A stretch of 64,000 nt of DNA from Kineococcus rhizosphaerae (GTDB taxonomy: Bacteria; Actinomycetota; Actinomycetes; Actinomycetales; Kineococcaceae), in contig NZ_PVZF01000015.1 in the NCBI RefSeq assembly GCF_003002055.1, positions 1 through 64,000 of the forward strand. Direction: 5' to 3'. The notes beneath the pieces are model-generated. The model saw only the letters and a list, made by a program, of their open reading frames with translations, had not been told where the DNA came from and searched no databases. The position numbers were made by a program, and so were the translations under genes. Position 1 is the stretch's first letter. Every line of letters begins with the position of its first letter. Positions 1 through 64,000 of this stretch are shown here, piece by piece.

Positions 1-167
1 TTGGGGTCCAGCGGGGGCCGGCCACCCTTGGGCGAGGCCAGGGTGATCGTGGCCCCGGCGTCCTTCAACCGGTAGTAGGGCGCGGCGAGTTCCTCGAGCC
101 AGAACCCGGTCTTGCGGCCGGTGTCGCCGAGTTCGTCGTGGGAGGTGAGGACGATGAGGACGTTCAC
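1..167 (-). CDS. DJ-1/PfpI (Hsp31-like) family protein, N-terminal part
   Basis: Only the first 55 codons lie in the window; the gene runs off the left edge. The N-terminus reads (V)NVLIVLTSHDELGDTGRK and continues to an LASPKGG stretch, which is the Rossmann-like start of the DJ-1/PfpI family, whose members include chaperones, proteases and glutathione-independent glyoxalases. GTG at 165-167 is preceded by GGAG. A 15-bp palindrome shared with the neighbouring TetR genes lies 66 bp upstream (234-248), so the gene probably belongs to that regulon. The catalytic Cys would be outside the window. The family call is good; the exact activity cannot be decided. Confidence 0.75.
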   Translation of the reverse strand, partial: MNVLIVLTSHDELGDTGRKTGFWLEELAAPYYRLKDAGATITLASPKGGRPPLDP

Positions 168-233
168 GGTGGGCTCCTGCGGTGAACTGCGGACCTGGCG
201 GTCCGGTGACCGCTGCGGTCACGGGAACGATGC

Positions 234-248
234 TAGACGACCGGTCTA
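234..248. promoter_or_regulatory. NemR-like TetR operator, copy 1
   Basis: TAGACGACCGGTCTA, a near-perfect palindrome 66 bp upstream of the PfpI-family gene. The same 15-mer or its complement recurs at 1788, 1806, 2726 and 3456, with at most one mismatch per copy. Nothing else convincing is seen between 168 and 510. Confidence 0.7.
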
Positions 249-510
249 TTTAGGGCGAACCGGAGGTGGGTGACCTGCGTCACCCCGGCCACCTCGGCCG
301 GTCCGGGCACGGGCGATCCCACCCTGCCGGCCCGGCTGTCCGCGGCCGAGGTACCCGCCCTGGTGGTCTGGGCCGCCAGCGACCGCATCGTCAACCCCGG
401 CTGAGGCCGGGCACCTGCCGCACCTGGAGGCCCACGAGGCCACGTGGGCCGTCGTCGACCCCTTCCTGGACCGCCCCCGCTCGGGCACGCGCTGACGTGA
501 CGGGATCGAG

Positions 511-1767
511 CTAGGAGGTCCGACCGGTGAGCGCCGGCCGGGCCCGAAGGACGACCGCCAGGCTCAGCGTCGCCGCGCCGGCCCCGGCGACCAGGACGAG
601 GGGGGCCGCCCAGAGGTGGCTGAGGGCGGGGAGCAGGACGGGGGCGGCGAACCCCAGGTAGGTCAGGGCGTAGAAGACGCCGGTGACCGTCGCCGCGTCC
701 CGCGGCGCGGCGATCGAGTTCACGACCCCGAGCCCGCCGGCGAGCAGGAACCCGTAGGCGCTGCCGAGCACCACCGCGCTGACCCCCAGGAGCACGAGGG
801 AGGAGGCGGCGACGGTCACCGCGGCCGTGAGCATCCCGACCACCACCGCCCCGAGGCCCAGCCGCAGGGGCAGGGACGGGGAGCGCCGGGCCAGGCGCTG
901 AGCGGTCGGCTGGACCAGGACGCCGGTCCCGAGGGTGAGCGCCGCCACCACACCGCTGCCGAGGGGACCGAACCGGCCCAGCGGCACGAGCACCGGCAGA
1001 CCGGCCAGGGAGGTCGTGGCCGCCCCGAAGACCCACGGGGCGCTCGGCAGCACCAGGGACGAGAACGCCCGGCCGCGCACCGACCGCCACGCCGTCGACG
1101 CGGGGGCCTGCGACGACGCGGCGCCGGGCGTCCGCGACGACGTCTCGGTCCGCACCTCCGGCGTCGCCCGGACCAGGCCCAGGGCGACCAGGACCAAGAC
1201 CACCTGCAGCGCGTAGGCGACCGGGCGCAACGACGTCGAGACCTGCACGACCGCTCCGGACACCAACGGCCCCAGGGCGAACCCGGCGGTGAGAGCGGTC
1301 CCGGCGCGCAGCGCGCCCCGGGCCGTCCCGCCGGACCGGCCGGACGGGGAACCGGTCCGGGACAGTTCTCCGACCCAGGCGGTGGCGGGCGCGAAGGCGG
1401 CCCCCGCACTGAGGCCGATGACCACCCGGCCCACGAGCAGGGCGGCGAAGTGGTCCCCGCCCAGGGCGAGCACGCCCGTCCCCAGCACCGACAGCAGCAG
1501 GGCCCCCAGGAGCACGACGCGCCGGCCCAGCCGGTCGGCGACCCGGGCCATGACCAGGACCGCCGGGACGAGCCCGAGGGCGTAGCCGCCGAACAGCCCG
1601 GTCACCTGGACCGGGGACAGCGCCCCGCGGTAGGTCTGCAGCAGCGCGGCGAACGCGTTCGCCCCGAAGGCGACGGCGAAGGCGGCCGCCGCCGGTCGCC
1701 ACCAGAGGCCGACGGCGGGCGGGAGGGATCCCCGCGTGCGGGACGGACGGTGGGTGGTGGTGGGCAT
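511..1767 (-). CDS. MFS transporter (probable drug/electrophile exporter)
   Basis: A 418-residue protein of normal major facilitator length with about 12 hydrophobic segments. The loop 2-3 motif is visible as ARVADRLGRRVVLLG near residue 75, and an SAGAAFAPATAW-type helix 4/5 follows. No substrate-specific motif was recognised. It is divergent from the TetR gene at 1841, and two palindromic operators lie in the 73-bp gap (1788-1802, 1806-1820), so repression by the adjacent TetR proteins is likely. Export of a reactive or toxic small molecule is an inference from this context. Confidence 0.85.
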   Translation of the reverse strand: MPTTTHRPSRTRGSLPPAVGLWWRPAAAAFAVAFGANAFAALLQTYRGALSPVQVTGLFGGYALGLVPAVLVMARVADRLGRRVVLLGALLLSVLGTGVLALGGDHFAALLVGRVVIGLSAGAAFAPATAWVGELSRTGSPSGRSGGTARGALRAGTALTAGFALGPLVSGAVVQVSTSLRPVAYALQVVLVLVALGLVRATPEVRTETSSRTPGAASSQAPASTAWRSVRGRAFSSLVLPSAPWVFGAATTSLAGLPVLVPLGRFGPLGSGVVAALTLGTGVLVQPTAQRLARRSPSLPLRLGLGAVVVGMLTAAVTVAASSLVLLGVSAVVLGSAYGFLLAGGLGVVNSIAAPRDAATVTGVFYALTYLGFAAPVLLPALSHLWAAPLVLVAGAGAATLSLAVVLRARPALTGRTS

Positions 1768-1787
1768 GGCGTCACCGTATGGTTGAA

Positions 1788-1802
1788 TAGACCGGTCGTC
1801 TA
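1788..1802. promoter_or_regulatory. NemR-like TetR operator, copy 2
   Basis: TAGACCGGTCGTCTA, the exact reverse complement of the copy at 234. It is the MFS-proximal site of a tandem pair in the divergent MFS/tetR promoter region. Confidence 0.75.
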
Positions 1803-1805
1803 GTC

Positions 1806-1820
1806 AAGACGACCGGTCTA
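1806..1820. promoter_or_regulatory. NemR-like TetR operator, copy 3
   Basis: AAGACGACCGGTCTA, one base from the copy at 234. Its centre is 18 bp from that of copy 2, and it lies 20 bp before the tetR start at 1841. Confidence 0.75.
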
Positions 1821-1840
1821 GTCACTGGTACCCTCGTTCC

Positions 1841-2464
1841 ATGGCCACCACTCTCGCCACCACCGACGGCCGCACCGCCACGGACTCCCGCACCAGCACC
1901 CGGACGACCCTGCTCGACGCCGCCCAGCGCACCTTCGCGCACAAGGGCTTCTCGGGCGTCGGCATCAACGAGGTGCTCGCCGGCGCCGGGGTCCCCAAGG
2001 GGTCGTTCTACCACTACTTCTCCTCCAAGGACGCGTTCGGCGAAGCCGTCCTGGAGCACTACTACGCGCAGTACCTGGCCGACATGGACGTCGTGCTGAG
2101 CCGGCCGGACACGACCTGGGCCCAGCGGACCCTCGACTACTTCGAGAGCTGGCGGCTGACCCAGAGCCTGGACGACTGCCAGGGCCGCTGCCTGGCGGTG
2201 AAGCTCGGCGCCGAGGTCGCGGACATGTCCGAGGCCATGCGCGAACGCCTGAAGGCCGGCACTACGGGCATCGTCAACCGCCTGGAGTCCGCGCTGCGCG
2301 GCGGCCTCGAGGACGGCACGGTCACGCTGCAGGACGAACCCCGCGCCGTGGCCCAGTCCCTGTACGAACTGTGGATGGGCGCCAGCGTCCTGGCCAAGGT
2401 GTACCGGAACCTGTCGTCCATGGACAACGCGATGGCGACCACCCGGCGCCTGATCGGCGCGTGA
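1841..2464 (+). CDS. TetR/AcrR family regulator, NemR-like (paralogue 1)
   Basis: A 207-residue repressor. The N-terminal helix-turn-helix is clear (residues about 25-72, with GVGINEVLAGAGVPKGSFYH followed by YFSSKDAF). The ligand domain carries DCQGRCLAVKLGAEVADMSE near residue 105-125. This cysteine-containing block matches the NemR type of TetR proteins, in which a cysteine senses electrophiles and hypochlorous acid (family knowledge). A paralogue follows at 2761 with the same block. Its promoter holds two operators, so autoregulation together with the MFS gene and PfpI is expected. The sensing chemistry is inferred, not shown. Confidence 0.88.
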   Translation: MATTLATTDGRTATDSRTSTRTTLLDAAQRTFAHKGFSGVGINEVLAGAGVPKGSFYHYFSSKDAFGEAVLEHYYAQYLADMDVVLSRPDTTWAQRTLDYFESWRLTQSLDDCQGRCLAVKLGAEVADMSEAMRERLKAGTTGIVNRLESALRGGLEDGTVTLQDEPRAVAQSLYELWMGASVLAKVYRNLSSMDNAMATTRRLIGA

Positions 2465-2473
2465 GACCACCCG

Positions 2474-2500
2474 CTCACCGGTGACGCCTCACCGGTGACG
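2474..2500. repeat. Tandem 13-bp direct repeat with CACCGGTG core
   Basis: CTCACCGGTGACG occurs at 2474-2486 and again at 2488-2500, just after the stop of the first tetR. Each copy contains the 8-bp palindrome CACCGGTG. It could be a terminator-like element or an operator; there is no U-rich tail. The rest of the 296-bp gap up to 2760 shows only the operator at 2726. Confidence 0.35.
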
Positions 2501-2725
2501 TCGGCCCGGATCCCCGCCGGGGCCCCGCCGTGCGCTGCCCCGGGAACTCGCGAGGAGTTCTCCCGCGGTCCGTCCACGTGTCACGGTCGGCGGCTGGAAC
2601 TGGGCGACGATTCGGACCTCAGGCTCCGGTGCGCCCGTACCGCACTGCCCCGCAACGACATCGCGAACGACGGAATCCTGACGGTATCGGCTGCTCACGC
2701 CGGGGAGGACGTCCGGGAGGTGGAC

Positions 2726-2740
2726 TAGACGAGCGGTCTA
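2726..2740. promoter_or_regulatory. NemR-like TetR operator, copy 4
   Basis: TAGACGAGCGGTCTA, 20 bp upstream of the second tetR start, the same position as copy 3 before the first tetR. Confidence 0.7.
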
Positions 2741-2760
2741 ATACTCGCTACGGTGGCACC

Positions 2761-3360
2761 ATGACGACGAGAACAGCGAGGACGAAGGCCGGGACCCGGC
2801 AACGCGTCCTCGACGTCGCCGAGGACCTCATCGCTCGCAAGGGCTGGTCCGCCGCAGGTGTCAACGAGGTGCTGACCGCGGCCGGTGTACCGACCGGCTC
2901 CTTCTACCACCACTTCGGCTCCAAGGACGCCTTCGGTCGGGCGGTGCTGGAGAACTACTTCAGCGCCTACCTGGCCACGATGGACGAGATCGCCGCAACC
3001 CCCGGCACCCCGGCCGCGCAGCGGTTGATGCGCTTCTGGCAGCAGTTCCACGACAAGCAGACGATCGACGACTGCCAGGGCCGCTGCCTGGTCGTCAAGC
3101 TCGCCGCCGAGGTCTCGGACCTGTCCGAGACCCTGCGGGCGACGCTGGACGAGGGGACCACGGGCATCATCGCCCGGGTGGAGCAGATGCTCCGCGCCGG
3201 CGAGGTCGACGGTTCCCTGCAGCTGGACGACGACCCCGCGCAGCTGGCGACCTGGCTGTACGGGTCGTGGCTCGGGGCGAGCCTGCTCGCCAAGACGAGC
3301 CGCGACCGGCGTGCCCTGGACACGGCGATGACCACCACCCGACGTCTCCTGGGCGTCTGA
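2761..3360 (+). CDS. TetR/AcrR family regulator, NemR-like (paralogue 2)
   Basis: A 199-residue repressor starting at ATG 2761; longer in-frame extensions lack coding character and would bury the operator at 2726. The helix-turn-helix (AAGVNEVLTAAGVPTGSFYHH, then FGSKDAFGRAVLE) and the effector block DCQGRCLVVKLAAEVSDLSE closely match the protein at 1841, so the two arose by duplication. Both Cys residues of DCQGRC are kept. It lies between its own operator and the amidase, whose promoter has a fifth copy of the operator. Two paralogues sharing one operator suggests hetero-regulation or sensing of two related electrophiles. Confidence 0.88.
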   Translation: MTTRTARTKAGTRQRVLDVAEDLIARKGWSAAGVNEVLTAAGVPTGSFYHHFGSKDAFGRAVLENYFSAYLATMDEIAATPGTPAAQRLMRFWQQFHDKQTIDDCQGRCLVVKLAAEVSDLSETLRATLDEGTTGIIARVEQMLRAGEVDGSLQLDDDPAQLATWLYGSWLGASLLAKTSRDRRALDTAMTTTRRLLGV

Positions 3361-3455
3361 CCCGGGCACGGGCCCCACCCGGAGCCCGCCCTCTCGTGGC
3401 GCACTCCGCGCCACCTCGTGCGACGGCCTCGGCGGCGCACCCTTGTCCCCACCTA

Positions 3456-3470
3456 TAGACGACCAGTCTA
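3456..3470. promoter_or_regulatory. NemR-like TetR operator, copy 5
   Basis: TAGACGACCAGTCTA, 25 bp upstream of the amidase start codon, with one mismatch to the copy at 234. Confidence 0.68.
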
Positions 3471-3495
3471 CTTTTCACATCACGAAGGAGCTCCC

Positions 3496-4944
3496 GTGAA
3501 CGACGGACCGAACGACACCACCGACCTGTTCTTCCGCGACGCCACCGACCTGGCCCACCTCATCCGCACCGGGCAGACCACCTCGGCGCAGGTCGTCCAG
3601 GCCCACCTGGACCGCATCGCCGCCCTCGACCCGGCGATCAACGCGATCGTCACCCTCAACGAGCACGCCCTGGACGAAGCCCGCGCCGCCGACGCCGCCC
3701 TGCGACGGGCCCGGGCGACCGGCGGTGGACCCGGCCCGGAGATCGGCCCCCTGCACGGGGTCCCGTTCACCGTCAAGGACTCCATCGACACCGCCGGGGT
3801 CCTCACCCAGCGCGGTTCGCCGATCTTCGCCGGACGCACCCCGCAGACCGACGCCACCGCCGTGGCCCGCATGAAGGCCGCCGGCGCGATCCTGCTCGCC
3901 AAGACGAACCTGCCGGAGTTCTCCTACTCCACCGAGTCCGACAACCTGCTCAGCGGCCGCACCAACAACCCGTGGAACCTCGAGCGCACCCCCGGCGGTT
4001 CCAGCGGCGGGGAGTCCGCGGCGATCGCGGCGGGCATGAGCCCGATCGGCCTGGGCACCGACCTGGCCATCTCGGTGCGCGGCCCGGCCGCCCAGACCGG
4101 CATCGTCGCCCTCAAGCCCACCCACGGACGCGTCCCCATGACCGGGGTGTGGCCGCGCGTCCCGCGCCGCGACTGGCACGTGGGCCCGATGGCCCGCACC
4201 GTCCGCGACTTGGCCCTGGCCTACTCGATCCTCGAAGGACCCGACGGCTCCGACGGGTTCGCCACCACCCCCCGCGGCGTCGACACCGGCGTGGGCCCGG
4301 CCCCGCAGCGGCGGCTGCGGGTGGGCTGGTTCACCGACTCCGGGCTCGGGCCGGTCGACCCGCAGGTCGCCCGGACCGTCCAGCGGGCCGCCGAGGCCCT
4401 GCGCGGGGCCGGGGTGGACGTCGAGGAGGTGACGATCCCGGCCCTGCAGGAGAACAACCCCCTGGCGCTGTTCAACGCCCAGCACGTCATGGAACTCAAA
4501 CCCGCCATGGCCGAGGCGACCGCCGGGCACGAGGACGAGATGTTCACCATGTCCACGACCATGCTGTCGATCCCCGACACCTCGATGGCCGACTACCTCG
4601 CCGCCGAGCAGGGGTTCGAGCGCATCCGCGACGGCTACGCCGAGTTCTTCTCCCGCTTCGACGCCCTGCTGCTGCCGGTGCTGCCCACCTTCGCCCACGA
4701 GCACGGCGCCGGCGAACTCACGATCGACGGGCAGGTCGTGGACGCCACTCACGTCCAGACCTTCACCGTCCAGTTCAACATCACCGGCATGCCCGCCCTG
4801 TCGATGCGGTTCGGGACCAGCACCGACGGCCTGCCCATCGGGGTCCAGGTCGCCGGCCCCTGGCACGCGGAGTCCACCGTCCTGCACGTCGCGTCGGTGC
4901 TGGAGTCGCTCAGCCCCGTGAAGGACCAGCACCCCGACCTGTGA
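3496..4944 (+). CDS. Amidase (amidase signature family)
   Basis: A 482-residue enzyme from GTG 3496, chosen for the AAGGAG ribosome site 5 nt upstream. The amidase-signature Ser-cisSer-Lys triad is recognisable: Lys in FTVKDSIDTAG, the cis-Ser in GGSSGGESAA, and the nucleophile Ser in GTDLAISVRGPAA. The usual Gly-Gly just before the nucleophile (GTDxGGS) is replaced by Ala-Ile, which may alter the oxyanion hole. The family hydrolyses amide bonds; the substrate is unknown. The operator at 3456 places it under the NemR-like regulators. Confidence 0.88.
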   Translation: MNDGPNDTTDLFFRDATDLAHLIRTGQTTSAQVVQAHLDRIAALDPAINAIVTLNEHALDEARAADAALRRARATGGGPGPEIGPLHGVPFTVKDSIDTAGVLTQRGSPIFAGRTPQTDATAVARMKAAGAILLAKTNLPEFSYSTESDNLLSGRTNNPWNLERTPGGSSGGESAAIAAGMSPIGLGTDLAISVRGPAAQTGIVALKPTHGRVPMTGVWPRVPRRDWHVGPMARTVRDLALAYSILEGPDGSDGFATTPRGVDTGVGPAPQRRLRVGWFTDSGLGPVDPQVARTVQRAAEALRGAGVDVEEVTIPALQENNPLALFNAQHVMELKPAMAEATAGHEDEMFTMSTTMLSIPDTSMADYLAAEQGFERIRDGYAEFFSRFDALLLPVLPTFAHEHGAGELTIDGQVVDATHVQTFTVQFNITGMPALSMRFGTSTDGLPIGVQVAGPWHAESTVLHVASVLESLSPVKDQHPDL

Positions 4945-5127
4945 AGGCCTGGAGTCGCAGGAGGTTTCGACGTCACCGCCTCGACGGGGGCGACCCGACC
5001 AGTTCCGTCGGGTCGCCCCGACCGCGGGTTCTCGGGGCAGCTCCATCGTGCGGACGGTTCTTTCCCGGCAGTCTCGAGGGACCGGTTCCGCTCCCGCGAG
5101 CCGGCTCCCCCACCGAGAGGCCCTGAC

Positions 5128-6072
5128 GTGTCGTCCACCCGACGCCCCCGCACCCTGACCGCCGCACTGGTGACGGCCGCCGCCCTGGGCGCGGTGGTGG
5201 CCTGCGGCTCCCCCGGGGTCGCCGCCCCCGACCGGGTGCCGGTGGCCTCCTCGTCCAGCGCACCGGCTCCGGTGGACCCGACCGGGACCACGGCGATGGG
5301 GACCCAGCGCACGATCACCCGCGACGGCCACGACGTGGCCTTCTACGTGACGGCCGGTTCGGGGGCCGTGATCGTGCTGGACGCCGGCGGCGGCGAGGAC
5401 GCCTCGTACTGGAACGCGCTCGTCCCGGTGCTGGCCCAGCAGACCGGAGCCACCGTCGTCACCTACGACCGGACCGGTTCCGGCCGCAGCAGCGACGTGC
5501 CCGGCGCCTTCAGCGCGGCGGCCGCCGCCGACGACCTGGCCGCCGGCCTGCAGGGTCTGGGCCTGGTCCGGGAACCGGTCGTCCTGGTGTCGCACTCCCT
5601 GGCCGGGGAGGTGGCGACGTACCTGGTCGACGACCACCCCGGCCTGGTCCAGGGTGCGGTCCTCGTCGACGCGAACGTCCCCCAGTTCTTCACCCCGCAG
5701 GAGACGGCGCGACTGGTCGCCGCCACCGACGAGCAGGCGGCGCAGGTGCGGGCCGCGCCGCAGACGCGGCAGACCCGTCAGGCGCTGGCCGTGGCCGACG
5801 GTTTCGGGCCCGCCCACACCGCCTACCACGCCCTGACCTGGCCGAGCGACCTGCCGGTCGCCGTCATCGTCTCCGAGCGGACGCCGATGCCGGCGGGGTC
5901 CCCCGACGCGGAGGCCTGGCGCGCCGCCCAGCAGCACTTCGCCGACGCCGCCCCGGACCGGACGCTGGTCACCGCCCGGGACAGCAGCCACGACGTGGCC
6001 CTCGACCGGCCCGACGTCGTCGAGCAGCAGATCGGTGACGTTCTCGCGCAGGTCCGCTCGCAGGTTCGCTGA
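5128..6072 (+). CDS. Secreted lipoprotein, alpha/beta hydrolase fold
   Basis: A 314-residue protein from GTG 5128. The N-terminus is a lipoprotein signal (hydrophobic stretch ending in AVVACGS, Cys as lipobox). An alpha/beta hydrolase domain follows: oxyanion region VLDAGGGEDASYWN, catalytic elbow LVSHSLAGEVATYL (nucleophile Ser), and a C-terminal His in TARDSSHDVALDRP. It is expected to be an esterase- or lipase-like enzyme anchored outside the membrane. The 183-bp gap after the amidase holds no operator, so it may be transcribed separately. Substrate unknown. Confidence 0.85.
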   Translation: MSSTRRPRTLTAALVTAAALGAVVACGSPGVAAPDRVPVASSSSAPAPVDPTGTTAMGTQRTITRDGHDVAFYVTAGSGAVIVLDAGGGEDASYWNALVPVLAQQTGATVVTYDRTGSGRSSDVPGAFSAAAAADDLAAGLQGLGLVREPVVLVSHSLAGEVATYLVDDHPGLVQGAVLVDANVPQFFTPQETARLVAATDEQAAQVRAAPQTRQTRQALAVADGFGPAHTAYHALTWPSDLPVAVIVSERTPMPAGSPDAEAWRAAQQHFADAAPDRTLVTARDSSHDVALDRPDVVEQQIGDVLAQVRSQVR

Positions 6073-6102
6073 CCATGGACCAGGACCGCGGGCCGGGCCC
6101 CG

Positions 6103-7179
6103 TCAGAGCCAGCCGCGCCGGCGCAGCAAGGCGAACAACCCGCCGGCCAGGACGACGATGGTGAGCGTGCTGGTGACGAACCCCGCGTGGTGGGAGAACC
6201 CCGGGTAGGGGACGTTCTGGCCGTAGAACCCGGTGACCGCGGTGGGCACGGCGATGATCGCCGCCCAGCCGGCCAGCTTCTTGGTCACCTCGTTCAGCTG
6301 GTAGCTCTGCTCGTTGCGGTGCGAGTCGATGATGGCGAGGGCGTGCTCGCGCAGCGCCTCGCAGGACTCCGCGGCCCGCTGCTCGTGGTCCTGGACGTCG
6401 TGGACGTAGGGGAGCATCGCCGCGCTGGTCCGCCGGTCCTCCGTGCGCAGGTACCGGTCGAGGACCTCCCGCATGGGGACGGTCACGTGGCGCAGACCGG
6501 CGATGCTCTTGCGCAGCTCGAACCCGCGCCGCCGCACGTCGAGCGTCGGGCGGGGCTCGAACAGCTGGTCCTCGAGCTGCTCCAGCGCGTCGTCGAGGTG
6601 CTGGACGGCGCGCAGGTGGCCGTCGACGACGAGGTCGAGCAACCCGTGCACGAGGAAGGGGACACCGTGCACGGCCAGGTCGGCGGCCAGGTCCCAGCGG
6701 CCGACGAGGGTGTCCACGTCGAACGCGTCGTCCTTGCGGACCGTGATGAGCGCACGTCCGGTGATGAACGCGCTGATCTCGCTGGTGCTCAGCTCCGAGG
6801 TGCCGTCGTCCAGGGTCACCGCGTAGGTGTTGAGGAACCGGTAGGTGGGGTAGTGGTCCAGCTTGGGGCGCTGGTGGTCCTGGACGGCGTCCTCGACGGC
6901 CAGGGGGTGCAGACCGAACTCCTGCACGAGGATCTGCAGGTCGTCGGCGTCGGGGTCGCGCAGGTCCAGCCACACGGTGGTGGCCTCGTCCTCGGCGAGC
7001 AGCTCGCTGATCCGCTCGGCCGGGAAACCCTCCTGGACCACCTGCCCGTGGCGGTAGGCCCGGGTGCGGGTGGGGCAGCGCGGGGGCTGGGCGCGGGTGA
7101 CCGTCGGTGCGTTCGGGCCGGGCGCATCGGGTTCTCCCGGAGCCGGGGTGTCCGGGGCGCGATCGGGGAGGCTCGTCAC
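6103..7179 (-). CDS. corA: CorA-family magnesium/cobalt transporter, GQN variant
   Basis: A 358-residue protein from GTG 7179. A long cytoplasmic alpha/beta N-terminal domain, a helical stalk with LRKSIAGLRHV and two C-terminal membrane helices (about residues 295-315 and 330-350) fit CorA. The pore motif, normally GMN, reads YGQNVPYPGF, and the usual MPEL loop is replaced, so ion preference may differ. The final RRRGWL tail is typical of actinobacterial members. It is divergent from the membrane protein at 7411 across 231 bp in which I see no strong motif. Confidence 0.85.
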   Translation of the reverse strand: MTSLPDRAPDTPAPGEPDAPGPNAPTVTRAQPPRCPTRTRAYRHGQVVQEGFPAERISELLAEDEATTVWLDLRDPDADDLQILVQEFGLHPLAVEDAVQDHQRPKLDHYPTYRFLNTYAVTLDDGTSELSTSEISAFITGRALITVRKDDAFDVDTLVGRWDLAADLAVHGVPFLVHGLLDLVVDGHLRAVQHLDDALEQLEDQLFEPRPTLDVRRRGFELRKSIAGLRHVTVPMREVLDRYLRTEDRRTSAAMLPYVHDVQDHEQRAAESCEALREHALAIIDSHRNEQSYQLNEVTKKLAGWAAIIAVPTAVTGFYGQNVPYPGFSHHAGFVTSTLTIVVLAGGLFALLRRRGWL

Positions 7180-7410
7180 CCCGGTAGCGTGCCAGCAGTC
7201 CCGGCCGTCGGCGCCCCGGGGCGCGTGGGCCGGGGCACCGTCCACGGCGCACCTCGCAGGGACCACCGAGGTGGTTCCCGGGACGTACCCACCGATCTCC
7301 CGGACCGGCGACGGTCCCCGCCGGTCCCGGGCGCGAGGCTCCGCGATCCCTCCACGGGACCCGCGCCTCGCCGACCGCGCGTCGGCCCGGCGAGGTCCTA
7401 CCGTGATCCG

Positions 7411-8100
7411 GTGAGCGAGTTCCAGGACGCTCCTGCCGCGCCGGTCCCGGCCTGGAGGCGACCGACCCGGGGTGAGCGCCGGTGGCCGGTGCAGGTCACG
7501 GTGGTCGCCCTCGTCGCCCTGCAGCTGCGGCTGCCCGCCCACCTGGCCCTGGGCAGCCGCTGGGCGCTGCCCGCGGTGGAGGCCGCGCTGATGGTGGCGC
7601 TCACGGTGGCGAACCCGGTCCGGATGGATCGCGCCAGCTCGTGGTTCCGTCGCACCAGCCTGCTCCTGGTTGCCGTCGCGAGCGTGGCCAACGGGGCCAG
7701 CGCGGTGCTGCTCGTCGACCACCTCGTGCGCGGGCGCGCCACGCGCAGTCCCGGCGGTCTCCTGTTCGAGGGGGCCGCCGTCTACCTGACGAACGTGGTG
7801 ACGTTCGCCCTCTGGTACTGGGAACTCGACCGCGGCGGGCCGCTGTCCCGCAAGGAGGGCCGGGACACCGACGTCGACTTTCTGTTCCCGCAGATGGCGT
7901 CCCCGGACGTCGCCCCGGCGGACTGGGAACCGACCTTCCCGGACTACCTCTACCTCAGCTTCACGAACTCCACCGCGTTCAGCCCCACCGACACGATGCC
8001 CTGGACGCGCTGGGCGAAGATGCTGATGCTCGCCCAGAGCGCGACGGCGCTGTGCATCGCCGCGCTCGTCATCGCCCGCGCCGTGAACATCCTGCCGTGA
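7411..8100 (+). CDS. Integral membrane protein, possible pore-loop type
   Basis: A 229-residue protein from GTG 7411 with about five hydrophobic segments. Between the last two segments lies a conserved-looking stretch (FPDYLYLSFTNSTAFSPTD, then MPWTRWAKMLML), resembling a re-entrant loop of two-pore or DUF1345-like actinobacterial membrane proteins. A charged cytoplasmic loop (SRKEGRDTDVDF) separates the halves. I cannot assign a transport function. It is divergent from corA, which may mean a shared role in ion homeostasis. Confidence 0.7.
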   Translation: MSEFQDAPAAPVPAWRRPTRGERRWPVQVTVVALVALQLRLPAHLALGSRWALPAVEAALMVALTVANPVRMDRASSWFRRTSLLLVAVASVANGASAVLLVDHLVRGRATRSPGGLLFEGAAVYLTNVVTFALWYWELDRGGPLSRKEGRDTDVDFLFPQMASPDVAPADWEPTFPDYLYLSFTNSTAFSPTDTMPWTRWAKMLMLAQSATALCIAALVIARAVNILP

Positions 8101-8137
8101 GGTCCCCCGCGGCTGGCCCCGGCGACGCGGTGACCCG

Positions 8138-8785
8138 TCAACGGTCGTGGTGGACCTGGTCCGGACCCGGATCCCGGGCCCGCGACCGGTGCAGCTCGAG
8201 GCCGACGGGCACCAGGGAGACCAGCACCACGACGGCGACGATCGGCAGCAGGTAGTGGTCCACGTTCGGGACGTGCCGGCCCAGGAAGTACCCGGCCAAG
8301 GTGATCCCCGCCGCCCAGACGGCTCCCCCGATCCCCTGCCACGCGGCGAAACGGGCGGCGGGAACCCCGACAGCACCGGCGAGGGGGTTCATGAGGGTGC
8401 GGACCACGGGGATGAAACGGGCCAGCACGACGGCGCGCCCGTGCCCGTAGCGGTCCAGGAGTTCACCGGCGCGCTTCAGCCCGGCGGCTCGTCGAGGGTG
8501 CCCGGGGGTGTCCAGGAGGCGCGGCCCGAGGCTGCGGCCGATGAGGTAGCCGACCTCGGCGCCGGTCAACGCCCCGGCGACGGCGGCGAGCACCAGGGGT
8601 ACCAAGGCGATGTGGGTCGCCGCCGTGGCGCTGGTCGCGGCGAGCAGGCCGGCGGTGAACAGCAGCGAGTCCCCGGGCAGGAAGAAGCCGATCAGCAGGC
8701 CGGTCTCGGCGAACAGGATGACGAAGACGCCCAGGACGCCGAAGGTGTTCAGCAGGTGCGAGGGGTTGAGCAGGGTCGACATCAC
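8138..8785 (-). CDS. DedA family membrane protein (copy 1)
   Basis: A 215-residue protein; GTG 8785 or ATG 8782 are adjacent starts, the ATG better spaced from GAGG. DedA/SNARE-associated features are present: FAETGLLIGFFLPGDSLLF near residue 25, GYLIGRSLGPRLL, and ARFIPVVRTLMNPLAGAVG in the middle. DedA proteins include undecaprenyl-phosphate flippases (family knowledge). It lies 68 bp downstream of the membrane protein 8854-9645 and probably shares its promoter and response-regulator box. A paralogue is at 34959-35582. Confidence 0.88.
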   Translation of the reverse strand: MMSTLLNPSHLLNTFGVLGVFVILFAETGLLIGFFLPGDSLLFTAGLLAATSATAATHIALVPLVLAAVAGALTGAEVGYLIGRSLGPRLLDTPGHPRRAAGLKRAGELLDRYGHGRAVVLARFIPVVRTLMNPLAGAVGVPAARFAAWQGIGGAVWAAGITLAGYFLGRHVPNVDHYLLPIVAVVVLVSLVPVGLELHRSRARDPGPDQVHHDR

Positions 8786-8853
8786 GAACCTCGGGGGACA
8801 GCCGTGCTCGGGGCACGGCGGCGGGCGGTGCAGGACCTCACCACGTGCTCGCC

Positions 8854-9645
8854 TCAGGCGTCGTGGCCGCGCAACACCGGTCGGTCGACGCGGCTGCGGG
8901 TGAGGTGGACGACGATGGCGGCGATGACCACCAGGAACAGCAGGCTGGTCCCGGTGGTGCCCAGCCCCAGGCCACCGTCGCTGCGGTCCTGGGACAGCAG
9001 GTCACCCAGGGAAGCCCCCAGTGGGCGGGTGAGGACGTACGCGGCCCAGAAGGTGCCCACCGCGTTGGCCCTGAACCCGTAGCGGGCCAGGGCGACCACG
9101 GCGATGGCCAGGGCGAACAGGCCCACCGAGGCGAGGTAGCCCAGGCCGACCTGCTCGGCGATCAGGTCACCGGCGGCGGTACCCAGGGCGAAGGTGAAGA
9201 GGATGGCCGCCCAGTAGAAGCCTTCCCGGGAGCCGGTGTCGACGGCGTGGATCGACAAGGTGCCCTCACGGCGGCGCCAGACGGTGAACGTCACGGCCAG
9301 CAGCACGGCGAACACGGCCGTGGACACCGGCAGCGGAACGCCCAGGTTGTCGCTGAGGTTGTCGGTGAGCAGGGTTCCGACGACGCTGATGAGCACGACG
9401 GTGAGCCAGTACAGCGGTGGGCGGTAGGTGCGGCTGCGGAACTGGGCCGCGAGCACCACGACGAGCAGGACGGTCATGGCGATGCTGGTGGCGCTCAGCC
9501 CCAGCCCGAGGGTGTCGTTGAGGAAGTCGGCGAAGGTCTCACCGACCGTGGTGGCCAGGACCTTGACGATCCAGAACCAGACGGTCACCTCGGGAACCTT
9601 GTTGCCGACGGTGCGCAGCGTCATGCGCGGTGAGTTCGCGGTCAT
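8854..9645 (-). CDS. COG4705-type polytopic membrane protein (copy 1)
   Basis: A 263-residue protein from ATG 9645 with about eight membrane segments. Landmarks are NKVPEVTVWFWIVKVLATT, a WRRREGTLSIH block, REGFYWAAILFTFALGTAAGD and FWAAYVLTRPLGASLGDLLS. It closely matches 38287-39063 over its whole length. The family is uncharacterised. The start codon sits 22 nt after a CCTCAGG-AGAG-CTTCAGC box and 6 nt after a CACCGT hexamer, so the message is probably leaderless and activated by an OmpR-type regulator. The start is supported by the same spacing at the paralogue. Confidence 0.82.
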   Translation of the reverse strand: MTANSPRMTLRTVGNKVPEVTVWFWIVKVLATTVGETFADFLNDTLGLGLSATSIAMTVLLVVVLAAQFRSRTYRPPLYWLTVVLISVVGTLLTDNLSDNLGVPLPVSTAVFAVLLAVTFTVWRRREGTLSIHAVDTGSREGFYWAAILFTFALGTAAGDLIAEQVGLGYLASVGLFALAIAVVALARYGFRANAVGTFWAAYVLTRPLGASLGDLLSQDRSDGGLGLGTTGTSLLFLVVIAAIVVHLTRSRVDRPVLRGHDA

Positions 9646-9667
9646 GGCCCCACGGTGACCGAACGGA

Positions 9668-9685
9668 GCTGAAGCTCTCCTGAGG
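9668..9685 (-). promoter_or_regulatory. Response-regulator box A (two heptads, 11-bp period)
   Basis: On the minus strand CCTCAGG-AGAG-CTTCAGC, followed after 10 nt by the hexamer CACCGT (9652-9657) and after 22 nt by the ATG at 9645. The architecture is the same as at 9751, 33963, 35605 and 39086. Confidence 0.72.
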
Positions 9686-9750
9686 ACGTCACCGCCGCCG
9701 TCACCGGGAGCGCGGCGGCACGCGGCGAACCCGCCAGGTGGGGACGGGTT

Positions 9751-9768
9751 CCTCAGCACGGCTTCAGC
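9751..9768 (+). promoter_or_regulatory. Response-regulator box C
   Basis: CCTCAGC-ACGG-CTTCAGC, then 10 nt, then CAGGCT (9779-9784), then GTG at 9792. It is oriented toward the phosphodiester-glycosidase gene and divergent from box A. Confidence 0.7.
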
Positions 9769-9791
9769 CCCGAGGGCGCAGGCTCGTCCTC

Positions 9792-10985
9792 GTGGAGCCG
9801 ACGGCGTTCGACCCGGGGCACTCCGACCGCTCGGGGGTGCAGGACGCCTCGGCGCCGTCCGCACCGGAACCGCCCCGCCGGCACCTGCGGCGACGGCTGG
9901 TCGCGGGTGTCCTGGCGGTGGCGGTGGTCGTTCCAGGCGTGTCGTTCGGCCGGGCGATGCTCGCCCCGGGGGCGGCACCGACGTCGGTGCGCGCAGTCGA
10001 GTGGGTCCGCGAGCACGGTGGCGCGGGCCTGGTCGACGCGGCCGAGAACTGGTGGTACTCCCGTCACGTGCCCGCCGGCACCGCACCGCACACGGGTCCC
10101 GCCGCCGCTGCCGCGCCCAGCGCCGCTCCTGCCGTGCACGAGGTGACCGGGCCACCGGCGGTGGCCCCGCTCACCGGAACGGTCGCGGCGGACGGTGAGG
10201 GCACCTGGACCGCAGGACGCGCGGACGCCGCCGGCAGGCCGGCGATCTTCACCACCTGGTTCCGCCCCGACGCCGACCACCCGCAGGTCATCGCCGGTGC
10301 GGCGTGGATCCGCGCCGGCAGCTACGACGCCCACCTCGTGGCCGGCACCCGTCAACCCGGCGGAGCACCCTGGCCCGGTGGGGCGCAGGTCGATCCCCGA
10401 GACGCCGCTCAGCTGCTGGCCACCTTCAACGCCGGTTTCAAGTTCCAGGACACCCCAGGTGGTTTCCTCCTCGACGGCCGATCCTCACGCCCACTGGCCC
10501 CGGACCTGGCGACGGCGGTCGTGGACGGTGACGGCCGATTGCTCGTGGGCGCTCTCGGCACCGAGGTCCAGATCACCCCGCACACCGAGGCCGCCCGGCA
10601 GAACCTGCACCTGATCGTCGACGCAGGCGTGCCGGCGGCCGGACTCGCCGACGACCACGCCGGGCTGTGGGGGACCTCGCGCAACCAGGGCCAGTACACC
10701 TGGCGCTCGGGCCTGGGCGTGGACGCGCGCGGTGACGTCGTCTACGTCGGGGGGAACGGGATGGACCTGGTCCACCTCGCCGACGCTCTGGTGCGTGCGG
10801 GTGCGGTGCGGGCCATGGAACTCGACATGCACCGGGGGATGGTGAGCTTCTCCAGCTGGCGGGCGGCGCCCGGCTCCAGCAGCGTCACACCCACGAAGCT
10901 GCTGCCGGACATGCCGCGGGAAGCCGACCGGTACGTCGCGCCGGACCAGCGCGACTTCTTCTACCTGACGGTACGCCGCCCCTGA
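9792..10985 (+). CDS. Secreted phosphodiester glycosidase-like protein (NagPA/DUF2233 type, copy 1)
   Basis: A 397-residue protein from GTG 9792, chosen because it fits the promoter architecture of its co-regulated genes; an upstream GTG at 9738 would contain the box. An Arg-rich N-terminus and one hydrophobic segment (LVAGVLAVAVVVPGVSFG) make a signal anchor. A linker rich in Ala and Pro precedes the catalytic-type domain with LATFNAGFKFQDTPGGF, TWRSGLGVDARGDVVYVGG and AMELDMHRGMVSFSSW, as in phosphodiester alpha-N-acetylglucosaminidases. It probably acts on envelope glycophosphates. Its paralogue is 32831-33940. Confidence 0.78.
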   Translation: MEPTAFDPGHSDRSGVQDASAPSAPEPPRRHLRRRLVAGVLAVAVVVPGVSFGRAMLAPGAAPTSVRAVEWVREHGGAGLVDAAENWWYSRHVPAGTAPHTGPAAAAAPSAAPAVHEVTGPPAVAPLTGTVAADGEGTWTAGRADAAGRPAIFTTWFRPDADHPQVIAGAAWIRAGSYDAHLVAGTRQPGGAPWPGGAQVDPRDAAQLLATFNAGFKFQDTPGGFLLDGRSSRPLAPDLATAVVDGDGRLLVGALGTEVQITPHTEAARQNLHLIVDAGVPAAGLADDHAGLWGTSRNQGQYTWRSGLGVDARGDVVYVGGNGMDLVHLADALVRAGAVRAMELDMHRGMVSFSSWRAAPGSSSVTPTKLLPDMPREADRYVAPDQRDFFYLTVRRP

Positions 10986-11019
10986 CCGGAACCGCTCGCA
11001 ACTCCCGTGGTGGCTGCGG

Positions 11020-12150
11020 TCAGCGGGGTGCAACCACCCGCTCCAGCAGCACCGCGACCTCGACGTGCGCGGTGTGGGGGAACATGTCGAGCACCCGGCC
11101 CCGCACGGGCCGCAGCGACGGCATCGCCTCGAGGTCCTTGGCGAGCGTGACGGGGTTGCAGCTGGAGTAGACGACGTGCCGCACGCCGGAGGTCTCCAGC
11201 CAGCCGGCCAGGTCCGGCCCGATCCCCCGCCGCGGCGGGTTCACCACCACCAGGTCGGGGACCTCGGTGGACTCCAGCGCGAACCGGGTCGCGTCGCCGG
11301 CGGCGAACTCCACGTCGGGCAGGTCGCGGGCGGCGTGCCGGGCGCTCTCGACGGCCTCGGCGCTGACCTCGATGCCGACGACGCGGCGGCCCGGCGCCGC
11401 GCAGTGCAGGGCGAAACCCCCGACCCCGCAGTACAGGTCCCACACGCTGGCCGGGCCGATCTCGTCGACCCACCGCGCGACCTGCGCGTACAGCTCCTGG
11501 GCGACGCGGGTGTTCGTCTGGAAGAAGCTCTGCGGGCGCAGGTCCAGGGCGATGCCGCCCAGCGGCATCGCCAGCGTGGTGCGCTCGGTGAGGGGGATGT
11601 CGACGTCGCCCTCGACGACGGCCTTGTGCTCGGGCAGCAGGTTGGCCGTGACGACCACGAGGCGGGGCAGGTTCGCGAGCAGGGCGGGCAGGTGCTCGCG
11701 GATCCGCGCGACGGGACCGTCGGTGCGCAGCACGAAGCGGACCATGAGCTCCCCGGTGGGCGACTCGGTCACGAGCACGTGCTTGAGCTCCCCGCGCCGG
11801 CGCGGGACGTCGTAGGGCGCGATGCCGGCGCGGGTCACGAAGCGGGCCAGCACGGGCAGCACCTCGCGGATGCCCGGGGCGATCACCCCGCACCCGCGCA
11901 GGTCCACCCCCCGCCCCTCAGCGTCGAGGATCCCGAACGTCGGGGCCGCGGCCGTGCCGCCCACGACCATCTTGGCCTTGTTGCGGTACCCCTCCTGCGG
12001 GCTGCGGACGCTGGGCAGCCACTGCAGGCCGGTGTGCGCCGACAGCAGTTCGGCGCAGCGCTCCTCCTTGTCCCGCACCTGGTCGGCGTAGGGGACCTCG
12101 ATGAGCGTGCACGACCGGCACGCGTGGGCGTCGAAGTAGGAGCACTGCAT
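11020..12150 (-). CDS. rlmC: 23S rRNA (uracil-5-)-methyltransferase, RlmC/TrmA family
   Basis: A 376-residue enzyme from ATG 12150 with GGGAGG upstream. The N-terminal cysteines (Cys3, Cys11, Cys14 and one in LRGCGVIAPG) match the iron-sulfur cluster ligands of RlmC/RlmD. The SAM site is VWDLYCGVGGFAL, the substrate motif LRPQSFFQTN, and the catalytic Cys is in VYSSCNPVTLAKD. It makes 5-methyluridine in 23S rRNA (family knowledge). It runs 30 bp downstream of the GNAT gene at 12180 in the same direction, possibly an operon. Confidence 0.9.
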   Translation of the reverse strand: MQCSYFDAHACRSCTLIEVPYADQVRDKEERCAELLSAHTGLQWLPSVRSPQEGYRNKAKMVVGGTAAAPTFGILDAEGRGVDLRGCGVIAPGIREVLPVLARFVTRAGIAPYDVPRRRGELKHVLVTESPTGELMVRFVLRTDGPVARIREHLPALLANLPRLVVVTANLLPEHKAVVEGDVDIPLTERTTLAMPLGGIALDLRPQSFFQTNTRVAQELYAQVARWVDEIGPASVWDLYCGVGGFALHCAAPGRRVVGIEVSAEAVESARHAARDLPDVEFAAGDATRFALESTEVPDLVVVNPPRRGIGPDLAGWLETSGVRHVVYSSCNPVTLAKDLEAMPSLRPVRGRVLDMFPHTAHVEVAVLLERVVAPR

Positions 12151-12179
12151 GGCACCCCCATCCTCCCAGAGGTCGAGCC

Positions 12180-12641
12180 TCACAGGTCCCGCGCGCAGCA
12201 GACCGACTGCTCCTGGCCCGCGTACGGGCCGAAGTTGTCGATCCGCGCGTAGCCCTCGCGCAGGTAGAAGCGCAGGGCCTCCGGCTGCAGCGTGCCGGTC
12301 TCCAGCAGCAGCCGGCGCACCCCCAGCGCCCGGGCCTCCTGCTCGATCGCCCGCAGCACGACGGTGGCGACGCCGCTGCCGCGACGCTCGGGGACGACGT
12401 ACATGCGCTTGACCTCGGCGCGTCCGGGCGTCAGCGGCCGCAGGCCCCCGCACGCCACCGGGCGGCCGGCCTCGTCGCGGGCGACGAGGAAGACCGGGAC
12501 GTCGGCGGCGCTCGGCGCGACGCCCGGTTCGTGGTCGTCGCTGCCGTAGCGCGCGTCGAGCTCGGCCCGCTGGGCGGAGCGCAGGGCCGTCCCGTCGGGC
12601 TCGTCCCAGGCCTCGCGCCGCACGGTGAACCGCTGTTCCAT
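12180..12641 (-). CDS. GNAT family N-acetyltransferase
   Basis: A 153-residue protein from ATG 12641. The acetyl-CoA binding region is clear: VKRMYVVPERRGSGVATVVLRAIE, with the R-x-x-G-x-G/A loop, followed by LGVRRLLLETGTLQPEALRFY. The substrate is unknown. It is divergent from the TetR gene at 12684, and the perfect palindrome at 12647-12661 begins 5 bp from its start codon, so it is likely repressed by that TetR protein. Confidence 0.88.
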   Translation of the reverse strand: MEQRFTVRREAWDEPDGTALRSAQRAELDARYGSDDHEPGVAPSAADVPVFLVARDEAGRPVACGGLRPLTPGRAEVKRMYVVPERRGSGVATVVLRAIEQEARALGVRRLLLETGTLQPEALRFYLREGYARIDNFGPYAGQEQSVCCARDL

Positions 12642-12646
12642 CACGC

Positions 12647-12670
12647 CTGTTACGGTAACAGCCGTTACGG
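12647..12670. promoter_or_regulatory. TetR operator between GNAT and tetR genes
   Basis: CTGTTACGGTAACAG (12647-12661) is a perfect palindrome with 7-bp arms around one G. It is followed directly by CCGTTACGG, a further half-site pair. It occupies the 42-bp divergent gap, so one site can cover both promoters. Confidence 0.7.
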
Positions 12671-12683
12671 AGAGGAGGCCGGG

Positions 12684-13265
12684 ATGCCCCGCACCCGCGA
12701 CGTCGCCGCCCAGCGCGACCTGCTGTCCACCGCCGTCTGGACGGTGCTGGCCGAGGACGGCCTGCCGGGCCTGACGCTGCGCGCCGTCGCCGACCGCGCC
12801 GGCTGCACCACGGGTTTGGTGCTGCACACCTTCGCCGACAAGCGGGCCCTGCTGCGGCACGCGCGCGAACTCCTGCACGCCCGCACCGGCGCGCGCGCCG
12901 ACGCCCTCGAACGCGCCGGCTCCGACCCCCTCGCCACGCTGCGCGCCGTCCTGCACGGCGCGCTGTCCCTCACCGACGCCGGCAGCGAGGAGGGCAGGGT
13001 CTGGGTCGGGTTCCTGGCCGCCGCCGTCACCGACCCGGAACTGCGCGCCGTGCACGTCAGCCACAACCGCGCCTTCGTCGACCGCGTCGCCCGGCTCGTC
13101 GGCAGGTGCCGCCCGGAGTTGTCCGCGGCCCGGAGGACCCAGCGGGCCGTCGCGCTCGTCGCCCAGGTCGAGGGCCTGAACGCCCTGGCCTCCGCCGACC
13201 CGCAGACCTACTCCCCGCACCGCCAGCGCACCGCCGTCGACGGGCTGCTCGACGCCCTACGCTGA
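12684..13265 (+). CDS. TetR/AcrR family transcriptional regulator
   Basis: A 193-residue protein from ATG 12684 with AGAGGAGG 5 nt upstream. The helix-turn-helix is LTLRAVADRAGCTTGLVLHTFADKRAL split over residues 30-57. The C-terminal domain resembles BetI/TetR_C types, and no ligand motif was recognised. It is divergent from GNAT 12180 with the palindrome between them. The downstream VOC gene starts 11 bp after its stop and may be co-transcribed. Confidence 0.87.
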   Translation: MPRTRDVAAQRDLLSTAVWTVLAEDGLPGLTLRAVADRAGCTTGLVLHTFADKRALLRHARELLHARTGARADALERAGSDPLATLRAVLHGALSLTDAGSEEGRVWVGFLAAAVTDPELRAVHVSHNRAFVDRVARLVGRCRPELSAARRTQRAVALVAQVEGLNALASADPQTYSPHRQRTAVDGLLDALR

Positions 13266-13276
13266 CCGGTGTGGAC

Positions 13277-13663
13277 ATGAAGCTGGAACTCGTTCCGCTG
13301 CCGGTGGCCGACGTCGACCGCGCCAAGGCCTTCTACGTCGACCGGCTGGGCTTCCACGCCGACGTCGACGTGCGGCCCGCCGAGGGCGTCCGCGTCGTGC
13401 AGCTGACCCCACCCGGTTCCGGGTGCTCCATCGGCTTCGGGACGGGACTGGACGTGTACGGCGCCGCGCCCGGGTCGGTGCGGGGGCTGCACCTCGTCGT
13501 CGAGGACATCGAGGCCGCCCGCGCCGAGCTCGTGGCGCACGGGGTCGACGTGTCCCCGGTCGTCGACGTGGGGGGCGGGGTCCTGTACGCCGGGTTCGCC
13601 GACCCGGACGGCAACACCCTCACCCTGCAGCAGATGCCCTGGCGCACGGGCGACGCCTTCTGA
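13277..13663 (+). CDS. VOC family (glyoxalase/dioxygenase fold) protein
   Basis: A 128-residue single VOC protein. Two beta-alpha-beta-beta-beta modules are visible: LVPLPVADVDRAKAFYVDRLGF at the start, and LHLVVEDIEAARAELVAHGV then FADPDGNTLTLQQ at the end. The metal-binding Glu/His pattern is incomplete, so activity (resistance protein, epimerase or dioxygenase) is open. GTG 13271 is an alternative start two codons upstream. Confidence 0.82.
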   Translation: MKLELVPLPVADVDRAKAFYVDRLGFHADVDVRPAEGVRVVQLTPPGSGCSIGFGTGLDVYGAAPGSVRGLHLVVEDIEAARAELVAHGVDVSPVVDVGGGVLYAGFADPDGNTLTLQQMPWRTGDAF

Positions 13664-13734
13664 GGCGGACGTGCTCCGGGGCGGCACCGCAAACCGGTTG
13701 CCTGCCCCGCCCCGGCGGGGGTTCGCTGGAGCCG

Positions 13735-14598
13735 GTGAGCCTGCCCCCGCGCCCCGAACGCCTCGACGTCCGCCCCGACCTGGTGCGCCGCCTGGTGGCC
13801 GAGCAGTTCCCGCAGTGGGCGCACCTGCCCGTCGACCCCGTCGACCGGCCCGGCTGGGACAACCGCACCTTCCGGCTGGGCCCGGCCATGACCGTCCGCA
13901 TGCCCAGCGCCGCCGGGTACGCCGAGGCCGTCGCGAAGGAGCAGCGGTGGCTACCCGTGCTGGCCCCGCAGCTCCCGCTGCCCGTCCCCGTCCCGCTCGG
14001 CCACGGGGTGCCCGACCGGGACTACCCGTTCCCGTGGTCGGTCTACGGGTGGCTCGACGGGCGCACGGCCTTCGAGGAGGCACCGGCCGACCCCGTGCGG
14101 TTCGCCGCCGACGTCGCCCGGTTCCTCGTGGCCCTGGGCCGCGTCGACCCGGCCGGCGGCCCGCAGCCCGGGCAGCACAACTGGTTCCGCGGCGGCCCGC
14201 TGACGACCTACGACGCGCAGACCCGGCAGGCGCTGCGCGACCTGGCCGGGCGGGTCGACGTGGCCGCGGCGCGCAGCGTCTGGGAGGAGGCCCTGGCCGC
14301 CTCCTGGGACGGCGTCGACCGCTGGTTCCACGGCGACGTCGCCCCGGGCAACCTGCTGCTCAGCGGCGGGGAGCTGTCCGCCGTCATCGACTTCGGGACC
14401 TGCGGCGTCGGCGACCCGTCGTGCGACCTCGCGATCGCGTGGACGACGTTCACCGGCGCCGCCCGCGAGACGTTCCGCGCCGAGCTCGGCGTCGACGACG
14501 CGACGTGGGCGCGCGGACGGGGCTGGGCGCTGTGGAAGGCGCTCATCACGATCGACGAGAGCGAGCACGTCGTGGAGGAGATCCTGCGGACCCGCTGA
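13735..14598 (+). CDS. Aminoglycoside phosphotransferase (APH) family kinase
   Basis: A 287-residue protein from GTG 13735. Kinase-like landmarks are the Brenner-type WFHGDVAPGNLLL (catalytic Asp) and the metal-binding VIDFGTCGVGDPSCDLA, with an N-lobe stretch DNRTFRLGPAMTVRMPSA. This subfamily, common in actinobacteria, mostly lacks a proven drug substrate, so resistance should not be assumed. It stands 71 bp after the VOC gene and 47 bp before the aldolase on the same strand. Confidence 0.86.
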   Translation: MSLPPRPERLDVRPDLVRRLVAEQFPQWAHLPVDPVDRPGWDNRTFRLGPAMTVRMPSAAGYAEAVAKEQRWLPVLAPQLPLPVPVPLGHGVPDRDYPFPWSVYGWLDGRTAFEEAPADPVRFAADVARFLVALGRVDPAGGPQPGQHNWFRGGPLTTYDAQTRQALRDLAGRVDVAAARSVWEEALAASWDGVDRWFHGDVAPGNLLLSGGELSAVIDFGTCGVGDPSCDLAIAWTTFTGAARETFRAELGVDDATWARGRGWALWKALITIDESEHVVEEILRTR

Positions 14599-14645
14599 GC
14601 CGGCCCCGCCTGCCCACGTGCGGTCGATCGGGTAGAACCGGCGGC

Positions 14646-15296
14646 ATGGACCACGATCTGGGAGACGTCCGCCGGCTCGTCGCGGACACGTGCAGGGCCC
14701 TCAGCCGCGACGGTCTGGTCGTCGGCACCGCGGGCAACGTCTCGGCCCGGGTCGGCGACCTCGTCGTCGTCTCCCCCAGCGGTGTCGACTACGCGACCAT
14801 GACGGGCGCCGACGTCGGGGTCCACACCCTCGACGGCGCCCCCGTCGACGCCCCGCTGGCCCCCTCCAGCGAACTGCCCCTGCACCTGGCGGTGTACCGG
14901 GGTTCGGCGCACACCGCCGTCGTCCACACGCACGCCCCCGCGTCCACGGCGCTGTCGACGGTCGTCGACGAGGTGCCCGCCTCGCACTACTACACGGCCC
15001 TGTTCGGCGGCGGGATCCGCGTCGCCCCCTACGCGACGTTCGGTTCCGACGAGCTCGCCGCCGGGGTCGCCGACGCGCTGCGGGACCGGACGGCGGCGCT
15101 CATGGGCAACCACGGCGCGGTCGTCGTGGGCGCGGACCTGACGAAGGTCCTCGCGCAGGTCCCCTACCTGGAGTACGTGTGCGACGTGCAGCTGCGCGCG
15201 CTGGCCACGGGACGGCCCGTGAAGACGCTGCCGGCCGACGAGATCACCCGGGTCGCCGGGCTCCTCGCCGGGTACGGTCAGACGCCCAGGCGCTGA
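14646..15296 (+). CDS. Class II aldolase/adducin family protein (FucA-like)
   Basis: A 216-residue protein from ATG 14646. Zn-site residues are visible: Glu in APSSELPLHLAVY, the His pair in VVHTHAPAST, and a third His in LMGNHGAVVVG. Length and motifs match L-fuculose-phosphate or related aldolases that cleave phosphorylated sugars to DHAP-type products. The 3' end overlaps the convergent Sir2 gene by 19 bp (15278-15296). Confidence 0.86.
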   Translation: MDHDLGDVRRLVADTCRALSRDGLVVGTAGNVSARVGDLVVVSPSGVDYATMTGADVGVHTLDGAPVDAPLAPSSELPLHLAVYRGSAHTAVVHTHAPASTALSTVVDEVPASHYYTALFGGGIRVAPYATFGSDELAAGVADALRDRTAALMGNHGAVVVGADLTKVLAQVPYLEYVCDVQLRALATGRPVKTLPADEITRVAGLLAGYGQTPRR

Positions 15297-16105
15297 CGCA
15301 GTTCCGGCAGGACGTCCTGCAGGGGGGCGTCGAGGCGGATCGTGGCCTTGGCGTCCCCGCGGGTCGGGCCCGCGGTCACGATCGCGACGGGTTTGCCGGT
15401 CTTCGCGGCGTGCAGCACGAACCGGTACCCCGACATGACCGCCAGCGAGGACCCCAGGACCAGCAGGGAGTTCCCCGCGTCGAGCAGCTCGAACGAGCGC
15501 TCGACCCGTTCCTTGGGGACGTTCTCCCCGAAGAACACGACGTCGGCCTTGAGCGCGTCCTCGCCGCAGCGCCGGCACGGCACCGTGCGGAAACCCTCCA
15601 GCTGGGCGTCGGTGAGGTCGGCGTCGCCGTCGGGGTTCAGGGCGTTCAGCTCCTCGACCCGCGCGTCGAACGCGGGGTTCGCCTCCCGCAGCCGGACCGC
15701 GAGCTCGGCGCGGGAGGTCACCTCCCCGCAGTTCAGGCAGACGACGCGGTCGAGGTCGCCGTGCAGCTCGACGACCTCCCGCGTCCCGGCGGCGAGGTCG
15801 AGGCCGTCGACGTTCTGGGTGATCGTGCCCGTCACGAACCCCGCGCGCTCCAGGGCGGCGACCGCGCGGTGGGCCTCGTTGGGTTCGGCGCGCCGGAAGT
15901 GCTCCCAGCCGACGTGGCTGCGGCCCCAGTACCGGCGGCGGTTCTCGGCCGAACCGGTGAACTCCTGGTAGGTCATGGGCGTGTGGCGGGTCAGGGACCC
16001 GTTGGGCCCGCGGTAGTCGGGGATCCCGGACCCCGTCGACATCCCGGCCCCCTCGAGGACGACGACCCCGCGCGCGCGCACCAGCTCCGTGAGTTCCTCG
16101 ATCAC
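15278..16105 (-). CDS. Sir2-type NAD-dependent protein deacylase
   Basis: A 275-residue protein. NAD-binding motifs GAGMSTGSGIPDYRGP (residues about 18-34), TQNVDGLD and the catalytic His in VELHGDL are intact. A zinc ribbon is formed by CLNCG and CRRCG, and the C-terminal NAD region is LLVLGSSLAVMSGY. The GTG start at 16105 overlaps the stop of the upstream MFS gene by 4 bp (GTGA), so translation is probably coupled. A convergent 19-bp overlap with the aldolase marks its 3' end. Confidence 0.92.
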   Translation of the reverse strand: MIEELTELVRARGVVVLEGAGMSTGSGIPDYRGPNGSLTRHTPMTYQEFTGSAENRRRYWGRSHVGWEHFRRAEPNEAHRAVAALERAGFVTGTITQNVDGLDLAAGTREVVELHGDLDRVVCLNCGEVTSRAELAVRLREANPAFDARVEELNALNPDGDADLTDAQLEGFRTVPCRRCGEDALKADVVFFGENVPKERVERSFELLDAGNSLLVLGSSLAVMSGYRFVLHAAKTGKPVAIVTAGPTRGDAKATIRLDAPLQDVLPELRQRLGV

Positions 16106-17361
16106 GCCCCCATGCTGCCTGCCTCGGTTCGCCCCCGCAGGCCCAAGAGCGCCAGCACCGCCGCGCACACCGCGAGCGCCACCACGACCCCCACGACGAC
16201 GGTCCAGCCGCCGGCCCCGAAGGCGAACCCCGCGAGCCAGCCCACGACGCTGGACCCGGCGTAGTAGGCGAACGTGTAGAGGGCGGAGGCCTGGGCGCGG
16301 ACCCGGGGCCGGGCGCGGGCGCCGACCCAGCCGCTGGCGACGGAGTGGGCGGCGAAGAACCCGGCGGTGAGCAGCACGAGCCCGGCGACGACCACGACGA
16401 TGCTCTGGGCGAGGGTCAGCAGGCAGCCGGTGGCGAACACGGCGAGGGCGCCGAGCAGGACCCGCAGGCGCCCGCGCGCGGCGAGCCGGCCCGCGACCGA
16501 GGAGCTGAGGGTCCCGGCGAGGTAGACGACGAACAGCAGCCCGACGACGGCCTGGGACAGCGAGAACGGCGGTTCGACGAGCCGGAACCCGAGGTAGTTG
16601 TAGACGGTGACGAAGGCGCCCATGAGCAGCAGGGCCTGGGCGTAGAGGGCCAGCAGACCGGGGTCGGCCAGGGCCTGCCGGACCCGGCTGCGCAGCCCCT
16701 CGCCGGCGGTGGGGCCGGTGGTGCTGCGGTGCCGGACGAACCCCCGGGACCGGGGCACGAGGGCGCAGAACACGACGGTGGCGACGAGGCCGACGACGGC
16801 GGGGGCTGCGACGCCCCAGCGCCAGCCGGCGACATCGGCGACGGCGGAGGACACGATGCGGCCGGTGAGCCCGCCCAGGGAGTTGCCGGAGATGTAGGCG
16901 CCGGCGGCGAGGGCGACCTCGCGGGCGTGGACCTCCTCGGCGAGGTAGGCCATGGCGATGGCGGGCAGCCCACCGAGGGCGGCGCCCTGCAGCGCCCGCA
17001 GCGCGAGCAGCGGTGCCAGCGACGTCGCGAGGGGGACGACGAGGCCGAGCAGGGTCGCGAGGACGACGGAGGTGACCATGACGGGGACGCGGCCGAGGCG
17101 GTCGGCCAGGGCGCTCCAGCCGACGACGGAGACGGCGAGCGCGCCGGTGGCGGCGGAGACGCCGAGGGCCGAGGCGGAGGCGCCCACGTGCAGGCCGGAC
17201 GCCATCGCGGGCAGGACGGCCTGGACGGAGTACAGCTGCGCGAAGGTGGCCAGGCCCGCGGCGAAGAGGGCGACGACGAGGCGGCGGTAGCCGGGGGTCC
17301 CGCGTTCGTGGCCGAGCCACGGGGTGTCGGGGCCGGCTCCGGGGCGTGCGTCGAGGCTCAC
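16102..17361 (-). CDS. MFS transporter, YnfM-type
   Basis: A 419-residue 12-helix transporter from GTG 17361. Motifs include AQLYSVQAVLPAMA in helix 1, GWSALADRLGRVPVMV in loop 2-3 and an RALQGAALGGLPAIAMAYLAEE segment. It is divergent from a LysR regulator (17419), the same arrangement as ynfM/ynfL in E. coli, so local control by LysR is likely. Its stop overlaps the Sir2 start. The substrate is unknown; the group is mainly drug or sugar efflux. Confidence 0.88.
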   Translation of the reverse strand: MSLDARPGAGPDTPWLGHERGTPGYRRLVVALFAAGLATFAQLYSVQAVLPAMASGLHVGASASALGVSAATGALAVSVVGWSALADRLGRVPVMVTSVVLATLLGLVVPLATSLAPLLALRALQGAALGGLPAIAMAYLAEEVHAREVALAAGAYISGNSLGGLTGRIVSSAVADVAGWRWGVAAPAVVGLVATVVFCALVPRSRGFVRHRSTTGPTAGEGLRSRVRQALADPGLLALYAQALLLMGAFVTVYNYLGFRLVEPPFSLSQAVVGLLFVVYLAGTLSSSVAGRLAARGRLRVLLGALAVFATGCLLTLAQSIVVVVAGLVLLTAGFFAAHSVASGWVGARARPRVRAQASALYTFAYYAGSSVVGWLAGFAFGAGGWTVVVGVVVALAVCAAVLALLGLRGRTEAGSMGA

Positions 17362-17418
17362 GGTTCGACCGTAGGAACCGGCGACCGATGCGTCCAATGC
17401 CTGGTTCGTCGCGAACTC

Positions 17419-18345
17419 ATGCACACTTCGGGGGTGGAGGATCCGATCTCGGTGCTGGCCGGGCCGTTGCAGGTGCTGGCGGCGGTGGGGGAGCACGAGC
17501 ACGTGACCCGGGCCGCGCAGGAGCTGGGCCTGCAGCAGCCGACCGTGAGCCGCACGCTGGCGCGCGTCCAGCGGGCGGTGGGGGTCCCGCTGCTCGTGCC
17601 CCACGGCCGCGGGGTGCGCCTGACCCCGGCGGGGCGGGCCCTGACGGAGTCGGCGGCGCGGGCGCTGGCCGAGCTGGAGCGCGGGGTGCGGACGGTGCAG
17701 GAGGACGACGCGGTCGGCACCGGCCGGGTCGCGCTGGGTTTCCTGCACACGCTGGGGGCGGCGGCGGTCCCGGCCCTGGTGCGGGTGTTCCGCGCCGACC
17801 ACCCGGGGGTGCGCTTCCAGCTGCACCAGGGCGCGGCCGGGGCGGTGCTGGAGCAACTGGTGGCGGGCGAGGTGGACCTCGTCCTGACGTCGCCGGTGCC
17901 GCGCCGGGAGGGCCTGCTGACCGACGCGCTCGTGGAGCAGCCCCTCGTCGTGGCGCTGCCGGCCGACCACCGGCTCGCGACGCCCGGACCGCTGGAGCTG
18001 TCGGCCGTGGCCGCCGAGGAGTTCGTGCTGTTCGAACCCGGGTACGGGTTGCGGGAACTGGCCGACGCGTCGTTCGCGCGGGCCGGGATCGTCCCGCGGG
18101 TGGCGTTCGAGGGCCAGGACGCGCACACGATCCGGGGGCTGGTCGCGGCGGGCCTGGGGCTGGCGGTGCTGCCCTCGGCCCAGCGCGGGACGTCGGAGGT
18201 CTTCGCGGGGGTGGTCGAACGGCCGCTGGCCGGGCCCTCCTCGACGCGCACGCTGGGGCTGGTGCGCCGCGACGAACCGCTGCCCCGGGTGGCGGCCGCG
18301 TTCCGCGACCTCGTGCTGGCCCGGGGGGAACTGCTGCTGCGTTAA
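17419..18345 (+). CDS. LysR family transcriptional regulator
   Basis: A 308-residue protein from ATG 17419; GTG 17434 is an alternative. The winged helix (HVTRAAQELGLQQPTVSRTL, residues about 27-47) and the effector domain with FLHTLGAAAVPALVRVFRADH and GLVAAGLGLAVLPSA are typical. The 57-bp divergent gap to the MFS gene is short, so one LysR site could control both. Confidence 0.9.
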   Translation: MHTSGVEDPISVLAGPLQVLAAVGEHEHVTRAAQELGLQQPTVSRTLARVQRAVGVPLLVPHGRGVRLTPAGRALTESAARALAELERGVRTVQEDDAVGTGRVALGFLHTLGAAAVPALVRVFRADHPGVRFQLHQGAAGAVLEQLVAGEVDLVLTSPVPRREGLLTDALVEQPLVVALPADHRLATPGPLELSAVAAEEFVLFEPGYGLRELADASFARAGIVPRVAFEGQDAHTIRGLVAAGLGLAVLPSAQRGTSEVFAGVVERPLAGPSSTRTLGLVRRDEPLPRVAAAFRDLVLARGELLLR

Positions 18346-18511
18346 CGGTACCCGGCGCGTGTCAGTGACTGCAGATCGATGGCGAGGGAGCCTCCGAGAG
18401 CGGCGGGGCAGATCCGCCGAGCCGGTTCGTCCGGCACAGGAGCTCTGCGGCGTTGGGCCGCCTGGAGCAGACCCGGTCAAGGTTCCACAACGCCCCGCCG
18501 ATCGAAGCAGC

Positions 18512-18991
18512 GTGACCATCGCTCCTGAAACCCTGACCTCGACGTCGTCCCTCGACCCCGTGCTCCTGCGGCTGGTGCAGGCCGCTGAGCGTGGCGAGGA
18601 GTGCCCCCCGCTCGTCCTGATCGCTGGGGGGTGGCTCATCCAGGGCTCTCCCGTGAGCACCGAGGCCTTCTACGACGTCACCTATCGCGTGAACTACAAC
18701 GAGCTCGCCGGGTCGCCCGAAGCTCGTCGACTTCGCGGCCGCCCCGAGGAGAAGGAGAGGATCCTCGAGGACGCGACGCGGAAGCAGCTCGCCCCGTTGG
18801 GCGAGCCGATCGGTCTGGGAGGGGCCGTGATCAACCTGCTCCGCGCGAGTGCTTACCCACCCGGCGCTCCGGCGGTCAACACCGGCGCGATGCGAGTGCC
18901 ACTGGCTGCTGTCGCCAGCTGGTGGGCCACCGGTTTCTCCACCGACAAGCAGCAGACGAGCAGCAGCGTGGGCTTCGGTTTCTCGTTCTGA
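18512..18991 (+). CDS. Hypothetical protein of unusual composition
   Basis: A 159-residue protein not recognised. GTG 18512 is taken because coding character begins there; the frame is open back to 18359. It contains a hydrophobic stretch (PPLVLIAGGWLIQGSPVS), a charged middle (RRLRGRPEEKERILEDATRK) and a Ser/Phe-rich tail ending SSSVGFGFSF. G/C preference at third positions looks weaker than in its neighbours, a hint of recent acquisition. It is flanked by a 166-bp and a 41-bp gap with no motif seen. Confidence 0.5.
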   Translation: MTIAPETLTSTSSLDPVLLRLVQAAERGEECPPLVLIAGGWLIQGSPVSTEAFYDVTYRVNYNELAGSPEARRLRGRPEEKERILEDATRKQLAPLGEPIGLGGAVINLLRASAYPPGAPAVNTGAMRVPLAAVASWWATGFSTDKQQTSSSVGFGFSF

Positions 18992-19032
18992 GCGGCGCGG
19001 GGAGCTCCGATAGAGCCAGCCTCCGTCAGGAA

Positions 19033-19221
19033 CTAACGGTCCCCGCCCTCCTTGCGGCGCGACTGCGCCACGGCGATCACCCCGCCCGCGGCGGCGCCGA
19101 ACGCCGCCCACGCCCACGCGTCCTGGCCGCGGGCGAGCAGGACGCAGCCGACCACGACGCAGACGAGCAGGACGAGGTACTGGACGAGGCGCCGGCGGCT
19201 GCCGCGGGTGGGTTCGCTCAC
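19033..19221 (-). CDS. Small membrane protein (62 residues)
   Basis: Two hydrophobic helices (LVQYLVLLVCVVVGCVLL and WAWAAFGAAAGGVIAVAQ) separated by ARGQDA, with basic ends. GTG 19221 has a GAGG-containing leader. It lies 29 bp downstream of the SDR gene in the same direction and may be co-transcribed. No function is known. Confidence 0.6.
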   Translation of the reverse strand: MSEPTRGSRRRLVQYLVLLVCVVVGCVLLARGQDAWAWAAFGAAAGGVIAVAQSRRKEGGDR

Positions 19222-19250
19222 GGCCCCGATCCTCGCAGTCCCGGCGGGGC

Positions 19251-19985
19251 TCAGCGGCCGCCGGCGACGTCGAGGGTCGCGCCCGTGACGAAGCTCGCGG
19301 CGTCGGACAGCAACCAGACGACGGCCTCGGCGACCTCGTCGGGTTCGCCCGCGCGCCCCATCGGGATCGTCTTCTGCAGCCGTTCGACCCGGCCGGGTTC
19401 CCCCGAGCTGGCGTGGATGTCGGTGCGGATCAGGCCGGGCCGCACCCCGGCGACGCGGATGCCGTCGGCGGCGACCTCCTGGGCCAGACCGACGGTGAGG
19501 GTGTCGACGGCGGCCTTGGAGGCGGCGTAGTCGACGTACTCGCCCGGGCTGCCGGAGACGGCGGCGCGGGAGGAGACGTTCACGATCGTGCCGCCCCCCG
19601 ACGCCCGCAGGTGCTTGACGGCCTCGCGGGCGCACAGGAACGCCCCGACGACGTTGACGTCGAGGATCCGGCGGATGCGGTCGACCTCGAGGTCGGCGAC
19701 GGAGGACTGCGGGCCGGTGATGCCGGCGTTGTTGACCAGGCCGGTGACGGGGCCCAGCTCGGCGGCGGCGTGGAACAGGCGCCGGACGTCGGACTCGACG
19801 GACACGTCGGCCTGCACGGCCAGGCAGGCGCTGCCCAGGTCGTGCGCGGTGGCGGCGACGACGTCGGCCGCCTCCCGGCGCGTGGCGTAGCTGAAGCAGG
19901 TCCGGACCCCGCGGGCCGCGAGCGCCTGCACGACCGCCGCCCCGATGCCGCGACTACCGCCGGTGACCACCACGGTTCCGTTCAC
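19251..19985 (-). CDS. SDR family oxidoreductase (FabG-like)
   Basis: A 244-residue classical short-chain dehydrogenase. TGGSRGIGAAV is the nucleotide-binding loop, VNNAGITG follows strand 4, and the catalytic Ser and YxxxK are in SSRAAVSGSPGEYVDYAASK. The C-terminal PGLIRTDIHASSGEPGR loop is usual for SDR glucose dehydrogenase-like members. Start GTG 19985. NADPH preference is suggested by SR in the glycine loop. Substrate unknown. Confidence 0.88.
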   Translation of the reverse strand: MNGTVVVTGGSRGIGAAVVQALAARGVRTCFSYATRREAADVVAATAHDLGSACLAVQADVSVESDVRRLFHAAAELGPVTGLVNNAGITGPQSSVADLEVDRIRRILDVNVVGAFLCAREAVKHLRASGGGTIVNVSSRAAVSGSPGEYVDYAASKAAVDTLTVGLAQEVAADGIRVAGVRPGLIRTDIHASSGEPGRVERLQKTIPMGRAGEPDEVAEAVVWLLSDAASFVTGATLDVAGGR

Positions 19986-20005
19986 CCACGCACCGTAGCG
20001 AACCC

Positions 20006-20845
20006 TCAGTCCGTGAAGACCTCCGCGGTCCAGAGGTGGAGGAGCGCGTAGCCGCGCCACGGCCGCCACGCCTCGGCCCGGGCCGCGGCCTCGCGCGCGG
20101 TGATCCGGCCCAGCGCGCGGCGCAGGACGAGGTCGGAGGGCAGGAAGGCGTCGGAGTCGCCGAACACCCGCAGGGACACGTAGTCGACGGTCCACGGGCC
20201 GATGCCGGGCAGGGCGAGGAGCTCGGCCCGGGCCGCCGCCGGGTCGGCGGTCTCGAGGTCGAGGCCGTCGGCGAACGCGCTCGCCAGGGCGTGCAGGGTG
20301 CGGGCCCGGGCCCCCGTCACCCCCGTCACGGCGCGCAGCGCGTCGGGGCCGGCCGCGGCCAGGGCGGCGGGCTCGGGGAACGCGCGCAGGGCGCCCACCG
20401 GGGTGCCGTGGGCGGCGACGAGGCGGCCCGCGAACGTGCGGGCCGCGGCCAGGGACACCTGCTGGCCCAGCACGGTGAGCAGGGCCGTCTCGGACCCCGA
20501 GACGGCCCGCGGCACCCGCAGGCCCGGGTTCGCGGCGACCAGCGGCGCGAGCAGCGGGTCGCCGGACAGGTGCCGCTCGGCGGCAACGTGGTCGCCGTCG
20601 AGGTCGAGCCAGCGCCGGACCAGGGCGGGGTCGACGTCCCCCTCGCCGTCCACCTCGACGACCACCACGTCGCAGCGGTCGGCCGTGCCCAGGTCGACGC
20701 TCGCCTCGACGAGACCACCGGCCCGGCCGGGGAACACCCTGCGGTGCACGCCGTCGACGTGGGTCTCGGCGCCCGGGACGGCGTGGGCGGCCAGCCACCG
20801 GCGCAGCGGTTCGGCGGGCAGCCCGCCGGGGACGTCGAGCTTCAC
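20006..20845 (-). CDS. DNA-3-methyladenine glycosylase II (AlkA-like)
   Basis: A 279-residue DNA repair enzyme. The helix-hairpin-helix and Gly-Pro loop are LLALPGIGPWTVDYVSLRV, and the catalytic Asp lies in AFLPSDLVLRRAL. The N-terminal third is the AlkA_N-like region. The GTG start at 20845 overlaps the dinB stop by 4 bp, so repair and translesion synthesis are coupled in one operon. No Ada-type N-terminal methyl-acceptor domain is present. Confidence 0.88.
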   Translation of the reverse strand: MKLDVPGGLPAEPLRRWLAAHAVPGAETHVDGVHRRVFPGRAGGLVEASVDLGTADRCDVVVVEVDGEGDVDPALVRRWLDLDGDHVAAERHLSGDPLLAPLVAANPGLRVPRAVSGSETALLTVLGQQVSLAAARTFAGRLVAAHGTPVGALRAFPEPAALAAAGPDALRAVTGVTGARARTLHALASAFADGLDLETADPAAARAELLALPGIGPWTVDYVSLRVFGDSDAFLPSDLVLRRALGRITAREAAARAEAWRPWRGYALLHLWTAEVFTD

Positions 20846-22221
20846 GGCAGCTCCGGGGTGAAGACGGGCGGACCCGTGGGGGCGAGGTCGGGGTCGTCGT
20901 CGCGGAACGTGCGGATCCGCCCGACGGGGGTGTGCGGGCCCTCGAAGCGGACCGTGACGCGGCCGGCCCCCGAGCCCTGGACCCAGCCGGGGCCGAACTC
21001 CCCGTGCGTCACGTCCTGGCCCGGGCGCCAGGCCGCGCCCGCGGACGGTCCGTACGGCTGGGGGGACTCCAGGGTCTCGTCCTCCCCCTCCTGACCGGCC
21101 TCGGCGAGGTCGTGGAGGTCGTCGGCCCCGTCGGCCCGCTCCGGTTCGAGCTCGGCCAGCAGGTCGGTCTGGCTGAACTCGCTCAGCCCCGACACCCCGA
21201 CCCCCAGCAGCCGGACCCCGTCGGCGACGTCGATCGCGGCGAGCAGCTCGGTGGCGTGCTGGGTGATCTCCTTCGCCGAGCTCGTCGCGTGCAGCAGCGT
21301 CCGCGACCGGTTCAGGGTGGAGAAGTCGTAGCGCCGCACCTTGATCGTCACCGTCCGCCCCGACAGGCCCGAGGCCCCCAGCCGGGCGGCGACGCGGTCG
21401 GCCATGCGCCGCAACCGCTCCCCCAGGTCGCGTCGGTCGGTCAGGTCGACCGCGAACGTCTCCTCGGCCGACACCGACTTCGCCTCGCGCTCGGCGACCA
21501 CCGGTCGCGGGTCGACCCCCCGCGCGTACGCCAGCAGCGCCGTCCCGTGGGCCTTGCCGAGCATCCGGACGAGTTCGCGCTCGTCGGCCGCCGCGAGGTC
21601 GCCGATGGTCTTGACCCCCGAGCGGATCAGCCGGTCGCCCGTCACCGCCCCCACGCCCGGGATCTTGCGGACGCTCATGGGCGCCAGCAGCGCCTCCTGC
21701 TCCGCCGGCGGCACCACGACGAGCGCGTCGGGTTTGCGCAGGTCCGAGGCGATCTTGGCGACGAGCTTGGTCGCCGCGACCCCCACCGAGACCGTCAGGC
21801 CCGTCCGGGCGCGCACGTCGGCGCGGAACCGCTCGGCGATCCGCGTGACCTGCTCGACGTCGAGGTCGTCGCGGGTCGCCGACAGGTCCACGAACGCCTC
21901 GTCCAGCGACAGCGGTTCCACGAGCGGCGACAGCTCGTGCGCGAGGTCCATCACCTGGTGCGAGACGACCCGGTAGGCCTCGAACCGGCCCGCGAGGTAC
22001 GCCGCGTTCGGGCACAACCGGCGCGCGCGGGCCGTGGGCATGGCCGAGCCGATCCCGAAGACGCGGGCCTCGTAGCTGGCGGTGGCCACCACCCCCCGGC
22101 CGGCGGTGCCGCCCACGACGACGGGCTTGCCGCGCAGCGACGGTTTGTCCCGCTGCTCGACGGCCGCGAAGAAGGCGTCGAGGTCCAGGTGCATGACACC
22201 CGGGACGGTGCGGTCGCTCAC
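20842..22221 (-). CDS. dinB: DNA polymerase IV (Y-family)
   Basis: A 459-residue protein from GTG 22221. Palm motifs are MHLDLDAFFAAVEQ and PLSLDEAFVDLS, with the finger stretch GIGSAMPTARARRLCPNA. The little-finger domain ends near residue 350, and a further 100-residue actinobacterial C-terminal region rich in acidic residues and Gly follows. No canonical beta-clamp motif was identified with certainty. It is divergent from tauE across 18 bp and translationally coupled to the AlkA gene. Confidence 0.92.
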   Translation of the reverse strand: MSDRTVPGVMHLDLDAFFAAVEQRDKPSLRGKPVVVGGTAGRGVVATASYEARVFGIGSAMPTARARRLCPNAAYLAGRFEAYRVVSHQVMDLAHELSPLVEPLSLDEAFVDLSATRDDLDVEQVTRIAERFRADVRARTGLTVSVGVAATKLVAKIASDLRKPDALVVVPPAEQEALLAPMSVRKIPGVGAVTGDRLIRSGVKTIGDLAAADERELVRMLGKAHGTALLAYARGVDPRPVVAEREAKSVSAEETFAVDLTDRRDLGERLRRMADRVAARLGASGLSGRTVTIKVRRYDFSTLNRSRTLLHATSSAKEITQHATELLAAIDVADGVRLLGVGVSGLSEFSQTDLLAELEPERADGADDLHDLAEAGQEGEDETLESPQPYGPSAGAAWRPGQDVTHGEFGPGWVQGSGAGRVTVRFEGPHTPVGRIRTFRDDDPDLAPTGPPVFTPELP

Positions 22222-22239
22222 GCCGAGTACGCTCCCACG

Positions 22240-22995
22240 GTGCTGGACCTGACCACGACGCAGCTGATCCCCCTGTACCTGGCGGCGCTCGTCATCGGGT
22301 TCTCCAAGACCTCCATCGGGGGTGCGGGCACCATCGCGATCGCGATCTTCGCGGCCGTGCTGCCCGCGAAGGAGTCCACGGGGATCATCCTGCCCCTGCT
22401 GATCCTCGGCGACCTGTTCGCGATCTCGCTGTACCGCCGGCACGCCGACTGGGGACTGCTCGTGCGGCTGTTCCCGTACGTCGCGGTCGGGGTCGTCGCC
22501 GGGGCCGGGTTCGTCCGGATCGTCGACGACACCGTCATGCGCCGCTCCATCGGGGTGCTGCTGATCCTGCTGGTGGTGATCCACCTCTGGCGCCAGCGCA
22601 GGCTGCGCGCCCAGGGCGAGGCACCGCCGATGTCGGTGACCCGCCGCCGCTGGACGTCCCTGGGTTTCGGGTTCCTCGCCGGTTTCGCGACGATGGTCGC
22701 CAACGCCGGCGGCGCCCCCATGTCGATCTACCTGTTCACCATGGGCCTGGGCGTCATGTCGTTCCTGGGCACGGGCGCGTGGTTCTTCTTCATCGTGAAC
22801 TGCTTCAAGATCCCGTTCAGCGTGGCGCTGGGCCTGATCGCCGTGGACTCCCTGTGGCTGGACCTGCGGCTGGCGCCCGCGGTCGTCGTCGGCGCGCTCA
22901 TCGGCTGGTGGGTCGCGAAGCGGCTGGACATCAAGACGTTCGAGAAGTGGGTGCTGGGGCTGTCGGTCGTGTCGGGGCTGAACCTGCTGCGCTGA
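22240..22995 (+). CDS. TauE/SafE (TSUP) family anion exporter
   Basis: A 251-residue protein from GTG 22240 with about eight helices. The repeated TauE signature is seen in FSKTSIGGAGTIAIAIFAAV and GFATMVANAGGAPMSIYLF. Family members export sulfite, sulfoacetate or related organic anions. The 3' end overlaps the convergent HATPase gene by 65 bp (22931-22995). Confidence 0.87.
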   Translation: MLDLTTTQLIPLYLAALVIGFSKTSIGGAGTIAIAIFAAVLPAKESTGIILPLLILGDLFAISLYRRHADWGLLVRLFPYVAVGVVAGAGFVRIVDDTVMRRSIGVLLILLVVIHLWRQRRLRAQGEAPPMSVTRRRWTSLGFGFLAGFATMVANAGGAPMSIYLFTMGLGVMSFLGTGAWFFFIVNCFKIPFSVALGLIAVDSLWLDLRLAPAVVVGALIGWWVAKRLDIKTFEKWVLGLSVVSGLNLLR

Positions 22996-24088
22996 CTCGG
23001 GAGTGCCCGGGGTCGGGGCCGGACGGCTGCAGCAGTCCGGCCAGGTCCTCGGCCCACCGCTGGGTGAGGTCCTGCTCGTCCCCCGGGTCGGCCCGCGGTT
23101 CGAACCACACGCACTTGCCCGTTCCCGCGGACGCGGGGAACGCCTCGATCCCCCACGCGGCGGACACCGCGGCGACCAGCTGCAGACCCCGCCCCGTGGC
23201 CGCGCTCAGGCCGTGCCGGCGGACGACCACCGGCAGCGGTGAGGTGTCGGCGACCTCCACCCGCACCCCACCGGCCTCCAGCGCCCGCACCGTGACGGTG
23301 AACGCGGTCCGTGCGTGCAGCATCGCGTTGGTCACCAGTTCCGAGACGGCCAGCTCGGCGGACTCCTCCAGCTCGGGCGCTCCCAGCTCCGTCAGGGCCT
23401 GCCGCACGTAGCGGCGAGCTCGAGACACGGCGCTGGCCATCGACTCCATCACCAGCGGCTCGCCGACCACCCTGCCCCCACCGCCCACGCCGGCCGCCGG
23501 GGTGGACGACGAGCCGAGCACTCCGGTGAGTTCCGTGGCGGTCGCGCGAGCTGCTCGGCCCGGCTCCCCTGCCGCACCGGTCCGCTGCGCCCGGCCGTGG
23601 GAGCCGGGCCAGGGGCTGGGCGCCTTCCCGGACAGTTGCTGCACGATCTCGCCGAACAACCAGCGCCGGAACGCCACGAGCTCCGGCGACGCCGGCGGAG
23701 TCAGCAGGTGCACGCCGTCGCGGCAGAAGCCGTCGGCTTCCTCCAGCACCTCGCCGAGGTGACGCACCCAGCCCACCGAGGCGGCCGGGGCCTGGTAGAC
23801 GGCGTCGAAGAACTCCTGCCCTGCCGCCAGGGCTTCGTCCATCACCGCGCCGCGCTGAGCCCGGTAGGGGGCGTAGGTGGTGTCGAGCTCGACGGCCAGC
23901 TGCAGCAGCCGCGCCGGCAGCGACTCCCACGAGCTCTGCTCCTGACCCACGCGGACCAGGGCCAACTCCCGCAGCAACCCCTCGACGTGGTCGCTCAGCC
24001 GGGCCCGGTGCTGCAGCGGCAGGCCGAGCAGCCGCACCTCGACGGTCGCGGCGGACGGCGGCTGTGCCGCGTCGGTGCCATCCCCCAC
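22931..24088 (-). CDS. HATPase-domain anti-sigma/partner-switching kinase with helical N-terminus
   Basis: A 385-residue protein; GTG 24088 is the likely start. Residues 1-165 form an all-helical domain found ahead of RsbT/RsbW-like kinases. The C-terminal HATPase domain shows the N box ELAVSELVTNAMLHA and the G1-like VEVADTSPLPVVVR, then AATGRGLQLVAAVSAAWG. It should phosphorylate or sequester a regulatory partner. The last 20 residues are low-complexity and encoded opposite the end of tauE. It is next to a PP2C phosphatase, giving a partner-switching pair. Confidence 0.8.
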   Translation of the reverse strand: MGDGTDAAQPPSAATVEVRLLGLPLQHRARLSDHVEGLLRELALVRVGQEQSSWESLPARLLQLAVELDTTYAPYRAQRGAVMDEALAAGQEFFDAVYQAPAASVGWVRHLGEVLEEADGFCRDGVHLLTPPASPELVAFRRWLFGEIVQQLSGKAPSPWPGSHGRAQRTGAAGEPGRAARATATELTGVLGSSSTPAAGVGGGGRVVGEPLVMESMASAVSRARRYVRQALTELGAPELEESAELAVSELVTNAMLHARTAFTVTVRALEAGGVRVEVADTSPLPVVVRRHGLSAATGRGLQLVAAVSAAWGIEAFPASAGTGKCVWFEPRADPGDEQDLTQRWAEDLAGLLQPSGPDPGHSRVSAAGSAPTRPTAPAPTSRTS

Positions 24089-24280
24089 CCGTCCACCATG
24101 ACACACGGTGAGCGGAGGGCTGCCGTCGAGCACGGGCGCCGCGGGAGCCGCCGCGGTGATCGCGACGCGGCGATCACGACGACGCTGGGCCGCGGGCCCG
24201 CGCAGCGAGCCGACGTCGACACCCCCCGCGCAGGACCGTCGATCGCGGGTCCCGCCCGTCGCCCGCCGGGGGGCCGGGTC

Positions 24281-25570
24281 TCACCGCCGCGGCGACTGGC
24301 GCTCCTCACCGTGCGGCGACAGGTCGTGGGCCGCTACCCCACCGACCGCGGTGAACGTGCGCTCCCGGCTCGTCGCCCACTCCGCGACGAGCAGCGTGGC
24401 GTCGTCCTGGAGGACTCCGCCCTGCCGGTCCAGGACGTCGTGGGCGATGCGCCGCAACGTTTCCGGGGCGGGCAGTCCAGCGGCTGCGGCCTTGTGCAGC
24501 AGTTCCTCCAACCGTTCCTGCCCGAAGAACTCCCCGTCGTGGTCGCGCGCCTCCACGACCCCGTCGGTGTACAGGACCACGCGGTCGCCCGGCTGCAACC
24601 ACTCCTCGGCGAACACGGCCGGTTCCTGCCCCAGCCCGAACATGATCCGCCGTCCGGCGTCCAGTTCCTTGACCACCCGGCCGTGGCGCATCAGCAGCGG
24701 GGCGGGGTGACCTGCGTTGAGGTAGCGCAACCGCCCGGTGCTCATGTCCAACTCGCCCAGGACACCGGTGGCGAAGCGTTCGGCGCCTCCGTGCTCGGCG
24801 ACGATGCGGTCGACGGCGCTGACCCCCTCGCTCAACCCGCGACCGTTGCGGCGGGCGTTGCGGTAGGCCGCCAGCGCCAGCGTCGCCAGGATCGTCCCCC
24901 GCAGGTCGTGACCGGTGGCGTCCAGCACCATCAGGTGAACCGTGTCGTCGGCGACGCCGTAGTCGAAGGCGTCGGCGGCCACGTCGTAGGCCGGCAGCAG
25001 CAAGCAGGAGATCACCAGTCCCTCGCACGCGAAGGACAGCGGTGGCAGCGACTGGTGCAGCAGCTCGGAGGCGACGGTGCGTGGCCGCAGCCGCCGCAGC
25101 CCGTCCAGGCCGTCGCCGTAGGGACTCTTGGCCGCGATCATGTGTCCGCCCAGGTGGCTGAGCATCCGGCACCGTTCCTGGACCAGCGGGTCCTGGAGGT
25201 CGATGCCTCCGGGGGCGTCGACCTCCAGGACCCCGAGCCTGTCGGAGCCGTCGACGACGGGCAACCACACCCCGGGCGCCGTCCTGCCGGTGGGAACGGG
25301 TTCCACGGTGCGGAAGCACCGTCCGGCCAGGGTGGTCTCGATGTTCAGGGGTCGCCGGGCGGGTGCACCGGTGACCGGAGTCGGCAGCAGCAGCCGTTGC
25401 TCGTGGTCGATCAGGTAGAGGCCGGCCGTCCAGCCCAGCGTCTGCGCCGCCTGCGCGATCGCGTCCGGGATCTGACCCGTGGTGGCCAGGTGGGAACGGT
25501 CGAGCAGGGTGCGCACCATGGCCAGCGTCCGCTCCGCGTCACTCGCAGTCACCTCAGGGACCGTACTCAC
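24281..25570 (-). CDS. GAF-PP2C (SpoIIE/RsbU-type) serine phosphatase
   Basis: A 429-residue protein from GTG 25570. The N-terminal GAF-like sensor covers about residues 30-160. The PP2C domain begins near 185 with YDVAADAFDYGVADD, then LMVLDATGHDLRGT (metal Asp and Gly), ATGVLGELDMSTGRLRYLNAGH, and ends in DRVVLYTDGVVEARD and LQDDATLLVAEW. It probably dephosphorylates an anti-anti-sigma protein antagonised by the kinase at 22931. No sigma or STAS gene is adjacent. The 192-bp gap to the kinase shows no clear site. Confidence 0.88.
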   Translation of the reverse strand: MSTVPEVTASDAERTLAMVRTLLDRSHLATTGQIPDAIAQAAQTLGWTAGLYLIDHEQRLLLPTPVTGAPARRPLNIETTLAGRCFRTVEPVPTGRTAPGVWLPVVDGSDRLGVLEVDAPGGIDLQDPLVQERCRMLSHLGGHMIAAKSPYGDGLDGLRRLRPRTVASELLHQSLPPLSFACEGLVISCLLLPAYDVAADAFDYGVADDTVHLMVLDATGHDLRGTILATLALAAYRNARRNGRGLSEGVSAVDRIVAEHGGAERFATGVLGELDMSTGRLRYLNAGHPAPLLMRHGRVVKELDAGRRIMFGLGQEPAVFAEEWLQPGDRVVLYTDGVVEARDHDGEFFGQERLEELLHKAAAAGLPAPETLRRIAHDVLDRQGGVLQDDATLLVAEWATSRERTFTAVGGVAAHDLSPHGEERQSPRR

Positions 25571-25654
25571 GCACGCGTGGATCGGCTCACCGAGGGCAGG
25601 GACCGGCGCGCACGAGCCCGGATGCGCTCCTCCCCGTCCCCCCGGTGCGGCATC

Positions 25655-26722
25655 GTGACCACCGTGACCCGTCTCGCGGCCCACGACGTCGGCACCTGGC
25701 GGCTGGTGGCCCAGCGCGTCGTGCCCCCGCTGCCGGGCGCCGCCGCCGTCGTCGAGCACCTGGCGGCGGTCCAGGCCCAGGACCTGCGCGCCGCGGCGAC
25801 GGCCGTGGCCCTGCGCACCCCGGAGGGGACCACCGACGGGCTGGCCGCGGCGCTGGACGCCGGGACCGTCGTCCGGTCCTGGCCGATGCGCGGGACGCTG
25901 CACCTGCTGGGCGCGGCGGACCTGGGCTGGGTCCTGGACCTGTGCGCGGGCCGCGCGGAGACGGCGATGCGCCGGCGGCGGGCCGAACTGGGCATCTCGC
26001 CCGCCGACCTCGACGTCGCCCGCACCACCGCGACGGGGTTCCTCACCCGTGAGGGCGCCTCCCGCGCCGAACTGCTCGCCGCCTTCGAGGCCGCCGGTCA
26101 GGCCACGGCCGCGGGGCGCGGGTACCACCTGATCGTCCACCTGGCCCTGACCGGCGTGCTGTGCCAGGGGCCGCTGCGCGGGCGCGAGCAGCTGTTCGTG
26201 CCCGTGGACGGGTGGGTCACCGACCGCCGGGTGCCGCAGGACCCGCTGGCGGAGTGGACGAGGCGGTACCTGCGCGGGCACGGGCCGGCCACCCCCGCCG
26301 ACTTCGCCGCGTGGACGAAGCTCGCGCTGGGGCAGGCGCGCCGGGGTTTCGCGGCGGTGCGCGAGGAGTTCGAGGCCGTCCTCGTCGACGACGTCGAGCA
26401 CCTCGTCGCCCCCGAGGTGCCCGACCTCGTCGCGGCGCACCGCCGCGCCGCCCGGTCGCTGCACCTGCTGCCCGGTTTCGACGAGTTCCTGCTCGGGTAC
26501 GCCGACCGCTCCCACGTCCTGGCGCCCGAGCACGCCGACCGGGTCGCCCCCGGCGGCAACGGCGTGTTCCGCGGGACGGTGGTCGTGGGCGGCACCGTGG
26601 CCGGGACGTTCACGCGCGACGGGACCGGCCTGGCCCACGCACCGTTCGCGCCGTTCAGCGCGGCGCAGGCCACCGCCCTGGCCCGGCGCTCGGCGACGTA
26701 CCCCGCGGGGTGGTTCGCCTGA
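25655..26722 (+). CDS. Winged-helix DNA-binding domain protein (HTH_42/DUF1006, AlkZ-like)
   Basis: A 355-residue protein from GTG 25655 (GTG 25664 also possible). The family signature HLAAVQAQDLRAAATAVALR near residue 30, the VVRSWPMRGTLHLLGAADL block and the C-terminal LLPGFDEFLLGYADRS with VFRGTVVVGG match the HTH_42 group. That group includes the crosslink glycosylase AlkZ (QxQ motif: here QAQ). A repair role is plausible but not certain. Confidence 0.85.
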   Translation: MTTVTRLAAHDVGTWRLVAQRVVPPLPGAAAVVEHLAAVQAQDLRAAATAVALRTPEGTTDGLAAALDAGTVVRSWPMRGTLHLLGAADLGWVLDLCAGRAETAMRRRRAELGISPADLDVARTTATGFLTREGASRAELLAAFEAAGQATAAGRGYHLIVHLALTGVLCQGPLRGREQLFVPVDGWVTDRRVPQDPLAEWTRRYLRGHGPATPADFAAWTKLALGQARRGFAAVREEFEAVLVDDVEHLVAPEVPDLVAAHRRAARSLHLLPGFDEFLLGYADRSHVLAPEHADRVAPGGNGVFRGTVVVGGTVAGTFTRDGTGLAHAPFAPFSAAQATALARRSATYPAGWFA

Positions 26723-26783
26723 GCGGGCCGGGCCGGGCGGACAGGGCCTTCACCAGGCGGCGACCGGGTGGTTGGCTGCTGCC

Positions 26784-27071
26784 GTGACGACCATCGAACT
26801 GACGACCTTCACCGTCCGCCCCGAACGCGTCGAGGACATGCTGGCGGCCCGGCCCGCGATGCTCGCCGACTTCGCGGCCGACCGGCGCGGCTTCGTCTCG
26901 GCCAGGCTCGTCCGGCTCGACGCCACGCAGTGGGTCGACGTCGTCGAGTGGGCGGACCGGGCCGCCTGGGACGAGTCGCGCGAGAAGGGCGGCAACACCC
27001 CGGGCATCGCGGCGTTCTTCGCGACCCTCGACGAACTCGTCGACGTCCGCGGTGGGGACGTCAGCGGCTGA
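26784..27071 (+). CDS. Antibiotic biosynthesis monooxygenase (ABM) domain protein
   Basis: A 95-residue dimeric alpha-beta barrel type protein: IELTTFTVRPERVEDMLAAR, then FVSARLVRLDATQWVDVVEW and a final AFFATLDELVDV. Small ABM proteins can be cofactor-free oxygenases or simply degrade reactive metabolites; no catalytic residue can be fixed. It starts 61 bp after the winged-helix gene and converges on glpX. Confidence 0.75.
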   Translation: MTTIELTTFTVRPERVEDMLAARPAMLADFAADRRGFVSARLVRLDATQWVDVVEWADRAAWDESREKGGNTPGIAAFFATLDELVDVRGGDVSG

Positions 27072-27086
27072 CCGCCGGCACCGCGC

Positions 27087-28058
27087 TCAGAGCCACTTCT
27101 CCGCGAGGTGGTCGGCGCGGACGAACCGGATCGTCCCGGAGCGGGCGCGCAGCGCGATCGATTCGGTGCGGATGATCGGCCCCTTGCGCCGCACACCCTC
27201 CACGAGGTCGCCGTCGGTGACCCCGGTGGCGACGAAGAAGGTGTTGTCGCCCTTGACGAGTTCGTCGGCGGAGTAGACGTGGTCGAACTTCAGCCCGGCG
27301 TCGAGGCCGTGCTGCTTCTCCTCGTCCGTCTTCGGGGCGAGCCGGGCCTGGATGAGACCCCCGAGGGCCTTGATCGCGCAGGCCGTCGCGACCCCCTCGG
27401 GGCTGCCGCCGATCCCCACGCACATGTCGAGGCGCGCCTCGTACGACGCGGCGCCGATCCCGCCCATGACGTCGCCGTCGAGCAGCAGCCGGGTCCCGGC
27501 CCCGGCGGCGCGGATGTCGGCGATGAGCTGCTCGTGGCGGGGACGGTCCAGGACGCCGACCTGGATCTCGGAGACGTCCTTGCCCTTGGCCTTGGCCAGC
27601 GCGCGGACGTTCTCCCCGATGGGCTGGCGCAGGTCGACGACGCCGACGCCCTCGGGGCCGGTGACGATCTTCTCCATGTAGAAGACCGTGTGGGCGTCGA
27701 GCATCGCGCCTCGGTCGGCGGCCGCGATCATCGAGATCGCGTTGCGGCGGCCCAGCGCCGTCAGCGAGGTGCCGTCGATGGGGTCGACGGCGATGTCGCA
27801 CGCCGGGCCGTTGCCGGTGCCGACCTGCTCGCCGTTGAAGAGCATGGGGGCCTCGTCCTTCTCCCCCTCGCCGATGACGATGACGCCGGCGAAGTCGACC
27901 GTGCCGAGGAACTCGCGCATCGCGTCGACGGCCGCGCCGTCGGCGGCGTTCTTGTCGCCCCGGCCGATGTACGGGGTCGCCCGGATCGCCGCCGCCTCGG
28001 TGGCCCGGACGAGCTCGAGGGCGAGGTTGCGGTCCGGGGTGGTGGGCAGGGTGCTCAT
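27087..28058 (-). CDS. glpX: Class II fructose-1,6-bisphosphatase
   Basis: A 323-residue gluconeogenic enzyme from ATG 28058. GlpX landmarks are IGEGEKDEAPMLFNGE, the metal site DPIDGTSLTALGR near residue 90, and LLLDGDVMGGIGAA. It hydrolyses FBP to fructose-6-phosphate and is the usual FBPase of actinobacteria. It stands 15 bp from the convergent ABM gene and 27 bp after the upstream glycosidase start region on the other side. Confidence 0.95.
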   Translation of the reverse strand: MSTLPTTPDRNLALELVRATEAAAIRATPYIGRGDKNAADGAAVDAMREFLGTVDFAGVIVIGEGEKDEAPMLFNGEQVGTGNGPACDIAVDPIDGTSLTALGRRNAISMIAAADRGAMLDAHTVFYMEKIVTGPEGVGVVDLRQPIGENVRALAKAKGKDVSEIQVGVLDRPRHEQLIADIRAAGAGTRLLLDGDVMGGIGAASYEARLDMCVGIGGSPEGVATACAIKALGGLIQARLAPKTDEEKQHGLDAGLKFDHVYSADELVKGDNTFFVATGVTDGDLVEGVRRKGPIIRTESIALRARSGTIRFVRADHLAEKWL

Positions 28059-28085
28059 GGGCTGCTCCTGACGGAAGGGACGGGC

Positions 28086-30293
28086 TCAGGCGCCATTGTG
28101 CCCGGGACGGACCGCGCGGGTGCCCGGCGGGGCGTCCACCCGCACCCGCACCTCACCGTCCTCGTGCCACCAGGCCACCGCGACCGTCCCGTGCGGTGTG
28201 ACCACGGACACCGCGGCGGAGTCGATCCAGTCGGTGCACCGCGGGTCGACGGCGAAACTGCGCCACCCGGGCTCGAGCAGGCGCAGACCCCCGACGTGGC
28301 CCGTCAGCCAGTCGTCGACGGTTCCGAGGAAGTAGTGCCCGTGCGAGCGCGCCGCGAGGTCCCAGTGCTCGAACGTCGTCGTCGCCCCGGCCTCGAACCA
28401 CGCACCCCACGACGGGGGCGTGCGCTGCCGAGCGATGCGCACCGCGAGTTCGGCGTACCCGGCCTCGGTCAGGACGGGCAGCAGCCACTTGGTCCCGATC
28501 GCGCCCGTGTCGAGGTGGTCGTCCCGCGCGCGCACGTCCGCGGCGAGGGCCGCGGCGATCCGGGCGCGCACGTCGTGATCGCTCACGACGTCGAACGCGA
28601 GGGCCAGGACGTGGTGCGACTGCCGGAACCCCGCGTCCCCCGGCCCGCCGACCACGCCCGTCGCCGGGTCGAGGAACTCGCGGACGAACGCGGCGCGCAC
28701 CTCCTGCGCCCGGTCGGCGAACCACGCGGCCTCCCCGGAGCGCGCGAGTTCGCCCGCCGTCCACGAGGCGACGTCGAGGATCCGCACGAGGAAGGCAGTG
28801 GCCGGGACGCGGGAGTCTTCCGGGGGGTTCGCCCCGCCGGGGTCGGTGCCGGGGGCGACCCAGTCGCCGAGGATCGTGTCGGCGATCCCGCCGGGCGAAC
28901 GACCGAGCTCGTGGCGCGCGTACGCGGCCGCCTCGGCCCAGTTCTCCGCCAGCACCGACACGTCCCCCGTGTGCCGGAACAGGTCCCAGGGCACCGTGAG
29001 CAGAGCCGCGTGCCACACCGGCGCCCGGGTGTGGACGCCGAAGACCCCCGCGTTCGGGGCGGTGAGCGCCGGGACCGGGTCGCACGTCTCGGCCAGGCTG
29101 CGCACCCACGACCGCAGGACGGGGGCCGCGTCGAGGTTGGTGAGGAACGCGTCCGCCCCCACGAGCGCGTCACCGGTCCAGCCGTTCTTCTCGTACTTCG
29201 GCGTGTCCGTCGGGTAGCCGTGCAGGTTGTTCTCCAGCGTCCGCACGGTGGCGTCGTGGATCCACTGCAGCAACGGGTCGTCGACCGTGAACTCGCACGT
29301 GCGGGCCGCGTCGGTGTGCACGACGCAGCACAGCACGTCCCCCGCCCCCGGCCCCGCGGGGTCGGGCCACCCCGAGACCTGCACGTACCGGAAACCCTTG
29401 TAGGAGAACCGCGGCTCCCACGTGACCGGACCACCGGCCAGGGTGATCTCGTCGGTCTGGAAACCGTCGGTGAAGTAGCCCTTCTCGTCGTCGGCGTTCG
29501 GCAGTCCGTCGGGACGCAGCCGCTCGCCGTACCGCAGGCGCACCGTCGTCCCGGCGGGTCCGTCGACGCGCAGGCGGACCCACCCGGACACGACGCGCGG
29601 GAAACCGACGACGAACTCCCCGGGGAGGGGTTCGGCCACCGACACCGGGCCCAGCACCTCGGTGATCCGCGACGGCTGGGCCAGCCGGGGCACCGGTTCC
29701 CCCACCGGCCCCGCGACCAGCGCGGCGGGCACCCGCGGGCCGCGGAACCTCAGGTCGACGACCTCCCCGGCGTAGAGGTCGTCCAGGAGCCGGGGACCGC
29801 GGTGGACCGTCCAGGCCGGGCCCGTCACGACCGTGCGGCGGGAACCGTCGGCGTGCTCCAGGTGCAGGGCGGCCCGGACGCAGGGTTCGTCGTGCCAGGG
29901 TGCGCGTTCCCAGCCCCACACGTTCGCGTTGGTCATCCCGAAGAAACCCCTGCCCAGTTCCAGGGACAGTTCGTGGCGGCCCACGGTGAGGACCGCGGTG
30001 AGGTCGTGCTCGACGACCTCGACGCGGCGGTCCCAGTGGGTGGTCCCCGGGCTGAGGACCTCGTCGGTCGCGAGCGCCCCGTCGACGCGGACGTCGGCGT
30101 GGCCCCCGGCGGCCAGGACCAGCCGCGCGCGCCGGACGGGCACGTCGATGCGGACCTCGTGCGTGAACACCGGGGCGGCGCAGCGGCCGTCGCGGCAGGT
30201 GGCGCGCGAGGGCCACGTCCCGGGTCGTTCCGGGTGCGCGATCCAGCGCGCGTCCGTCAGGTCCTCGACGTCGACGACGTCCGCGTCGTGCAC
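28086..30293 (-). CDS. Alpha-L-rhamnosidase-like glycoside hydrolase (GH78 type)
   Basis: A 735-residue protein without a signal peptide. The N-terminal half holds beta-sandwich domains (GRGFFGMTNANVWGWE near residue 125; FSYKGFRYVQVSGWPD near 300). The (alpha/alpha)6 barrel starts with YPTDTPKYEKNGWTGDAL and ILGDWVAPG, where acidic residues usually catalyse, and continues to FEHWDLAARSHGHYFLGTV. It probably removes rhamnose from small imported glycosides in the cytoplasm. It lies upstream of glpX on the same strand (27-bp gap). Confidence 0.87.
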   Translation of the reverse strand: MHDADVVDVEDLTDARWIAHPERPGTWPSRATCRDGRCAAPVFTHEVRIDVPVRRARLVLAAGGHADVRVDGALATDEVLSPGTTHWDRRVEVVEHDLTAVLTVGRHELSLELGRGFFGMTNANVWGWERAPWHDEPCVRAALHLEHADGSRRTVVTGPAWTVHRGPRLLDDLYAGEVVDLRFRGPRVPAALVAGPVGEPVPRLAQPSRITEVLGPVSVAEPLPGEFVVGFPRVVSGWVRLRVDGPAGTTVRLRYGERLRPDGLPNADDEKGYFTDGFQTDEITLAGGPVTWEPRFSYKGFRYVQVSGWPDPAGPGAGDVLCCVVHTDAARTCEFTVDDPLLQWIHDATVRTLENNLHGYPTDTPKYEKNGWTGDALVGADAFLTNLDAAPVLRSWVRSLAETCDPVPALTAPNAGVFGVHTRAPVWHAALLTVPWDLFRHTGDVSVLAENWAEAAAYARHELGRSPGGIADTILGDWVAPGTDPGGANPPEDSRVPATAFLVRILDVASWTAGELARSGEAAWFADRAQEVRAAFVREFLDPATGVVGGPGDAGFRQSHHVLALAFDVVSDHDVRARIAAALAADVRARDDHLDTGAIGTKWLLPVLTEAGYAELAVRIARQRTPPSWGAWFEAGATTTFEHWDLAARSHGHYFLGTVDDWLTGHVGGLRLLEPGWRSFAVDPRCTDWIDSAAVSVVTPHGTVAVAWWHEDGEVRVRVDAPPGTRAVRPGHNGA

Positions 30294-30446
30294 GACCTCA
30301 ACCTAGCCGCCGGGGAACTACGGTGGGCCGGTGAGCGCACCTCCGGTCCGGCGGGGCTGACCCCGTGCAGCCGGTGCGGACCCGGCGCGGGCTCGAGCGC
30401 GCGGGGCGCCCGCCGAGCGGGAGCGCTCGTGAGCGGTGAGGCCGTC

Positions 30447-31418
30447 GTGAGCAGCGTTCCCGTGAACGACTCGCCCCTGCAGGACGAGGTGGCCCGGGTC
30501 CTGGTGGCCTCCGGGCGCGCCCCGCGCACGGTGCCGGCCGTCCTCGCCGCCCTGCACCACCTCGCTCTCGCGGGCCTGGCCCCGGACCTCGCCGCGGCCT
30601 ACGCCCGTCGGGACCTCGCCGCAGCAGGACCGGCCGCGCTGGAGACGTTGCAGCGCAACGGGGAAGCCGTCGCCTCCCTGACCCGGCGGCGACGCCGGGA
30701 GCTGCCCGTGCAGCGGCTCGCCGCCCTGCGCCCGCTCGTGGCCGACCTCGCCCACCGGGCGGGCGCCGGGGCGGTGGGGCTGGTCTCGTTCGCCGCCGGG
30801 CCGGGGCTGGACACCCACCTGGACCGGGTCGGGATCACGTGCGCCGGGCGGTTCGCGGGCGAGTCGGCCTCCCCGGTGCAGGTGCGCGCCGGGCTCGTGC
30901 GCAGCGCCGCGCCGCCGCCCGGCGACCTGCCGGGCGTGGTGTCCCGCACCGTGCTGGGGGTCGGCGCGCCCGGCGCGGAGGACGTGCGCTGGCTGCACGC
31001 CTGCCTCCCGCCGGACGGGCCCGAACCGCACGCGCGGCTCGACGCCGCGCTCGGGCTCTTGGCCGCGGACCCCCCGACGTGGCGGCCGGGGGACCGCCTG
31101 GACCTGCTGGACGCGGCGCTCGCCGACGTCCCCGACGGGGCGCTGCCCGTGGTCACGACGTGCTGGGCGCTGTCGGAGCTCACCGTCGAGGACCGGGCGC
31201 GGTTCCTGCGCCGGCTCGACGCCGCCGCGACGCGCCGCGCCGTGGCGTGGGCGTCAGTGGAGGGCGTCGGCGTCGCCCCAGCGGTCCCCACCTCCGGGGA
31301 CCGGCCCGCCTCCGGGCACAGCGTCCTCGGGATCACTCTCCTCACCCGCGACAGCCTGCGCTCGTGGGCCGTCGGCCGCTGCTGGTCGCGGGGCCGGCAG
31401 CTGCAGTGGCTCGGGTGA
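30447..31418 (+). CDS. DUF2332 family protein
   Basis: A 323-residue protein from GTG 30447 (GTG 30429 and 30462 also possible). DUF2332 features are an N-terminal PLQDEVARVLVASGRAP, the central GGPGL-like AAGPGLDTHLDRVGI, and the C-terminal GRCWSRGRQLQWLG. The function is unknown. The final 165 bp overlap the convergent EamA gene (31254-31418), and since the conserved C-terminus of DUF2332 lies there, this gene is the genuine occupant of that stretch. Confidence 0.78.
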   Translation: MSSVPVNDSPLQDEVARVLVASGRAPRTVPAVLAALHHLALAGLAPDLAAAYARRDLAAAGPAALETLQRNGEAVASLTRRRRRELPVQRLAALRPLVADLAHRAGAGAVGLVSFAAGPGLDTHLDRVGITCAGRFAGESASPVQVRAGLVRSAAPPPGDLPGVVSRTVLGVGAPGAEDVRWLHACLPPDGPEPHARLDAALGLLAADPPTWRPGDRLDLLDAALADVPDGALPVVTTCWALSELTVEDRARFLRRLDAAATRRAVAWASVEGVGVAPAVPTSGDRPASGHSVLGITLLTRDSLRSWAVGRCWSRGRQLQWLG

Positions 31419-32291
31419 GCGCCGGAACCTCAGCTCGGAGACCAGCGCGGCGAGCACGACGAGCCCACCCCCGACGACGGCGGCCGGTCCGAGGCGTTCT
31501 CCCGCGACGCGCCCGACGAGCCCCGCCCACACCGGTTCGCCGGCGTAGATGACGGTCGCGCGGGTCGGGGACACCGACCGCTGCGCCCAGTTCATCGTGC
31601 TCTGGATGACGGCGGTCGAGACGGCCATGGCCGCCACGACGACCGCCAGCGTCCACGAGAACCCCGGGACGGGTTCGGCCACGAGCGGCCGGGTGAGCCC
31701 CGCGAGCGCCGCGCACGTCGCGAGCTGCACCACCGTGACGCGCCGGGCGTCCACCGCCGCCGCGAACCGCCCGATGAGCAGGATCTCGGCGGCGCTGGCG
31801 ACGGCGCCCGCCAGGGTCAGGAGTTCACCGGTGCCCACCGTCAGCCCGTCGAGGCCGAGACCCGTCAGCAGGACGAGCCCGGTCAGGGCCAGCCCCACGG
31901 CGACCCAGTTCCCGGCGCTCGGCCGGCGCCGCAGGAGGAGCCACTGCAGGACCGGGACCAGCGGGACGTACAGGGCCGTCAGGAACGCGGACGTCGCGCT
32001 GGGGATCGTCCGCAGACCGGCGGTCTGCAGCCCGTACCCGCCGAACAGCGCGACGCCGACCGCGGCCCCCACGAGGAGTTCGCGGCGCGTCACGCCCTTC
32101 AGCGCCCGCCCGGAGACGAGGGCGAGGAGCAGGGCCGCGGCCCCGAACCGCAGCGCCACGAACGACATCGGGCCGGCCACGGACAGACCGTGCTTGACGG
32201 TGAGGAAGGTGCCGCCCCACACGGCGGTGACGGCGACCAGGGCCGCCTCCTGACGGGTGGGCCGGATCGGGCGGGGCAGGACGTGTCGCAC
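31254..32291 (-). CDS. EamA/DMT family transporter with antisense-encoded tail
   Basis: A 345-residue protein from GTG 32291 with ten hydrophobic helices in two EamA repeats (AVWGGTFLTVKHGLSVAGPMSF; STAVIQSTMNWAQRSVSPTRATV). After residue about 285 the protein leaves the family pattern and becomes a Gly/Pro/acidic tail of about 55 residues, encoded opposite the end of DUF2332. It is divergent from an Lrp regulator (32373), a common pairing for amino-acid or metabolite exporters. Confidence 0.83.
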   Translation of the reverse strand: MRHVLPRPIRPTRQEAALVAVTAVWGGTFLTVKHGLSVAGPMSFVALRFGAAALLLALVSGRALKGVTRRELLVGAAVGVALFGGYGLQTAGLRTIPSATSAFLTALYVPLVPVLQWLLLRRRPSAGNWVAVGLALTGLVLLTGLGLDGLTVGTGELLTLAGAVASAAEILLIGRFAAAVDARRVTVVQLATCAALAGLTRPLVAEPVPGFSWTLAVVVAAMAVSTAVIQSTMNWAQRSVSPTRATVIYAGEPVWAGLVGRVAGERLGPAAVVGGGLVVLAALVSELRFRRSPEPLQLPAPRPAAADGPRAQAVAGEESDPEDAVPGGGPVPGGGDRWGDADALH

Positions 32292-32372
32292 CCGTCCACC
32301 GTGGGGCTTCCCGGGCCAGGACCTCAACCCCGTCGCGTCGACGGGGGTGGTCGACGCAACTACCGTGAGGTG

Positions 32373-32849
32373 GTGGCCGCTCTGGACGACATCGATTGCG
32401 TGATCTTGGACGTGCTGCAGCTCGACGGCGCGCTGCCGAACGTCGAGCTGGCGCGGCGGGTGGGCCTGTCCCCGGCCGCGACGCTGCGGCGCGTCCAGCG
32501 CCTGAAGGACACCGGCGTCATCACCGGGATCCACGCCGCCGTCGACCCGGGGCGCGCGGGCGCAGGGGTGGAGGCCTTCGTGCTCGTCACCCTCGCCGAG
32601 CACTCGGAGGTCTCCGACGAGCGGTTCGCCGAGGAGGTCGCCGCGTTGCCGGCCGTGCTGCGCGCCGACGCCGTCACCGGCCCCGACGACGTCCTGCTGC
32701 ACGTGGCCGCCGGCTCCACGCGGGAGCTTCAGGACGTCCTCAAGCACCTGCCGCGCATCGGGGCCCGGCGCGTCACGACGCTGCTGCGGCTGGACGCGGT
32801 GAAGGGCCCCTCCCCCGTGCCGACGCGGCCTCAGGCCAGCGTGAGGTAG
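32373..32849 (+). CDS. Lrp/AsnC family transcriptional regulator
   Basis: A 158-residue protein from GTG 32373. The AsnC-type HTH reads LQLDGALPNVELARRVGLSP, followed by TLRRVQRLKDTGVITG. A RAM/ligand domain (VLVTLAEHSEVSDERF; VLLHVAAGSTRELQDVL) follows. It is divergent from the EamA transporter with an 81-bp gap and is likely its regulator. The 3' end overlaps the convergent glycosidase-like gene by 19 bp. Confidence 0.9.
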   Translation: MAALDDIDCVILDVLQLDGALPNVELARRVGLSPAATLRRVQRLKDTGVITGIHAAVDPGRAGAGVEAFVLVTLAEHSEVSDERFAEEVAALPAVLRADAVTGPDDVLLHVAAGSTRELQDVLKHLPRIGARRVTTLLRLDAVKGPSPVPTRPQASVR

Positions 32850-33940
32850 AAGAAGTCCCGCTGGTCGGGGGCGAGGTAGCGGTTCGCCTCGCGCGTCATG
32901 TCCGGCAGGAGCTTCGTCGGCGTCACCGTCCCGCCCGCCACGGTCCAGCTGGAGAACGACACCATGCCGCTGTGCATGTCGAGTTCCATGCCCCGCACGG
33001 CCCCGGCCCGGACCAGCGCGTCGGCCAGGTCCACGAGGTCCAGCCCGTTCCCGCCGACGTAGACGACGTCACCGGCGGCGTCGGTGCCCAGCGCCGACCG
33101 CCACGTGTACTGACCCTGGTTGTGCGAGGTTCCCCAGCGCCCGGAACCGTTCTGGTCCAGTCCCGGCACGGGCGCCCCGCCGTCGACGATGAGCTGCAGG
33201 TTCTGCCGGGCCGCGACGGTGTGCGGGCCGATGCTCACCTCCCGGCCCAGGGTCCCGACCTGCAACCGGCCGGAGTCGTCGACGACGGCGGTGGCCAGGC
33301 CGTCGACCAGGGGGCGTGAGGACCGGCCGCCGGCGAAGAACCCGCCGGGGGTGTCGTGGAACTTGAACCCCGCGTTGAAGGTGGCGAGCAGGTCGGGGAC
33401 GTCCTGCGGGGCGACCCGCGCCCCACCGGGCCAGGGACCGCCCCCGGGTTGCGTGGTTCCCGCCACGAGGTGGGCGTCGTAGCCGCCGGCCCGGATCCAC
33501 GCCGCCGCCGCGACCACCCCGGGGTGCTGCGCGTCGGGACGGAACCACGTCGTGTAGAGCGCGGGCAGGCCATCGCGACCGACCCGTCCGGGGGTCCAGT
33601 CCCCCTGCCCGGGAGCGTGCCCGGTGACGCTGGCGACCGGGTGCGGCGCCGCGGCGGCCTGCGCGGTGGTGACCGGGTGCGTCGACGGCACCGCACCGGC
33701 GGCCACGTGCCGGGAGAACCACCAGTTCTCGGCGAGGTCGACGAGGTGGTTCCCCCCGTGGTCGCGCACCCACTCCACGGCCCGCACCGACGCCGGCGCG
33801 GCCCCGGGGGCGACCATCGCCCGGCCGAGGGAAACCCCGGGGACGGCCAGCGCGACGACGACCGCCCCCGCGACGACCCGGCGCCGGCGCCGCGGCGGCC
33901 GGACGACGACGGGGGTTTCTCGTTCTCGCACCTGGCTCAC
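32831..33940 (-). CDS. Secreted phosphodiester glycosidase-like protein (NagPA/DUF2233 type, copy 2)
   Basis: A 369-residue paralogue of 9792-10985, close to identical in the central motifs: SVRAVEWVRDHGGNHLVDLA, TTWFRPDAQHPGVV, LLATFNAGFKFHDTPGGF, VVYVGGNGLDLVDLADALV and GMELDMHSGMVSFSSW. It has one N-terminal membrane anchor after an Arg-rich start. GTG 33940 has no ribosome site but sits 6 nt after CACACT and 22 nt after a degenerate response-regulator box, so it is probably leaderless. It follows uppP and dedA in the same direction, consistent with work on lipid-linked envelope glycans. Confidence 0.78.
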   Translation of the reverse strand: MSQVRERETPVVVRPPRRRRRVVAGAVVVALAVPGVSLGRAMVAPGAAPASVRAVEWVRDHGGNHLVDLAENWWFSRHVAAGAVPSTHPVTTAQAAAAPHPVASVTGHAPGQGDWTPGRVGRDGLPALYTTWFRPDAQHPGVVAAAAWIRAGGYDAHLVAGTTQPGGGPWPGGARVAPQDVPDLLATFNAGFKFHDTPGGFFAGGRSSRPLVDGLATAVVDDSGRLQVGTLGREVSIGPHTVAARQNLQLIVDGGAPVPGLDQNGSGRWGTSHNQGQYTWRSALGTDAAGDVVYVGGNGLDLVDLADALVRAGAVRGMELDMHSGMVSFSSWTVAGGTVTPTKLLPDMTREANRYLAPDQRDFFYLTLA

Positions 33941-33962
33941 CGGGTGAGTGTGCGCAGCGGTG

Positions 33963-33980
33963 GCTGGGGAGGGACTGGGA
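33963..33980 (-). promoter_or_regulatory. Response-regulator box F (degenerate)
   Basis: On the minus strand TCCCAGT-CCCT-CCCCAGC, then 10 nt, then CACACT (33947-33952), then 6 nt to GTG 33940. The sequence is weaker than in the other boxes but the spacing is identical. Confidence 0.45.
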
Positions 33981-34050
33981 ACCACCGCCCCGGCGGGGTC
34001 CTGGCCGTGAACCTCCACGCGGCGGCCACGGCACGCACACGGCGCCGTCC

Positions 34051-34893
34051 TCAGACGGCGGACAGGACCCCGGTGCCCAGCAGGGCGAGGAGCACGACGC
34101 CCAGCGCGACGCGGTACCCGGCGAACACGCTGATCCGGTGGTGGGCCACGAAGCGCAGCAACCAGGCGATGGAGGCGTAGGCGACGACCAGGCTCACGAG
34201 CGTCCCCACGGCCGTGGCGCCCCACCCGACGGTGGCCGAGACGTCCTTGCCCGCCGAAACCCCCTCGTACAGCCCCGCCGCGGTCAGCGCCGGGATGGAC
34301 ATGAAGAACGACAGGCGCGTCGCCGTCACCCGGTCCAGGCCCCGGAACAACCCGGCGCTGATGGTGGCACCCGAGCGCGAGACCCCCGGTACCAGCGAGA
34401 GGCACTGCACGACACCGATGACGACGGCGTCCTTGAGGCTGACCTGCCCCTCGCCGTGCTGGACGGCGCGCCGGGCGGCGAAGCTCTCGGCGGCGACCAT
34501 CACGACGCTCCAGCCGATGAGGGCGAACGCGACGACCCACAGGCTGCGCAGCGGCCCGGCGACGAGGTCCTTGGCCGCGAAACCCACCAGCCCGACGGGG
34601 ATCGACCCGACGACGACACACCAGGCCAGCCGGTAGTCCTGCGTGCGCGCGGACCGGTCGCGCAGCCCGGCGACCCAGGCCAGCAGCAAGCGGACGATGT
34701 CGCGGCGGAAGTACCCGATGACGGCGACGATCGCGCCGAACTGGATGATCGCGGTGAACGCCGTGGTGCCGGCGTCGTCCACGCGCATCCCGAGGAGCTT
34801 CTCGGCGATGGTGAGGTGCCCGGTGCTGGACACGGGGAGGAACTCGGTGAGGCCCTCGACGACGCCGAGGACGACGGCCTGCCACAACTGCAC
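34051..34893 (-). CDS. uppP: Undecaprenyl-diphosphatase
   Basis: A 280-residue, roughly eight-helix membrane enzyme from GTG 34893 with AAGGAA upstream. UppP signatures EGLTEFLPVSSTGHL (residues about 13-27) and SLVPGVSRSGATISAGL are intact. It dephosphorylates undecaprenyl pyrophosphate during carrier recycling and gives bacitracin tolerance in other bacteria. It lies 65 bp downstream of dedA (copy 2) and upstream of the glycosidase-like gene: a compact lipid-carrier/envelope group. Confidence 0.95.
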   Translation of the reverse strand: MQLWQAVVLGVVEGLTEFLPVSSTGHLTIAEKLLGMRVDDAGTTAFTAIIQFGAIVAVIGYFRRDIVRLLLAWVAGLRDRSARTQDYRLAWCVVVGSIPVGLVGFAAKDLVAGPLRSLWVVAFALIGWSVVMVAAESFAARRAVQHGEGQVSLKDAVVIGVVQCLSLVPGVSRSGATISAGLFRGLDRVTATRLSFFMSIPALTAAGLYEGVSAGKDVSATVGWGATAVGTLVSLVVAYASIAWLLRFVAHHRISVFAGYRVALGVVLLALLGTGVLSAV

Positions 34894-34948
34894 GGTGGTT
34901 TCCTTGCTCTCAGCGGGGTTTCTCGAACGGTAGTCGCCGCAGCGGCCG

Positions 34949-34969
34949 ACGACGGCTCTCAGCCGTCGT
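34949..34969. terminator. Hairpin over the dedA stop codon
   Basis: ACGACGGCT-CTC-AGCCGTCGT, a perfect 9-bp stem with a 3-nt loop spanning the dedA stop (34959-34961). There is no U-tract, so it may be a weak terminator or attenuator limiting read-through into uppP. Confidence 0.4.
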
Positions 34970-35582
34970 GGCGGGCGGGTCGGGAGGAGCGGTGGCGGCG
35001 CACGGCGACGACGGTCCCGGCCACCGCGACGACGGCCAGGGCCACCAGTGCGCTGTCGCGCCCCAGGGTCTGCGCGGCCCGGGCGAAGGAGGCCCCGGCC
35101 GCGTACCCGACGAGCACGGCGGCCGTGGCCCAGGTGAGGCCGCCGAGGAGGTTCCAGGGCAGGAACCGCCGGTACGGCATCCGCGCGGCACCCGCCAGGG
35201 CGGGGGTGACCGCCCGCAGGAACGCGGTGAACCGGCCCAGGAACACGGCCGCGCCCCCGCGCCGCTCGACGAGGTCGCGCCCCTTCTCCAGACCCGCGGC
35301 GTGCCGGCGCAGGGGCCGGGCCTGCAGCAGGCGCGGTCCGAGACGCCGCCCCACCAGGTACCCGACGGAGTCGCCGAGGACGGCCGCGGCGGCCACGACG
35401 ACCAGGACGACGGGCAGCGACGCACGGCCGAGACTCGCGGCGGCCCCGGCGACGACGGCCGCGGTCTCGCCCGGGACGACGAACCCCACGAACAGGGCGT
35501 CCTCGGCGAAGACGAGCAGCGCCACGGCCGCCAGCAGCCACCCGGCCGGGACGCCGAGGAGGGTCGCGATCACCTGGTGCAC
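34959..35582 (-). CDS. DedA family membrane protein (copy 2)
   Basis: A 207-residue protein from GTG 35582. DedA features are FAEDALFVGFVVPGETAAVV, GYLVGRRLGPRLL, FLGRFTAFLRAVTPALAG and an EKGRDLVERRG cytoplasmic loop. It resembles 8138-8785 in layout but is clearly diverged. It is likely a C55-P translocase-type protein, which fits co-transcription with uppP. The start is 22 nt after response-regulator box D and 6 nt after CACAGT. Confidence 0.88.
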   Translation of the reverse strand: MHQVIATLLGVPAGWLLAAVALLVFAEDALFVGFVVPGETAAVVAGAAASLGRASLPVVLVVVAAAAVLGDSVGYLVGRRLGPRLLQARPLRRHAAGLEKGRDLVERRGGAAVFLGRFTAFLRAVTPALAGAARMPYRRFLPWNLLGGLTWATAAVLVGYAAGASFARAAQTLGRDSALVALAVVAVAGTVVAVRRHRSSRPARHDG

Positions 35583-35604
35583 GCCGCCACTGTGGACCCC
35601 CGAC

Positions 35605-35622
35605 GCTGAACGTCCGCTGAAG
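35605..35622 (-). promoter_or_regulatory. Response-regulator box D
   Basis: On the minus strand CTTCAGC-GGAC-GTTCAGC, then 10 nt, CACAGT (35589-35594), 6 nt, GTG 35582. It is also 43 bp upstream of the divergent sensor kinase start, so it may influence that gene too. Confidence 0.72.
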
Positions 35623-35665
35623 ACGGCGTGCGCGACGGGGCCCGGCGGTGGTCGATGCTGGGGGC

Positions 35666-37114
35666 ATGTCCCTGAGGAGCGCGGCGCGGTGGGTGGCGAC
35701 GCTGTGGCGCGAGTGCGGGGTGCAGGTCCGCTCGACGGTCGCCGCCACGCTCGTGCAGGGCCTGGTCGTGCTCGCGGCGGGCGGCCTGCTGCTGCTGAGC
35801 CTCGTGCACGACCTGCGCACGGGCGTCGACGCCGCCACCCTGTCCACCGCCCAGTCGATCGCCGCCCTGGTCCCGGACTCCGTCACGGAGTCACCCGGCC
35901 TGCGCAGCGCGATCGAGGAGGCGGCCCGCCGCCGGCAGGCCGTGCAGGTGCTCGACGAGAACGGTGCGGTCGTGGCGTCGAGCCCGGAGCTGCGGGGGTC
36001 CCGGGCGGTGGTCGGCGACCAGCCCGCCCCGGGGGCGACGGAGCGCCGCAAGGTCCGGCTGCCCTTCGACGACGACCCCTACCGGGTGACGGTGCTGGGC
36101 GGGGAGGTCTCCGACGACGGGCGGGACCGGCGGTTCACGGTGGTCGTCGCGCAGTCCGTCGGCACGGGCGAGGACACGCTGCACGCGGCCGTCGTGGCGA
36201 TGGCCGTGGCGGGTCCGCTGCTGCTGCTGACGGTGGGTTTCGCGACGTACGTGTTCGTGGGCCGGTCGCTGCGGCCGGTGACGCGCATCCGGTCCACCGT
36301 GGAGGGCATCAGCCACCGCGACCTGTCCGAACGGGTCCCGATCCCCCCGGGCCGCGACGAGGTGGCGCGACTGGCGACGACCATGAACTCCATGCTCACC
36401 GGCCTGGAACGGGCCGACGCCGCCCAGCGGCAGTTCGTCTCCGACGCCAGCCACGAACTGCGCAGCCCCATCGCGACGCTGCGCGCCGCGGCCGACATCG
36501 CGCTGACGCAGCCGGAGCGCACCGACCCGCGCGACCTCGCCCGGCTGGTGCGCGGGGAGGCCCGGCGGCTGGACGGTCTCGTCGCCGACCTCCTGCTGCT
36601 GGCGCGCGTCGACGAGCGCGGACGGGCGCGGACGGCGACGGACGGCGAGGGGGTCGAGGAGGTCGACCTGGACGACCTCGTCACCGACGAGCACCGGCGG
36701 CTGCGGGCGGCCACCACGCTGAACGTGACGATGCACCGGGAACCGGCCCGCGTCCTCGGCGACCCGCGGGAACTGTCCCGGGTCTTGCGCAACCTCACGG
36801 ACAACGCGGCTCGGCACGCCCACCACGAGATCTCGGTCGATCTGCGGCGCAACGGTTCACGAGCCCTGCTCACCGTCTGGAACGACGGCGCACCGATCCC
36901 GCCGGCCGACCGCGACCGCGTCTTCGACCGGTTCGTGCGGCTGGAGGAGAGCCGTACCCGGGACTCCGGCGGCAGCGGTCTGGGGCTGGCCATCGTGCGG
37001 GAGGTGGTCGCCGCGCACGGCGGTTCCGTGCGGGTCCTCGACGTCGCGGCGGGGACGGGTTTCCGGGTGGAACTGCCGCTGGCCGGGGAGTTCGACGCCG
37101 GTCCGGGGCGCTGA
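35666..37114 (+). CDS. Sensor histidine kinase
   Basis: A 482-residue kinase from ATG 35666. TM1 is about residues 27-47, an extracellular domain of about 120 residues follows, TM2 is about 170-195, then HAMP (residues 195-250), the H box FVSDASHELRSPIATLR (His263), the N box RNLTDNAARHAH, and G boxes DRVFDRFVRLEE and SGGSGLGLAIV. It is convergent with the response regulator (stops 12 bp apart) instead of sharing its operon, yet is the obvious partner. It probably senses an envelope condition, given the surrounding C55-P genes. Confidence 0.92.
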   Translation: MSLRSAARWVATLWRECGVQVRSTVAATLVQGLVVLAAGGLLLLSLVHDLRTGVDAATLSTAQSIAALVPDSVTESPGLRSAIEEAARRRQAVQVLDENGAVVASSPELRGSRAVVGDQPAPGATERRKVRLPFDDDPYRVTVLGGEVSDDGRDRRFTVVVAQSVGTGEDTLHAAVVAMAVAGPLLLLTVGFATYVFVGRSLRPVTRIRSTVEGISHRDLSERVPIPPGRDEVARLATTMNSMLTGLERADAAQRQFVSDASHELRSPIATLRAAADIALTQPERTDPRDLARLVRGEARRLDGLVADLLLLARVDERGRARTATDGEGVEEVDLDDLVTDEHRRLRAATTLNVTMHREPARVLGDPRELSRVLRNLTDNAARHAHHEISVDLRRNGSRALLTVWNDGAPIPPADRDRVFDRFVRLEESRTRDSGGSGLGLAIVREVVAAHGGSVRVLDVAAGTGFRVELPLAGEFDAGPGR

Positions 37115-37126
37115 GGACCGGGCGCG

Positions 37127-37837
37127 TCAGGGGAGCTTGGTGAACCGGTACCCCGCGCCGCGGACCGTCTCGATGAACTCGCGGCCGATCTTCTTGCGCA
37201 GGTACCCGACGTAGACCTCGACGAGGTTGTCGTCCCCGTCGTAGAACTCGTCCCACACGTTCTGCAGCACGTTGGTCTTGGTGAGGACGTCCCCGGCGTT
37301 GCGCATGAAGTGGTGCAGCACCTGGAACTCGCGGGCGGTCAGCCGCACCTCCTCCCCCGCCAGGTGCACGCGCTGGGAGGCCGGGTCGAGCACCAGGTCA
37401 CCGGCGCTCAGGACGGCGGGCCGTTCGGGGGCGCCGCGGCGCACGAGGGCGCGCAACCGCGCGACGAGGACCTCGAAGGAGAACGGTTTGCGCAGGTAGT
37501 CGTCGGCGCCGAGGTCGAAGGCGTCGGTCTCGTCGTACTCGCCGTCCTTGGCGGTGAGCATGAGGACCGGCGTCCACACCTGGCGGGAGCGCAGCGTGCG
37601 GCAGACCTCGTACCCGTTGAGGACCGGCAGCATGATGTCGAGGACGACGACGTCGAAGGCTCCCTCCGTCGCCCGCTCCAGACCGGTCCCGCCGTCGTGG
37701 ACGACCTCGACGCCGAACCCGACCCCCTCGAGCCCGGAGGCCAGGGTCGCGGCCAGCGTGACCTCGTCGTCGACCAGGAGCACCCGCACGGGTCCATCCT
37801 GCCCGTCCGGGCCCGGGCCCGCCGCCGTGCCGCTCAC
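37127..37837 (-). CDS. OmpR/PhoB-type response regulator
   Basis: A 236-residue regulator. The receiver domain has LLVDDEV, phospho-acceptor Asp67 in VVVLDIMLP and KPFSFEVL. The winged helix has LTAREFQVLHHFMRNAGDVLTKTNVL and DDNLVEVYVGYLRKKI. GTG 37837 overlaps the stop of the ArsC-like gene by 4 bp, so the two are coupled; GTG 37789 is a shorter alternative. Its operon starts behind box B, so autoregulation is likely. It is the best candidate for the protein binding the CTTCAGC boxes, since this family recognises 11-bp-spaced direct repeats. Confidence 0.92.
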   Translation of the reverse strand: MSGTAAGPGPDGQDGPVRVLLVDDEVTLAATLASGLEGVGFGVEVVHDGGTGLERATEGAFDVVVLDIMLPVLNGYEVCRTLRSRQVWTPVLMLTAKDGEYDETDAFDLGADDYLRKPFSFEVLVARLRALVRRGAPERPAVLSAGDLVLDPASQRVHLAGEEVRLTAREFQVLHHFMRNAGDVLTKTNVLQNVWDEFYDGDDNLVEVYVGYLRKKIGREFIETVRGAGYRFTKLP

Positions 37838-38259
37838 CCGGAGGCGAGGCGGGTGTGCAGGTCCCGCACCCGGGCGGCGACGTCGTCGCGGACCAGGCGC
37901 ATCCGCTCGGCCCCCTCGATGCCGCGCGCGGACGGTTCGTCGGTCTCCCAGACCTCGACGGGCACCCCGCCGGCCGGGTCGACGCGCGCCTCGGACCCCA
38001 GGACGACGACGAGGTCAGCGTCGTGGAGGAGGTCGTCGGTGAGCTGCTGCGGGTGCTGGCCGGTGATGTCGACGCCGACCTCGAGCAGGCTCTGCACGGC
38101 CTCGGTGTTGAGGTCCGTCCCGGCCCGCGTCCCGGCGGAGACGACGGTGACCGGGTGCTGCGGGTGCTCCTGCACGAGCCGGCGCATGAGCCCGGCCGCG
38201 AGCTGGGACTTGCCGCGGTTGCGGACGCAGACGAACAGGACGCGGGGCGCGGTGGTCAC
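37834..38259 (-). CDS. ArsC-like low-molecular-weight phosphatase (mycothiol arsenate reductase type)
   Basis: A 141-residue protein from GTG 38259, preceded by GGGAGG. The P-loop VLFVCVRNRGKSQLAAGL (Cys near residue 9) matches the arsenate-mycothiol transferase/LMW phosphatase group of actinobacteria. It continues with VSAGTRAG and DLVVVLGSEARVD. No ars operon surrounds it; it lies between a membrane protein and a response regulator, so a regulatory phosphatase role is as plausible as arsenate reduction. Confidence 0.82.
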   Translation of the reverse strand: MTTAPRVLFVCVRNRGKSQLAAGLMRRLVQEHPQHPVTVVSAGTRAGTDLNTEAVQSLLEVGVDITGQHPQQLTDDLLHDADLVVVLGSEARVDPAGGVPVEVWETDEPSARGIEGAERMRLVRDDVAARVRDLHTRLASG

Positions 38260-38286
38260 ACCGGAGCCTCCCACGGCGCGGCCCGC

Positions 38287-39063
38287 TCAGTCCGGGACGG
38301 CGGCGGGCTCGACGGGTCCGGCCACGGCCCGCTCCCGCACCGTCAGGAGACCCACCGGGACGACGATGACCGCCAGCGCGACGAGGGTGACCGGGCCGTC
38401 GCCGAACCCGAGCCCGGCGCCCGTGCCGTGGGGCTTGGAGAGCCAGTCGGCGAACGAGGCGCCCAGCGGGCGGGTCAGCACGTAGGCCGCCCAGAACGCG
38501 ACGACGGGGTTCAGGCCCCGGCGCCAGGCCACGAACGGCACGAGGATGGCGACGGTGAACAGGATCCCCGAGGGCAGGAACCCCAGGCCCATCGCCAGGC
38601 CCGTCAGGTCACCGACGGCGGTCCCGAGGGCGAAGGTGGCCAGCACGGTGGCCCAGTAGAAGCGCTCCCGGCGGGCGGTCGTGATGCTGTGGACGTCCAG
38701 GGTCCCCTCGCGCCGCCACCACCACGCGAACAGGACGGCGACGGCCAGGGCGCACCCGGCGGACGTCGCCCACAGCGGCAGCCCGGTGGCGACGCGCGCG
38801 ACGTCGGCGACCATCGTCCCGAACACCGCGATCGCGCTGACGCAGAACCAGTAGAGGGGGGCGCGGTAGCGGTCGGCGCGCAGCTGCAGCCCCAGCGCGA
38901 GGGCGAAGCCCCCGACCCCGACGACGCCGCCGAGGACGAGGTCCTTCTCGCCCAGGTAGTCCGAGGCGGCCTCCCCCATCCCGGTGGTGAGGATCTTCAC
39001 GACCCAGAACAGCGCGGTGATCTCGGGGACCTTGGCGGCGGCGAACCGGCGGGAGGACGTCAC
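38287..39063 (-). CDS. COG4705-type polytopic membrane protein (copy 2)
   Basis: A 258-residue paralogue of 8854-9645: VPEITALFWVVKILTTGMGE, a WWRREGTLDVHS block, RERFYWATVLATFALGTAVGD and FWAAYVLTRPLGASFADWLS. About eight helices. GTG 39063 is 22 nt after box B and 6 nt after CACGCT, the same geometry as copy 1. It is the first gene of an operon with the ArsC-like and response-regulator genes, which ties this unknown family to signalling. Confidence 0.82.
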   Translation of the reverse strand: MTSSRRFAAAKVPEITALFWVVKILTTGMGEAASDYLGEKDLVLGGVVGVGGFALALGLQLRADRYRAPLYWFCVSAIAVFGTMVADVARVATGLPLWATSAGCALAVAVLFAWWWRREGTLDVHSITTARRERFYWATVLATFALGTAVGDLTGLAMGLGFLPSGILFTVAILVPFVAWRRGLNPVVAFWAAYVLTRPLGASFADWLSKPHGTGAGLGFGDGPVTLVALAVIVVPVGLLTVRERAVAGPVEPAAVPD

Positions 39064-39085
39064 CGGGCCAGCGTGGCGCGGGGCG

Positions 39086-39103
39086 GCTGAAGCCCCGCTG
39101 AAG
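39086..39103 (-). promoter_or_regulatory. Response-regulator box B
   Basis: On the minus strand CTTCAGC-GGGG-CTTCAGC, two perfect heptads, then 10 nt, CACGCT (39070-39075), 6 nt, GTG 39063. The flanking ACGTCA beyond the distal heptad is shared with box A. Confidence 0.8.
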
Positions 39104-39107
39104 GACG

Positions 39108-39575
39108 TCAGCTCTTGGCGGAGGCGGTCATCTGGTCGGCCCAGACGGCCTTGGCCCCGGAGTCCCCGACGCGGTAGACCTGCACCCCGGCGGCGACGGA
39201 GGCGACGACGGCCACGACGGCGATCAGCCCGAGGCCGCGCACGGCCGTGCGCTCGGGCCGCACGCGGCGCTGCAGCCACCACATCGCGATCGCGAACAGG
39301 GTCATGGGGATCGAGAACCACAGGAGCTGGTCGCCGAGCTCGGCGTGCACGCCGGGGTCCCCGACGCGGTGCTCCAGGGCCTCACCGCTGCTCGTGGCCA
39401 CCGGGCACAGGACGGTGCCGACCAGCGCGACGAGGGCGTTGATCCCGGCGTAGCGGGCCCGCAGCCGCGGTGAGAGCGCGACGAGGACGGTGCCCAGCAC
39501 GGCCAGGGGCAGCATGACGACGACGGCGTGCACGACGAGCGGGTGCACGGGCAGGCCGTTGACGGTGTCGAGCAC
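39108..39575 (-). CDS. DUF2231 family membrane protein
   Basis: A 155-residue protein with four helices. The N-terminus NGLPVHPLVVHAVVVMLPLAVLG is the DUF2231 hallmark with two His residues in the first helix; GDQLLWFSIPMTLFAIAMWW follows. The family is of unknown function, sometimes linked to heme or redox. It starts at GTG 39575. No CTTCAGC box lies in promoter position; the nearest, at 39657, faces the other way. Confidence 0.82.
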   Translation of the reverse strand: MLDTVNGLPVHPLVVHAVVVMLPLAVLGTVLVALSPRLRARYAGINALVALVGTVLCPVATSSGEALEHRVGDPGVHAELGDQLLWFSIPMTLFAIAMWWLQRRVRPERTAVRGLGLIAVVAVVASVAAGVQVYRVGDSGAKAVWADQMTASAKS

Positions 39576-39656
39576 GAGTTCCTCCGGTCCTCACGACTCC
39601 CGCGATCGCGGGCACCCGAGCGTAGGACCGGGAACCGCTGGGGCGCTCGCCGTGCG

Positions 39657-39674
39657 TCTCAGCTCCCCTTCAGC
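39657..39674 (+). promoter_or_regulatory. Response-regulator box E (orphan)
   Basis: TCTCAGC-TCCC-CTTCAGC followed after 10 nt by TAGGAG (39685-39690). The spacing matches the functional boxes, but no start codon follows; transcription would run antisense into the 3' end of the SDR gene 39696-40427. Confidence 0.45.
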
Positions 39675-39695
39675 GGACCGGGGGTAGGAGAGGCG

Positions 39696-40427
39696 TCAGA
39701 CGATCCCGCCGTTGACGCGCACGACCTGGCCGTTGACCCACCGGCCGGGGCCGGCGAGGAACGCCACGACCTCGGCGATGTCGGCGGGTTCCCCGAGGCG
39801 CTCCAGCGGCGGCTGCTTCGCCATGCGCTCGATCGTCGCCTCGTCCTTGCCGTCGAGGAACAGCTCCGTCGCGGTGGGCCCGGGGGCGACGGCGTTCACG
39901 GTGACGTCCCGGCCGCGCAGCTCGCGCGCGAGGATCATCGTCAGGCCCTCGACGGCGCCCTTGCTCGCCACGTACGCGCCGTAGGTCGGCAGCTGCAACC
40001 CCACGACGGAGGTGGAGAACGTCACGACCGCCCCGCCGTCGCGCACGCGGCGGGCGGCTTCACGGGCGACGACGAACGTGCCGCGGACGTTGGTGCGGTG
40101 CAGGGCGTCGAAGTCGTCGAGGTCGAGGTCGGCGACGGTGGACAGGGCGAGGCGGCCGGCGGCGTTCACGACGACGTCGACGCCGCCGAACTCCTGCTCG
40201 GCGGCGTCGAACAGCGCGGCGACGGCGTGCTCGTCGGCGACGTCGGCCTGCGCGGCGACCGCCCGGCCCCCGGCGGCGGTGATCTCCCCGACGACCTCGG
40301 CGGCGGCGCGCTCGGACCCGGCGTAGCCGACGACGACGGCCTGGCCGCGGGCGGCCAGCGTCGTGGCGACGGCGCGGCCGATGCCGCGGGACCCTCCGGT
40401 GACGACGGCGACTCGTTGCTCGGTCAC
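39696..40427 (-). CDS. SDR family oxidoreductase
   Basis: A 243-residue SDR from GTG 40427, chosen for GGAGGAG 6 nt upstream; an ATG at 40445 lacks a site. Motifs are TGGSRGIGRAVATTL, NAAGRLALSTVADLD, catalytic Ser in FSTSVVGLQ and YGAYVASKGAV, and NAVAPGPTATELFLDGKDE. This is the group of FabG-like reductases of unknown substrate. Upstream (40447-40492) lie repeated GGTACG/CGTACC half-sites. Confidence 0.88.
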   Translation of the reverse strand: MTEQRVAVVTGGSRGIGRAVATTLAARGQAVVVGYAGSERAAAEVVGEITAAGGRAVAAQADVADEHAVAALFDAAEQEFGGVDVVVNAAGRLALSTVADLDLDDFDALHRTNVRGTFVVAREAARRVRDGGAVVTFSTSVVGLQLPTYGAYVASKGAVEGLTMILARELRGRDVTVNAVAPGPTATELFLDGKDEATIERMAKQPPLERLGEPADIAEVVAFLAGPGRWVNGQVVRVNGGIV

Positions 40428-40446
40428 GGTTCTCCTCCAGTGCATC

Positions 40447-40492
40447 GGTACGTTCGATTCGTAGCGTTGGTACGAGCCTAGCACCGCGTACC
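40447..40492. promoter_or_regulatory. GGTACG half-site cluster between SDR and aldo/keto reductase
   Basis: GGTACG at 40447-40452 and 40469-40474 (22-bp spacing) and the inverted CGTACC at 40487-40492, within a less GC-rich 188-bp divergent gap. It looks like a multi-site operator; the regulator is not encoded next to it. Confidence 0.35.
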
Positions 40493-40615
40493 ATCCATCG
40501 CTATCCCTGGAGCGTATCGACGCTATCGGAGCCCGCGGGCCACCCCCGCCAGGGATCTGGGAACGATGCCGGAAACCCCTTCCCCCGCTCCGGACCCGCG
40601 CGTAGGGTCCCCGGC

Positions 40616-41596
40616 ATGGAGTACCGCCACCTCGGCCGCACCGGACTGCGCGTCTCGCCGCTGTGCCTGGGCACGATGAACTTCGGCCCCCGCACGAGCG
40701 AGGCCGACAGCCGCACCGTCATGGACGCCGCGCACGAGCACGGCATCAACTTCTTCGACACCGCCAACGGCTACGGCAGCCACAAGGGCGAGACCGAGGA
40801 GATCGTCGGACGCTGGTTCGCCCAGGGCGGTGGCCGGCGCGAGAAGACCGTCCTGGCCACCAAGCTCTACGGCGACATGACCGACTGGCCCAACGACGGC
40901 AAGCTGTCCGCCTACAACATCCGGCAGGCGTGCGACGCGTCGCTGAAGCGCCTGCAGACCGACCACATCGACCTCTACCAGATGCACCACGTCGACCGCG
41001 CGACGCCGTGGGAGGAGATCTGGGAGGGTTTCAGCGTCCTGCGCCAGCAGGGCAAGGTCCTCTACGTCGGGTCCTCGAACTTCGCCGGCTGGCACCTCGC
41101 CCTGGCGCAGGCCAGCGCGGCCGAGCGGAAGATGGTGGGGCTCGTCAGCGAGCAGTCGCTGTACAACCTCATGTCGCGCTGGGTGGAACTGGAGGTCCTG
41201 CCCGCCGCCGAGCACCACGGCCTCGGCGTCATCCCGTGGTCGCCGCTGGCCGGCGGCCTGCTCGGCGGGGTGCTCGCGAAGCAGGCCGGCGGGGACGAGG
41301 GCCGGGGGACGTCGAACTCCGAGGGGGTCGAGAAGAACCGTGCCACCCTGCAGGCCTACGAGGAGTTCTGCGCCGACCTCGGGGCCCACCCGGCGGACGT
41401 CGGCGTCGCCTGGCTGCTGACCCGGCCCGCGGTCACCGCGCCGATCATCGGGCCGCGCACCGTGGAACAGCTCACGAACTCGTTGCGCGCGATCGACCTC
41501 GAGCTCGACCAGGCCGCGCTGGACCGGCTCGACGAGCTGTTCCCCGCCCCCTTCCCGAACCCGGGCAAGCCCGCCCCGGAGGCCTACGCCTGGTAG
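40616..41596 (+). CDS. Aldo/keto reductase
   Basis: A 326-residue TIM-barrel enzyme. The tetrad is visible: Asp and Tyr in FFDTANGYGS, Lys in VLATKLYGDM, His in LYQMHHVDRATPW. NADPH-binding residues lie in IIGPRTVEQL and nearby. It belongs to the AKR11/12-like group acting on small carbonyls. It is divergent from the SDR, with a shared complex intergenic region. Confidence 0.92.
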   Translation: MEYRHLGRTGLRVSPLCLGTMNFGPRTSEADSRTVMDAAHEHGINFFDTANGYGSHKGETEEIVGRWFAQGGGRREKTVLATKLYGDMTDWPNDGKLSAYNIRQACDASLKRLQTDHIDLYQMHHVDRATPWEEIWEGFSVLRQQGKVLYVGSSNFAGWHLALAQASAAERKMVGLVSEQSLYNLMSRWVELEVLPAAEHHGLGVIPWSPLAGGLLGGVLAKQAGGDEGRGTSNSEGVEKNRATLQAYEEFCADLGAHPADVGVAWLLTRPAVTAPIIGPRTVEQLTNSLRAIDLELDQAALDRLDELFPAPFPNPGKPAPEAYAW

Positions 41597-41615
41597 GCCC
41601 CCGGGAACCGAGTGG

Positions 41616-41996
41616 TCAGGCGATGACCGCGTCGGCCTCGATCTCGACCTTGTTGTCGGGGCCGGCGAGGGCCACCACCTGGACGATCGCCATCGCGGGG
41701 CGGATGTCGCCGAAGACCTCCCCGTGCACGGCGCCCACGGCGTCGAAGTCGGCGATGTCGGTCAGGAACACCCGCGTGCGGACCACGTCGGAGAGCGTCG
41801 CACCGGCCTGCTCCAGGGCGCCGGCGATCGTGGCCAGGGCCGCGCGCGCCTGGGCCGCCGCGTCCTCGCCGGGCGCGGTGGTCCCCGCCACGAAGACCTG
41901 CGCGCCGACCTTCACGGCGCGCGAGTACCCCAGGACGGGTTCGTAGGGCGAACCGCCGGAGACGTTCTGCCGGCCGGGGGTGGTTGCGTCAGTCAC
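41616..41996 (-). CDS. RidA (YjgF/YER057c/UK114) family protein
   Basis: A 126-residue protein: YSRAVKVGAQVFVAGTTAP, an internal VVRTRVFLTDIADF and a C-terminal KVEIEADAVIA. The usual catalytic Arg lies in VRTRVFLTD. RidA proteins deaminate reactive enamines or imines. It is convergent with the aldo/keto reductase (19-bp gap) and 78 bp downstream of the TetR gene on the same strand. Confidence 0.88.
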   Translation of the reverse strand: MTDATTPGRQNVSGGSPYEPVLGYSRAVKVGAQVFVAGTTAPGEDAAAQARAALATIAGALEQAGATLSDVVRTRVFLTDIADFDAVGAVHGEVFGDIRPAMAIVQVVALAGPDNKVEIEADAVIA

Positions 41997-42074
41997 GGGT
42001 GACCTTCCTCGGGGGCCGGGGTCGCGGATCGACCGCCGGCGGTGCAGGGAGGACTCTGCCAGCCCGCGTCCGCC

Positions 42075-42737
42075 TCACGTGCGCGGCAGAGCCCCCAGCA
42101 GCACCGTCCGGACGGCCTGCCGCAGGGAGTCCGGCAGCTCCTGGTGCAGGGCGGCCAGCCCGGGGTCGGCCGCGTAGGCCGCGAGCACGGCGGCCGACGG
42201 CGAGCTGTAGGGCGCGAGGGCCGCCGCGAAGACCGCGACCTGGAAGCCGACGACGTCCGCCGACGCCCCCAGTTCCGGCAGCACCCCGCGCAGGAGCTCG
42301 CCCACCTCCGCGAGCAACCGGTGCGCCACGTGCTTGTGGTGCCGCACGACGTCGACGGTGACGTTGTGCTCCAGGACGCTGCCCTGGGCCCCCACGAGGT
42401 CGCACAGCACCCGTCGCGCGGACAGCGTCCGGGCGACGACGTCGGCCACCTGCTCCGCGCGCGACGGCAGCGGCGCCGCGGGGTCGAGGGCCGGCAGAGC
42501 GCGGGACAGTTCCCCGACCCACTCCCGCGTCGCCGAGGTGAGCAGCTCGAGCAGGACACCCTCGCGCGAGTCGAAGTAGCGCAGCACGTTCGACTTGGCC
42601 AGGCCGACGCGGCGGCTCAGCTCGTTGAGGCTGACGTCGGCGACCGGCATCTCCTCCAGCATGGCGGCCGCGGCCTCGAGGATCGCCTGCCGGCGCGCCT
42701 CCCGCTGCTCCTCGGTGCGGGCCCGCTGGAACGTCAC
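42075..42737 (-). CDS. TetR/AcrR family transcriptional regulator
   Basis: A 220-residue protein from GTG 42737. HTH: ADVSLNELSRRVGLAKSNVL then RYFDSREGVL. The C-terminal part fits TetR_C_33/unknown ligand types. It is divergent from an SDR (42841), and three AGACC-type palindromes lie between the two genes, one placed between the -35 and -10 of the SDR promoter. This is the classic position for TetR repression of a detoxifying reductase. Confidence 0.88.
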   Translation of the reverse strand: MTFQRARTEEQREARRQAILEAAAAMLEEMPVADVSLNELSRRVGLAKSNVLRYFDSREGVLLELLTSATREWVGELSRALPALDPAAPLPSRAEQVADVVARTLSARRVLCDLVGAQGSVLEHNVTVDVVRHHKHVAHRLLAEVGELLRGVLPELGASADVVGFQVAVFAAALAPYSSPSAAVLAAYAADPGLAALHQELPDSLRQAVRTVLLGALPRT

Positions 42738-42757
42738 GGCTCCAGGCTACCAGTTTC

Positions 42758-42823
42758 AGACCACCGGTCTCTTGACAGCAGACCACCGGTCTCTTAGCGT
42801 GGTCGACAACAGACCGACGGTCT
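42758..42823. promoter_or_regulatory. Triple TetR operator
   Basis: AGACCACCGGTCT at 42758-42770 and 42780-42792 (22-bp phasing) and the variant AGACCGACGGTCT at 42811-42823. Each is a 13-bp palindrome extended to CAGACC...GGTCTC on its flanks. Confidence 0.78.
42772..42800 (+). promoter_or_regulatory. Promoter of the SDR gene 42841
   Basis: A perfect -35 TTGACA (42772-42777), a 17-bp spacer and a -10-like TAGCGT (42795-42800). The second operator fills the spacer, and the others lie just upstream and near the expected transcript start. Confidence 0.68.
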
Positions 42824-42840
42824 CTTCCCGAGGAGCTCAC

Positions 42841-43773
42841 GTGACCCAGCAGTGGAACCAGCAGCACGTCCCCGACCAGACCGGACGGGTGGCGATCGTC
42901 ACCGGGGCCAACACCGGCCTGGGTTTCTCCACCGCACAGGCCCTCGCCGCCCGCGGCGCGCGGGTCGTCCTGGCGGTGCGCGACGTCGCCAAGGGACGAG
43001 CCGCCGCCGGGCGGATGGGCGGGGACGTCCAGGTCACCGAACTCGACCTCACCTCGTTGGCCTCGGTCCGGTCGGCAGCCGCCGAACTGCGCGAGAACCA
43101 CCCCCGCATCGACCTGCTGGTGAACAACGCCGGCGTCATGTACACGCCGCGCGAGACGACCCGCGACGGTTTCGAGCGGCAGTTCGGCACGAACCACCTG
43201 GGCCACTTCGCCCTCACCGGCCTCCTGCTCGACCGGCTGACCCCCGTGGAGGGTTCCCGCGTCGTGACCGTCAGCAGCGTGGGGCACCGCATCCGCGCCG
43301 CCATCCACTTCGACGACCTGCAGTGGGAGCGCTCCTACAGCCGGACCGGCGCCTACGGGCAGTCGAAGCTCGCGAACCTGCTGTTCACCTACGAACTCCA
43401 GCGCCGGCTCGCCCCGCTCGGCACGACGGTCGCCGTCGCCGCGCACCCCGGGGTGGCGAGCACGGAGCTGCTGCGCAACTCCCCCGCTGCGCTGCAGCGC
43501 CTCGGGAACCCCGTCGCGCGCCGGCTGGCTCAGTCCGCCGACATGGGCGCCCTGCCGACCCTGCGAGCCGCGACCGACCCGGCCGTGCTCGGCGGCCAGT
43601 ACTACGGCCCCGGCGGACGGGGCGAGGTGCGCGGCTTCCCCGAGGTCGTCACGTCGAGCCCGCAGTCCTACGACCTCGCCCTGCAGCGCAGGCTGTGGGC
43701 GGTCTCCGAGGACCTCACGGGGGTCGAGTTCCCCCGTGAGATCGCAGTGGGAACTCAGTACTTGGCCGACTGA
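42841..43773 (+). CDS. SDR/retinol-dehydrogenase-like oxidoreductase
   Basis: A 310-residue atypical SDR from GTG 42841 with AGGAG upstream. Motifs are TGANTGLGFSTAQAL, LVNNAGVMYTPRE, FGTNHLGHFALTGLL, and TVSSVGH with YGQSKLANLLFTYEL. This is the protochlorophyllide/retinol-type family that in actinobacteria reduces varied carbonyls. It is repressed, by inference, by TetR 42075. The 3' end overlaps the convergent SDR by 19 bp. Confidence 0.88.
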   Translation: MTQQWNQQHVPDQTGRVAIVTGANTGLGFSTAQALAARGARVVLAVRDVAKGRAAAGRMGGDVQVTELDLTSLASVRSAAAELRENHPRIDLLVNNAGVMYTPRETTRDGFERQFGTNHLGHFALTGLLLDRLTPVEGSRVVTVSSVGHRIRAAIHFDDLQWERSYSRTGAYGQSKLANLLFTYELQRRLAPLGTTVAVAAHPGVASTELLRNSPAALQRLGNPVARRLAQSADMGALPTLRAATDPAVLGGQYYGPGGRGEVRGFPEVVTSSPQSYDLALQRRLWAVSEDLTGVEFPREIAVGTQYLAD

Positions 43774-44537
43774 CCGCCGTCGATCGGCACGACGGTCGCG
43801 TTGACGTAGGAGGCGTCGTCGGAGAGCAGGAACGCCACGACGGAGGCGATCTCGGGCGCCTGGCCGTACCGCTTGGTCGGGTTGACCTGGATGAACTGCT
43901 CGGCGGCCTTCTCGGGGTTCTCAGCGTCGAGCTGGCGCATGGAGTTCTCGACCATGGGCGTCCAGATCGCCCCCGGCGCGATGGCGTTGACGCGGATGCC
44001 GTGCTCGCCGTACTCGACGGCGGAGTTCCGCGTCAGGCCCACGACGCCGTGCTTGGCCGCGGCATACCCGGACTGGTTGCCGATGCCGCGGATCCCGCCG
44101 ACGCTCGCGGTGTTCACGACGTAGCCGCCGCCCTGCTCGCGCATGACCTTCAGGACCTTCTCCAGGCCCAGGAACACCCCGCGCAGGTTGATCCCGTAGA
44201 CGCGGTCGAACTCCTCGACCGTGAAGTCCTCGGTGGGGTTCTGCCGGCCCTCGATGCCGGCGTTGTTGAAGAACCCGTCGATGCGCCCGAACCGTTCGAG
44301 GGTGGCGGCGACGTAGGCGTCGACGTCGGCCTCCTTGGACACGTCGGCGGTGACGGTGAGCACCTCGGCGCCGGGGGCCGCCTCGGCGACGGCGGCGGCC
44401 GAGGCGGCCAGACCCTCGGCGGAGACGTCGACGAGGGAGAGCCTGGCGCCTTCGGTGGCGAGGCGGACGGCGGTGGCGCGGCCGAGGCCGGACCCCCCGC
44501 CGGTGATGAGGACGACGCGGTCGCTGAAGCGGTCCAC
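43755..44537 (-). CDS. SDR family oxidoreductase
   Basis: A 260-residue classical SDR from GTG 44537. LITGGGSGLGRATAV, FNNAGIEGRQNP, the Ser/Tyr/Lys triad in NTASVGGIRGIGNQSGYAAAK, and a C-terminal LLSDDASYVNATVVPIDGG. Similar proteins act on 2,5-dichloro-2,5-cyclohexadiene-diol or cyclohexanol-type substrates, but this cannot be decided here. The 122-bp gap upstream to 44660 contains only its own leader. Confidence 0.88.
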   Translation of the reverse strand: MDRFSDRVVLITGGGSGLGRATAVRLATEGARLSLVDVSAEGLAASAAAVAEAAPGAEVLTVTADVSKEADVDAYVAATLERFGRIDGFFNNAGIEGRQNPTEDFTVEEFDRVYGINLRGVFLGLEKVLKVMREQGGGYVVNTASVGGIRGIGNQSGYAAAKHGVVGLTRNSAVEYGEHGIRVNAIAPGAIWTPMVENSMRQLDAENPEKAAEQFIQVNPTKRYGQAPEIASVVAFLLSDDASYVNATVVPIDGGQSAKY

Positions 44538-44659
44538 GGGGCACGTTCCCTTCGGTCGGTGTGCGTCCGGCGCACGCCGGACGACCTCCGTCGACCGCCC
44601 GGCAGGCCCCGCACCTTCTGTGCGACACCTGTCGTTCAGCGTACTCCTGCTCCGGGCCC

Positions 44660-45802
44660 TCACCCCACCGCGGGGATCCGGGAAACCCCCGTCACGACGT
44701 CCGCACGGGTGCCGGCCAGGGACAACCTGATGCACCCCTCACCGCTGGCCCCGAAACCCGACCCCGGCGCCACGGCGACGCGCTGCTCCACCAGGAACCG
44801 CTCGCACCACGCCGACACGTCCCCGCCGCTGACGTGCGACACGTCCACCCACAAGTAGAACGCCCCCGCCGGGCGCTGGTAGCGGACCCCCTTGCCGTCC
44901 AGCACCTCGCAGGCCGCGTCGATGTTCGCGCGGTAGTGCTCGCGGGCGTCCGCGACGACCTGCTGGTCGCCCTCCAGGGCCGCGAGCGCGGCGTGCTGGG
45001 CCGGGGCGTTGACGCAGCTGATCACCGACTCCTGCGCCGTGCGCAGCAACGGCGCCCACGCCGGCGGCGCGACGAACCACCCGACGCGCGCCCCCGTCAG
45101 CGCGTACGTCTTGGAGAAGGAGAACACCGACAGCACCCGCCCGTCGGGGTCCAGGCCGGCGGGGCTGACGTGCGCGACGCCGTACGTGAACCGCTCGTAC
45201 ACCTCGTCCGAGACCACCCACAGGTCGTGCCGGCGGGCGAACTCCAGCAGGCCGGCGAGCACGTCAGCGGGGTACACCGTGCCGAGCGGGTTCGACGGGG
45301 AGTTCACCAGCAGCACGCGGGTGCGCCCGGTGACGGCCGCCTCCAGCGCCGGCAGGTCGGGCCGGAAACCGTTCGCCGCGTCCAGCGGGTACGGCACGGG
45401 CACGGCCCCCACGTGCCGGGCGGTCATGGAGAAGTTCACGTACCCGGGGTCGGGGACGAGCACCTCCTGCCCCGCGTCGAGGGTCAGCGACAGGACCTGG
45501 TGCAGGGCCTGCATGCCGCCCGCGGTCACCCACACCTGCTCGGGGTCGACGTCGAGGCCGTTGTCCCGCGCCAGCTTGCCCGCGATGGCCCGGCGCAGGG
45601 CGGGGATCCCGCCGTTCGGCGTGTAGTCGGTGACGTCGTCGCGCCACGCCTGCGCCCCGGCGGCCAGGACGTGCGGCGCCACCGGCAGGTCCGGCTCGCC
45701 GACGTTGAGGAAGACCACGTCGTCCAGGCCCTGGGCCAGGTCGAAGATCCGCCGGATCGGCGAGGCGGGGATGGTCAGGGCGTGAGGGGCGATCTGCGGC
45801 AC
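44660..45802 (-). CDS. Class I/II PLP-dependent aminotransferase
   Basis: A 380-residue fold-type I enzyme from ATG 45802. Landmarks are YTPNGGIPALRRAIAGKL, VNSPSNPLGTVYP, VVSDEVYERFTYG, the PLP Lys in SFSKTYALTGARVGW and a final Arg in GCIRLSLAG. This fits aspartate/aromatic aminotransferases (AspC/PatA-like). Its start is 9 bp from the VOC gene stop, so both may be one operon. Confidence 0.9.
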   Translation of the reverse strand: MPQIAPHALTIPASPIRRIFDLAQGLDDVVFLNVGEPDLPVAPHVLAAGAQAWRDDVTDYTPNGGIPALRRAIAGKLARDNGLDVDPEQVWVTAGGMQALHQVLSLTLDAGQEVLVPDPGYVNFSMTARHVGAVPVPYPLDAANGFRPDLPALEAAVTGRTRVLLVNSPSNPLGTVYPADVLAGLLEFARRHDLWVVSDEVYERFTYGVAHVSPAGLDPDGRVLSVFSFSKTYALTGARVGWFVAPPAWAPLLRTAQESVISCVNAPAQHAALAALEGDQQVVADAREHYRANIDAACEVLDGKGVRYQRPAGAFYLWVDVSHVSGGDVSAWCERFLVEQRVAVAPGSGFGASGEGCIRLSLAGTRADVVTGVSRIPAVG

Positions 45803-45811
45803 GCTCCGAGG

Positions 45812-46222
45812 TTATGACGTGCGGCCCGCGAGCACCTCGAGGTAGTGCGCGTTGTGCATGAGGCCCAGGAGGTTGCCGAACGGGTCGAGCACGCAGGCCC
45901 CCGTGAACCCCTCGCCGAACCGCCGGGCCGGCTGGAACACCGTCGCCCCCAGCTCGAGCGTGCGGGCGATCGCGGCGTCGAGGTCGTCGACGTGCCAGTA
46001 CAGGACGACGCCGCCGGGGCGGTCGGTCGCCGGGACCCCGCCGAGCTGCCCGGCGAAGCGGGCGTCGAGGATCCCCAGCTCGTGCTGGTGGTCGCCGACG
46101 CGGAACTCGGCGTACCAGGGCTGGTCGAAGTACGGCGCGATCCCCAGCAGCTCGGTGTACCAGCGCTTGGCGCCCTCGAAGTCCTCCGCCAGCAGCGCCA
46201 CGGTCGACATGCCTCGCAACAT
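45812..46222 (-). CDS. VOC family protein
   Basis: A 136-residue glyoxalase-fold protein from ATG 46222 (GGGAG 6 nt upstream). Repeats: MSTVALLAEDFEGAKRWYTELLG and YWHVDDLDAAIARTLELGA then VLDPFGNLLGLMHN. His in DHQHELG and Glu near the end could bind metal. It is divergent from the WYL regulator at 46317, which may control it. Confidence 0.82.
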   Translation of the reverse strand: MLRGMSTVALLAEDFEGAKRWYTELLGIAPYFDQPWYAEFRVGDHQHELGILDARFAGQLGGVPATDRPGGVVLYWHVDDLDAAIARTLELGATVFQPARRFGEGFTGACVLDPFGNLLGLMHNAHYLEVLAGRTS

Positions 46223-46316
46223 CACGTGCTCCCTCGTCCGGTGCGGTCTCGACACCCACGAGACTGCCGGGTGAAGCGCTCACCTCCTGAGCACTTCCGG
46301 TGGCACTCTCGACGAC

Positions 46317-47252
46317 GTGCGCGCCGACCGCCTCGTGGCCGTCCTGCTGCTCCTGCAGTCGCGGGGGCGGGTGACGGCCGCCGAGGTGGCCGTCGAGCTC
46401 GAGGTGTCCCTGGCCACCGCCCGGCGGGACCTGGCGGCCCTCGCGAGCGCCGGGGTCCCCGTCTACCCGCAGGCCGGGCGCGGCGGCGGCTGGTCCCTCG
46501 TCGGCGGTGCCCGCACGGACCTGTCCGGGCTGACGCGCGACGAGGCCCGGGCGCTGTTCCTCACCGTCGGCCCGACCGCCACGAGCCCGCGGGCGAGGAC
46601 CGCGCTGCGCAAGCTGGTGCGCGCCCTGCCGGGGACGTTCCGCGCCGACGCCGAGGCCGCGGCCGAGGCGGTCGTCGTCGACCCGGCCCGGTGGGGCGGG
46701 CAGGAGGCGGCCCCTCCCGGCCTCGTCGAGGAGTTGCAGCGGGCCGTCGTGTCCCGCACGCGCGTCCGGCTGGACTACGCGTCGCGGACCGGCCGGACGC
46801 TGCGGACGGTCGACCCCCTGGGCCTCGTCGACAAGGACGACGTCTGGTACCTGCTCGCGCAGACCCCGCGGGGACGGCGCACGTTCCGCCTCGACCGCAT
46901 CGGGGATCTAGAAACTCTGGACGAACGGTTCGAACGTCCCGACGGGTTCGACCTGGTCCGCGAGTGGCAGCGGGTCGTCGGGGAGGTGGAGGCGCGGCGG
47001 TCGCTGACGAGCGCGACCGTCGTCGTGCCCACGAGGTTCCTGCCCGTGCTGCGCACGCAGTTCGGCCGGCACTGCACCGACGTCCGGGAACTCGGCGGCG
47101 GGCGGGCCCGTTGCCTGGTCGCGGCACCCGCGCCGCTCGACCTGGCGCGGACGCTGGCCGGGTGGGGGGCGGGGATCGAGGTGGAGGGACCAGCGAGCGT
47201 ACGGGCGGAACTCGGCCGGATCGGCCGGGAACTGGTGCAGAGGTACCCGTGA
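46317..47252 (+). CDS. WYL-domain helix-turn-helix transcriptional regulator
   Basis: A 311-residue protein from GTG 46317. The DeoR-like HTH is VTAAEVAVELEVSLATARRDL. The WYL domain has DYASRTGRTLRTVDPLGLV and DDVWYLLAQTPRGRRTFRLDRI, with the WCX-like C-terminal region following. WYL proteins bind nucleic acid or nucleotides and regulate stress genes. It is probably the regulator of the divergent VOC/aminotransferase pair. Confidence 0.9.
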   Translation: MRADRLVAVLLLLQSRGRVTAAEVAVELEVSLATARRDLAALASAGVPVYPQAGRGGGWSLVGGARTDLSGLTRDEARALFLTVGPTATSPRARTALRKLVRALPGTFRADAEAAAEAVVVDPARWGGQEAAPPGLVEELQRAVVSRTRVRLDYASRTGRTLRTVDPLGLVDKDDVWYLLAQTPRGRRTFRLDRIGDLETLDERFERPDGFDLVREWQRVVGEVEARRSLTSATVVVPTRFLPVLRTQFGRHCTDVRELGGGRARCLVAAPAPLDLARTLAGWGAGIEVEGPASVRAELGRIGRELVQRYP

Positions 47253-47344
47253 GGGTCCGGCTGTTGGCAGCGGACCCGGTGCCGTGCCATGGTGAGCGCG
47301 GATCGCGGGACGACGAGGACGTCTCCGGCAGCGAGGAGCAGACG

Positions 47345-47968
47345 ATGAGCAGCGAAACGGACGTCGCCGTGTCCGGACCGAAAGGTTTCGTCAGCGGGCA
47401 GGCGGCCCTGGACCTGGCCCACGAGCTCCTGAGCGGGGTCGACGCCCGCTGGGCGCACACCCGGCTCGCCGCGGCCACCGCGCGGTCCATCGCCCACACG
47501 GTCCCCGAACAGGACCGGGAACTGCTCGTCGCGGCCGCCGCCCTGCACGACGTCGGGTACGCCCCCGCCCTGCTGCGTTCCGGTTTCCACCCCCTCGACG
47601 GCGCCGACCACCTGGCCGAGCTCGGGTGGCCCGTCCGCCTCGTGGGCCTCGTCGCCCACCACAGCGGGTCCCGGTTCATGGCCCGCGCGCGGGGTCTGGT
47701 GGACCGGCTCGACGCCTACCCCGACGAGGGCGGCGCCGTCGCCGACGCGCTCGTGTACTGCGACATGACGTCCACCCCCGACGGCCGGGAGGTCCGGCTC
47801 GCCGAGCGCCTGCAGGAGATGCACGCCCGGCACCGGGGCGACCCCGCCGCCGAGCGCCAGGCGCGGCGCGAACGGGAACCCTTCCTGCGCGCGTCCGTGG
47901 CGCGCGTCCAGGCCCGCCTCGGCCCGGGGCGCCGGGTGCTGCCCGTCCCGACGCAGCAGCACCGCTGA
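47345..47968 (+). CDS. HD-domain protein
   Basis: A 207-residue HD-superfamily protein from ATG 47345. Metal ligands are His in RWAHTRLAAATA, the HD pair in AALHDVGYAPALL, then VAHHSGSRFMARAR and Asp in CDMTSTPDG. It is likely a phosphohydrolase on a nucleotide or similar substrate. It stands 92 bp after the WYL gene. Confidence 0.83.
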   Translation: MSSETDVAVSGPKGFVSGQAALDLAHELLSGVDARWAHTRLAAATARSIAHTVPEQDRELLVAAAALHDVGYAPALLRSGFHPLDGADHLAELGWPVRLVGLVAHHSGSRFMARARGLVDRLDAYPDEGGAVADALVYCDMTSTPDGREVRLAERLQEMHARHRGDPAAERQARREREPFLRASVARVQARLGPGRRVLPVPTQQHR

Positions 47969-48007
47969 CCGCCCCTCACGGGGCCGGTCGGCGGTCGGTG
48001 CCCGCCG

Positions 48008-48997
48008 TCAGACGGTCGCACCCTCGAACGCCTCGGCGAGCAGCCGCACCGAACGCAGCCGGGCGTCGGTGTCCAGCGCCTGGTGGGCGACGATGAGCTC
48101 GTCGGCGCCGGCCTCGCGGCGGAACTCCTCCAGGTACTCCCGGACCTCGCCCGGGGTGCCGATCGCGGAGTAGTGCTGCATCTGCTGGACGTGCTGCCCC
48201 GCAGCGGTTTCCATGAGGATGTCGATCTCCGCCTCGGTGAACGTGCGGCCCCGCCCGAACAGCGAGGTCGCGAAACGTCGCTGCACCTGGGCGAACGACT
48301 CCCGGGCCCGGCTCGTGGTGTCGGCGGCCACCACGTTGACGCCCGCGATCACGTACGGCTCCGCGAGCTGCTCCGAGGGCTGGAACTCGTTGCGGTAGGA
48401 GACGACCGCAGCGCGCAACTGCTGGGGCGCGAAGTGCGAGGCGAACGCGTACGGCAACCCGAGCCGGGCGGCGAGGTGCGCCCCGAACGTCGACGACCCC
48501 AGCACGTACAGCGGGACGTTCAGCCCGCTGCCGGGGGTGGCCTGCACCCCGGGGACGCGGGAGCGGCCCGCGAGGTAGGCGCGCAGCTCGGCGACGTCCT
48601 CGGGGAACTGCGCCGAGGCCGCCGGGTCCCGCCGCAGCGCGTACGTCGTCGCCTCGTCCGAGCCGGGGGCCCGGCCGAGCCCGAGGTCGATGCGCCCCGG
48701 GTACATGGCCTCCAGCGTCCCGAACTGCTCGGCGATGGCCAGCGGCGAGTGGTTGGGCAGCATGACGCCGCCCGAGCCGAGGCGGATGGTGCTGGTGTGC
48801 GCGCCGACGTGCGCGATGAGGACGGCCGGCGCCGACGAGGCGATGTGCGGCATGTTGTGGTGCTCGGCGTACCAGACGCGGCGGTAGCCGTGCTCCTCGG
48901 CGGTCCGGGCGAGGGCGACGCTGGCCGCGATGCTGTCGCCCGCCGACTGCCCCGGAGCGATGGGGGCGAGGTCGAGGACCGAGAACGCGAACGACAT
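48008..48997 (-). CDS. LLM class flavin-dependent oxidoreductase (luciferase-like group 1)
   Basis: A 329-residue protein from ATG 48997 with AGGTCG upstream. Typical luciferase-like features: SVLDLAPIAPGQSAGDSIAAS, YRRVWYAEHHNMP, SGGVMLPNHSPLAIAEQFGTLE and the GRIDLGLGRAPGSD motif. This is the YhbW/limB-like group, different from the three LLM enzymes at 55-64 kb, and it lacks the 43-bp element found there. Confidence 0.9.
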   Translation of the reverse strand: MSFAFSVLDLAPIAPGQSAGDSIAASVALARTAEEHGYRRVWYAEHHNMPHIASSAPAVLIAHVGAHTSTIRLGSGGVMLPNHSPLAIAEQFGTLEAMYPGRIDLGLGRAPGSDEATTYALRRDPAASAQFPEDVAELRAYLAGRSRVPGVQATPGSGLNVPLYVLGSSTFGAHLAARLGLPYAFASHFAPQQLRAAVVSYRNEFQPSEQLAEPYVIAGVNVVAADTTSRARESFAQVQRRFATSLFGRGRTFTEAEIDILMETAAGQHVQQMQHYSAIGTPGEVREYLEEFRREAGADELIVAHQALDTDARLRSVRLLAEAFEGATV

Positions 48998-49100
48998 GGT
49001 GCGACCTTTCGAACGACGAGGCTTCCACAGGGGGCAACCCCGCGCCCCGCCGAGGTGTTCCACCTCCGGGGAGCCGGGTGGGTGCTGGGACACTGGCGGC

Positions 49101-49847
49101 GTGGACGTGGTGGGCAGGCTGCACGCGGCGGGGTGCGTCTTCGCCGAGCGCGAGGCCGAGCTCCTGCGCGCCGCCGGGGGCGACCTGGACGCCCTCGTCG
49201 CGCGGCGGGTCGCGGGTGAGCGGCTCGAGGACGTGCTCGGGTGGGCCCTCTTCCGCGGCCGCCGCTACGCCGTCGCCCCGGGGGTGTTCGTCCCGCGGCA
49301 CCGCACCGGCGCCCTCGTCGACCTCGCCGTCGCCCACGCGCGCCCCGGGGACCGGGCGCTGGACCTGTGCTGCGGGACGGGCGCGCTGATCGGCGCGGTC
49401 ACCGACCGCGTCCCGTCGCTGCGGGTCCACGCGACCGACCTGCTGCCCCCCGCCACCGACTGCGCCCGCCGCAACCTGCCGGGAGCCACCGTCGTGACCG
49501 GCGACCTCTTCTCCGCCCTGCCCGCCGGGCTGCGCTTCGACCTCGTCGTGGCCAACGTCCCCTACGTGCCGAGCCGGGAGGTCGCGCACCTGCCGGCCGA
49601 GATGCGCGAGCACGAGGACCTGCGGACCCTCGACGGCGGCCCGGACGGGCTCGACGTGCTGCGCCGGGTGCTGGCCGAGGTGGGGTCGTGGCTGAGCCCG
49701 CGCGGGCGGGCGTTCACCGAACTCGACGAGGAGCAGACCCCCGCGGCCGTCGAGTGCGCGCGGGCGTGCGGGCTGGTGCCGGAGGTGTTCGTCGCGGACG
49801 AGGAGGAGGACGACGGCTCGCGGGTGTTCTCCGTCCGGCTCCCCTGA
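49101..49847 (+). CDS. PrmC/HemK-like class I SAM methyltransferase
   Basis: A 248-residue protein from GTG 49101. The SAM loop ALDLCCGTGALIG, acidic VHATDLLPPATDCAR and the catalytic NVPYVPSREV (NPPY-like, with Val for the first Pro) place it in the N5-glutamine methyltransferase fold. Because NVPY replaces NPPY and the N-terminal helical domain is short, it is probably a paralogue with another substrate and not the release-factor enzyme itself. Confidence 0.83.
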   Translation: MDVVGRLHAAGCVFAEREAELLRAAGGDLDALVARRVAGERLEDVLGWALFRGRRYAVAPGVFVPRHRTGALVDLAVAHARPGDRALDLCCGTGALIGAVTDRVPSLRVHATDLLPPATDCARRNLPGATVVTGDLFSALPAGLRFDLVVANVPYVPSREVAHLPAEMREHEDLRTLDGGPDGLDVLRRVLAEVGSWLSPRGRAFTELDEEQTPAAVECARACGLVPEVFVADEEEDDGSRVFSVRLP

Positions 49848-49922
49848 CCGCGTCCAGGGGTGGTCACCCCTCCGCGACCGAGCTGCGCCGATCGCCCGCG
49901 GAGGGGTTGTCGCGGGACCCGC

Positions 49923-52574
49923 TCAGGTCGCCATGTCGACGAAGCGCGAGTAGTGGCCCTGGAACGCGACGGTGATCGTGTCCGTGGGGCCGTTGCGGTG
50001 CTTGGCGACGATGAAGTCCGCCTCCCCCGCCCGCGGGGACTCCTTCTCGTACATGTCCTCGCGGTGCAGCAGGATGACCATGTCGGCGTCCTGCTCGATG
50101 GACCCCGATTCACGGAGGTCCGACACCATGGGTCGCTTGTCGGTGCGCTGCTCCGGACCACGGTTCAGCTGCGACAGGGCGATGACGGGGACCTCGATCT
50201 CCTTGGCGAGGAGCTTCAGCGCGCGCGAGAACTCCGAGACCTCCTGCTGGCGGCTCTCCACCTTCTTGCCCGACGTCATGAGCTGCAGGTAGTCGACGAT
50301 GACGAGCTTGAGGTCGGCGCGCTGCTTGAGCCGCCGGCACTTGGAGCGGATCTCCATGAGCGACATGTTCGGGGAGTCGTCGATGTACAGCGGGGCGTCG
50401 TTGATGGCGCCCATGGTCTTGGCGAACCGCGTCCAGTCGCCGTCGTCCATGTTCCCCTTGCGCATCTTCTGCAGGGGGACGCGCGCCTCGGCGGACAGCA
50501 GGCGCATCGCGATCTCGTTGCGCCCCATCTCCAGGGAGAAGATGACGGAGGCCAGGCCGTGCTTGATGGAGCAGGCGCGGGCGATGTCCAGTCCCAGCGT
50601 CGAGTTGTGGGTCGGGACCATGGAGCGACCGGCGAGGTAGAGGTGGTCGGCGTTGGAGACCTCGACGCAACGGACCGGGACGGAGTCGACGCGGCGGACG
50701 TCGGTGATGAAGCGGCTGTTGCGCCGCTGGAACTGCCGCTGGCGTCGGTCCTTGTGGACCAGCTTCTTCCGTTCCAACCGGAAGACTTCGTCGTCCGTGC
50801 TGAAAGTGATCGTGTACGCCGTCGACGACTCGGCGCTCCGACCTCTGACCGCCTTCTCGCTCCACCCGGTCCGGTATCCCAAGGTGTGCAGGAGCTCACG
50901 CACCTGCTCCGCGAGTCGTCGAGAGGTCACGGTGAACTGGACGGTCCCCGACGGCGCGACGGTGCCGTCGGTGTCCAGCAGACCCGCGAGCAGTGCCCGA
51001 CGCTGCGTCTCGGAGGCGCGCAGGTAGTCGACGGGGATGTGCTTGTCACCGAGCACACCGATGGTCCGGAGCCGGGCTTGGAAGCTGCCGTGCTCGGCTC
51101 GGCAGCTGCCGCAGAGCACGAAACCGCTGGAAGGCCGACCACAAGAGGAGCAGACCGGCGGCACGGAGTAACCACCGACGCCCTTGGACCGGCCGCCGCA
51201 GCTGCGCCCACACGTCTTGACCTGCGACGTCTTGGGACGGAACTCGGTGCCGCACACCACGCAGGCCTTGGTCACCACAGGAACACCGGGAAGGCGGAGC
51301 GAGTAGACCATCGAGTCGACCTGGCGGACTTCGAGGCCTTCGTCCTCCAGGAGCAGGACCATCTCGGCGTCGGCGGTCGTGAGGCGAGCAGTCGCGCTGT
51401 GCCCGTCTCCCAGCCACGCCCCCAGCACGTAGGGCGGCACCAGGAGATCCCGGTCCGGCACCTGGAGAGGCCGGGCCAAGCTGACGGCGTGGTTGAGGCG
51501 TCGGTCGCCCGTCTCGCACCGCAGGGTGGCGGCGATCTCACCAGTGGTCCTCACCGCTTCGGCCGCTCGGCCGGGCCTGCGCGAGGCGCGCGTGCTCGTC
51601 AGCCACTGGTGCTGCTCGTCCGCGACGATCACGCTGCCGTCGGAGAAGTGCACCTCGTAGCAGGGGCGGTCGGTCATGACCTCCGTCGCCGCGACGACGG
51701 TCGTCGGCTCGCCGTCCGCGCCGATCAGCTGGTCGCCGACCGCGACCTCGCCCATCGTCGTCCAGCCGGTGGGGGTGGGCAGCGGGGTGTCGAGCGCGAG
51801 CGCCTTCCCGACCGCCGGCCGCGCCGCGATGACGATCATCTGCCCCGGGTGCAGGCCGTTGGTGAGGCTGTCGAGGTCGGCGAAGCCGGTGGGCACGCCG
51901 ACCATGCCCTCCCCGCGGTGGGAGCTGGCCTCGATCTCGTCGATGGTGCCTTCGATGACGTCCCCGAGGACGGCGTAGTCCTCCTTGGTGCGCTTCTCGG
52001 TGACGGCGTACATCTCGGCCTGGGCGGTGTTGACGACGGCCTCGACGTCCATGCCGTCGGAGCCGTAGCCCATCTGCACGATGCGGGTGCCGGCTTCGAC
52101 GAGGCGGCGCAGGACGGCGCGCTCGGCGACGATGCGGGCGTAGAAGGCGGCGTTGGCGGCCGTGGGGACGGTGGAGATGAGGTCGTGCAGGTACGGGGTG
52201 CCACCGACGCGGCTGAGCTCGCCCTTGTTGGTGAGCTCGGCGGAGACGGTGACGGGGTCGGCGGGCTCGCCGCGGGAGTACAGGTCGAGGATCGCGTCGT
52301 AGATGACCTCGTGAGCGGGGCGGTAGAAGTCCTGGCTCTTGATGACCTCGACGACGTCGGCGATGGCGTCCTTGGACAGCATCATCCCGCCGAGCACGCC
52401 CTGCTCGGCGGCGATGTCCTGGGGGGGCATCCGGTCGTAGGAGGCGCCCTCGGACCCGCGGTCGTCGCGTCCACCGCGACGCCCCTTGCCGCCGGAGCCG
52501 CCACGCCCGCCGCTGAAGCGCTCGCCGTCGTCGGGGGGCCCGAAGTCGACCGGGGGCTCGTCGTACGTGGTCAC
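49923..52574 (-). CDS. dnaB: Replicative DNA helicase DnaB, intein-containing precursor
   Basis: An 883-codon precursor from GTG 52574; removing the 400-residue intein leaves a 483-residue helicase, normal for DnaB. The N-terminal primase-interacting domain (AAEQGVLGGMMLSKDAIADV) and the RecA-like domain with Walker A ARPAVGK/ST, Walker B LVIVDYLQLM, and the Arg-finger-region LSQLNRGPEQR plus SDLRESGSIEQDADM are intact. The intein interrupts Walker A between Lys257 and the following Ser. It unwinds DNA at the replication fork. The upstream region carries DnaA-box-like sites. Confidence 0.97.
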   Translation of the reverse strand: MTTYDEPPVDFGPPDDGERFSGGRGGSGGKGRRGGRDDRGSEGASYDRMPPQDIAAEQGVLGGMMLSKDAIADVVEVIKSQDFYRPAHEVIYDAILDLYSRGEPADPVTVSAELTNKGELSRVGGTPYLHDLISTVPTAANAAFYARIVAERAVLRRLVEAGTRIVQMGYGSDGMDVEAVVNTAQAEMYAVTEKRTKEDYAVLGDVIEGTIDEIEASSHRGEGMVGVPTGFADLDSLTNGLHPGQMIVIAARPAVGKALALDTPLPTPTGWTTMGEVAVGDQLIGADGEPTTVVAATEVMTDRPCYEVHFSDGSVIVADEQHQWLTSTRASRRPGRAAEAVRTTGEIAATLRCETGDRRLNHAVSLARPLQVPDRDLLVPPYVLGAWLGDGHSATARLTTADAEMVLLLEDEGLEVRQVDSMVYSLRLPGVPVVTKACVVCGTEFRPKTSQVKTCGRSCGGRSKGVGGYSVPPVCSSCGRPSSGFVLCGSCRAEHGSFQARLRTIGVLGDKHIPVDYLRASETQRRALLAGLLDTDGTVAPSGTVQFTVTSRRLAEQVRELLHTLGYRTGWSEKAVRGRSAESSTAYTITFSTDDEVFRLERKKLVHKDRRQRQFQRRNSRFITDVRRVDSVPVRCVEVSNADHLYLAGRSMVPTHNSTLGLDIARACSIKHGLASVIFSLEMGRNEIAMRLLSAEARVPLQKMRKGNMDDGDWTRFAKTMGAINDAPLYIDDSPNMSLMEIRSKCRRLKQRADLKLVIVDYLQLMTSGKKVESRQQEVSEFSRALKLLAKEIEVPVIALSQLNRGPEQRTDKRPMVSDLRESGSIEQDADMVILLHREDMYEKESPRAGEADFIVAKHRNGPTDTITVAFQGHYSRFVDMAT
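50604..51803 (-). other. Class 3 intein within DnaB (400 residues, LAGLIDADG endonuclease plus two four-Cys modules)
   Basis: Exact borders follow from the extein: intein residues 1-400 equal precursor residues 258-657. Residue 1 is Ala (ALALDTPLPTPTGW), so the normal Cys1/Ser1 nucleophile is absent. The class 3 W-C-T set is present: Trp67 in DEQHQWLT, Cys379 in VRCVEVSNADH, Thr398 in PTHN at the C-terminus, with Asn400 and Ser +1. DOD endonuclease motifs are LGAWLGDGHS (127-136) and LLAGLLDTDG (271-280), both with acidic residues, so the endonuclease may be active. Between them are C181-x2-C-x13-C-x3-C and C218-x2-C-x9-C-x2-C, two zinc-finger-like tetrads. Confidence 0.93.
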
Positions 52575-52744
52575 TGCTGCTTGCCCCTCTTCCCCCGGAG
52601 ACGTCCCGCGACGATCCCTCGCCCCAGGTCTAGAGGACGGGTCCGACACGGCTCGGCGCGCGGGCTCCTCCTGGTCCTCCGAGCACAGTGACCGACGTCC
52701 TTCCGATCGGTCAAACCACCCTGTGCACAGGGCGGTGGACAGCC

Positions 52745-52883
52745 TGTGGATGAGGTGGGGACCGTTGTGCACAGGGGGTGGACAACGCTGGGGACAACTC
52801 GCCCCGTTACGGTGGACGACGGCCCCTCAGGACCGCGAGCAGGGCGCTGACCTGCGACGACGTCATCCACGGGGTTGTCCACC
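52745..52883. promoter_or_regulatory. Cluster of DnaA-box-like sequences upstream of dnaB
   Basis: 9-mers one mismatch from TTATCCACA or TTGTCCACA: TGTGGATGA (52745-52753, reverse), TTGTGCACA (52765-52773), GGTGGACAA (52777-52785, reverse), TTGTCCACC (52875-52883). Weaker ones are at 52722, 52793 and 52863. They fill the 357-bp gap between dnaB and the divergent MATE gene. Confidence 0.55.
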
Positions 52884-52931
52884 AGGTGTGGGTGGAAAAA
52901 GAATCGTTCGGACGAGGGGGAAGCGGCTCTG

Positions 52932-54293
52932 TTGCGGTTCGGTAACGCTCTGCCCGGCAGGCTCAAGGTCACCGCCCGGGACGCCGAGGTGCTCAGGTTG
53001 GCCGTCCCGGCCCTGGGCGCGCTCGTGGCCGAGCCGCTGTTCCTGCTCGCCGACTCCGCCATCGTGGGCCGCCTGGGCACCCTCCCGCTGGCCGGGCTCG
53101 GCATCGCCGGGGCCGCGCTCGGGACCGCCGTCAGCGTCTTCGTCTTCCTCGCCTACGGGACGACCGCGAACGTCGCGCGACGCGTCGGGGCCGGTGACCG
53201 CCGCGGCGCGCTCAGCCAGGGTGTCGACGGGGTGTGGCTCGCGCTGGCGCTGGGGATCGTCGTGGCCCTCGCGCTGCGCCTGGCGTCCGGCCCGGTCGTC
53301 GACCTGCTCGGCGTCAGCGCCGCCGCGCGGCCGTACGCGCTGACGTACCTGCACTGGAGCCTGCCCGGGCTGCCCGGGATGCTCGTCGTGCTGGCCGCCA
53401 CGGGGGTCCTGCGCGGCCTGCTCGACACCCGCACCCCGCTCGTCGTGGCGGCCGCGGGGGCGGTGCTGAACACGGGCTTGAACCTGCTGCTCGTGCACGG
53501 CCTCGGCTGGGGCATCGCGGGGTCGGCGGTCGGGACGGCGACCACCCAGGTGCTCATGGCGCTCGCCCTGGCCGTCGTCGTGGCCCGCGGGGTCGTGCGC
53601 GCGGGTGCCCGGGTGCGGCCCCACCCGGTCGGTGTCCTGCGCAACGCCCGCGACGGGGTCCCGCTGCTCGTGCGGACGGTCACGCTGCGGGTCGCGGCCC
53701 TCGTCACGACGTACGTCGCGGCCTCCCGGGGCGACGCGGGGATCGCCGCGCACCAGGTCGCGATCACCGTCTGGACCACGACCGCCCTGGCGCTGGACGC
53801 CCTCGCCATCGCCGCCCAGGCGCTCGTCGGGCGGGCCCTCGGTGCGGGTGACGTCGCCGGGGTGCGCGCCACGATCCGCCGGACGGCGCAGTGGGGCGTG
53901 GGGGTCGGGGCCCTGCTGGGGGTGCTCGTCGGGGTCGGCAGCCCGTGGATCGCGGCGGTCTTCGCCCCCGGCGCCGACGTCCGCAGCCACCTGGGCGCCG
54001 CCCTCGTCGTCCTCGCCGTCTGCCTGCCGGTGGCCGGGTGGGTGTTCGTCCTCGACGGCGTCCTCATCGGCGCCGGCGACGGCCGCTACCTGGCGGGCGC
54101 GGGGATCGTGGCGCTGCTGGTCTACCTGCCGGCGGCCCTGGCCGTCCTGGCCTGGGCCCCGGCCGGGCGGGCCGGGCTGGTGTGGCTGTGGATCGCGTTC
54201 GCCGGGCTCTACAGCCTGGCCCGGCTCGTGACCCTCGTGCGGCGCGAGCGGCAGGACGCGTGGATGGTCACGGGGGTCCCGGACGGGCTCTAG
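52932..54293 (+). CDS. MATE family efflux transporter (DinF-like)
   Basis: A 453-residue, 12-helix protein. TTG 52932 is preferred (purine-rich GAGGGGGAAG upstream); a TTG at 52875 would overlap the DnaA-box cluster. Two MATE repeats: EPLFLLADSAIVGRLGTLPLAGLG near residue 30 and DAGIAAHQVAITVWTTTALALDALAIAAQALVG in the second half. It exports cationic or other drugs by Na+ or H+ antiport. The gene next to dnaB is a MATE gene in several actinobacteria. Confidence 0.88.
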   Translation: MRFGNALPGRLKVTARDAEVLRLAVPALGALVAEPLFLLADSAIVGRLGTLPLAGLGIAGAALGTAVSVFVFLAYGTTANVARRVGAGDRRGALSQGVDGVWLALALGIVVALALRLASGPVVDLLGVSAAARPYALTYLHWSLPGLPGMLVVLAATGVLRGLLDTRTPLVVAAAGAVLNTGLNLLLVHGLGWGIAGSAVGTATTQVLMALALAVVVARGVVRAGARVRPHPVGVLRNARDGVPLLVRTVTLRVAALVTTYVAASRGDAGIAAHQVAITVWTTTALALDALAIAAQALVGRALGAGDVAGVRATIRRTAQWGVGVGALLGVLVGVGSPWIAAVFAPGADVRSHLGAALVVLAVCLPVAGWVFVLDGVLIGAGDGRYLAGAGIVALLVYLPAALAVLAWAPAGRAGLVWLWIAFAGLYSLARLVTLVRRERQDAWMVTGVPDGL

Positions 54294-54307
54294 CTGTCCG
54301 TCCGTCC

Positions 54308-54358
54308 GGACCGTTGACGCGACGGTACGAACCTATTGGACCGTCGCGTCAACGGTCC
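54308..54358. repeat. Long inverted repeat, left copy
   Basis: GGACCGTTGACGCGACGGT (54308-54326), a 13-nt loop and its exact reverse complement (54340-54358): a perfect 19-bp stem. The same arm recurs at 55417. It lies 15 bp after the MATE stop and 104 bp before the AbiEi-like gene. Confidence 0.85.
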
Positions 54359-54462
54359 GCCCCCCGATACCGCCGCGTCCACAGGGCCCAGCGCTCAGCG
54401 TGTCGTCCACAGACCGTGCGTCGGCGGCGGCAAGGACGTCGGCTTCCCGCGACCCTCCGGGG

Positions 54463-55410
54463 ATGCCTCGCCTGAACCCCTACGACCGCGCCGCCGTCGA
54501 TGAGCTGTTCCGCCCTCACGGGCTCGCCCGCTACTCGGCCCTCGTCGAGCTCGGGGTGCCGAAGTCGACGTTGACCCACAGGACACGCACCGGCGGTCGG
54601 TGGCAGCGGATCCTGCCCGGCGTCGTCCTGGGTCACAGCGGCACCCCGAGCACGGTCGAACGACGTCGGGCAGCGCTGGCCTACTGCGGGTCGGCAGCTC
54701 GCATCAGCGGGAAGCACGCCTTGGAGCTCCACGGTTCGCTGACCTCGGCCCTGCCCGCCGGTGAACCGGTCCTGGTCGTCATCCCGAACGCGCACCACCG
54801 CACGTCATCGCACTTCTGCGTCGTCGAACGCAGCGAACGGGACACGGGCGTGATGGTGCGTGGGGGCTTCCCGGTGACCTCCCCCGCCCGGGCTTGCGCG
54901 GACGCGGTGCGGGGACACGACGTGGACCTGGACGAGGTGCGGGAGCTGATGAGCGGTGTGCTGCGCCGCCGGCTGTGCACCTTGCGGCACCTCCAAGAGG
55001 AGGTCCTCAGCGGGCCCACGCAGCGCAGCGGACCAGCCCGGCGCGCCCTCGCCGAGCTCCGCTCGGGGGCACGCAGCGTGGCCGAGATCGAGGCGCAGAA
55101 GATCGTGGGGTCGTCGCGACTGCCCCAGCCGGTGTGGAACGAACCGGTCGTCGTCGACGGTCGCTGGGTCGGGAACGCCGACGCCTACTGGCCCGGCCTC
55201 GGTGTCGTGCTGGAGATCGACTCGATGCTCTGGCACCTCGGGGCCGGCAACCTGCGGCGGACCCAGGCCAAGGCTCGCCGGTACGCCGCTGCCGGACTGG
55301 TGCTCGTCTCCATCGCCCCGGCGGACCTCACCGCCGATCCCCGAGCGTTCCTGGAGCTCCTGCGCGACGCTCTCTCCCGGGCAGCCGCGCTCCGCGGCCT
55401 CACCCTGTGA
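54463..55410 (+). CDS. AbiEi-type wHTH / DUF559-nuclease-like orphan protein
   Basis: A 315-residue protein from ATG 54463; the frame is open upstream to GTG 54400. The N-terminal domain (ELGVPKSTLTHRTRTGGRWQ, RILPGVVLGHSG) resembles the type IV antitoxin AbiEi winged helix. The C-terminal part (VGNADAYWPGLGVVLEIDSM, then RTQAKARRYAAAGLVLV) has the D...ExD pattern of DUF559/Vsr-like PD-(D/E)XK folds. No AbiEii toxin is adjacent. The gene is bracketed by two copies of one inverted repeat, and its codon use looks less biased than its neighbours (more A/T, e.g. around 54700-54850). Confidence 0.75.
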   Translation: MPRLNPYDRAAVDELFRPHGLARYSALVELGVPKSTLTHRTRTGGRWQRILPGVVLGHSGTPSTVERRRAALAYCGSAARISGKHALELHGSLTSALPAGEPVLVVIPNAHHRTSSHFCVVERSERDTGVMVRGGFPVTSPARACADAVRGHDVDLDEVRELMSGVLRRRLCTLRHLQEEVLSGPTQRSGPARRALAELRSGARSVAEIEAQKIVGSSRLPQPVWNEPVVVDGRWVGNADAYWPGLGVVLEIDSMLWHLGAGNLRRTQAKARRYAAAGLVLVSIAPADLTADPRAFLELLRDALSRAAALRGLTL

Positions 55411-55416
55411 GAGGTC

Positions 55417-55467
55417 GGACCGTTGACGCGACGGTTCGATGGGTTCGTACCGATGCGTCAACGGTCC
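55417..55467. repeat. Long inverted repeat, right copy
   Basis: The arm GGACCGTTGACGCGACGGT is identical to the left copy; the right arm ACCGATGCGTCAACGGTCC has two changes. It sits between the convergent stops of the AbiEi-like gene (55410) and the LLM gene (55481), so it could also act as a bidirectional terminator. Confidence 0.82.
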
Positions 55468-55480
55468 GACTCCGGCGGCC

Positions 55481-56812
55481 TCAGAACTCCTGCAGGTTCT
55501 CCCGCAGCGTGGTGTACGTGTACCCGTCCCGGATCAGCCCGCGCCTGCGCAGCGCCGGGGCCAGGCCGTCGGTGATCTCGGCGATCTGCAGGCGCGTCGG
55601 CGGGGTGTAGAGCAGGAAGCCGTCACCGCCGACCTCGTCCATGATCTCGCCCATCTTCGCGGCCACGGTGTCCGGCGACCCCACGAGCCCGAGGTCGGTG
55701 ATCTGGAACGACTCCCCCGCCATCTGGCGCAGCGTCTTGCCCGACTGGCCCTGGAAGAGGTTGGCCAGGGAGGACCGCTCCCCGTTGCCGGCGGAGGTGT
55801 CGATCTCGTCGACGGGGGTGTCGAGGTCGATGCCGCCGAAGTCGATCCGGCCGCCGGAGGTGTACGACATGTTCCACAGGTTGTACTCGACGGCGGCGTC
55901 GGAGTACCGGGACAGCCGCGCGGCCTCGGCCTTGACCCGGGCCTCCTCGTCGGACGCCGCGACGATCGGGGTCGCCAGGAACAGCAGCTTCACGTCGGAG
56001 GGTTTGCGCCCGTGGGCGAGCAGCCGTGCGTGCACGTCGGCCCGGTAGGCCTTCATGTCCTCGACGGTCTTGCACATCGCCATCTGCGTGTCGCCGTGCG
56101 CGGCGGCGAGCTCGCGCCCCGGGACGGACCCGCCGGCGGAGGCGACGGGGATCCGGCCCTGCGGGCCCGGGACGGTGTTCAGCGGGCCGCGGGAGGAGAA
56201 CCACCGGCCCCGGAAGTCGGCCGGGTGGACCCGGGTGTGGTCGGCGTAGACCCCGTTCTCCTGGTCGGCCAGGACCGCGCCGTCCTCCCAGGTGCCCTGC
56301 AGCGCCTTGACGCACTCGATCCACTCCTGGGCCATGAGGTAGCGCTCGTCGTGGTCGAGGTGGCGCTCCATCCCGTAGTTCTGCGCGACGCGGTCGGTGA
56401 CGCTGGTCACGACGTTCATGCCGACGCGCCCGCCGGTGAGGTGGTCCAGGGTCGTGTAGAGCCGGGCCGCCAGGTAGGGGTGGTACTGGATCGTGGAGAC
56501 GGTCGGGACGATCCCGACGTGCTTCGTGCGCTGGGCCATGAGCGGCACCAGGGGCATCGGGTCGTTCTTGGGGGCCATGAACCCCCGGCGCAGCGACACC
56601 TCGGCGCTGCCGCGGAAGCTGTCCTCGACCATCGCGGTGTCCTCGATGAGGACGTAGGTGAAGCCGGCCCGTTCGAGGGAGTCGGTGAGGTCGACGTACA
56701 GGTCGGGCTTCGTCCAGTCCCGGACGTTGGTGCCCGTCCAGGGTCCGTCGACGGCCGGGTTCCACGGCTGGATGCCGAAACCGCTGCCGAGGAACCATCC
56801 GAGGTGGAACAC
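55481..56812 (-). CDS. NtaA/SnaA/DszA-family FMN-dependent monooxygenase (LLM 1)
   Basis: A 443-residue enzyme from GTG 56812 with GGAGG 6 nt upstream. The family hallmarks are FHLGWFLGSGFGIQPWNP at the start, YVLIEDTAMVEDSFRG, IVPTVSTIQYHPYLAARLYTTLDHL, GRVGMNVVTSVTDRVAQNYG and a C-terminal LGLVGSPDTVAAKMGEI. Family members oxidise nitrilotriacetate, pristinamycin or dibenzothiophene sulfone with FMNH2. A reductase partner is not in the window. It is divergent from the riboflavin kinase, with one 43-bp element facing each gene. Confidence 0.9.
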   Translation of the reverse strand: MFHLGWFLGSGFGIQPWNPAVDGPWTGTNVRDWTKPDLYVDLTDSLERAGFTYVLIEDTAMVEDSFRGSAEVSLRRGFMAPKNDPMPLVPLMAQRTKHVGIVPTVSTIQYHPYLAARLYTTLDHLTGGRVGMNVVTSVTDRVAQNYGMERHLDHDERYLMAQEWIECVKALQGTWEDGAVLADQENGVYADHTRVHPADFRGRWFSSRGPLNTVPGPQGRIPVASAGGSVPGRELAAAHGDTQMAMCKTVEDMKAYRADVHARLLAHGRKPSDVKLLFLATPIVAASDEEARVKAEAARLSRYSDAAVEYNLWNMSYTSGGRIDFGGIDLDTPVDEIDTSAGNGERSSLANLFQGQSGKTLRQMAGESFQITDLGLVGSPDTVAAKMGEIMDEVGGDGFLLYTPPTRLQIAEITDGLAPALRRRGLIRDGYTYTTLRENLQEF

Positions 56813-56876
56813 GGGAGACCTCCGGGGTCGCTGGCCCGGGTCGGTCCCGGGGCGTCGGGGACGAGGCAACGCGACA

Positions 56877-56919
56877 CGTGTTACGCGACCGCCACGCCCG
56901 CGTGACGTCCGTGTTGCGC
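56877..56919 (-). promoter_or_regulatory. 43-bp iteron element, copy for LLM 1
   Basis: On the minus strand, from 56919: GCGCAAC at offset 1, the second repeat at 14 (GTCACG), the fourth at 36 (GTAACAC). It ends 65 nt before the start codon at 56812. It is the most diverged copy. Confidence 0.55.
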
Positions 56920-56943
56920 GGCCGCGGCCGCGGGGACGCACTG

Positions 56944-56986
56944 GCGCAACGTGCGCGAAACGGTCCTGAACCACTCCTGAAACGTC
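56944..56986 (+). promoter_or_regulatory. 43-bp iteron element, copy for riboflavin kinase
   Basis: GCGCAAC (56944), GAAACG at offset 14, GAACCAC at 25, GAAACG at 36: four repeats with an 11-bp period. It ends 20 nt before ATG 57007. Confidence 0.68.
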
Positions 56987-57006
56987 GGCGTCGTCCACTG
57001 GAGGGC

Positions 57007-57516
57007 ATGACGACCACCACCGCCCGCGACGCCACGACCCGCACCGCGACGGTCCCCCCGCAGCGGGACGTCGTGCTCCACGTCGAGGGCGTCGTCGAGC
57101 ACGGCGACCAGCGCGGCCGGCTGCTGGGCTTCCCCACGGCCAACATCGGCGTCCCCGAGCACGGCCTGCGCGACGGGGTGTGGGCCGGCACGGTGCAGCT
57201 CGACCCCGAGCACGACGGCCCGGTCCACGTCGCCGCCGTCTCGGTGGGCCACCGCCCCACGTACTACGGCAAGGACGGGGACCGGCTGCTCGAGGCGCAC
57301 CTGCTCGACTTCGCCGGCGACCTGTACGACCGCCGGGTGCTCGTGCGCCTGCACGTCCGGCTGCGCCCCCAGCGCCGGTTCTCCGGATCGGGTGAGCTCG
57401 TCGAGCAGATGCAGCGCGACGTCGCCGACACCCGCGCCTGGGCGGCCGCGTCCCTGCCGCGCAACGAGCCCGAAACACGCGCGGCCACGACGGGAAACAC
57501 CCCGTCCGCACAGTGA
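57007..57516 (+). CDS. Standalone riboflavin kinase-like protein
   Basis: A 169-residue protein from ATG 57007. The flavokinase domain alone is present: GVVEHGDQRGRLLGFPTANI (PTAN motif), VSVGHRPTYYGKDGDRLLEAHLLDF and YDRRVLVRLHVRLRPQRRFSG. The FAD-synthetase half of bifunctional RibF is missing. It should make FMN, the cofactor of the LLM enzymes on both sides. The last 20 residues (SLPRNEPETR...) coincide with the next iteron element, so the tail is probably shaped by it. Confidence 0.85.
   Translation: MTTTTARDATTRTATVPPQRDVVLHVEGVVEHGDQRGRLLGFPTANIGVPEHGLRDGVWAGTVQLDPEHDGPVHVAAVSVGHRPTYYGKDGDRLLEAHLLDFAGDLYDRRVLVRLHVRLRPQRRFSGSGELVEQMQRDVADTRAWAAASLPRNEPETRAATTGNTPSAQ
57459..57501 (+). 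promoter_or_regulatory. 43-bp iteron element, copy for RutA-like gene
   Basis: GCGCAAC (57459), GAAACAC at offset 14, GGCCAC at 25, GAAACACC at 36. It lies inside the 3' end of the riboflavin kinase gene and ends 19 nt before GTG 57521. Confidence 0.75.
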
Positions 57517-57520
57517 CGGC

Positions 57521-58648
57521 GTGCGCACCGGACTCTTCCTCCCCACCACGAACAACGGCTACCTCTACTCGGCGGCGGCCCCGCAGTACGCGCCCAGCTA
57601 CGCCCTGAACCGGCGGGCCACCCTGGCGGCCGAGGCCGTCGGCATGGATTTCGTCCTGTCGATGGTCAAGCACCGCGGCTACGGCGGCCCGATGGGTTTC
57701 TGGGACCAGTCGCTGGAGTCGCTGGCGATGATGGGCCCGCTCGTCGAGGCGACGAGCACGATCGGGCTGTGGGCCTCGGTCGGCGCCCCGTCGCTGCACC
57801 CGGCGATGGCGGCGAAGGCGGCCGCGGTCCTCGACGAGGCCAGCGGCGGGCGGTTCGGGCTGAACGTCGTCGGCGGCTGGAACCGCGCCGAGTACGCGCA
57901 GATGGGGTTGTGGCCCTCGGCGGACTACCACGCCCGGCGCTACGCCTACGTCGAGGAGTACCTCGACGTGGTGCGCGGGCTGTGGGAGCACGGTCGCCTC
58001 ACCCACCACGGCGAGTTCTTCGACCTCGACGACTGCCTGCTCGACCCTCGCCCGGTGCACGGGGTCACGGTCGTGGTGCCCGGCCAGAGCCCGCGCTCGC
58101 TGGCCTCGGCGGGGCGGCAGGCGGACGTGAACTTCGTCCTCGGCGACCTGCCGACGCTGGCCCGGGCCCGGCGGGGGTTGCTCGACGTGGCCCGGCCGCT
58201 GGGGCGGCGGGTCGAGAGCTGCGCCCTGTTCGGCGTGATCACCGCCCCCACGGACGCCGAGGCCGCCGACACGGCGCGGGCCTACCTGGAGGCCGCCGAC
58301 GCCGCGACACTGGCCGGGTTGCAGGCCGCCGCCGGCACCGACGCGAGCGGCACGGCCGCCAACGGCAACCTCAAGGACCAGGCCCGCGGCGTCCCTGAGA
58401 TCCGGTTCGACCACCCGGTCCAGGCGCCGGTCGTCGTCGGGCCGGGCCTCTACCAGCCGAACCTCGTGGGGTCCTACGACCGGGTCGCGGCGACGCTGGA
58501 CGCGCTGGAGACCGAGTGCGACGTCACCGGCTGCGTCCTGTCCGTGCCGGACTACACCACCGACGTGGAGATCCTGGGCGCGGAGGTCCTGCCCCGGGCC
58601 CGGACCGTCCGGCGGGCCGGCCGGGGAGCTGTCGCGCAACACGTCTGA
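57521..58648 (+). CDS. RutA-like pyrimidine/N-heterocycle monooxygenase (LLM 2)
   Basis: A 375-residue enzyme from GTG 57521, 4 nt after the kinase stop. The RutA-type N-terminus is clear: FLPTTNNGYLYSAAAPQY, FVLSMVKHRGYGGPMGFWDQ, GRFGLNVVGGWNRAEYAQMG and a late LVGSYDRVAATLDAL. RutA opens the uracil ring with a flavin-N5-peroxide; the match suggests amide or ring cleavage here. No other rut genes are present, so the substrate is probably not uracil itself. Its stop lies within the next iteron element. Confidence 0.87.
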   Translation: MRTGLFLPTTNNGYLYSAAAPQYAPSYALNRRATLAAEAVGMDFVLSMVKHRGYGGPMGFWDQSLESLAMMGPLVEATSTIGLWASVGAPSLHPAMAAKAAAVLDEASGGRFGLNVVGGWNRAEYAQMGLWPSADYHARRYAYVEEYLDVVRGLWEHGRLTHHGEFFDLDDCLLDPRPVHGVTVVVPGQSPRSLASAGRQADVNFVLGDLPTLARARRGLLDVARPLGRRVESCALFGVITAPTDAEAADTARAYLEAADAATLAGLQAAAGTDASGTAANGNLKDQARGVPEIRFDHPVQAPVVVGPGLYQPNLVGSYDRVAATLDALETECDVTGCVLSVPDYTTDVEILGAEVLPRARTVRRAGRGAVAQHV

Positions 58649-58676
58649 CACACGCGCGGGTCTCACCGGAAACACC
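58634..58676 (+). promoter_or_regulatory. 43-bp iteron element, copy for the ABC permease
   Basis: GCGCAAC (58634), GACACAC at offset 14, GGGTCT at 25, GAAACACC at 36. It spans the stop codon of the RutA-like gene and ends 56 nt before ATG 58733. Confidence 0.75.
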
Positions 58677-58732
58677 CGGACGTCAGCGTTGGGGCCGTCC
58701 CAGCCCCCTGTCGTCCGCGAGGAAGGCCCTCG

Positions 58733-59734
58733 ATGTCCACCACGACCCAGCAGACGGCGGAGCCCACCCGGGCCCCCGCGGTCTCCCGCGCCAGCCGCGG
58801 TCTCGCCCAGCGCTACGCGCTCCTCGGGATCGGGGTGCTGCTCCTGCTCGTGTGCCTCGCCGCCATCCCCTCGTTCCGCTCGCTGCGACTGGTCACCACG
58901 ATGGTCAACGGGCAGTCGATCATCCTGCTGCTCGCCCTGACCGCCACGATCGTGCTGCGGACCGGCGACTTCGACCTGTCGATCTCGCAGACGATGGTCG
59001 GTTCGGCCGCCGTCGTCGCCGTGCTGTCCGGCCACGGCGTCTCCCCCGCGCTGGCGATCGCGCTGGCCCTGCTGCTGGGGCTGGCGGTGGGAGCGCTCAA
59101 CGCCCTGCTGGTGGTCGTCATCGGCGTCGACTCGTTCGTCACCACCCTGGGGTCCTTCACGGCGATGGCGGGGTTCTGCTACCTCGTGACCGGCTCGCGG
59201 ATCGTCGCCGGCGTACCCGACTTCTTCGTGAACTTCTCCCGCTCGACCGTCGCCGGGATCCCCACGGTGACGATCTACGCGTGGGTGCTCGTCGTGGTCC
59301 TGTGGTTCGTGTACCAGCGCACCCCGCTGGGCCGGTACACCCTGTTCATCGGCGGGAACCGCAACGCCGCGCGACTGGCGGGGCTGCGGGTCAGCGCCAT
59401 CCGCATCGGCGCGTACCTGGTCTCCGGCGTCCTCGCCTCGTTCATCGGCGTCGTGTTCGCGGGGTACTTCGGCGCGGTCGACCCGTCGGTCGGCGGCCAG
59501 TACATGCTGCAGCCGTTCGCCGCGGTCTACCTGGGCGCCACCGCCCTGGCCGTGGGCCGGTTCAACGCCGTGGGGACGCTCGTCGCGCTCTACCTGCTGA
59601 CCATCGGCATCACCGGGTTGCAGCTGCTCGGCGCCCAGACGTGGGTGACGAACGTCTTCTACGGCCTGGCCCTGATGATCGCCGTGACCGCTGCGAAGCT
59701 GGCCGGCCGCAAGACCCGGGCGGGACTGTCGTGA
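58733..59734 (+). CDS. CUT2-type ABC transporter permease (RbsC-like)
   Basis: A 333-residue protein from ATG 58733 with about nine helices. BPD_transp_2 features: LLLALTATIVLRTGDFDLSI, LLGLAVGALNALLVVVIGVDSFVTTLG, VYQRTPLGRYTLFIGGNRNAARLAG and YFGAVDPSVGGQYMLQPFAAVYLGA. It imports with the ATPase and binding protein downstream. Its stop overlaps the ATPase start by 4 bp. Confidence 0.92.
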   Translation: MSTTTQQTAEPTRAPAVSRASRGLAQRYALLGIGVLLLLVCLAAIPSFRSLRLVTTMVNGQSIILLLALTATIVLRTGDFDLSISQTMVGSAAVVAVLSGHGVSPALAIALALLLGLAVGALNALLVVVIGVDSFVTTLGSFTAMAGFCYLVTGSRIVAGVPDFFVNFSRSTVAGIPTVTIYAWVLVVVLWFVYQRTPLGRYTLFIGGNRNAARLAGLRVSAIRIGAYLVSGVLASFIGVVFAGYFGAVDPSVGGQYMLQPFAAVYLGATALAVGRFNAVGTLVALYLLTIGITGLQLLGAQTWVTNVFYGLALMIAVTAAKLAGRKTRAGLS

Positions 59735-61266
59735 CCGCCGCCCTGGAGGTCCGCGGGATGGTCAAGTCCTACGGCGGCGCCCGCGCCCTCGACGGTCTCG
59801 ACCTGCACGTCGCCGCCGGCGAGGTGCACGCCCTGCTCGGGCAGAACGGCTGCGGGAAGTCGACGCTCGTCAAGGCGCTCACCGGGGTGCACAGCCCCGA
59901 CAGCGGTGTCGCCACGGTGTTCGGCAGGGAACTCACCTACCCGGTCACCGCCCCGCACACCCACGGGATCGCCGTCATCCACCAGGACATCGGCGTCGTG
60001 GACCAGATGACCGTCCTGGAGAACCTCGGCGTCAACGCCGGGTACGGGACGCGGCTGCTCGGGGCCGTGAACACCCGCCGGGAGAAGCGCGTCTACGGCG
60101 ACCTCATGGACCGCCTCGACATCTCCCTGCCCTTCGACACCCTGGTCTCCGACCTCGCCCCCGCCGAGCGCTCGCTGCTGGCGGTGGTGCGCGCGATGCG
60201 GCTCCTCGAGGCGCACGAGGGCGCGGGCCAGTTGTTCATCCTCGACGAACCCACCGCGGCGCTGTCCGGCGGGGAGGCAGAGCGGCTGCTGGCCCTCATG
60301 CGGCGGATGGCCGACCTGGGTGCGGGGGTCGTCTTCATCTCCCACCGCCTCGCCGAGGTCATGGAGGTCTGCGACTCCATGACGGTGGTGCGCGCGGGAC
60401 GGGCCGTGGCCACCTCGCCCGTCGCGCGGACGACGCGCGAGGACATCGTGGCCGCCATGCTCGGTCGGCGGATGGAGGACTTCTTCCCCGCCCCGCCGCC
60501 CGAACCGGTCCGCAGCGGGGTGAACTCCGCCCGGACCCGGCTCGTCGTCGACGGCCTGTCCGGTGACGTGGTGCAGGACGCGACGTTCACGGTGCACGCC
60601 GGGGAGGTCGTCGGGGTCACGGGCCTGGCCGGGATGGGCCAGGAGGAACTGCCCGGCCTCATCGCCGGCGTCACCACCCCGCGGCGCGGGTACGCGAGCG
60701 TCGACGGGACCCGGCTGGCGGGCCGGTCCCCGCGCGAGGCCATCGACGCCACCCTCGCCCTCGTCCCGGGAAACCGGCTGCGGGACGGCTGCTGGATCGC
60801 GGGGTCGGCCGCGGAGAACCTCACGCTGCCCGTGCTGTCCCGGTTCGCCCGGCCCTGGGGCATCGACTCCGCCGCCGAGACGGACCACGCCGCAGAGCGC
60901 ATGGCGGAGGTCGGCACGTTCCCGAACGACCCCCGGTTGCCGATGGCCGCGTTCTCCGGGGGGAACCAGCAGAAGGTCGTGTTCGCCAAGTGGCTGCAGA
61001 CCGGCCCCGGGGTGCTGCTCCTGGACGAACCCACGCAGGGCGTCGACCCCGGCGCCGCCCACGACCTGCTGGAGGACGTCGTGGAGATCGCCGAGCGGGG
61101 ATCGGCCGTCGTCGTGTTCTCCGGCGACCACGAGCAGCTCGCCGCGATCTGCCACCGCGTGCTCGTCCTGCACCACGGCCGGACCGTCGCCGAGATCACC
61201 CGCGCCTCCGGCGAACTCACCGAGGCGAACCTCCTGCACGCCTGCGAGACCCCCGCAGCCGCCTGA
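59731..61266 (+). CDS. CUT2-type ABC transporter ATPase (RbsA-like, two domains)
   Basis: A 511-residue tandem ATPase from GTG 59731. Domain 1: Walker A GQNGCGKSTLVKAL, Walker B LFILDEPTAALSGGE; its signature helix is degenerate (DLAPAERSLLAVVRAM). Domain 2 has the degenerate GLAGMGQEEL in place of Walker A, the signature FSGGNQQKVVFAKWL and LLLDEPTQGVDPGA. This asymmetry is normal for RbsA/MglA. It energises the permease at 58733. Confidence 0.93.
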   Translation: MTAALEVRGMVKSYGGARALDGLDLHVAAGEVHALLGQNGCGKSTLVKALTGVHSPDSGVATVFGRELTYPVTAPHTHGIAVIHQDIGVVDQMTVLENLGVNAGYGTRLLGAVNTRREKRVYGDLMDRLDISLPFDTLVSDLAPAERSLLAVVRAMRLLEAHEGAGQLFILDEPTAALSGGEAERLLALMRRMADLGAGVVFISHRLAEVMEVCDSMTVVRAGRAVATSPVARTTREDIVAAMLGRRMEDFFPAPPPEPVRSGVNSARTRLVVDGLSGDVVQDATFTVHAGEVVGVTGLAGMGQEELPGLIAGVTTPRRGYASVDGTRLAGRSPREAIDATLALVPGNRLRDGCWIAGSAAENLTLPVLSRFARPWGIDSAAETDHAAERMAEVGTFPNDPRLPMAAFSGGNQQKVVFAKWLQTGPGVLLLDEPTQGVDPGAAHDLLEDVVEIAERGSAVVVFSGDHEQLAAICHRVLVLHHGRTVAEITRASGELTEANLLHACETPAAA

Positions 61267-61275
61267 CCCCCTGCC

Positions 61276-61318
61276 GCGCAACGCGCCCGACACACGACCG
61301 ACGCCACCACGACACACG
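61276..61318 (+). promoter_or_regulatory. 43-bp iteron element, copy for the binding protein
   Basis: GCGCAAC (61276), GACACAC at offset 14, GACGCC at 25, GACACACG at 36: the clearest four-fold 11-bp repetition. It ends 47 nt before ATG 61366. Confidence 0.75.
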
Positions 61319-61365
61319 GGCGCGGTGAACTTCCCCCACCAGCCTCCCCCAGACCAGGAGACCCC

Positions 61366-62517
61366 ATGTCCCGCAACGCCTCCCACTTCCGGGGGTTGCT
61401 CGCCCTCGCGGCGGTGCCGGTCGTCGCCCTGAGCGCCTGCGCCTCGGCGACCGGCGCCTCGTCGAGCTCGGCGGCCTCCTCGGCCCCCGTCACGGGCGCC
61501 GCCGCCGAGTGCGCCGCCCAGGCGAAGAAGGACGTCGACGCCAAGCGCGAACCCCTCGACCTCGTCGTGCCCACGCAGTCCATCGACGTCGGCGCCCTGA
61601 AGGGCAAGAGCCTGTGGTTCATCACCGTCACGATGAACCAGTTCTCGACCGACATGGCCGTGGGGATCAAGGAGGCCGCCACGGCGGCCGGCCTGAGCAC
61701 CGTGCTGTACGACGGGCAGGGGTCGGCGAACCGCTTCACCGAGGGCATGAACCAGGCCATCGCGCAGCGCGCCGGCGGCATCGTCCTCGTCGGCATCGAG
61801 CCCTCGCTCATCTCCGCCGAGCTCAGCGCAGCGAAGGCCGCCGGGATCCCCGTCCTGAACACCCTGAACTCCAACCCCGACGAGGCCGTCCCCGACGGGA
61901 TGTTCGCGAACTTCACCGCCGACTTCACCGCCGACGGCAAGACCGCCGCGGAGTGGGCGCTCAACGACTCCGGCTGCTCCACCGACGTGATCGTCGTGAA
62001 GTCCAGCACCATCCCGGTGTGGAACCACCTGGCCGACGGGGCCGTCGACGCCGTGAAGGAGCTGTGCCCGGACGACTGCGAGACCACCGTCCTGGACGTC
62101 GACGCCGCGAACATCGCCACCGACCTCGCGAGCAAGCTGCAGACGGCGCTGCAGAAAGACCCCGACGTGAACTACGTCTTCGTCGTCTGGGACTCCGGCG
62201 TGCCCTACGCCCAGCCCGTCGTCGCCTCGTCCGGGACGAAGGCGAAGATCATCGCCCGCGACGGCATCGCCCCCAGCCTGCAGATGGTGGCCGCCGGGAC
62301 GCAGGCGCTCACCGTCGCCACCCCGCCGCCGGGCTGGATCGGCTGGGCAGCCGCCGACGACGTCTTCCGCGCCATGCTGGGCGCCGAGCCGAGCGGACTG
62401 GTCATCCCGACCCGGCTCATCGACAAGGACAACGTCGGCTCCGGCAGCGACGCCGACGTCTCCCCGAACTACACCGACTACCAGTCCGCCTTCTCGAAGC
62501 TGTGGGGTGTCGCGTGA
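61366..62517 (+). CDS. CUT2-type substrate-binding lipoprotein
   Basis: A 383-residue protein from ATG 61366. The lipoprotein signal ends in VVALSACAS (lipobox Cys), and a Ser/Ala linker follows. The periplasmic-binding domain reads KSLWFITVTMNQFSTDMAVG, GGIVLVGIEPSLISAELSAAK, IPVLNTLNSN and SKLWGVA at the end. It captures the substrate for the importer. Its stop overlaps the start of LLM 3 by 4 bp, directly linking uptake and oxidation. Confidence 0.92.
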   Translation: MSRNASHFRGLLALAAVPVVALSACASATGASSSSAASSAPVTGAAAECAAQAKKDVDAKREPLDLVVPTQSIDVGALKGKSLWFITVTMNQFSTDMAVGIKEAATAAGLSTVLYDGQGSANRFTEGMNQAIAQRAGGIVLVGIEPSLISAELSAAKAAGIPVLNTLNSNPDEAVPDGMFANFTADFTADGKTAAEWALNDSGCSTDVIVVKSSTIPVWNHLADGAVDAVKELCPDDCETTVLDVDAANIATDLASKLQTALQKDPDVNYVFVVWDSGVPYAQPVVASSGTKAKIIARDGIAPSLQMVAAGTQALTVATPPPGWIGWAAADDVFRAMLGAEPSGLVIPTRLIDKDNVGSGSDADVSPNYTDYQSAFSKLWGVA

Positions 62518-63824
62518 GCTCCGCCGACCCGTTCCGCCTCGGCTGGTTCGGCAACATCGCCAGCCCCGAGTGGAAGAACGCCTACCCGGGCAACGACGCG
62601 CGCCAGTGGACGAACGGCCGGTTCTACGTCGACATGGTCCGCAACATGGAACGGGCCGGGTTCGACTTCATGATGCTCGAGGACTCCCTCATGGTCCCCG
62701 ACATCTACGCCGGGACCGCCGAGCTGGAGCTCAAGCACGCCCGCTACGCCCCCAAGCTCGACCCCGTGCCCATCGTCTCGATGCTGGCCTACGCGACCCG
62801 GCACATCGGGATCGTCGCCACCGCCTCGACGACCTTCTACCACCCCTACCACCTGGCGCGGCAGTTCTCGACGCTGGACCACGTCACCGAGGGGCGGGTC
62901 GGCTGGAACGTCGTCACCAGCTCGGAGGACCGGGCCGCGCAGAACTACGGCCTCGACGCGCTGCCCGAGCACGACCTGCGCTACGAGATGGCCGAGGAGT
63001 TCCTGGAGGTCACCGACGCGCTGTGGAACTCGTGGGACGCCGACGCGATCGTCGCCGACCGGGAGACGGGGTACTACGCGGACTTCCGCAAGGTGCACAC
63101 CGTCGACCACGTCGGCAAGCACTACCGGTCGCGCGGGCCGCTCAACACGCCCCGCAGCCCGCAGGGCCGGCCCGTCATCTGCCAGGCCGGCGGGTCCCCC
63201 CGCGGGCGGGACTTCGCCGCGCGCAACGCGGACATGCTGCTGAACATCCCCAACGGGATCGAGGGCATGAAGAACTACCGCGACGACATCCGCCGGCGCG
63301 CGGCGGGCTTCGGCCGCAACCCCGACGAGATCAAGACGTTCTTCGTCATCTACCCGATGATCGCCCCGACCGACGAGGAGGCCCGGGCCAAGAACGAGGC
63401 GTGGTACGCCCGGGAGCAGCACAACCTCGAGGTCCAGCTCGCCCACTTCGCGGCGACCATGGAGATCGACTTCTCCCGGTTCGACCTCGACGCCCCCATC
63501 CCCGAGGACGTCACGACGAACGGCCACCAGTCCCAGCTGGAGAACTGGCGCCGTTCGCTGGGCGGGAAGACCATCCGCGAGGGCATGTCCCGCATGCGGG
63601 TGCAGTCCATCGAGCTCGTCGGCTCCCCCGACACCGTCGCCGCGCAGCTCGACGAGGCGATGCAGGAGGTGGGCGGCGACGGCTTCCTGATCTACGGCCA
63701 GCCCATCAGCCGCGAGTACGTCGCCGAGATGACCGATGGTCTGTGCCCGGCGCTGCAGCGGCGCGGGCTGCTGCGCACGGAGTTCTCCCACCCGACGTTC
63801 CGGGAGAACCTCCGCTCCTTCTGA
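62514..63824 (+). CDS. NtaA/SnaA/DszA-family FMN-dependent monooxygenase (LLM 3)
   Basis: A 436-residue enzyme from GTG 62514, translationally coupled to the binding protein. Motifs parallel LLM 1: FRLGWFGNIASPEWKN, FMMLEDSLMVPDIYAG, IVATASTTFYHPYHLARQFSTLDHV, GRVGWNVVTSSEDRAAQNYG, QAGGSPRGRDFAARN and IELVGSPDTVAAQLDEAM. It lacks the GIQPWNP insertion of LLM 1, so the two probably act on different intermediates. Coupling to a solute receptor suggests it acts first on the imported compound. Confidence 0.9.
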   Translation: MSSADPFRLGWFGNIASPEWKNAYPGNDARQWTNGRFYVDMVRNMERAGFDFMMLEDSLMVPDIYAGTAELELKHARYAPKLDPVPIVSMLAYATRHIGIVATASTTFYHPYHLARQFSTLDHVTEGRVGWNVVTSSEDRAAQNYGLDALPEHDLRYEMAEEFLEVTDALWNSWDADAIVADRETGYYADFRKVHTVDHVGKHYRSRGPLNTPRSPQGRPVICQAGGSPRGRDFAARNADMLLNIPNGIEGMKNYRDDIRRRAAGFGRNPDEIKTFFVIYPMIAPTDEEARAKNEAWYAREQHNLEVQLAHFAATMEIDFSRFDLDAPIPEDVTTNGHQSQLENWRRSLGGKTIREGMSRMRVQSIELVGSPDTVAAQLDEAMQEVGGDGFLIYGQPISREYVAEMTDGLCPALQRRGLLRTEFSHPTFRENLRSF

Positions 63825-63829
63825 GGAGG

Positions 63830-64000
63830 TCAGCGCACGAGTTCGGCGAGGACCAGGTAGACGAGGAACCCCACGAAGAACCCCACGCTGCCGATGCTCG
63901 TCTCGCCGCTCTCGTGCGCCTGCACCAGCAGCTCCTCCGTCGCGAGGTACATGAACGCCACAGCCCCGAAGGCCAGGACCCCCGCGAGCAGGGCGGCCGA
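63830..64000 (-). CDS. ZIP family metal transporter, C-terminal part
   Basis: The last 56 codons of a gene entering from the right edge. The sequence AFGAVAFMYLATEELLVQAHE followed by VGFFVGFLVYLVLAELV is the final helix pair of ZIP zinc/divalent-metal importers, in which the E-E-L-x(3)-A-H-E motif is conserved. It is convergent with LLM 3 (5-bp gap). Confidence 0.8.
   Translation of the reverse strand, partial: SAALLAGVLAFGAVAFMYLATEELLVQAHESGETSIGSVGFFVGFLVYLVLAELVR

Follow-up and report, generated by a model that had tools for sequence, protein, structure and literature searches.

A stretch of 64,000 nucleotides from Kineococcus rhizosphaerae (contig NZ_PVZF01000015.1, positions 1 to 64,000; hereafter the window) encodes a stand-alone riboflavin kinase (RFK) among LLM monooxygenase and ABC-importer genes. 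We consider it reasonably probable that this RFK is active, that GlnR co-expresses it with the monooxygenases and the importer under nitrogen limitation, and that it supplies FMN. FMN usually counts as a housekeeping cofactor, the product of a single bifunctional enzyme. Why, then, would a genome with a complete RibF place a further kinase beside FMN-type monooxygenases?

A kinase domain among monooxygenase genes

The preliminary description of this DNA had claimed that only the kinase half of RibF is present, and the domain searches bear this out. Flavokinase (PF01687) is the sole Pfam domain of the protein, spanning residues 25-145 with an E-value of 8.6e-32 and 110.4 bits against a curated cut-off of 19.6, which makes it a member of that family. 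Seven RibF models of NCBIfam match it as well, every one below its cut-off, which leaves it outside the bifunctional RibFs, and the Pfam scan found no FAD-synthetase domain in it. Residues T44, N46 and E96 align with T208, N210 and E268 of CaFADS and thereby occupy what we take to be the catalytic positions; the PTAN motif and the catalytic glutamate of the RFK family are both present. None of the three residues varies among the 41 stand-alone RFKs that were aligned. The deposited structures of CaFADS include an E268D mutant, which supports a role for E268.

In an alignment with solved structures, the protein resembles the RFK modules of RibF and the human and yeast riboflavin kinases. Its AlphaFold2 model (pLDDT 82.1, pTM 0.72) returned 36 Foldseek matches at an E-value of 0.001 or better. 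Apart from two chains of 3op1, all are entries for riboflavin kinase, FAD synthetase or TM379; 3op1 was deposited as a macrolide-efflux protein, yet its sequence aligns to the same RFK domain. Judged by its domain, predicted fold and conserved active-site residues, the protein is probably an active, ATP-dependent riboflavin kinase. Could it be a fragment of a broken RibF? We rejected this candidate: no FAD-synthetase domain was found in the RFK or in the seven neighbouring proteins scanned, and its closest relatives among those listed likewise stand alone. A search for the TetR-like HTH domain of some relatives, fused or adjacent, found none in the RFK or in the window.

The gene was said to lie between two oxygenase genes, and both neighbours are indeed Bac_luciferase (LLM) proteins, an FMN-type family (Table 1). 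The upstream, divergent neighbour belongs by its TIGR03860 score to the NtaA/DmoA subfamily of FMN-dependent monooxygenases. The downstream one starts after a gap of only 4 bp and, with RutA (TIGR03612) as its best model, falls below the equivalog cut-off of 498.3 bits. An ABC importer and a third LLM gene follow, and two more LLM proteins are encoded past the window on the minus strand (C15:64623-66874), so that the cluster covers C15:55481-66874. Scans of the genome with Flavin_Reduct and a local profile found no flavin-reductase gene in this cluster, and among its Pfam and NCBIfam matches neither RutB, RutF nor any other Rut gene is named. The substrate-binding protein was found in one of 11 genomes of the genus at an E-value of at most 1e-40, its own; this and the lack of a flavin-reductase gene in the cluster count against our main reading.

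Two further features of the window were noted. Direct repeats of 58 nt (54307-54364 and 55416-55473; 79% identical, each hairpin-like by eye) enclose a gene at 54463-55410 whose product has no Pfam family. Between the two halves of the DnaB replicative helicase (49923-52574, minus strand) lies an insert that contains a LAGLIDADG domain and is probably an intein, placed in the P-loop region.

Table 1. Coordinates of features in the window and of riboswitches at other stand-alone RFK loci.
Feature	Position	Strand	Remarks
LLM monooxygenase, NtaA/DmoA family	55481..56812	-	Bac_luciferase; TIGR03860 342.7 bits, cut-off 279.7
GlnR-type box before divergent NtaA/DmoA-family LLM	56880..56917	-	
GlnR-type box before RFK	56946..56983	+	half-sites 0/11/33, score 26.7; ends 23 bp before ATG
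Stand-alone riboflavin kinase (RFK), 169 aa	57007..57516	+	ATG; only Pfam domain Flavokinase
GlnR-type box before RutA-like LLM	57461..57498	+	inside 3' end of RFK ORF, residues 152-164
LLM monooxygenase, RutA-like	57521..58648	+	Bac_luciferase; best model RutA (TIGR03612), 286.3 bits
GlnR-type box before permease gene	58636..58673	+	
ABC permease (BPD_transp_2)	58733..59734	+	Pfam
Double ABC ATPase, sugar-importer type	59731..61266	+	Pfam, NCBIfam
GlnR-type box before substrate-binding protein gene	61278..61315	+	
Periplasmic substrate-binding protein (Peripla_BP_4)	61366..62517	+	Pfam
LLM monooxygenase, NtaA/DmoA family	62514..63824	+	TIGR03860 437 bits, cut-off 279.7
SAM riboswitch	L012:3539-3625	+	head of RFK-holding ABC operon
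SAM riboswitch	L047:1805-1891	+	head of RFK-holding ABC operon (G078)
SAM-IV riboswitch	L048:4565-4678	-	before stand-alone RFK
SAM-IV riboswitch	L050:7836-7948	+	before stand-alone RFK
SAM-IV riboswitch	L059:7849-7961	+	before stand-alone RFK

The 43-bp element and its GlnR-type half-sites

The RFK gene had been credited with its own copy of a 43-bp element and, through it, with co-regulation with FMN enzymes. That copy exists and the element is shared with the LLM genes; what we refine is its nature, a candidate GlnR-type nitrogen box. Half-sites follow an 11-bp periodicity, at offsets 0, 11 and 33 in all six copies and weakly at 22, and these 5-bp half-sites of the GnnAC type, 6 bp apart, give the GlnR-box pattern in each of the six. 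The scoring matrix was derived from the window's own boxes; the five copies from which it was built score 37.3-45.7, three Markov sequences of 64 kb reach no more than 22.2, and the sixth, before the next LLM gene (C15:66937-66974), was found without being used for the matrix. In 640 kb of Markov sequence no score exceeded 17.7. Elsewhere in the genome, a box of the same type stands upstream of the single amtB match (L056, score 22.3) and at three of five glutamine-synthetase-family loci. The best glutamine-synthetase match (L138, 26.8) and a glutamine-synthetase-like gene (L141, 24.1) are each preceded by one, and a third locus (L142, 26.8) carries it at its predicted start. The remaining two, L139 and L140, have no box, which counts against the GlnR assignment. 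Passages of published work give the actinomycete GlnR box as gTnAc-n6-GaAAc, often doubled as a-b-a-b (PMC3087709, PMC10704036). We read the element as a GlnR-type box because the same type occurs at amtB and glutamine-synthetase genes and fits the published boxes, and the condition that induces the cluster would then probably be nitrogen limitation.

The distance between box and start codon differs among the copies, being 23 bp for the RFK, 22 bp for the RutA-like gene and 50-67 bp for the remaining four. Gaps of 22-23 bp count against our main reading in that they require a leaderless mRNA, a different start codon, or repression rather than activation; the centres of these two boxes, about 42 bp upstream of the start codons, would suit GlnR activation of leaderless mRNAs. 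Because the box of the RutA-like gene sits within the RFK reading frame, the C-terminal tail of the kinase is probably a read-through of this regulatory site.

It also counts against this reading that only two of the six stand-alone RFK loci of this genome have a box in their gene cluster, that of the window (C15) and C14:159771 (L014, scores 21.6 and 18.2), the latter conserved in G078 (L045, 21.6 and 18.0). No box scoring at least 16 was found at L009, L011 or L012, and the one at the C3 locus (L013) is that of a glutamine-synthetase-like gene at a distance of 8 kb. Riboswitch control of the window RFK was considered and ruled out, as the window holds no Rfam family, FMN and SAM riboswitches included.

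Stand-alone kinases in the genome and among relatives

Seven Flavokinase matches were obtained in the genome (5.6 Mb, 99.99% complete), namely six stand-alone RFKs and one complete RibF; the full-length enzyme expected elsewhere is thus present (G000:C1, kinase domain 785297-785686). The arrangement had been called rare. This holds for the order, where 118 of 119 genomes, our own included, have a Flavokinase match and only six of the 118 others (G078, G032, G092, G085, G101 and G075) have more than one. It holds less well in that six stand-alone copies occur here, the kind appears in many Actinomycetota, and RibR offers a precedent. Within the genus, five of 11 genomes have extra RFK matches (one of those in G032 is partial) and six have none. 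LLM matches number 67 in the genome; an LLM gene lies within 3.5 kb of four of its six stand-alone RFKs (random-placement P 2.7e-4, for a distance chosen after the distances had been seen), and the other two have their nearest LLM gene at 19 and 193 kb, RibF at 62.7 kb. Two of the four Flavin_Reduct matches are near stand-alone RFKs (C1:574021 and C3:165054), and a local profile adds a third RFK-near flavin reductase, after the RFK at C14:159771, which is cut by the contig end.

Is this company typical of such kinases? We compared the 80 listed of 255 relatives from a scan of named genomes, which local profiles divided into 51 stand-alone RFKs and 29 RibFs. L136, whose contig starts only shortly ahead of the RFK with a stretch resembling the end of a RibF, was taken as a cut RibF and removed from the stand-alone set, leaving 50. 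Of these 50 stand-alone loci, 30 have an LLM or flavin-reductase gene within 8 kb (28 within 5 kb, 20 within 3 kb), as against none of the 29 RibF loci; taken separately, LLM genes are within 8 kb at 24 stand-alone loci and flavin reductases at 20. At least one flank is shorter than 7 kb at 21 of the 29 RibF loci and nine of the 50 stand-alone loci; where both flanks reach at least 7 kb, the counts are 26 of 41 against zero of eight. A second control, RibF loci with flanks of about 8 kb from 20 genomes of the order, gave zero of 20, and both controls together set 30 of 50 against zero of 49 (Fisher P 3e-12). Neighbours of RFKs supplied part of the seeds for the local LLM profiles, identical profiles being used on the controls, and the 60% share may be inflated because the stand-alone set was picked by similarity to LLM-near RFKs. 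Against our main reading counts that 20 of the 50, among them L057, the closest relative of those listed, have neither gene within the available flanks. These 20 also include six Amycolatopsis loci of one conserved gene order (L087, L089, L096, L097, L104 and L111, about 4.6-8.4 kb). L087, the only one of the six that was domain-scanned, encodes a KshA-type Rieske oxygenase, its reductase and a MaoC hydratase, followed by the RFK.

Of the 65 stand-alone rows in the tree, 60 fall into a single actinobacterial clade (98/96), away from the RibFs of the order and from the RibF of this genome, and on this ground we rejected a recent detachment of the window RFK from the ribF of its own genome. Five rows (L052, L053, L091, L106 and L117) fall outside on long branches, and the tree implies four label changes (3-5 in bootstrap trees) from few alignment columns, so a single origin for all 65 does not follow. 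The window RFK groups, not strongly (90/74), with that of L046 in G078, whose operon also encodes a RutA above the cut-off, an amidase and an isochorismatase-fold protein; a weaker box, scoring 19.4, precedes this RutA.

Relatives are wired in other ways as well. A SAM-IV riboswitch stands directly before the RFK in three genomes of the genus, ending 30 bp (L059), 38 bp (L050) and 110 bp (L048) from the predicted start, and the RFK at C14:23031 (L012) ends a tight series of five genes in an ABC operon that has a SAM riboswitch at its head, an order repeated in G078 (L047). All 50 named stand-alone loci were scanned for SAM riboswitches, and L059 alone has one. A TetR-like HTH domain of about 80 residues accompanies the RFK in 22 loci, in a search of the window and the available loci, nearly all of them centred on RFK or RibF genes. 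It is fused C-terminally in 14 (L009, L044, L051 and 11 named loci; for example L072:7929-8621 and L009:10127-10786) and encoded next to the RFK by a small ORF of its own in eight (L011, L014, L045, L073, L074, L075, L085 and L103). Seven HTH tails gave no Pfam family at an E-value of at most 1, one of these gave no NCBIfam family, and two separate small ORFs gave no Pfam family; the whole L009 protein has one weak MerR_1 match, below the cut-off. The TetR-like assignment comes from the model of L072 (pLDDT 72.2, pTM 0.52), in which the tail is predicted to be a helical bundle: it matches TetR N-terminal DNA-binding domains at Z 5.8-6.9, a level that may mean a common arrangement only, and Foldseek placed NalC at rank 50 with an E-value of 0.083. 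Two fusions of other kinds were seen. At L052:6877-8595 (minus strand, G101), the RFK is the C-terminal part of an MFS transporter fusion, and neighbouring genes encode two LLM proteins, one of them RutA-like, as well as a flavin reductase and a weakly RutB-like protein; at L080:7959-9752 (plus strand) of Arthrobacter sp. SO3, RFK and aldehyde dehydrogenase are fused in frame.

Proposed role and comparison with known systems

How might these parts work together? When nitrogen is short, GlnR would bind the 11-bp-period boxes before the RFK, LLM and ABC-importer genes, and kinase, importer and monooxygenases would rise together. The importer would take up an organic nitrogen compound, perhaps a pyrimidine-like ring or an amine, which the RutA-like and NtaA/DmoA-family enzymes would attack using O2 and reduced FMN. 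Ring-nitrogen compounds are suggested by the RutA-like neighbour and by the L046 operon in G078. The extra RFK would convert riboflavin to FMN, so that the LLM enzymes would not rely on the housekeeping RibF alone, and a flavin reductase encoded elsewhere would reduce it. FMN may then rise without FAD, as the preliminary description expected, though RibF, being intact, could turn the surplus into FAD by adenylation. Kinase activity, GlnR binding, the direction of regulation, the substrate and the effect on FMN are the parts of this explanation that we infer.

An active RFK might instead serve a general role, trapping riboflavin or shifting flavin homeostasis in starvation, with the LLM genes nearby through shared regulation only. 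We think this unlikely, even though RibR, according to passages in the literature, acts on FMN riboswitches (PMC12542839, PMC7693651, PMC13028884), two of the six RFKs of this genome have no LLM gene within 19 kb, 20 of the 50 named loci lack both LLM and flavin reductase in the available flanks, and the box is a global nitrogen box rather than a pathway-specific one. Against it, stand-alone RFKs show an enrichment of LLM or flavin-reductase genes nearby that RibF loci lack altogether, a mere 4 bp separate the RFK from the RutA-like gene, the window has no FMN riboswitch, and relatives are fused to or lie beside pathway genes (MFS, aldehyde dehydrogenase, flavin reductase). Does the cluster then handle nitrogen compounds at all? 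The NtaA/DmoA family includes monooxygenases of sulfur compounds, and other RFKs of the genus are sulfur-wired through SAM riboswitches; an active RFK in a cluster for organosulfur or other compounds, its boxes bound by another OmpR-type regulator such as PhoP, would accommodate both facts. A sulfur role was considered for the window copy on the second ground and set aside, the boxes here being of the nitrogen type. Their sharing with amtB and three glutamine-synthetase-family genes, their fit to printed GlnR boxes and the lack of a SAM riboswitch in the window make this explanation improbable in our view. Lastly, the RFK could be a passenger, a decaying paralogue or a protein of changed function that no longer phosphorylates riboflavin, as six stand-alone paralogues in one genome and the six of 11 genus genomes without any might suggest; with invariant active-site residues, an intact reading frame and a box of its own, we regard this as very improbable.

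Beyond the window, we put forward more tentatively, at somewhat less than even confidence, that Actinobacteria use such kinases as a plug-in module for FMN supply, with several RFKs per genome, each joined to its own signal and monooxygenase set. The signals would be nitrogen through GlnR boxes, sulfur through SAM-I and SAM-IV riboswitches, and, in the forms with a fused or adjacent TetR-like HTH, perhaps flavin itself, the kinase domain acting as the sensor of a flavin-reading transcription factor. If RFKs are pathway-specific and under nitrogen or sulfur control, cofactor supply joins the nutrient-starvation regulons, and adding the matching RFK would be a practical handle for expressing LLM monooxygenases that degrade nitrogen- or sulfur-containing compounds. 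Among the relatives, those that bear an HTH are a testable candidate for a bacterial flavin-sensing regulator of unusual build.

In titles, the beginnings of abstracts and passages of the chiefly open-access literature, we found no description of this RFK/LLM/GlnR system. Among known systems, the Rut pathway has the idea of an FMN-type LLM under nitrogen control in common with our proposal, and the L046 operon contains a RutA above the cut-off; the window LLM differs in scoring below it, with no other Rut gene named in the cluster. The RFK module of bifunctional RibF (C. ammoniagenes 5a88, 2x0k) has the same domain, predicted fold and active-site residues, whereas the window RFK has no FAD-synthetase module and belongs to the separate stand-alone clade. 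The kinase of archaeal RbkR has a CTP-dependent fold unrelated to the ATP-type RFK. According to passages of the source, RbkR combines riboflavin kinase and regulator in a single chain with an N-terminal HTH (PMC8305020). The likeness is limited to the HTH-bearing relatives, which also join kinase and DNA-binding HTH in one chain; their TetR-like HTH is C-terminal, on an ATP-type RFK, so that a sensor of this kind, part of the tentative module proposed above, would parallel RbkR with unrelated parts.

A functional precedent is RibR. In its operon, ytmIJKLMNO-ytnIJ-ribR-ytnLM, we take YtmO and YtnJ to be FMN-type monooxygenases. Passages of published work describe it as a monofunctional flavokinase of B. 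subtilis beside a complete RibFC, in a sulfur operon (PMC7693651, PMC2743287), and as an RNA-binding protein (PMC12542839, PMC7693651, PMC13028884); monofunctional RFKs are called rare in eubacteria in part of a 2025 review (PMC12542839). A monofunctional flavokinase within a nutrient operon is thus already known. RibR itself was outside our comparison and our tree, and differs in its sulfur control and probably in its RNA binding, whereas the window RFK has nitrogen-type boxes, a short tail of 24 residues after residue 145, and five further stand-alone copies in its genome. Like RibR, the window RFK is a predicted monofunctional flavokinase that accompanies a complete RibF and lies with FMN-type monooxygenases inside a putative nutrient-scavenging transcription unit.
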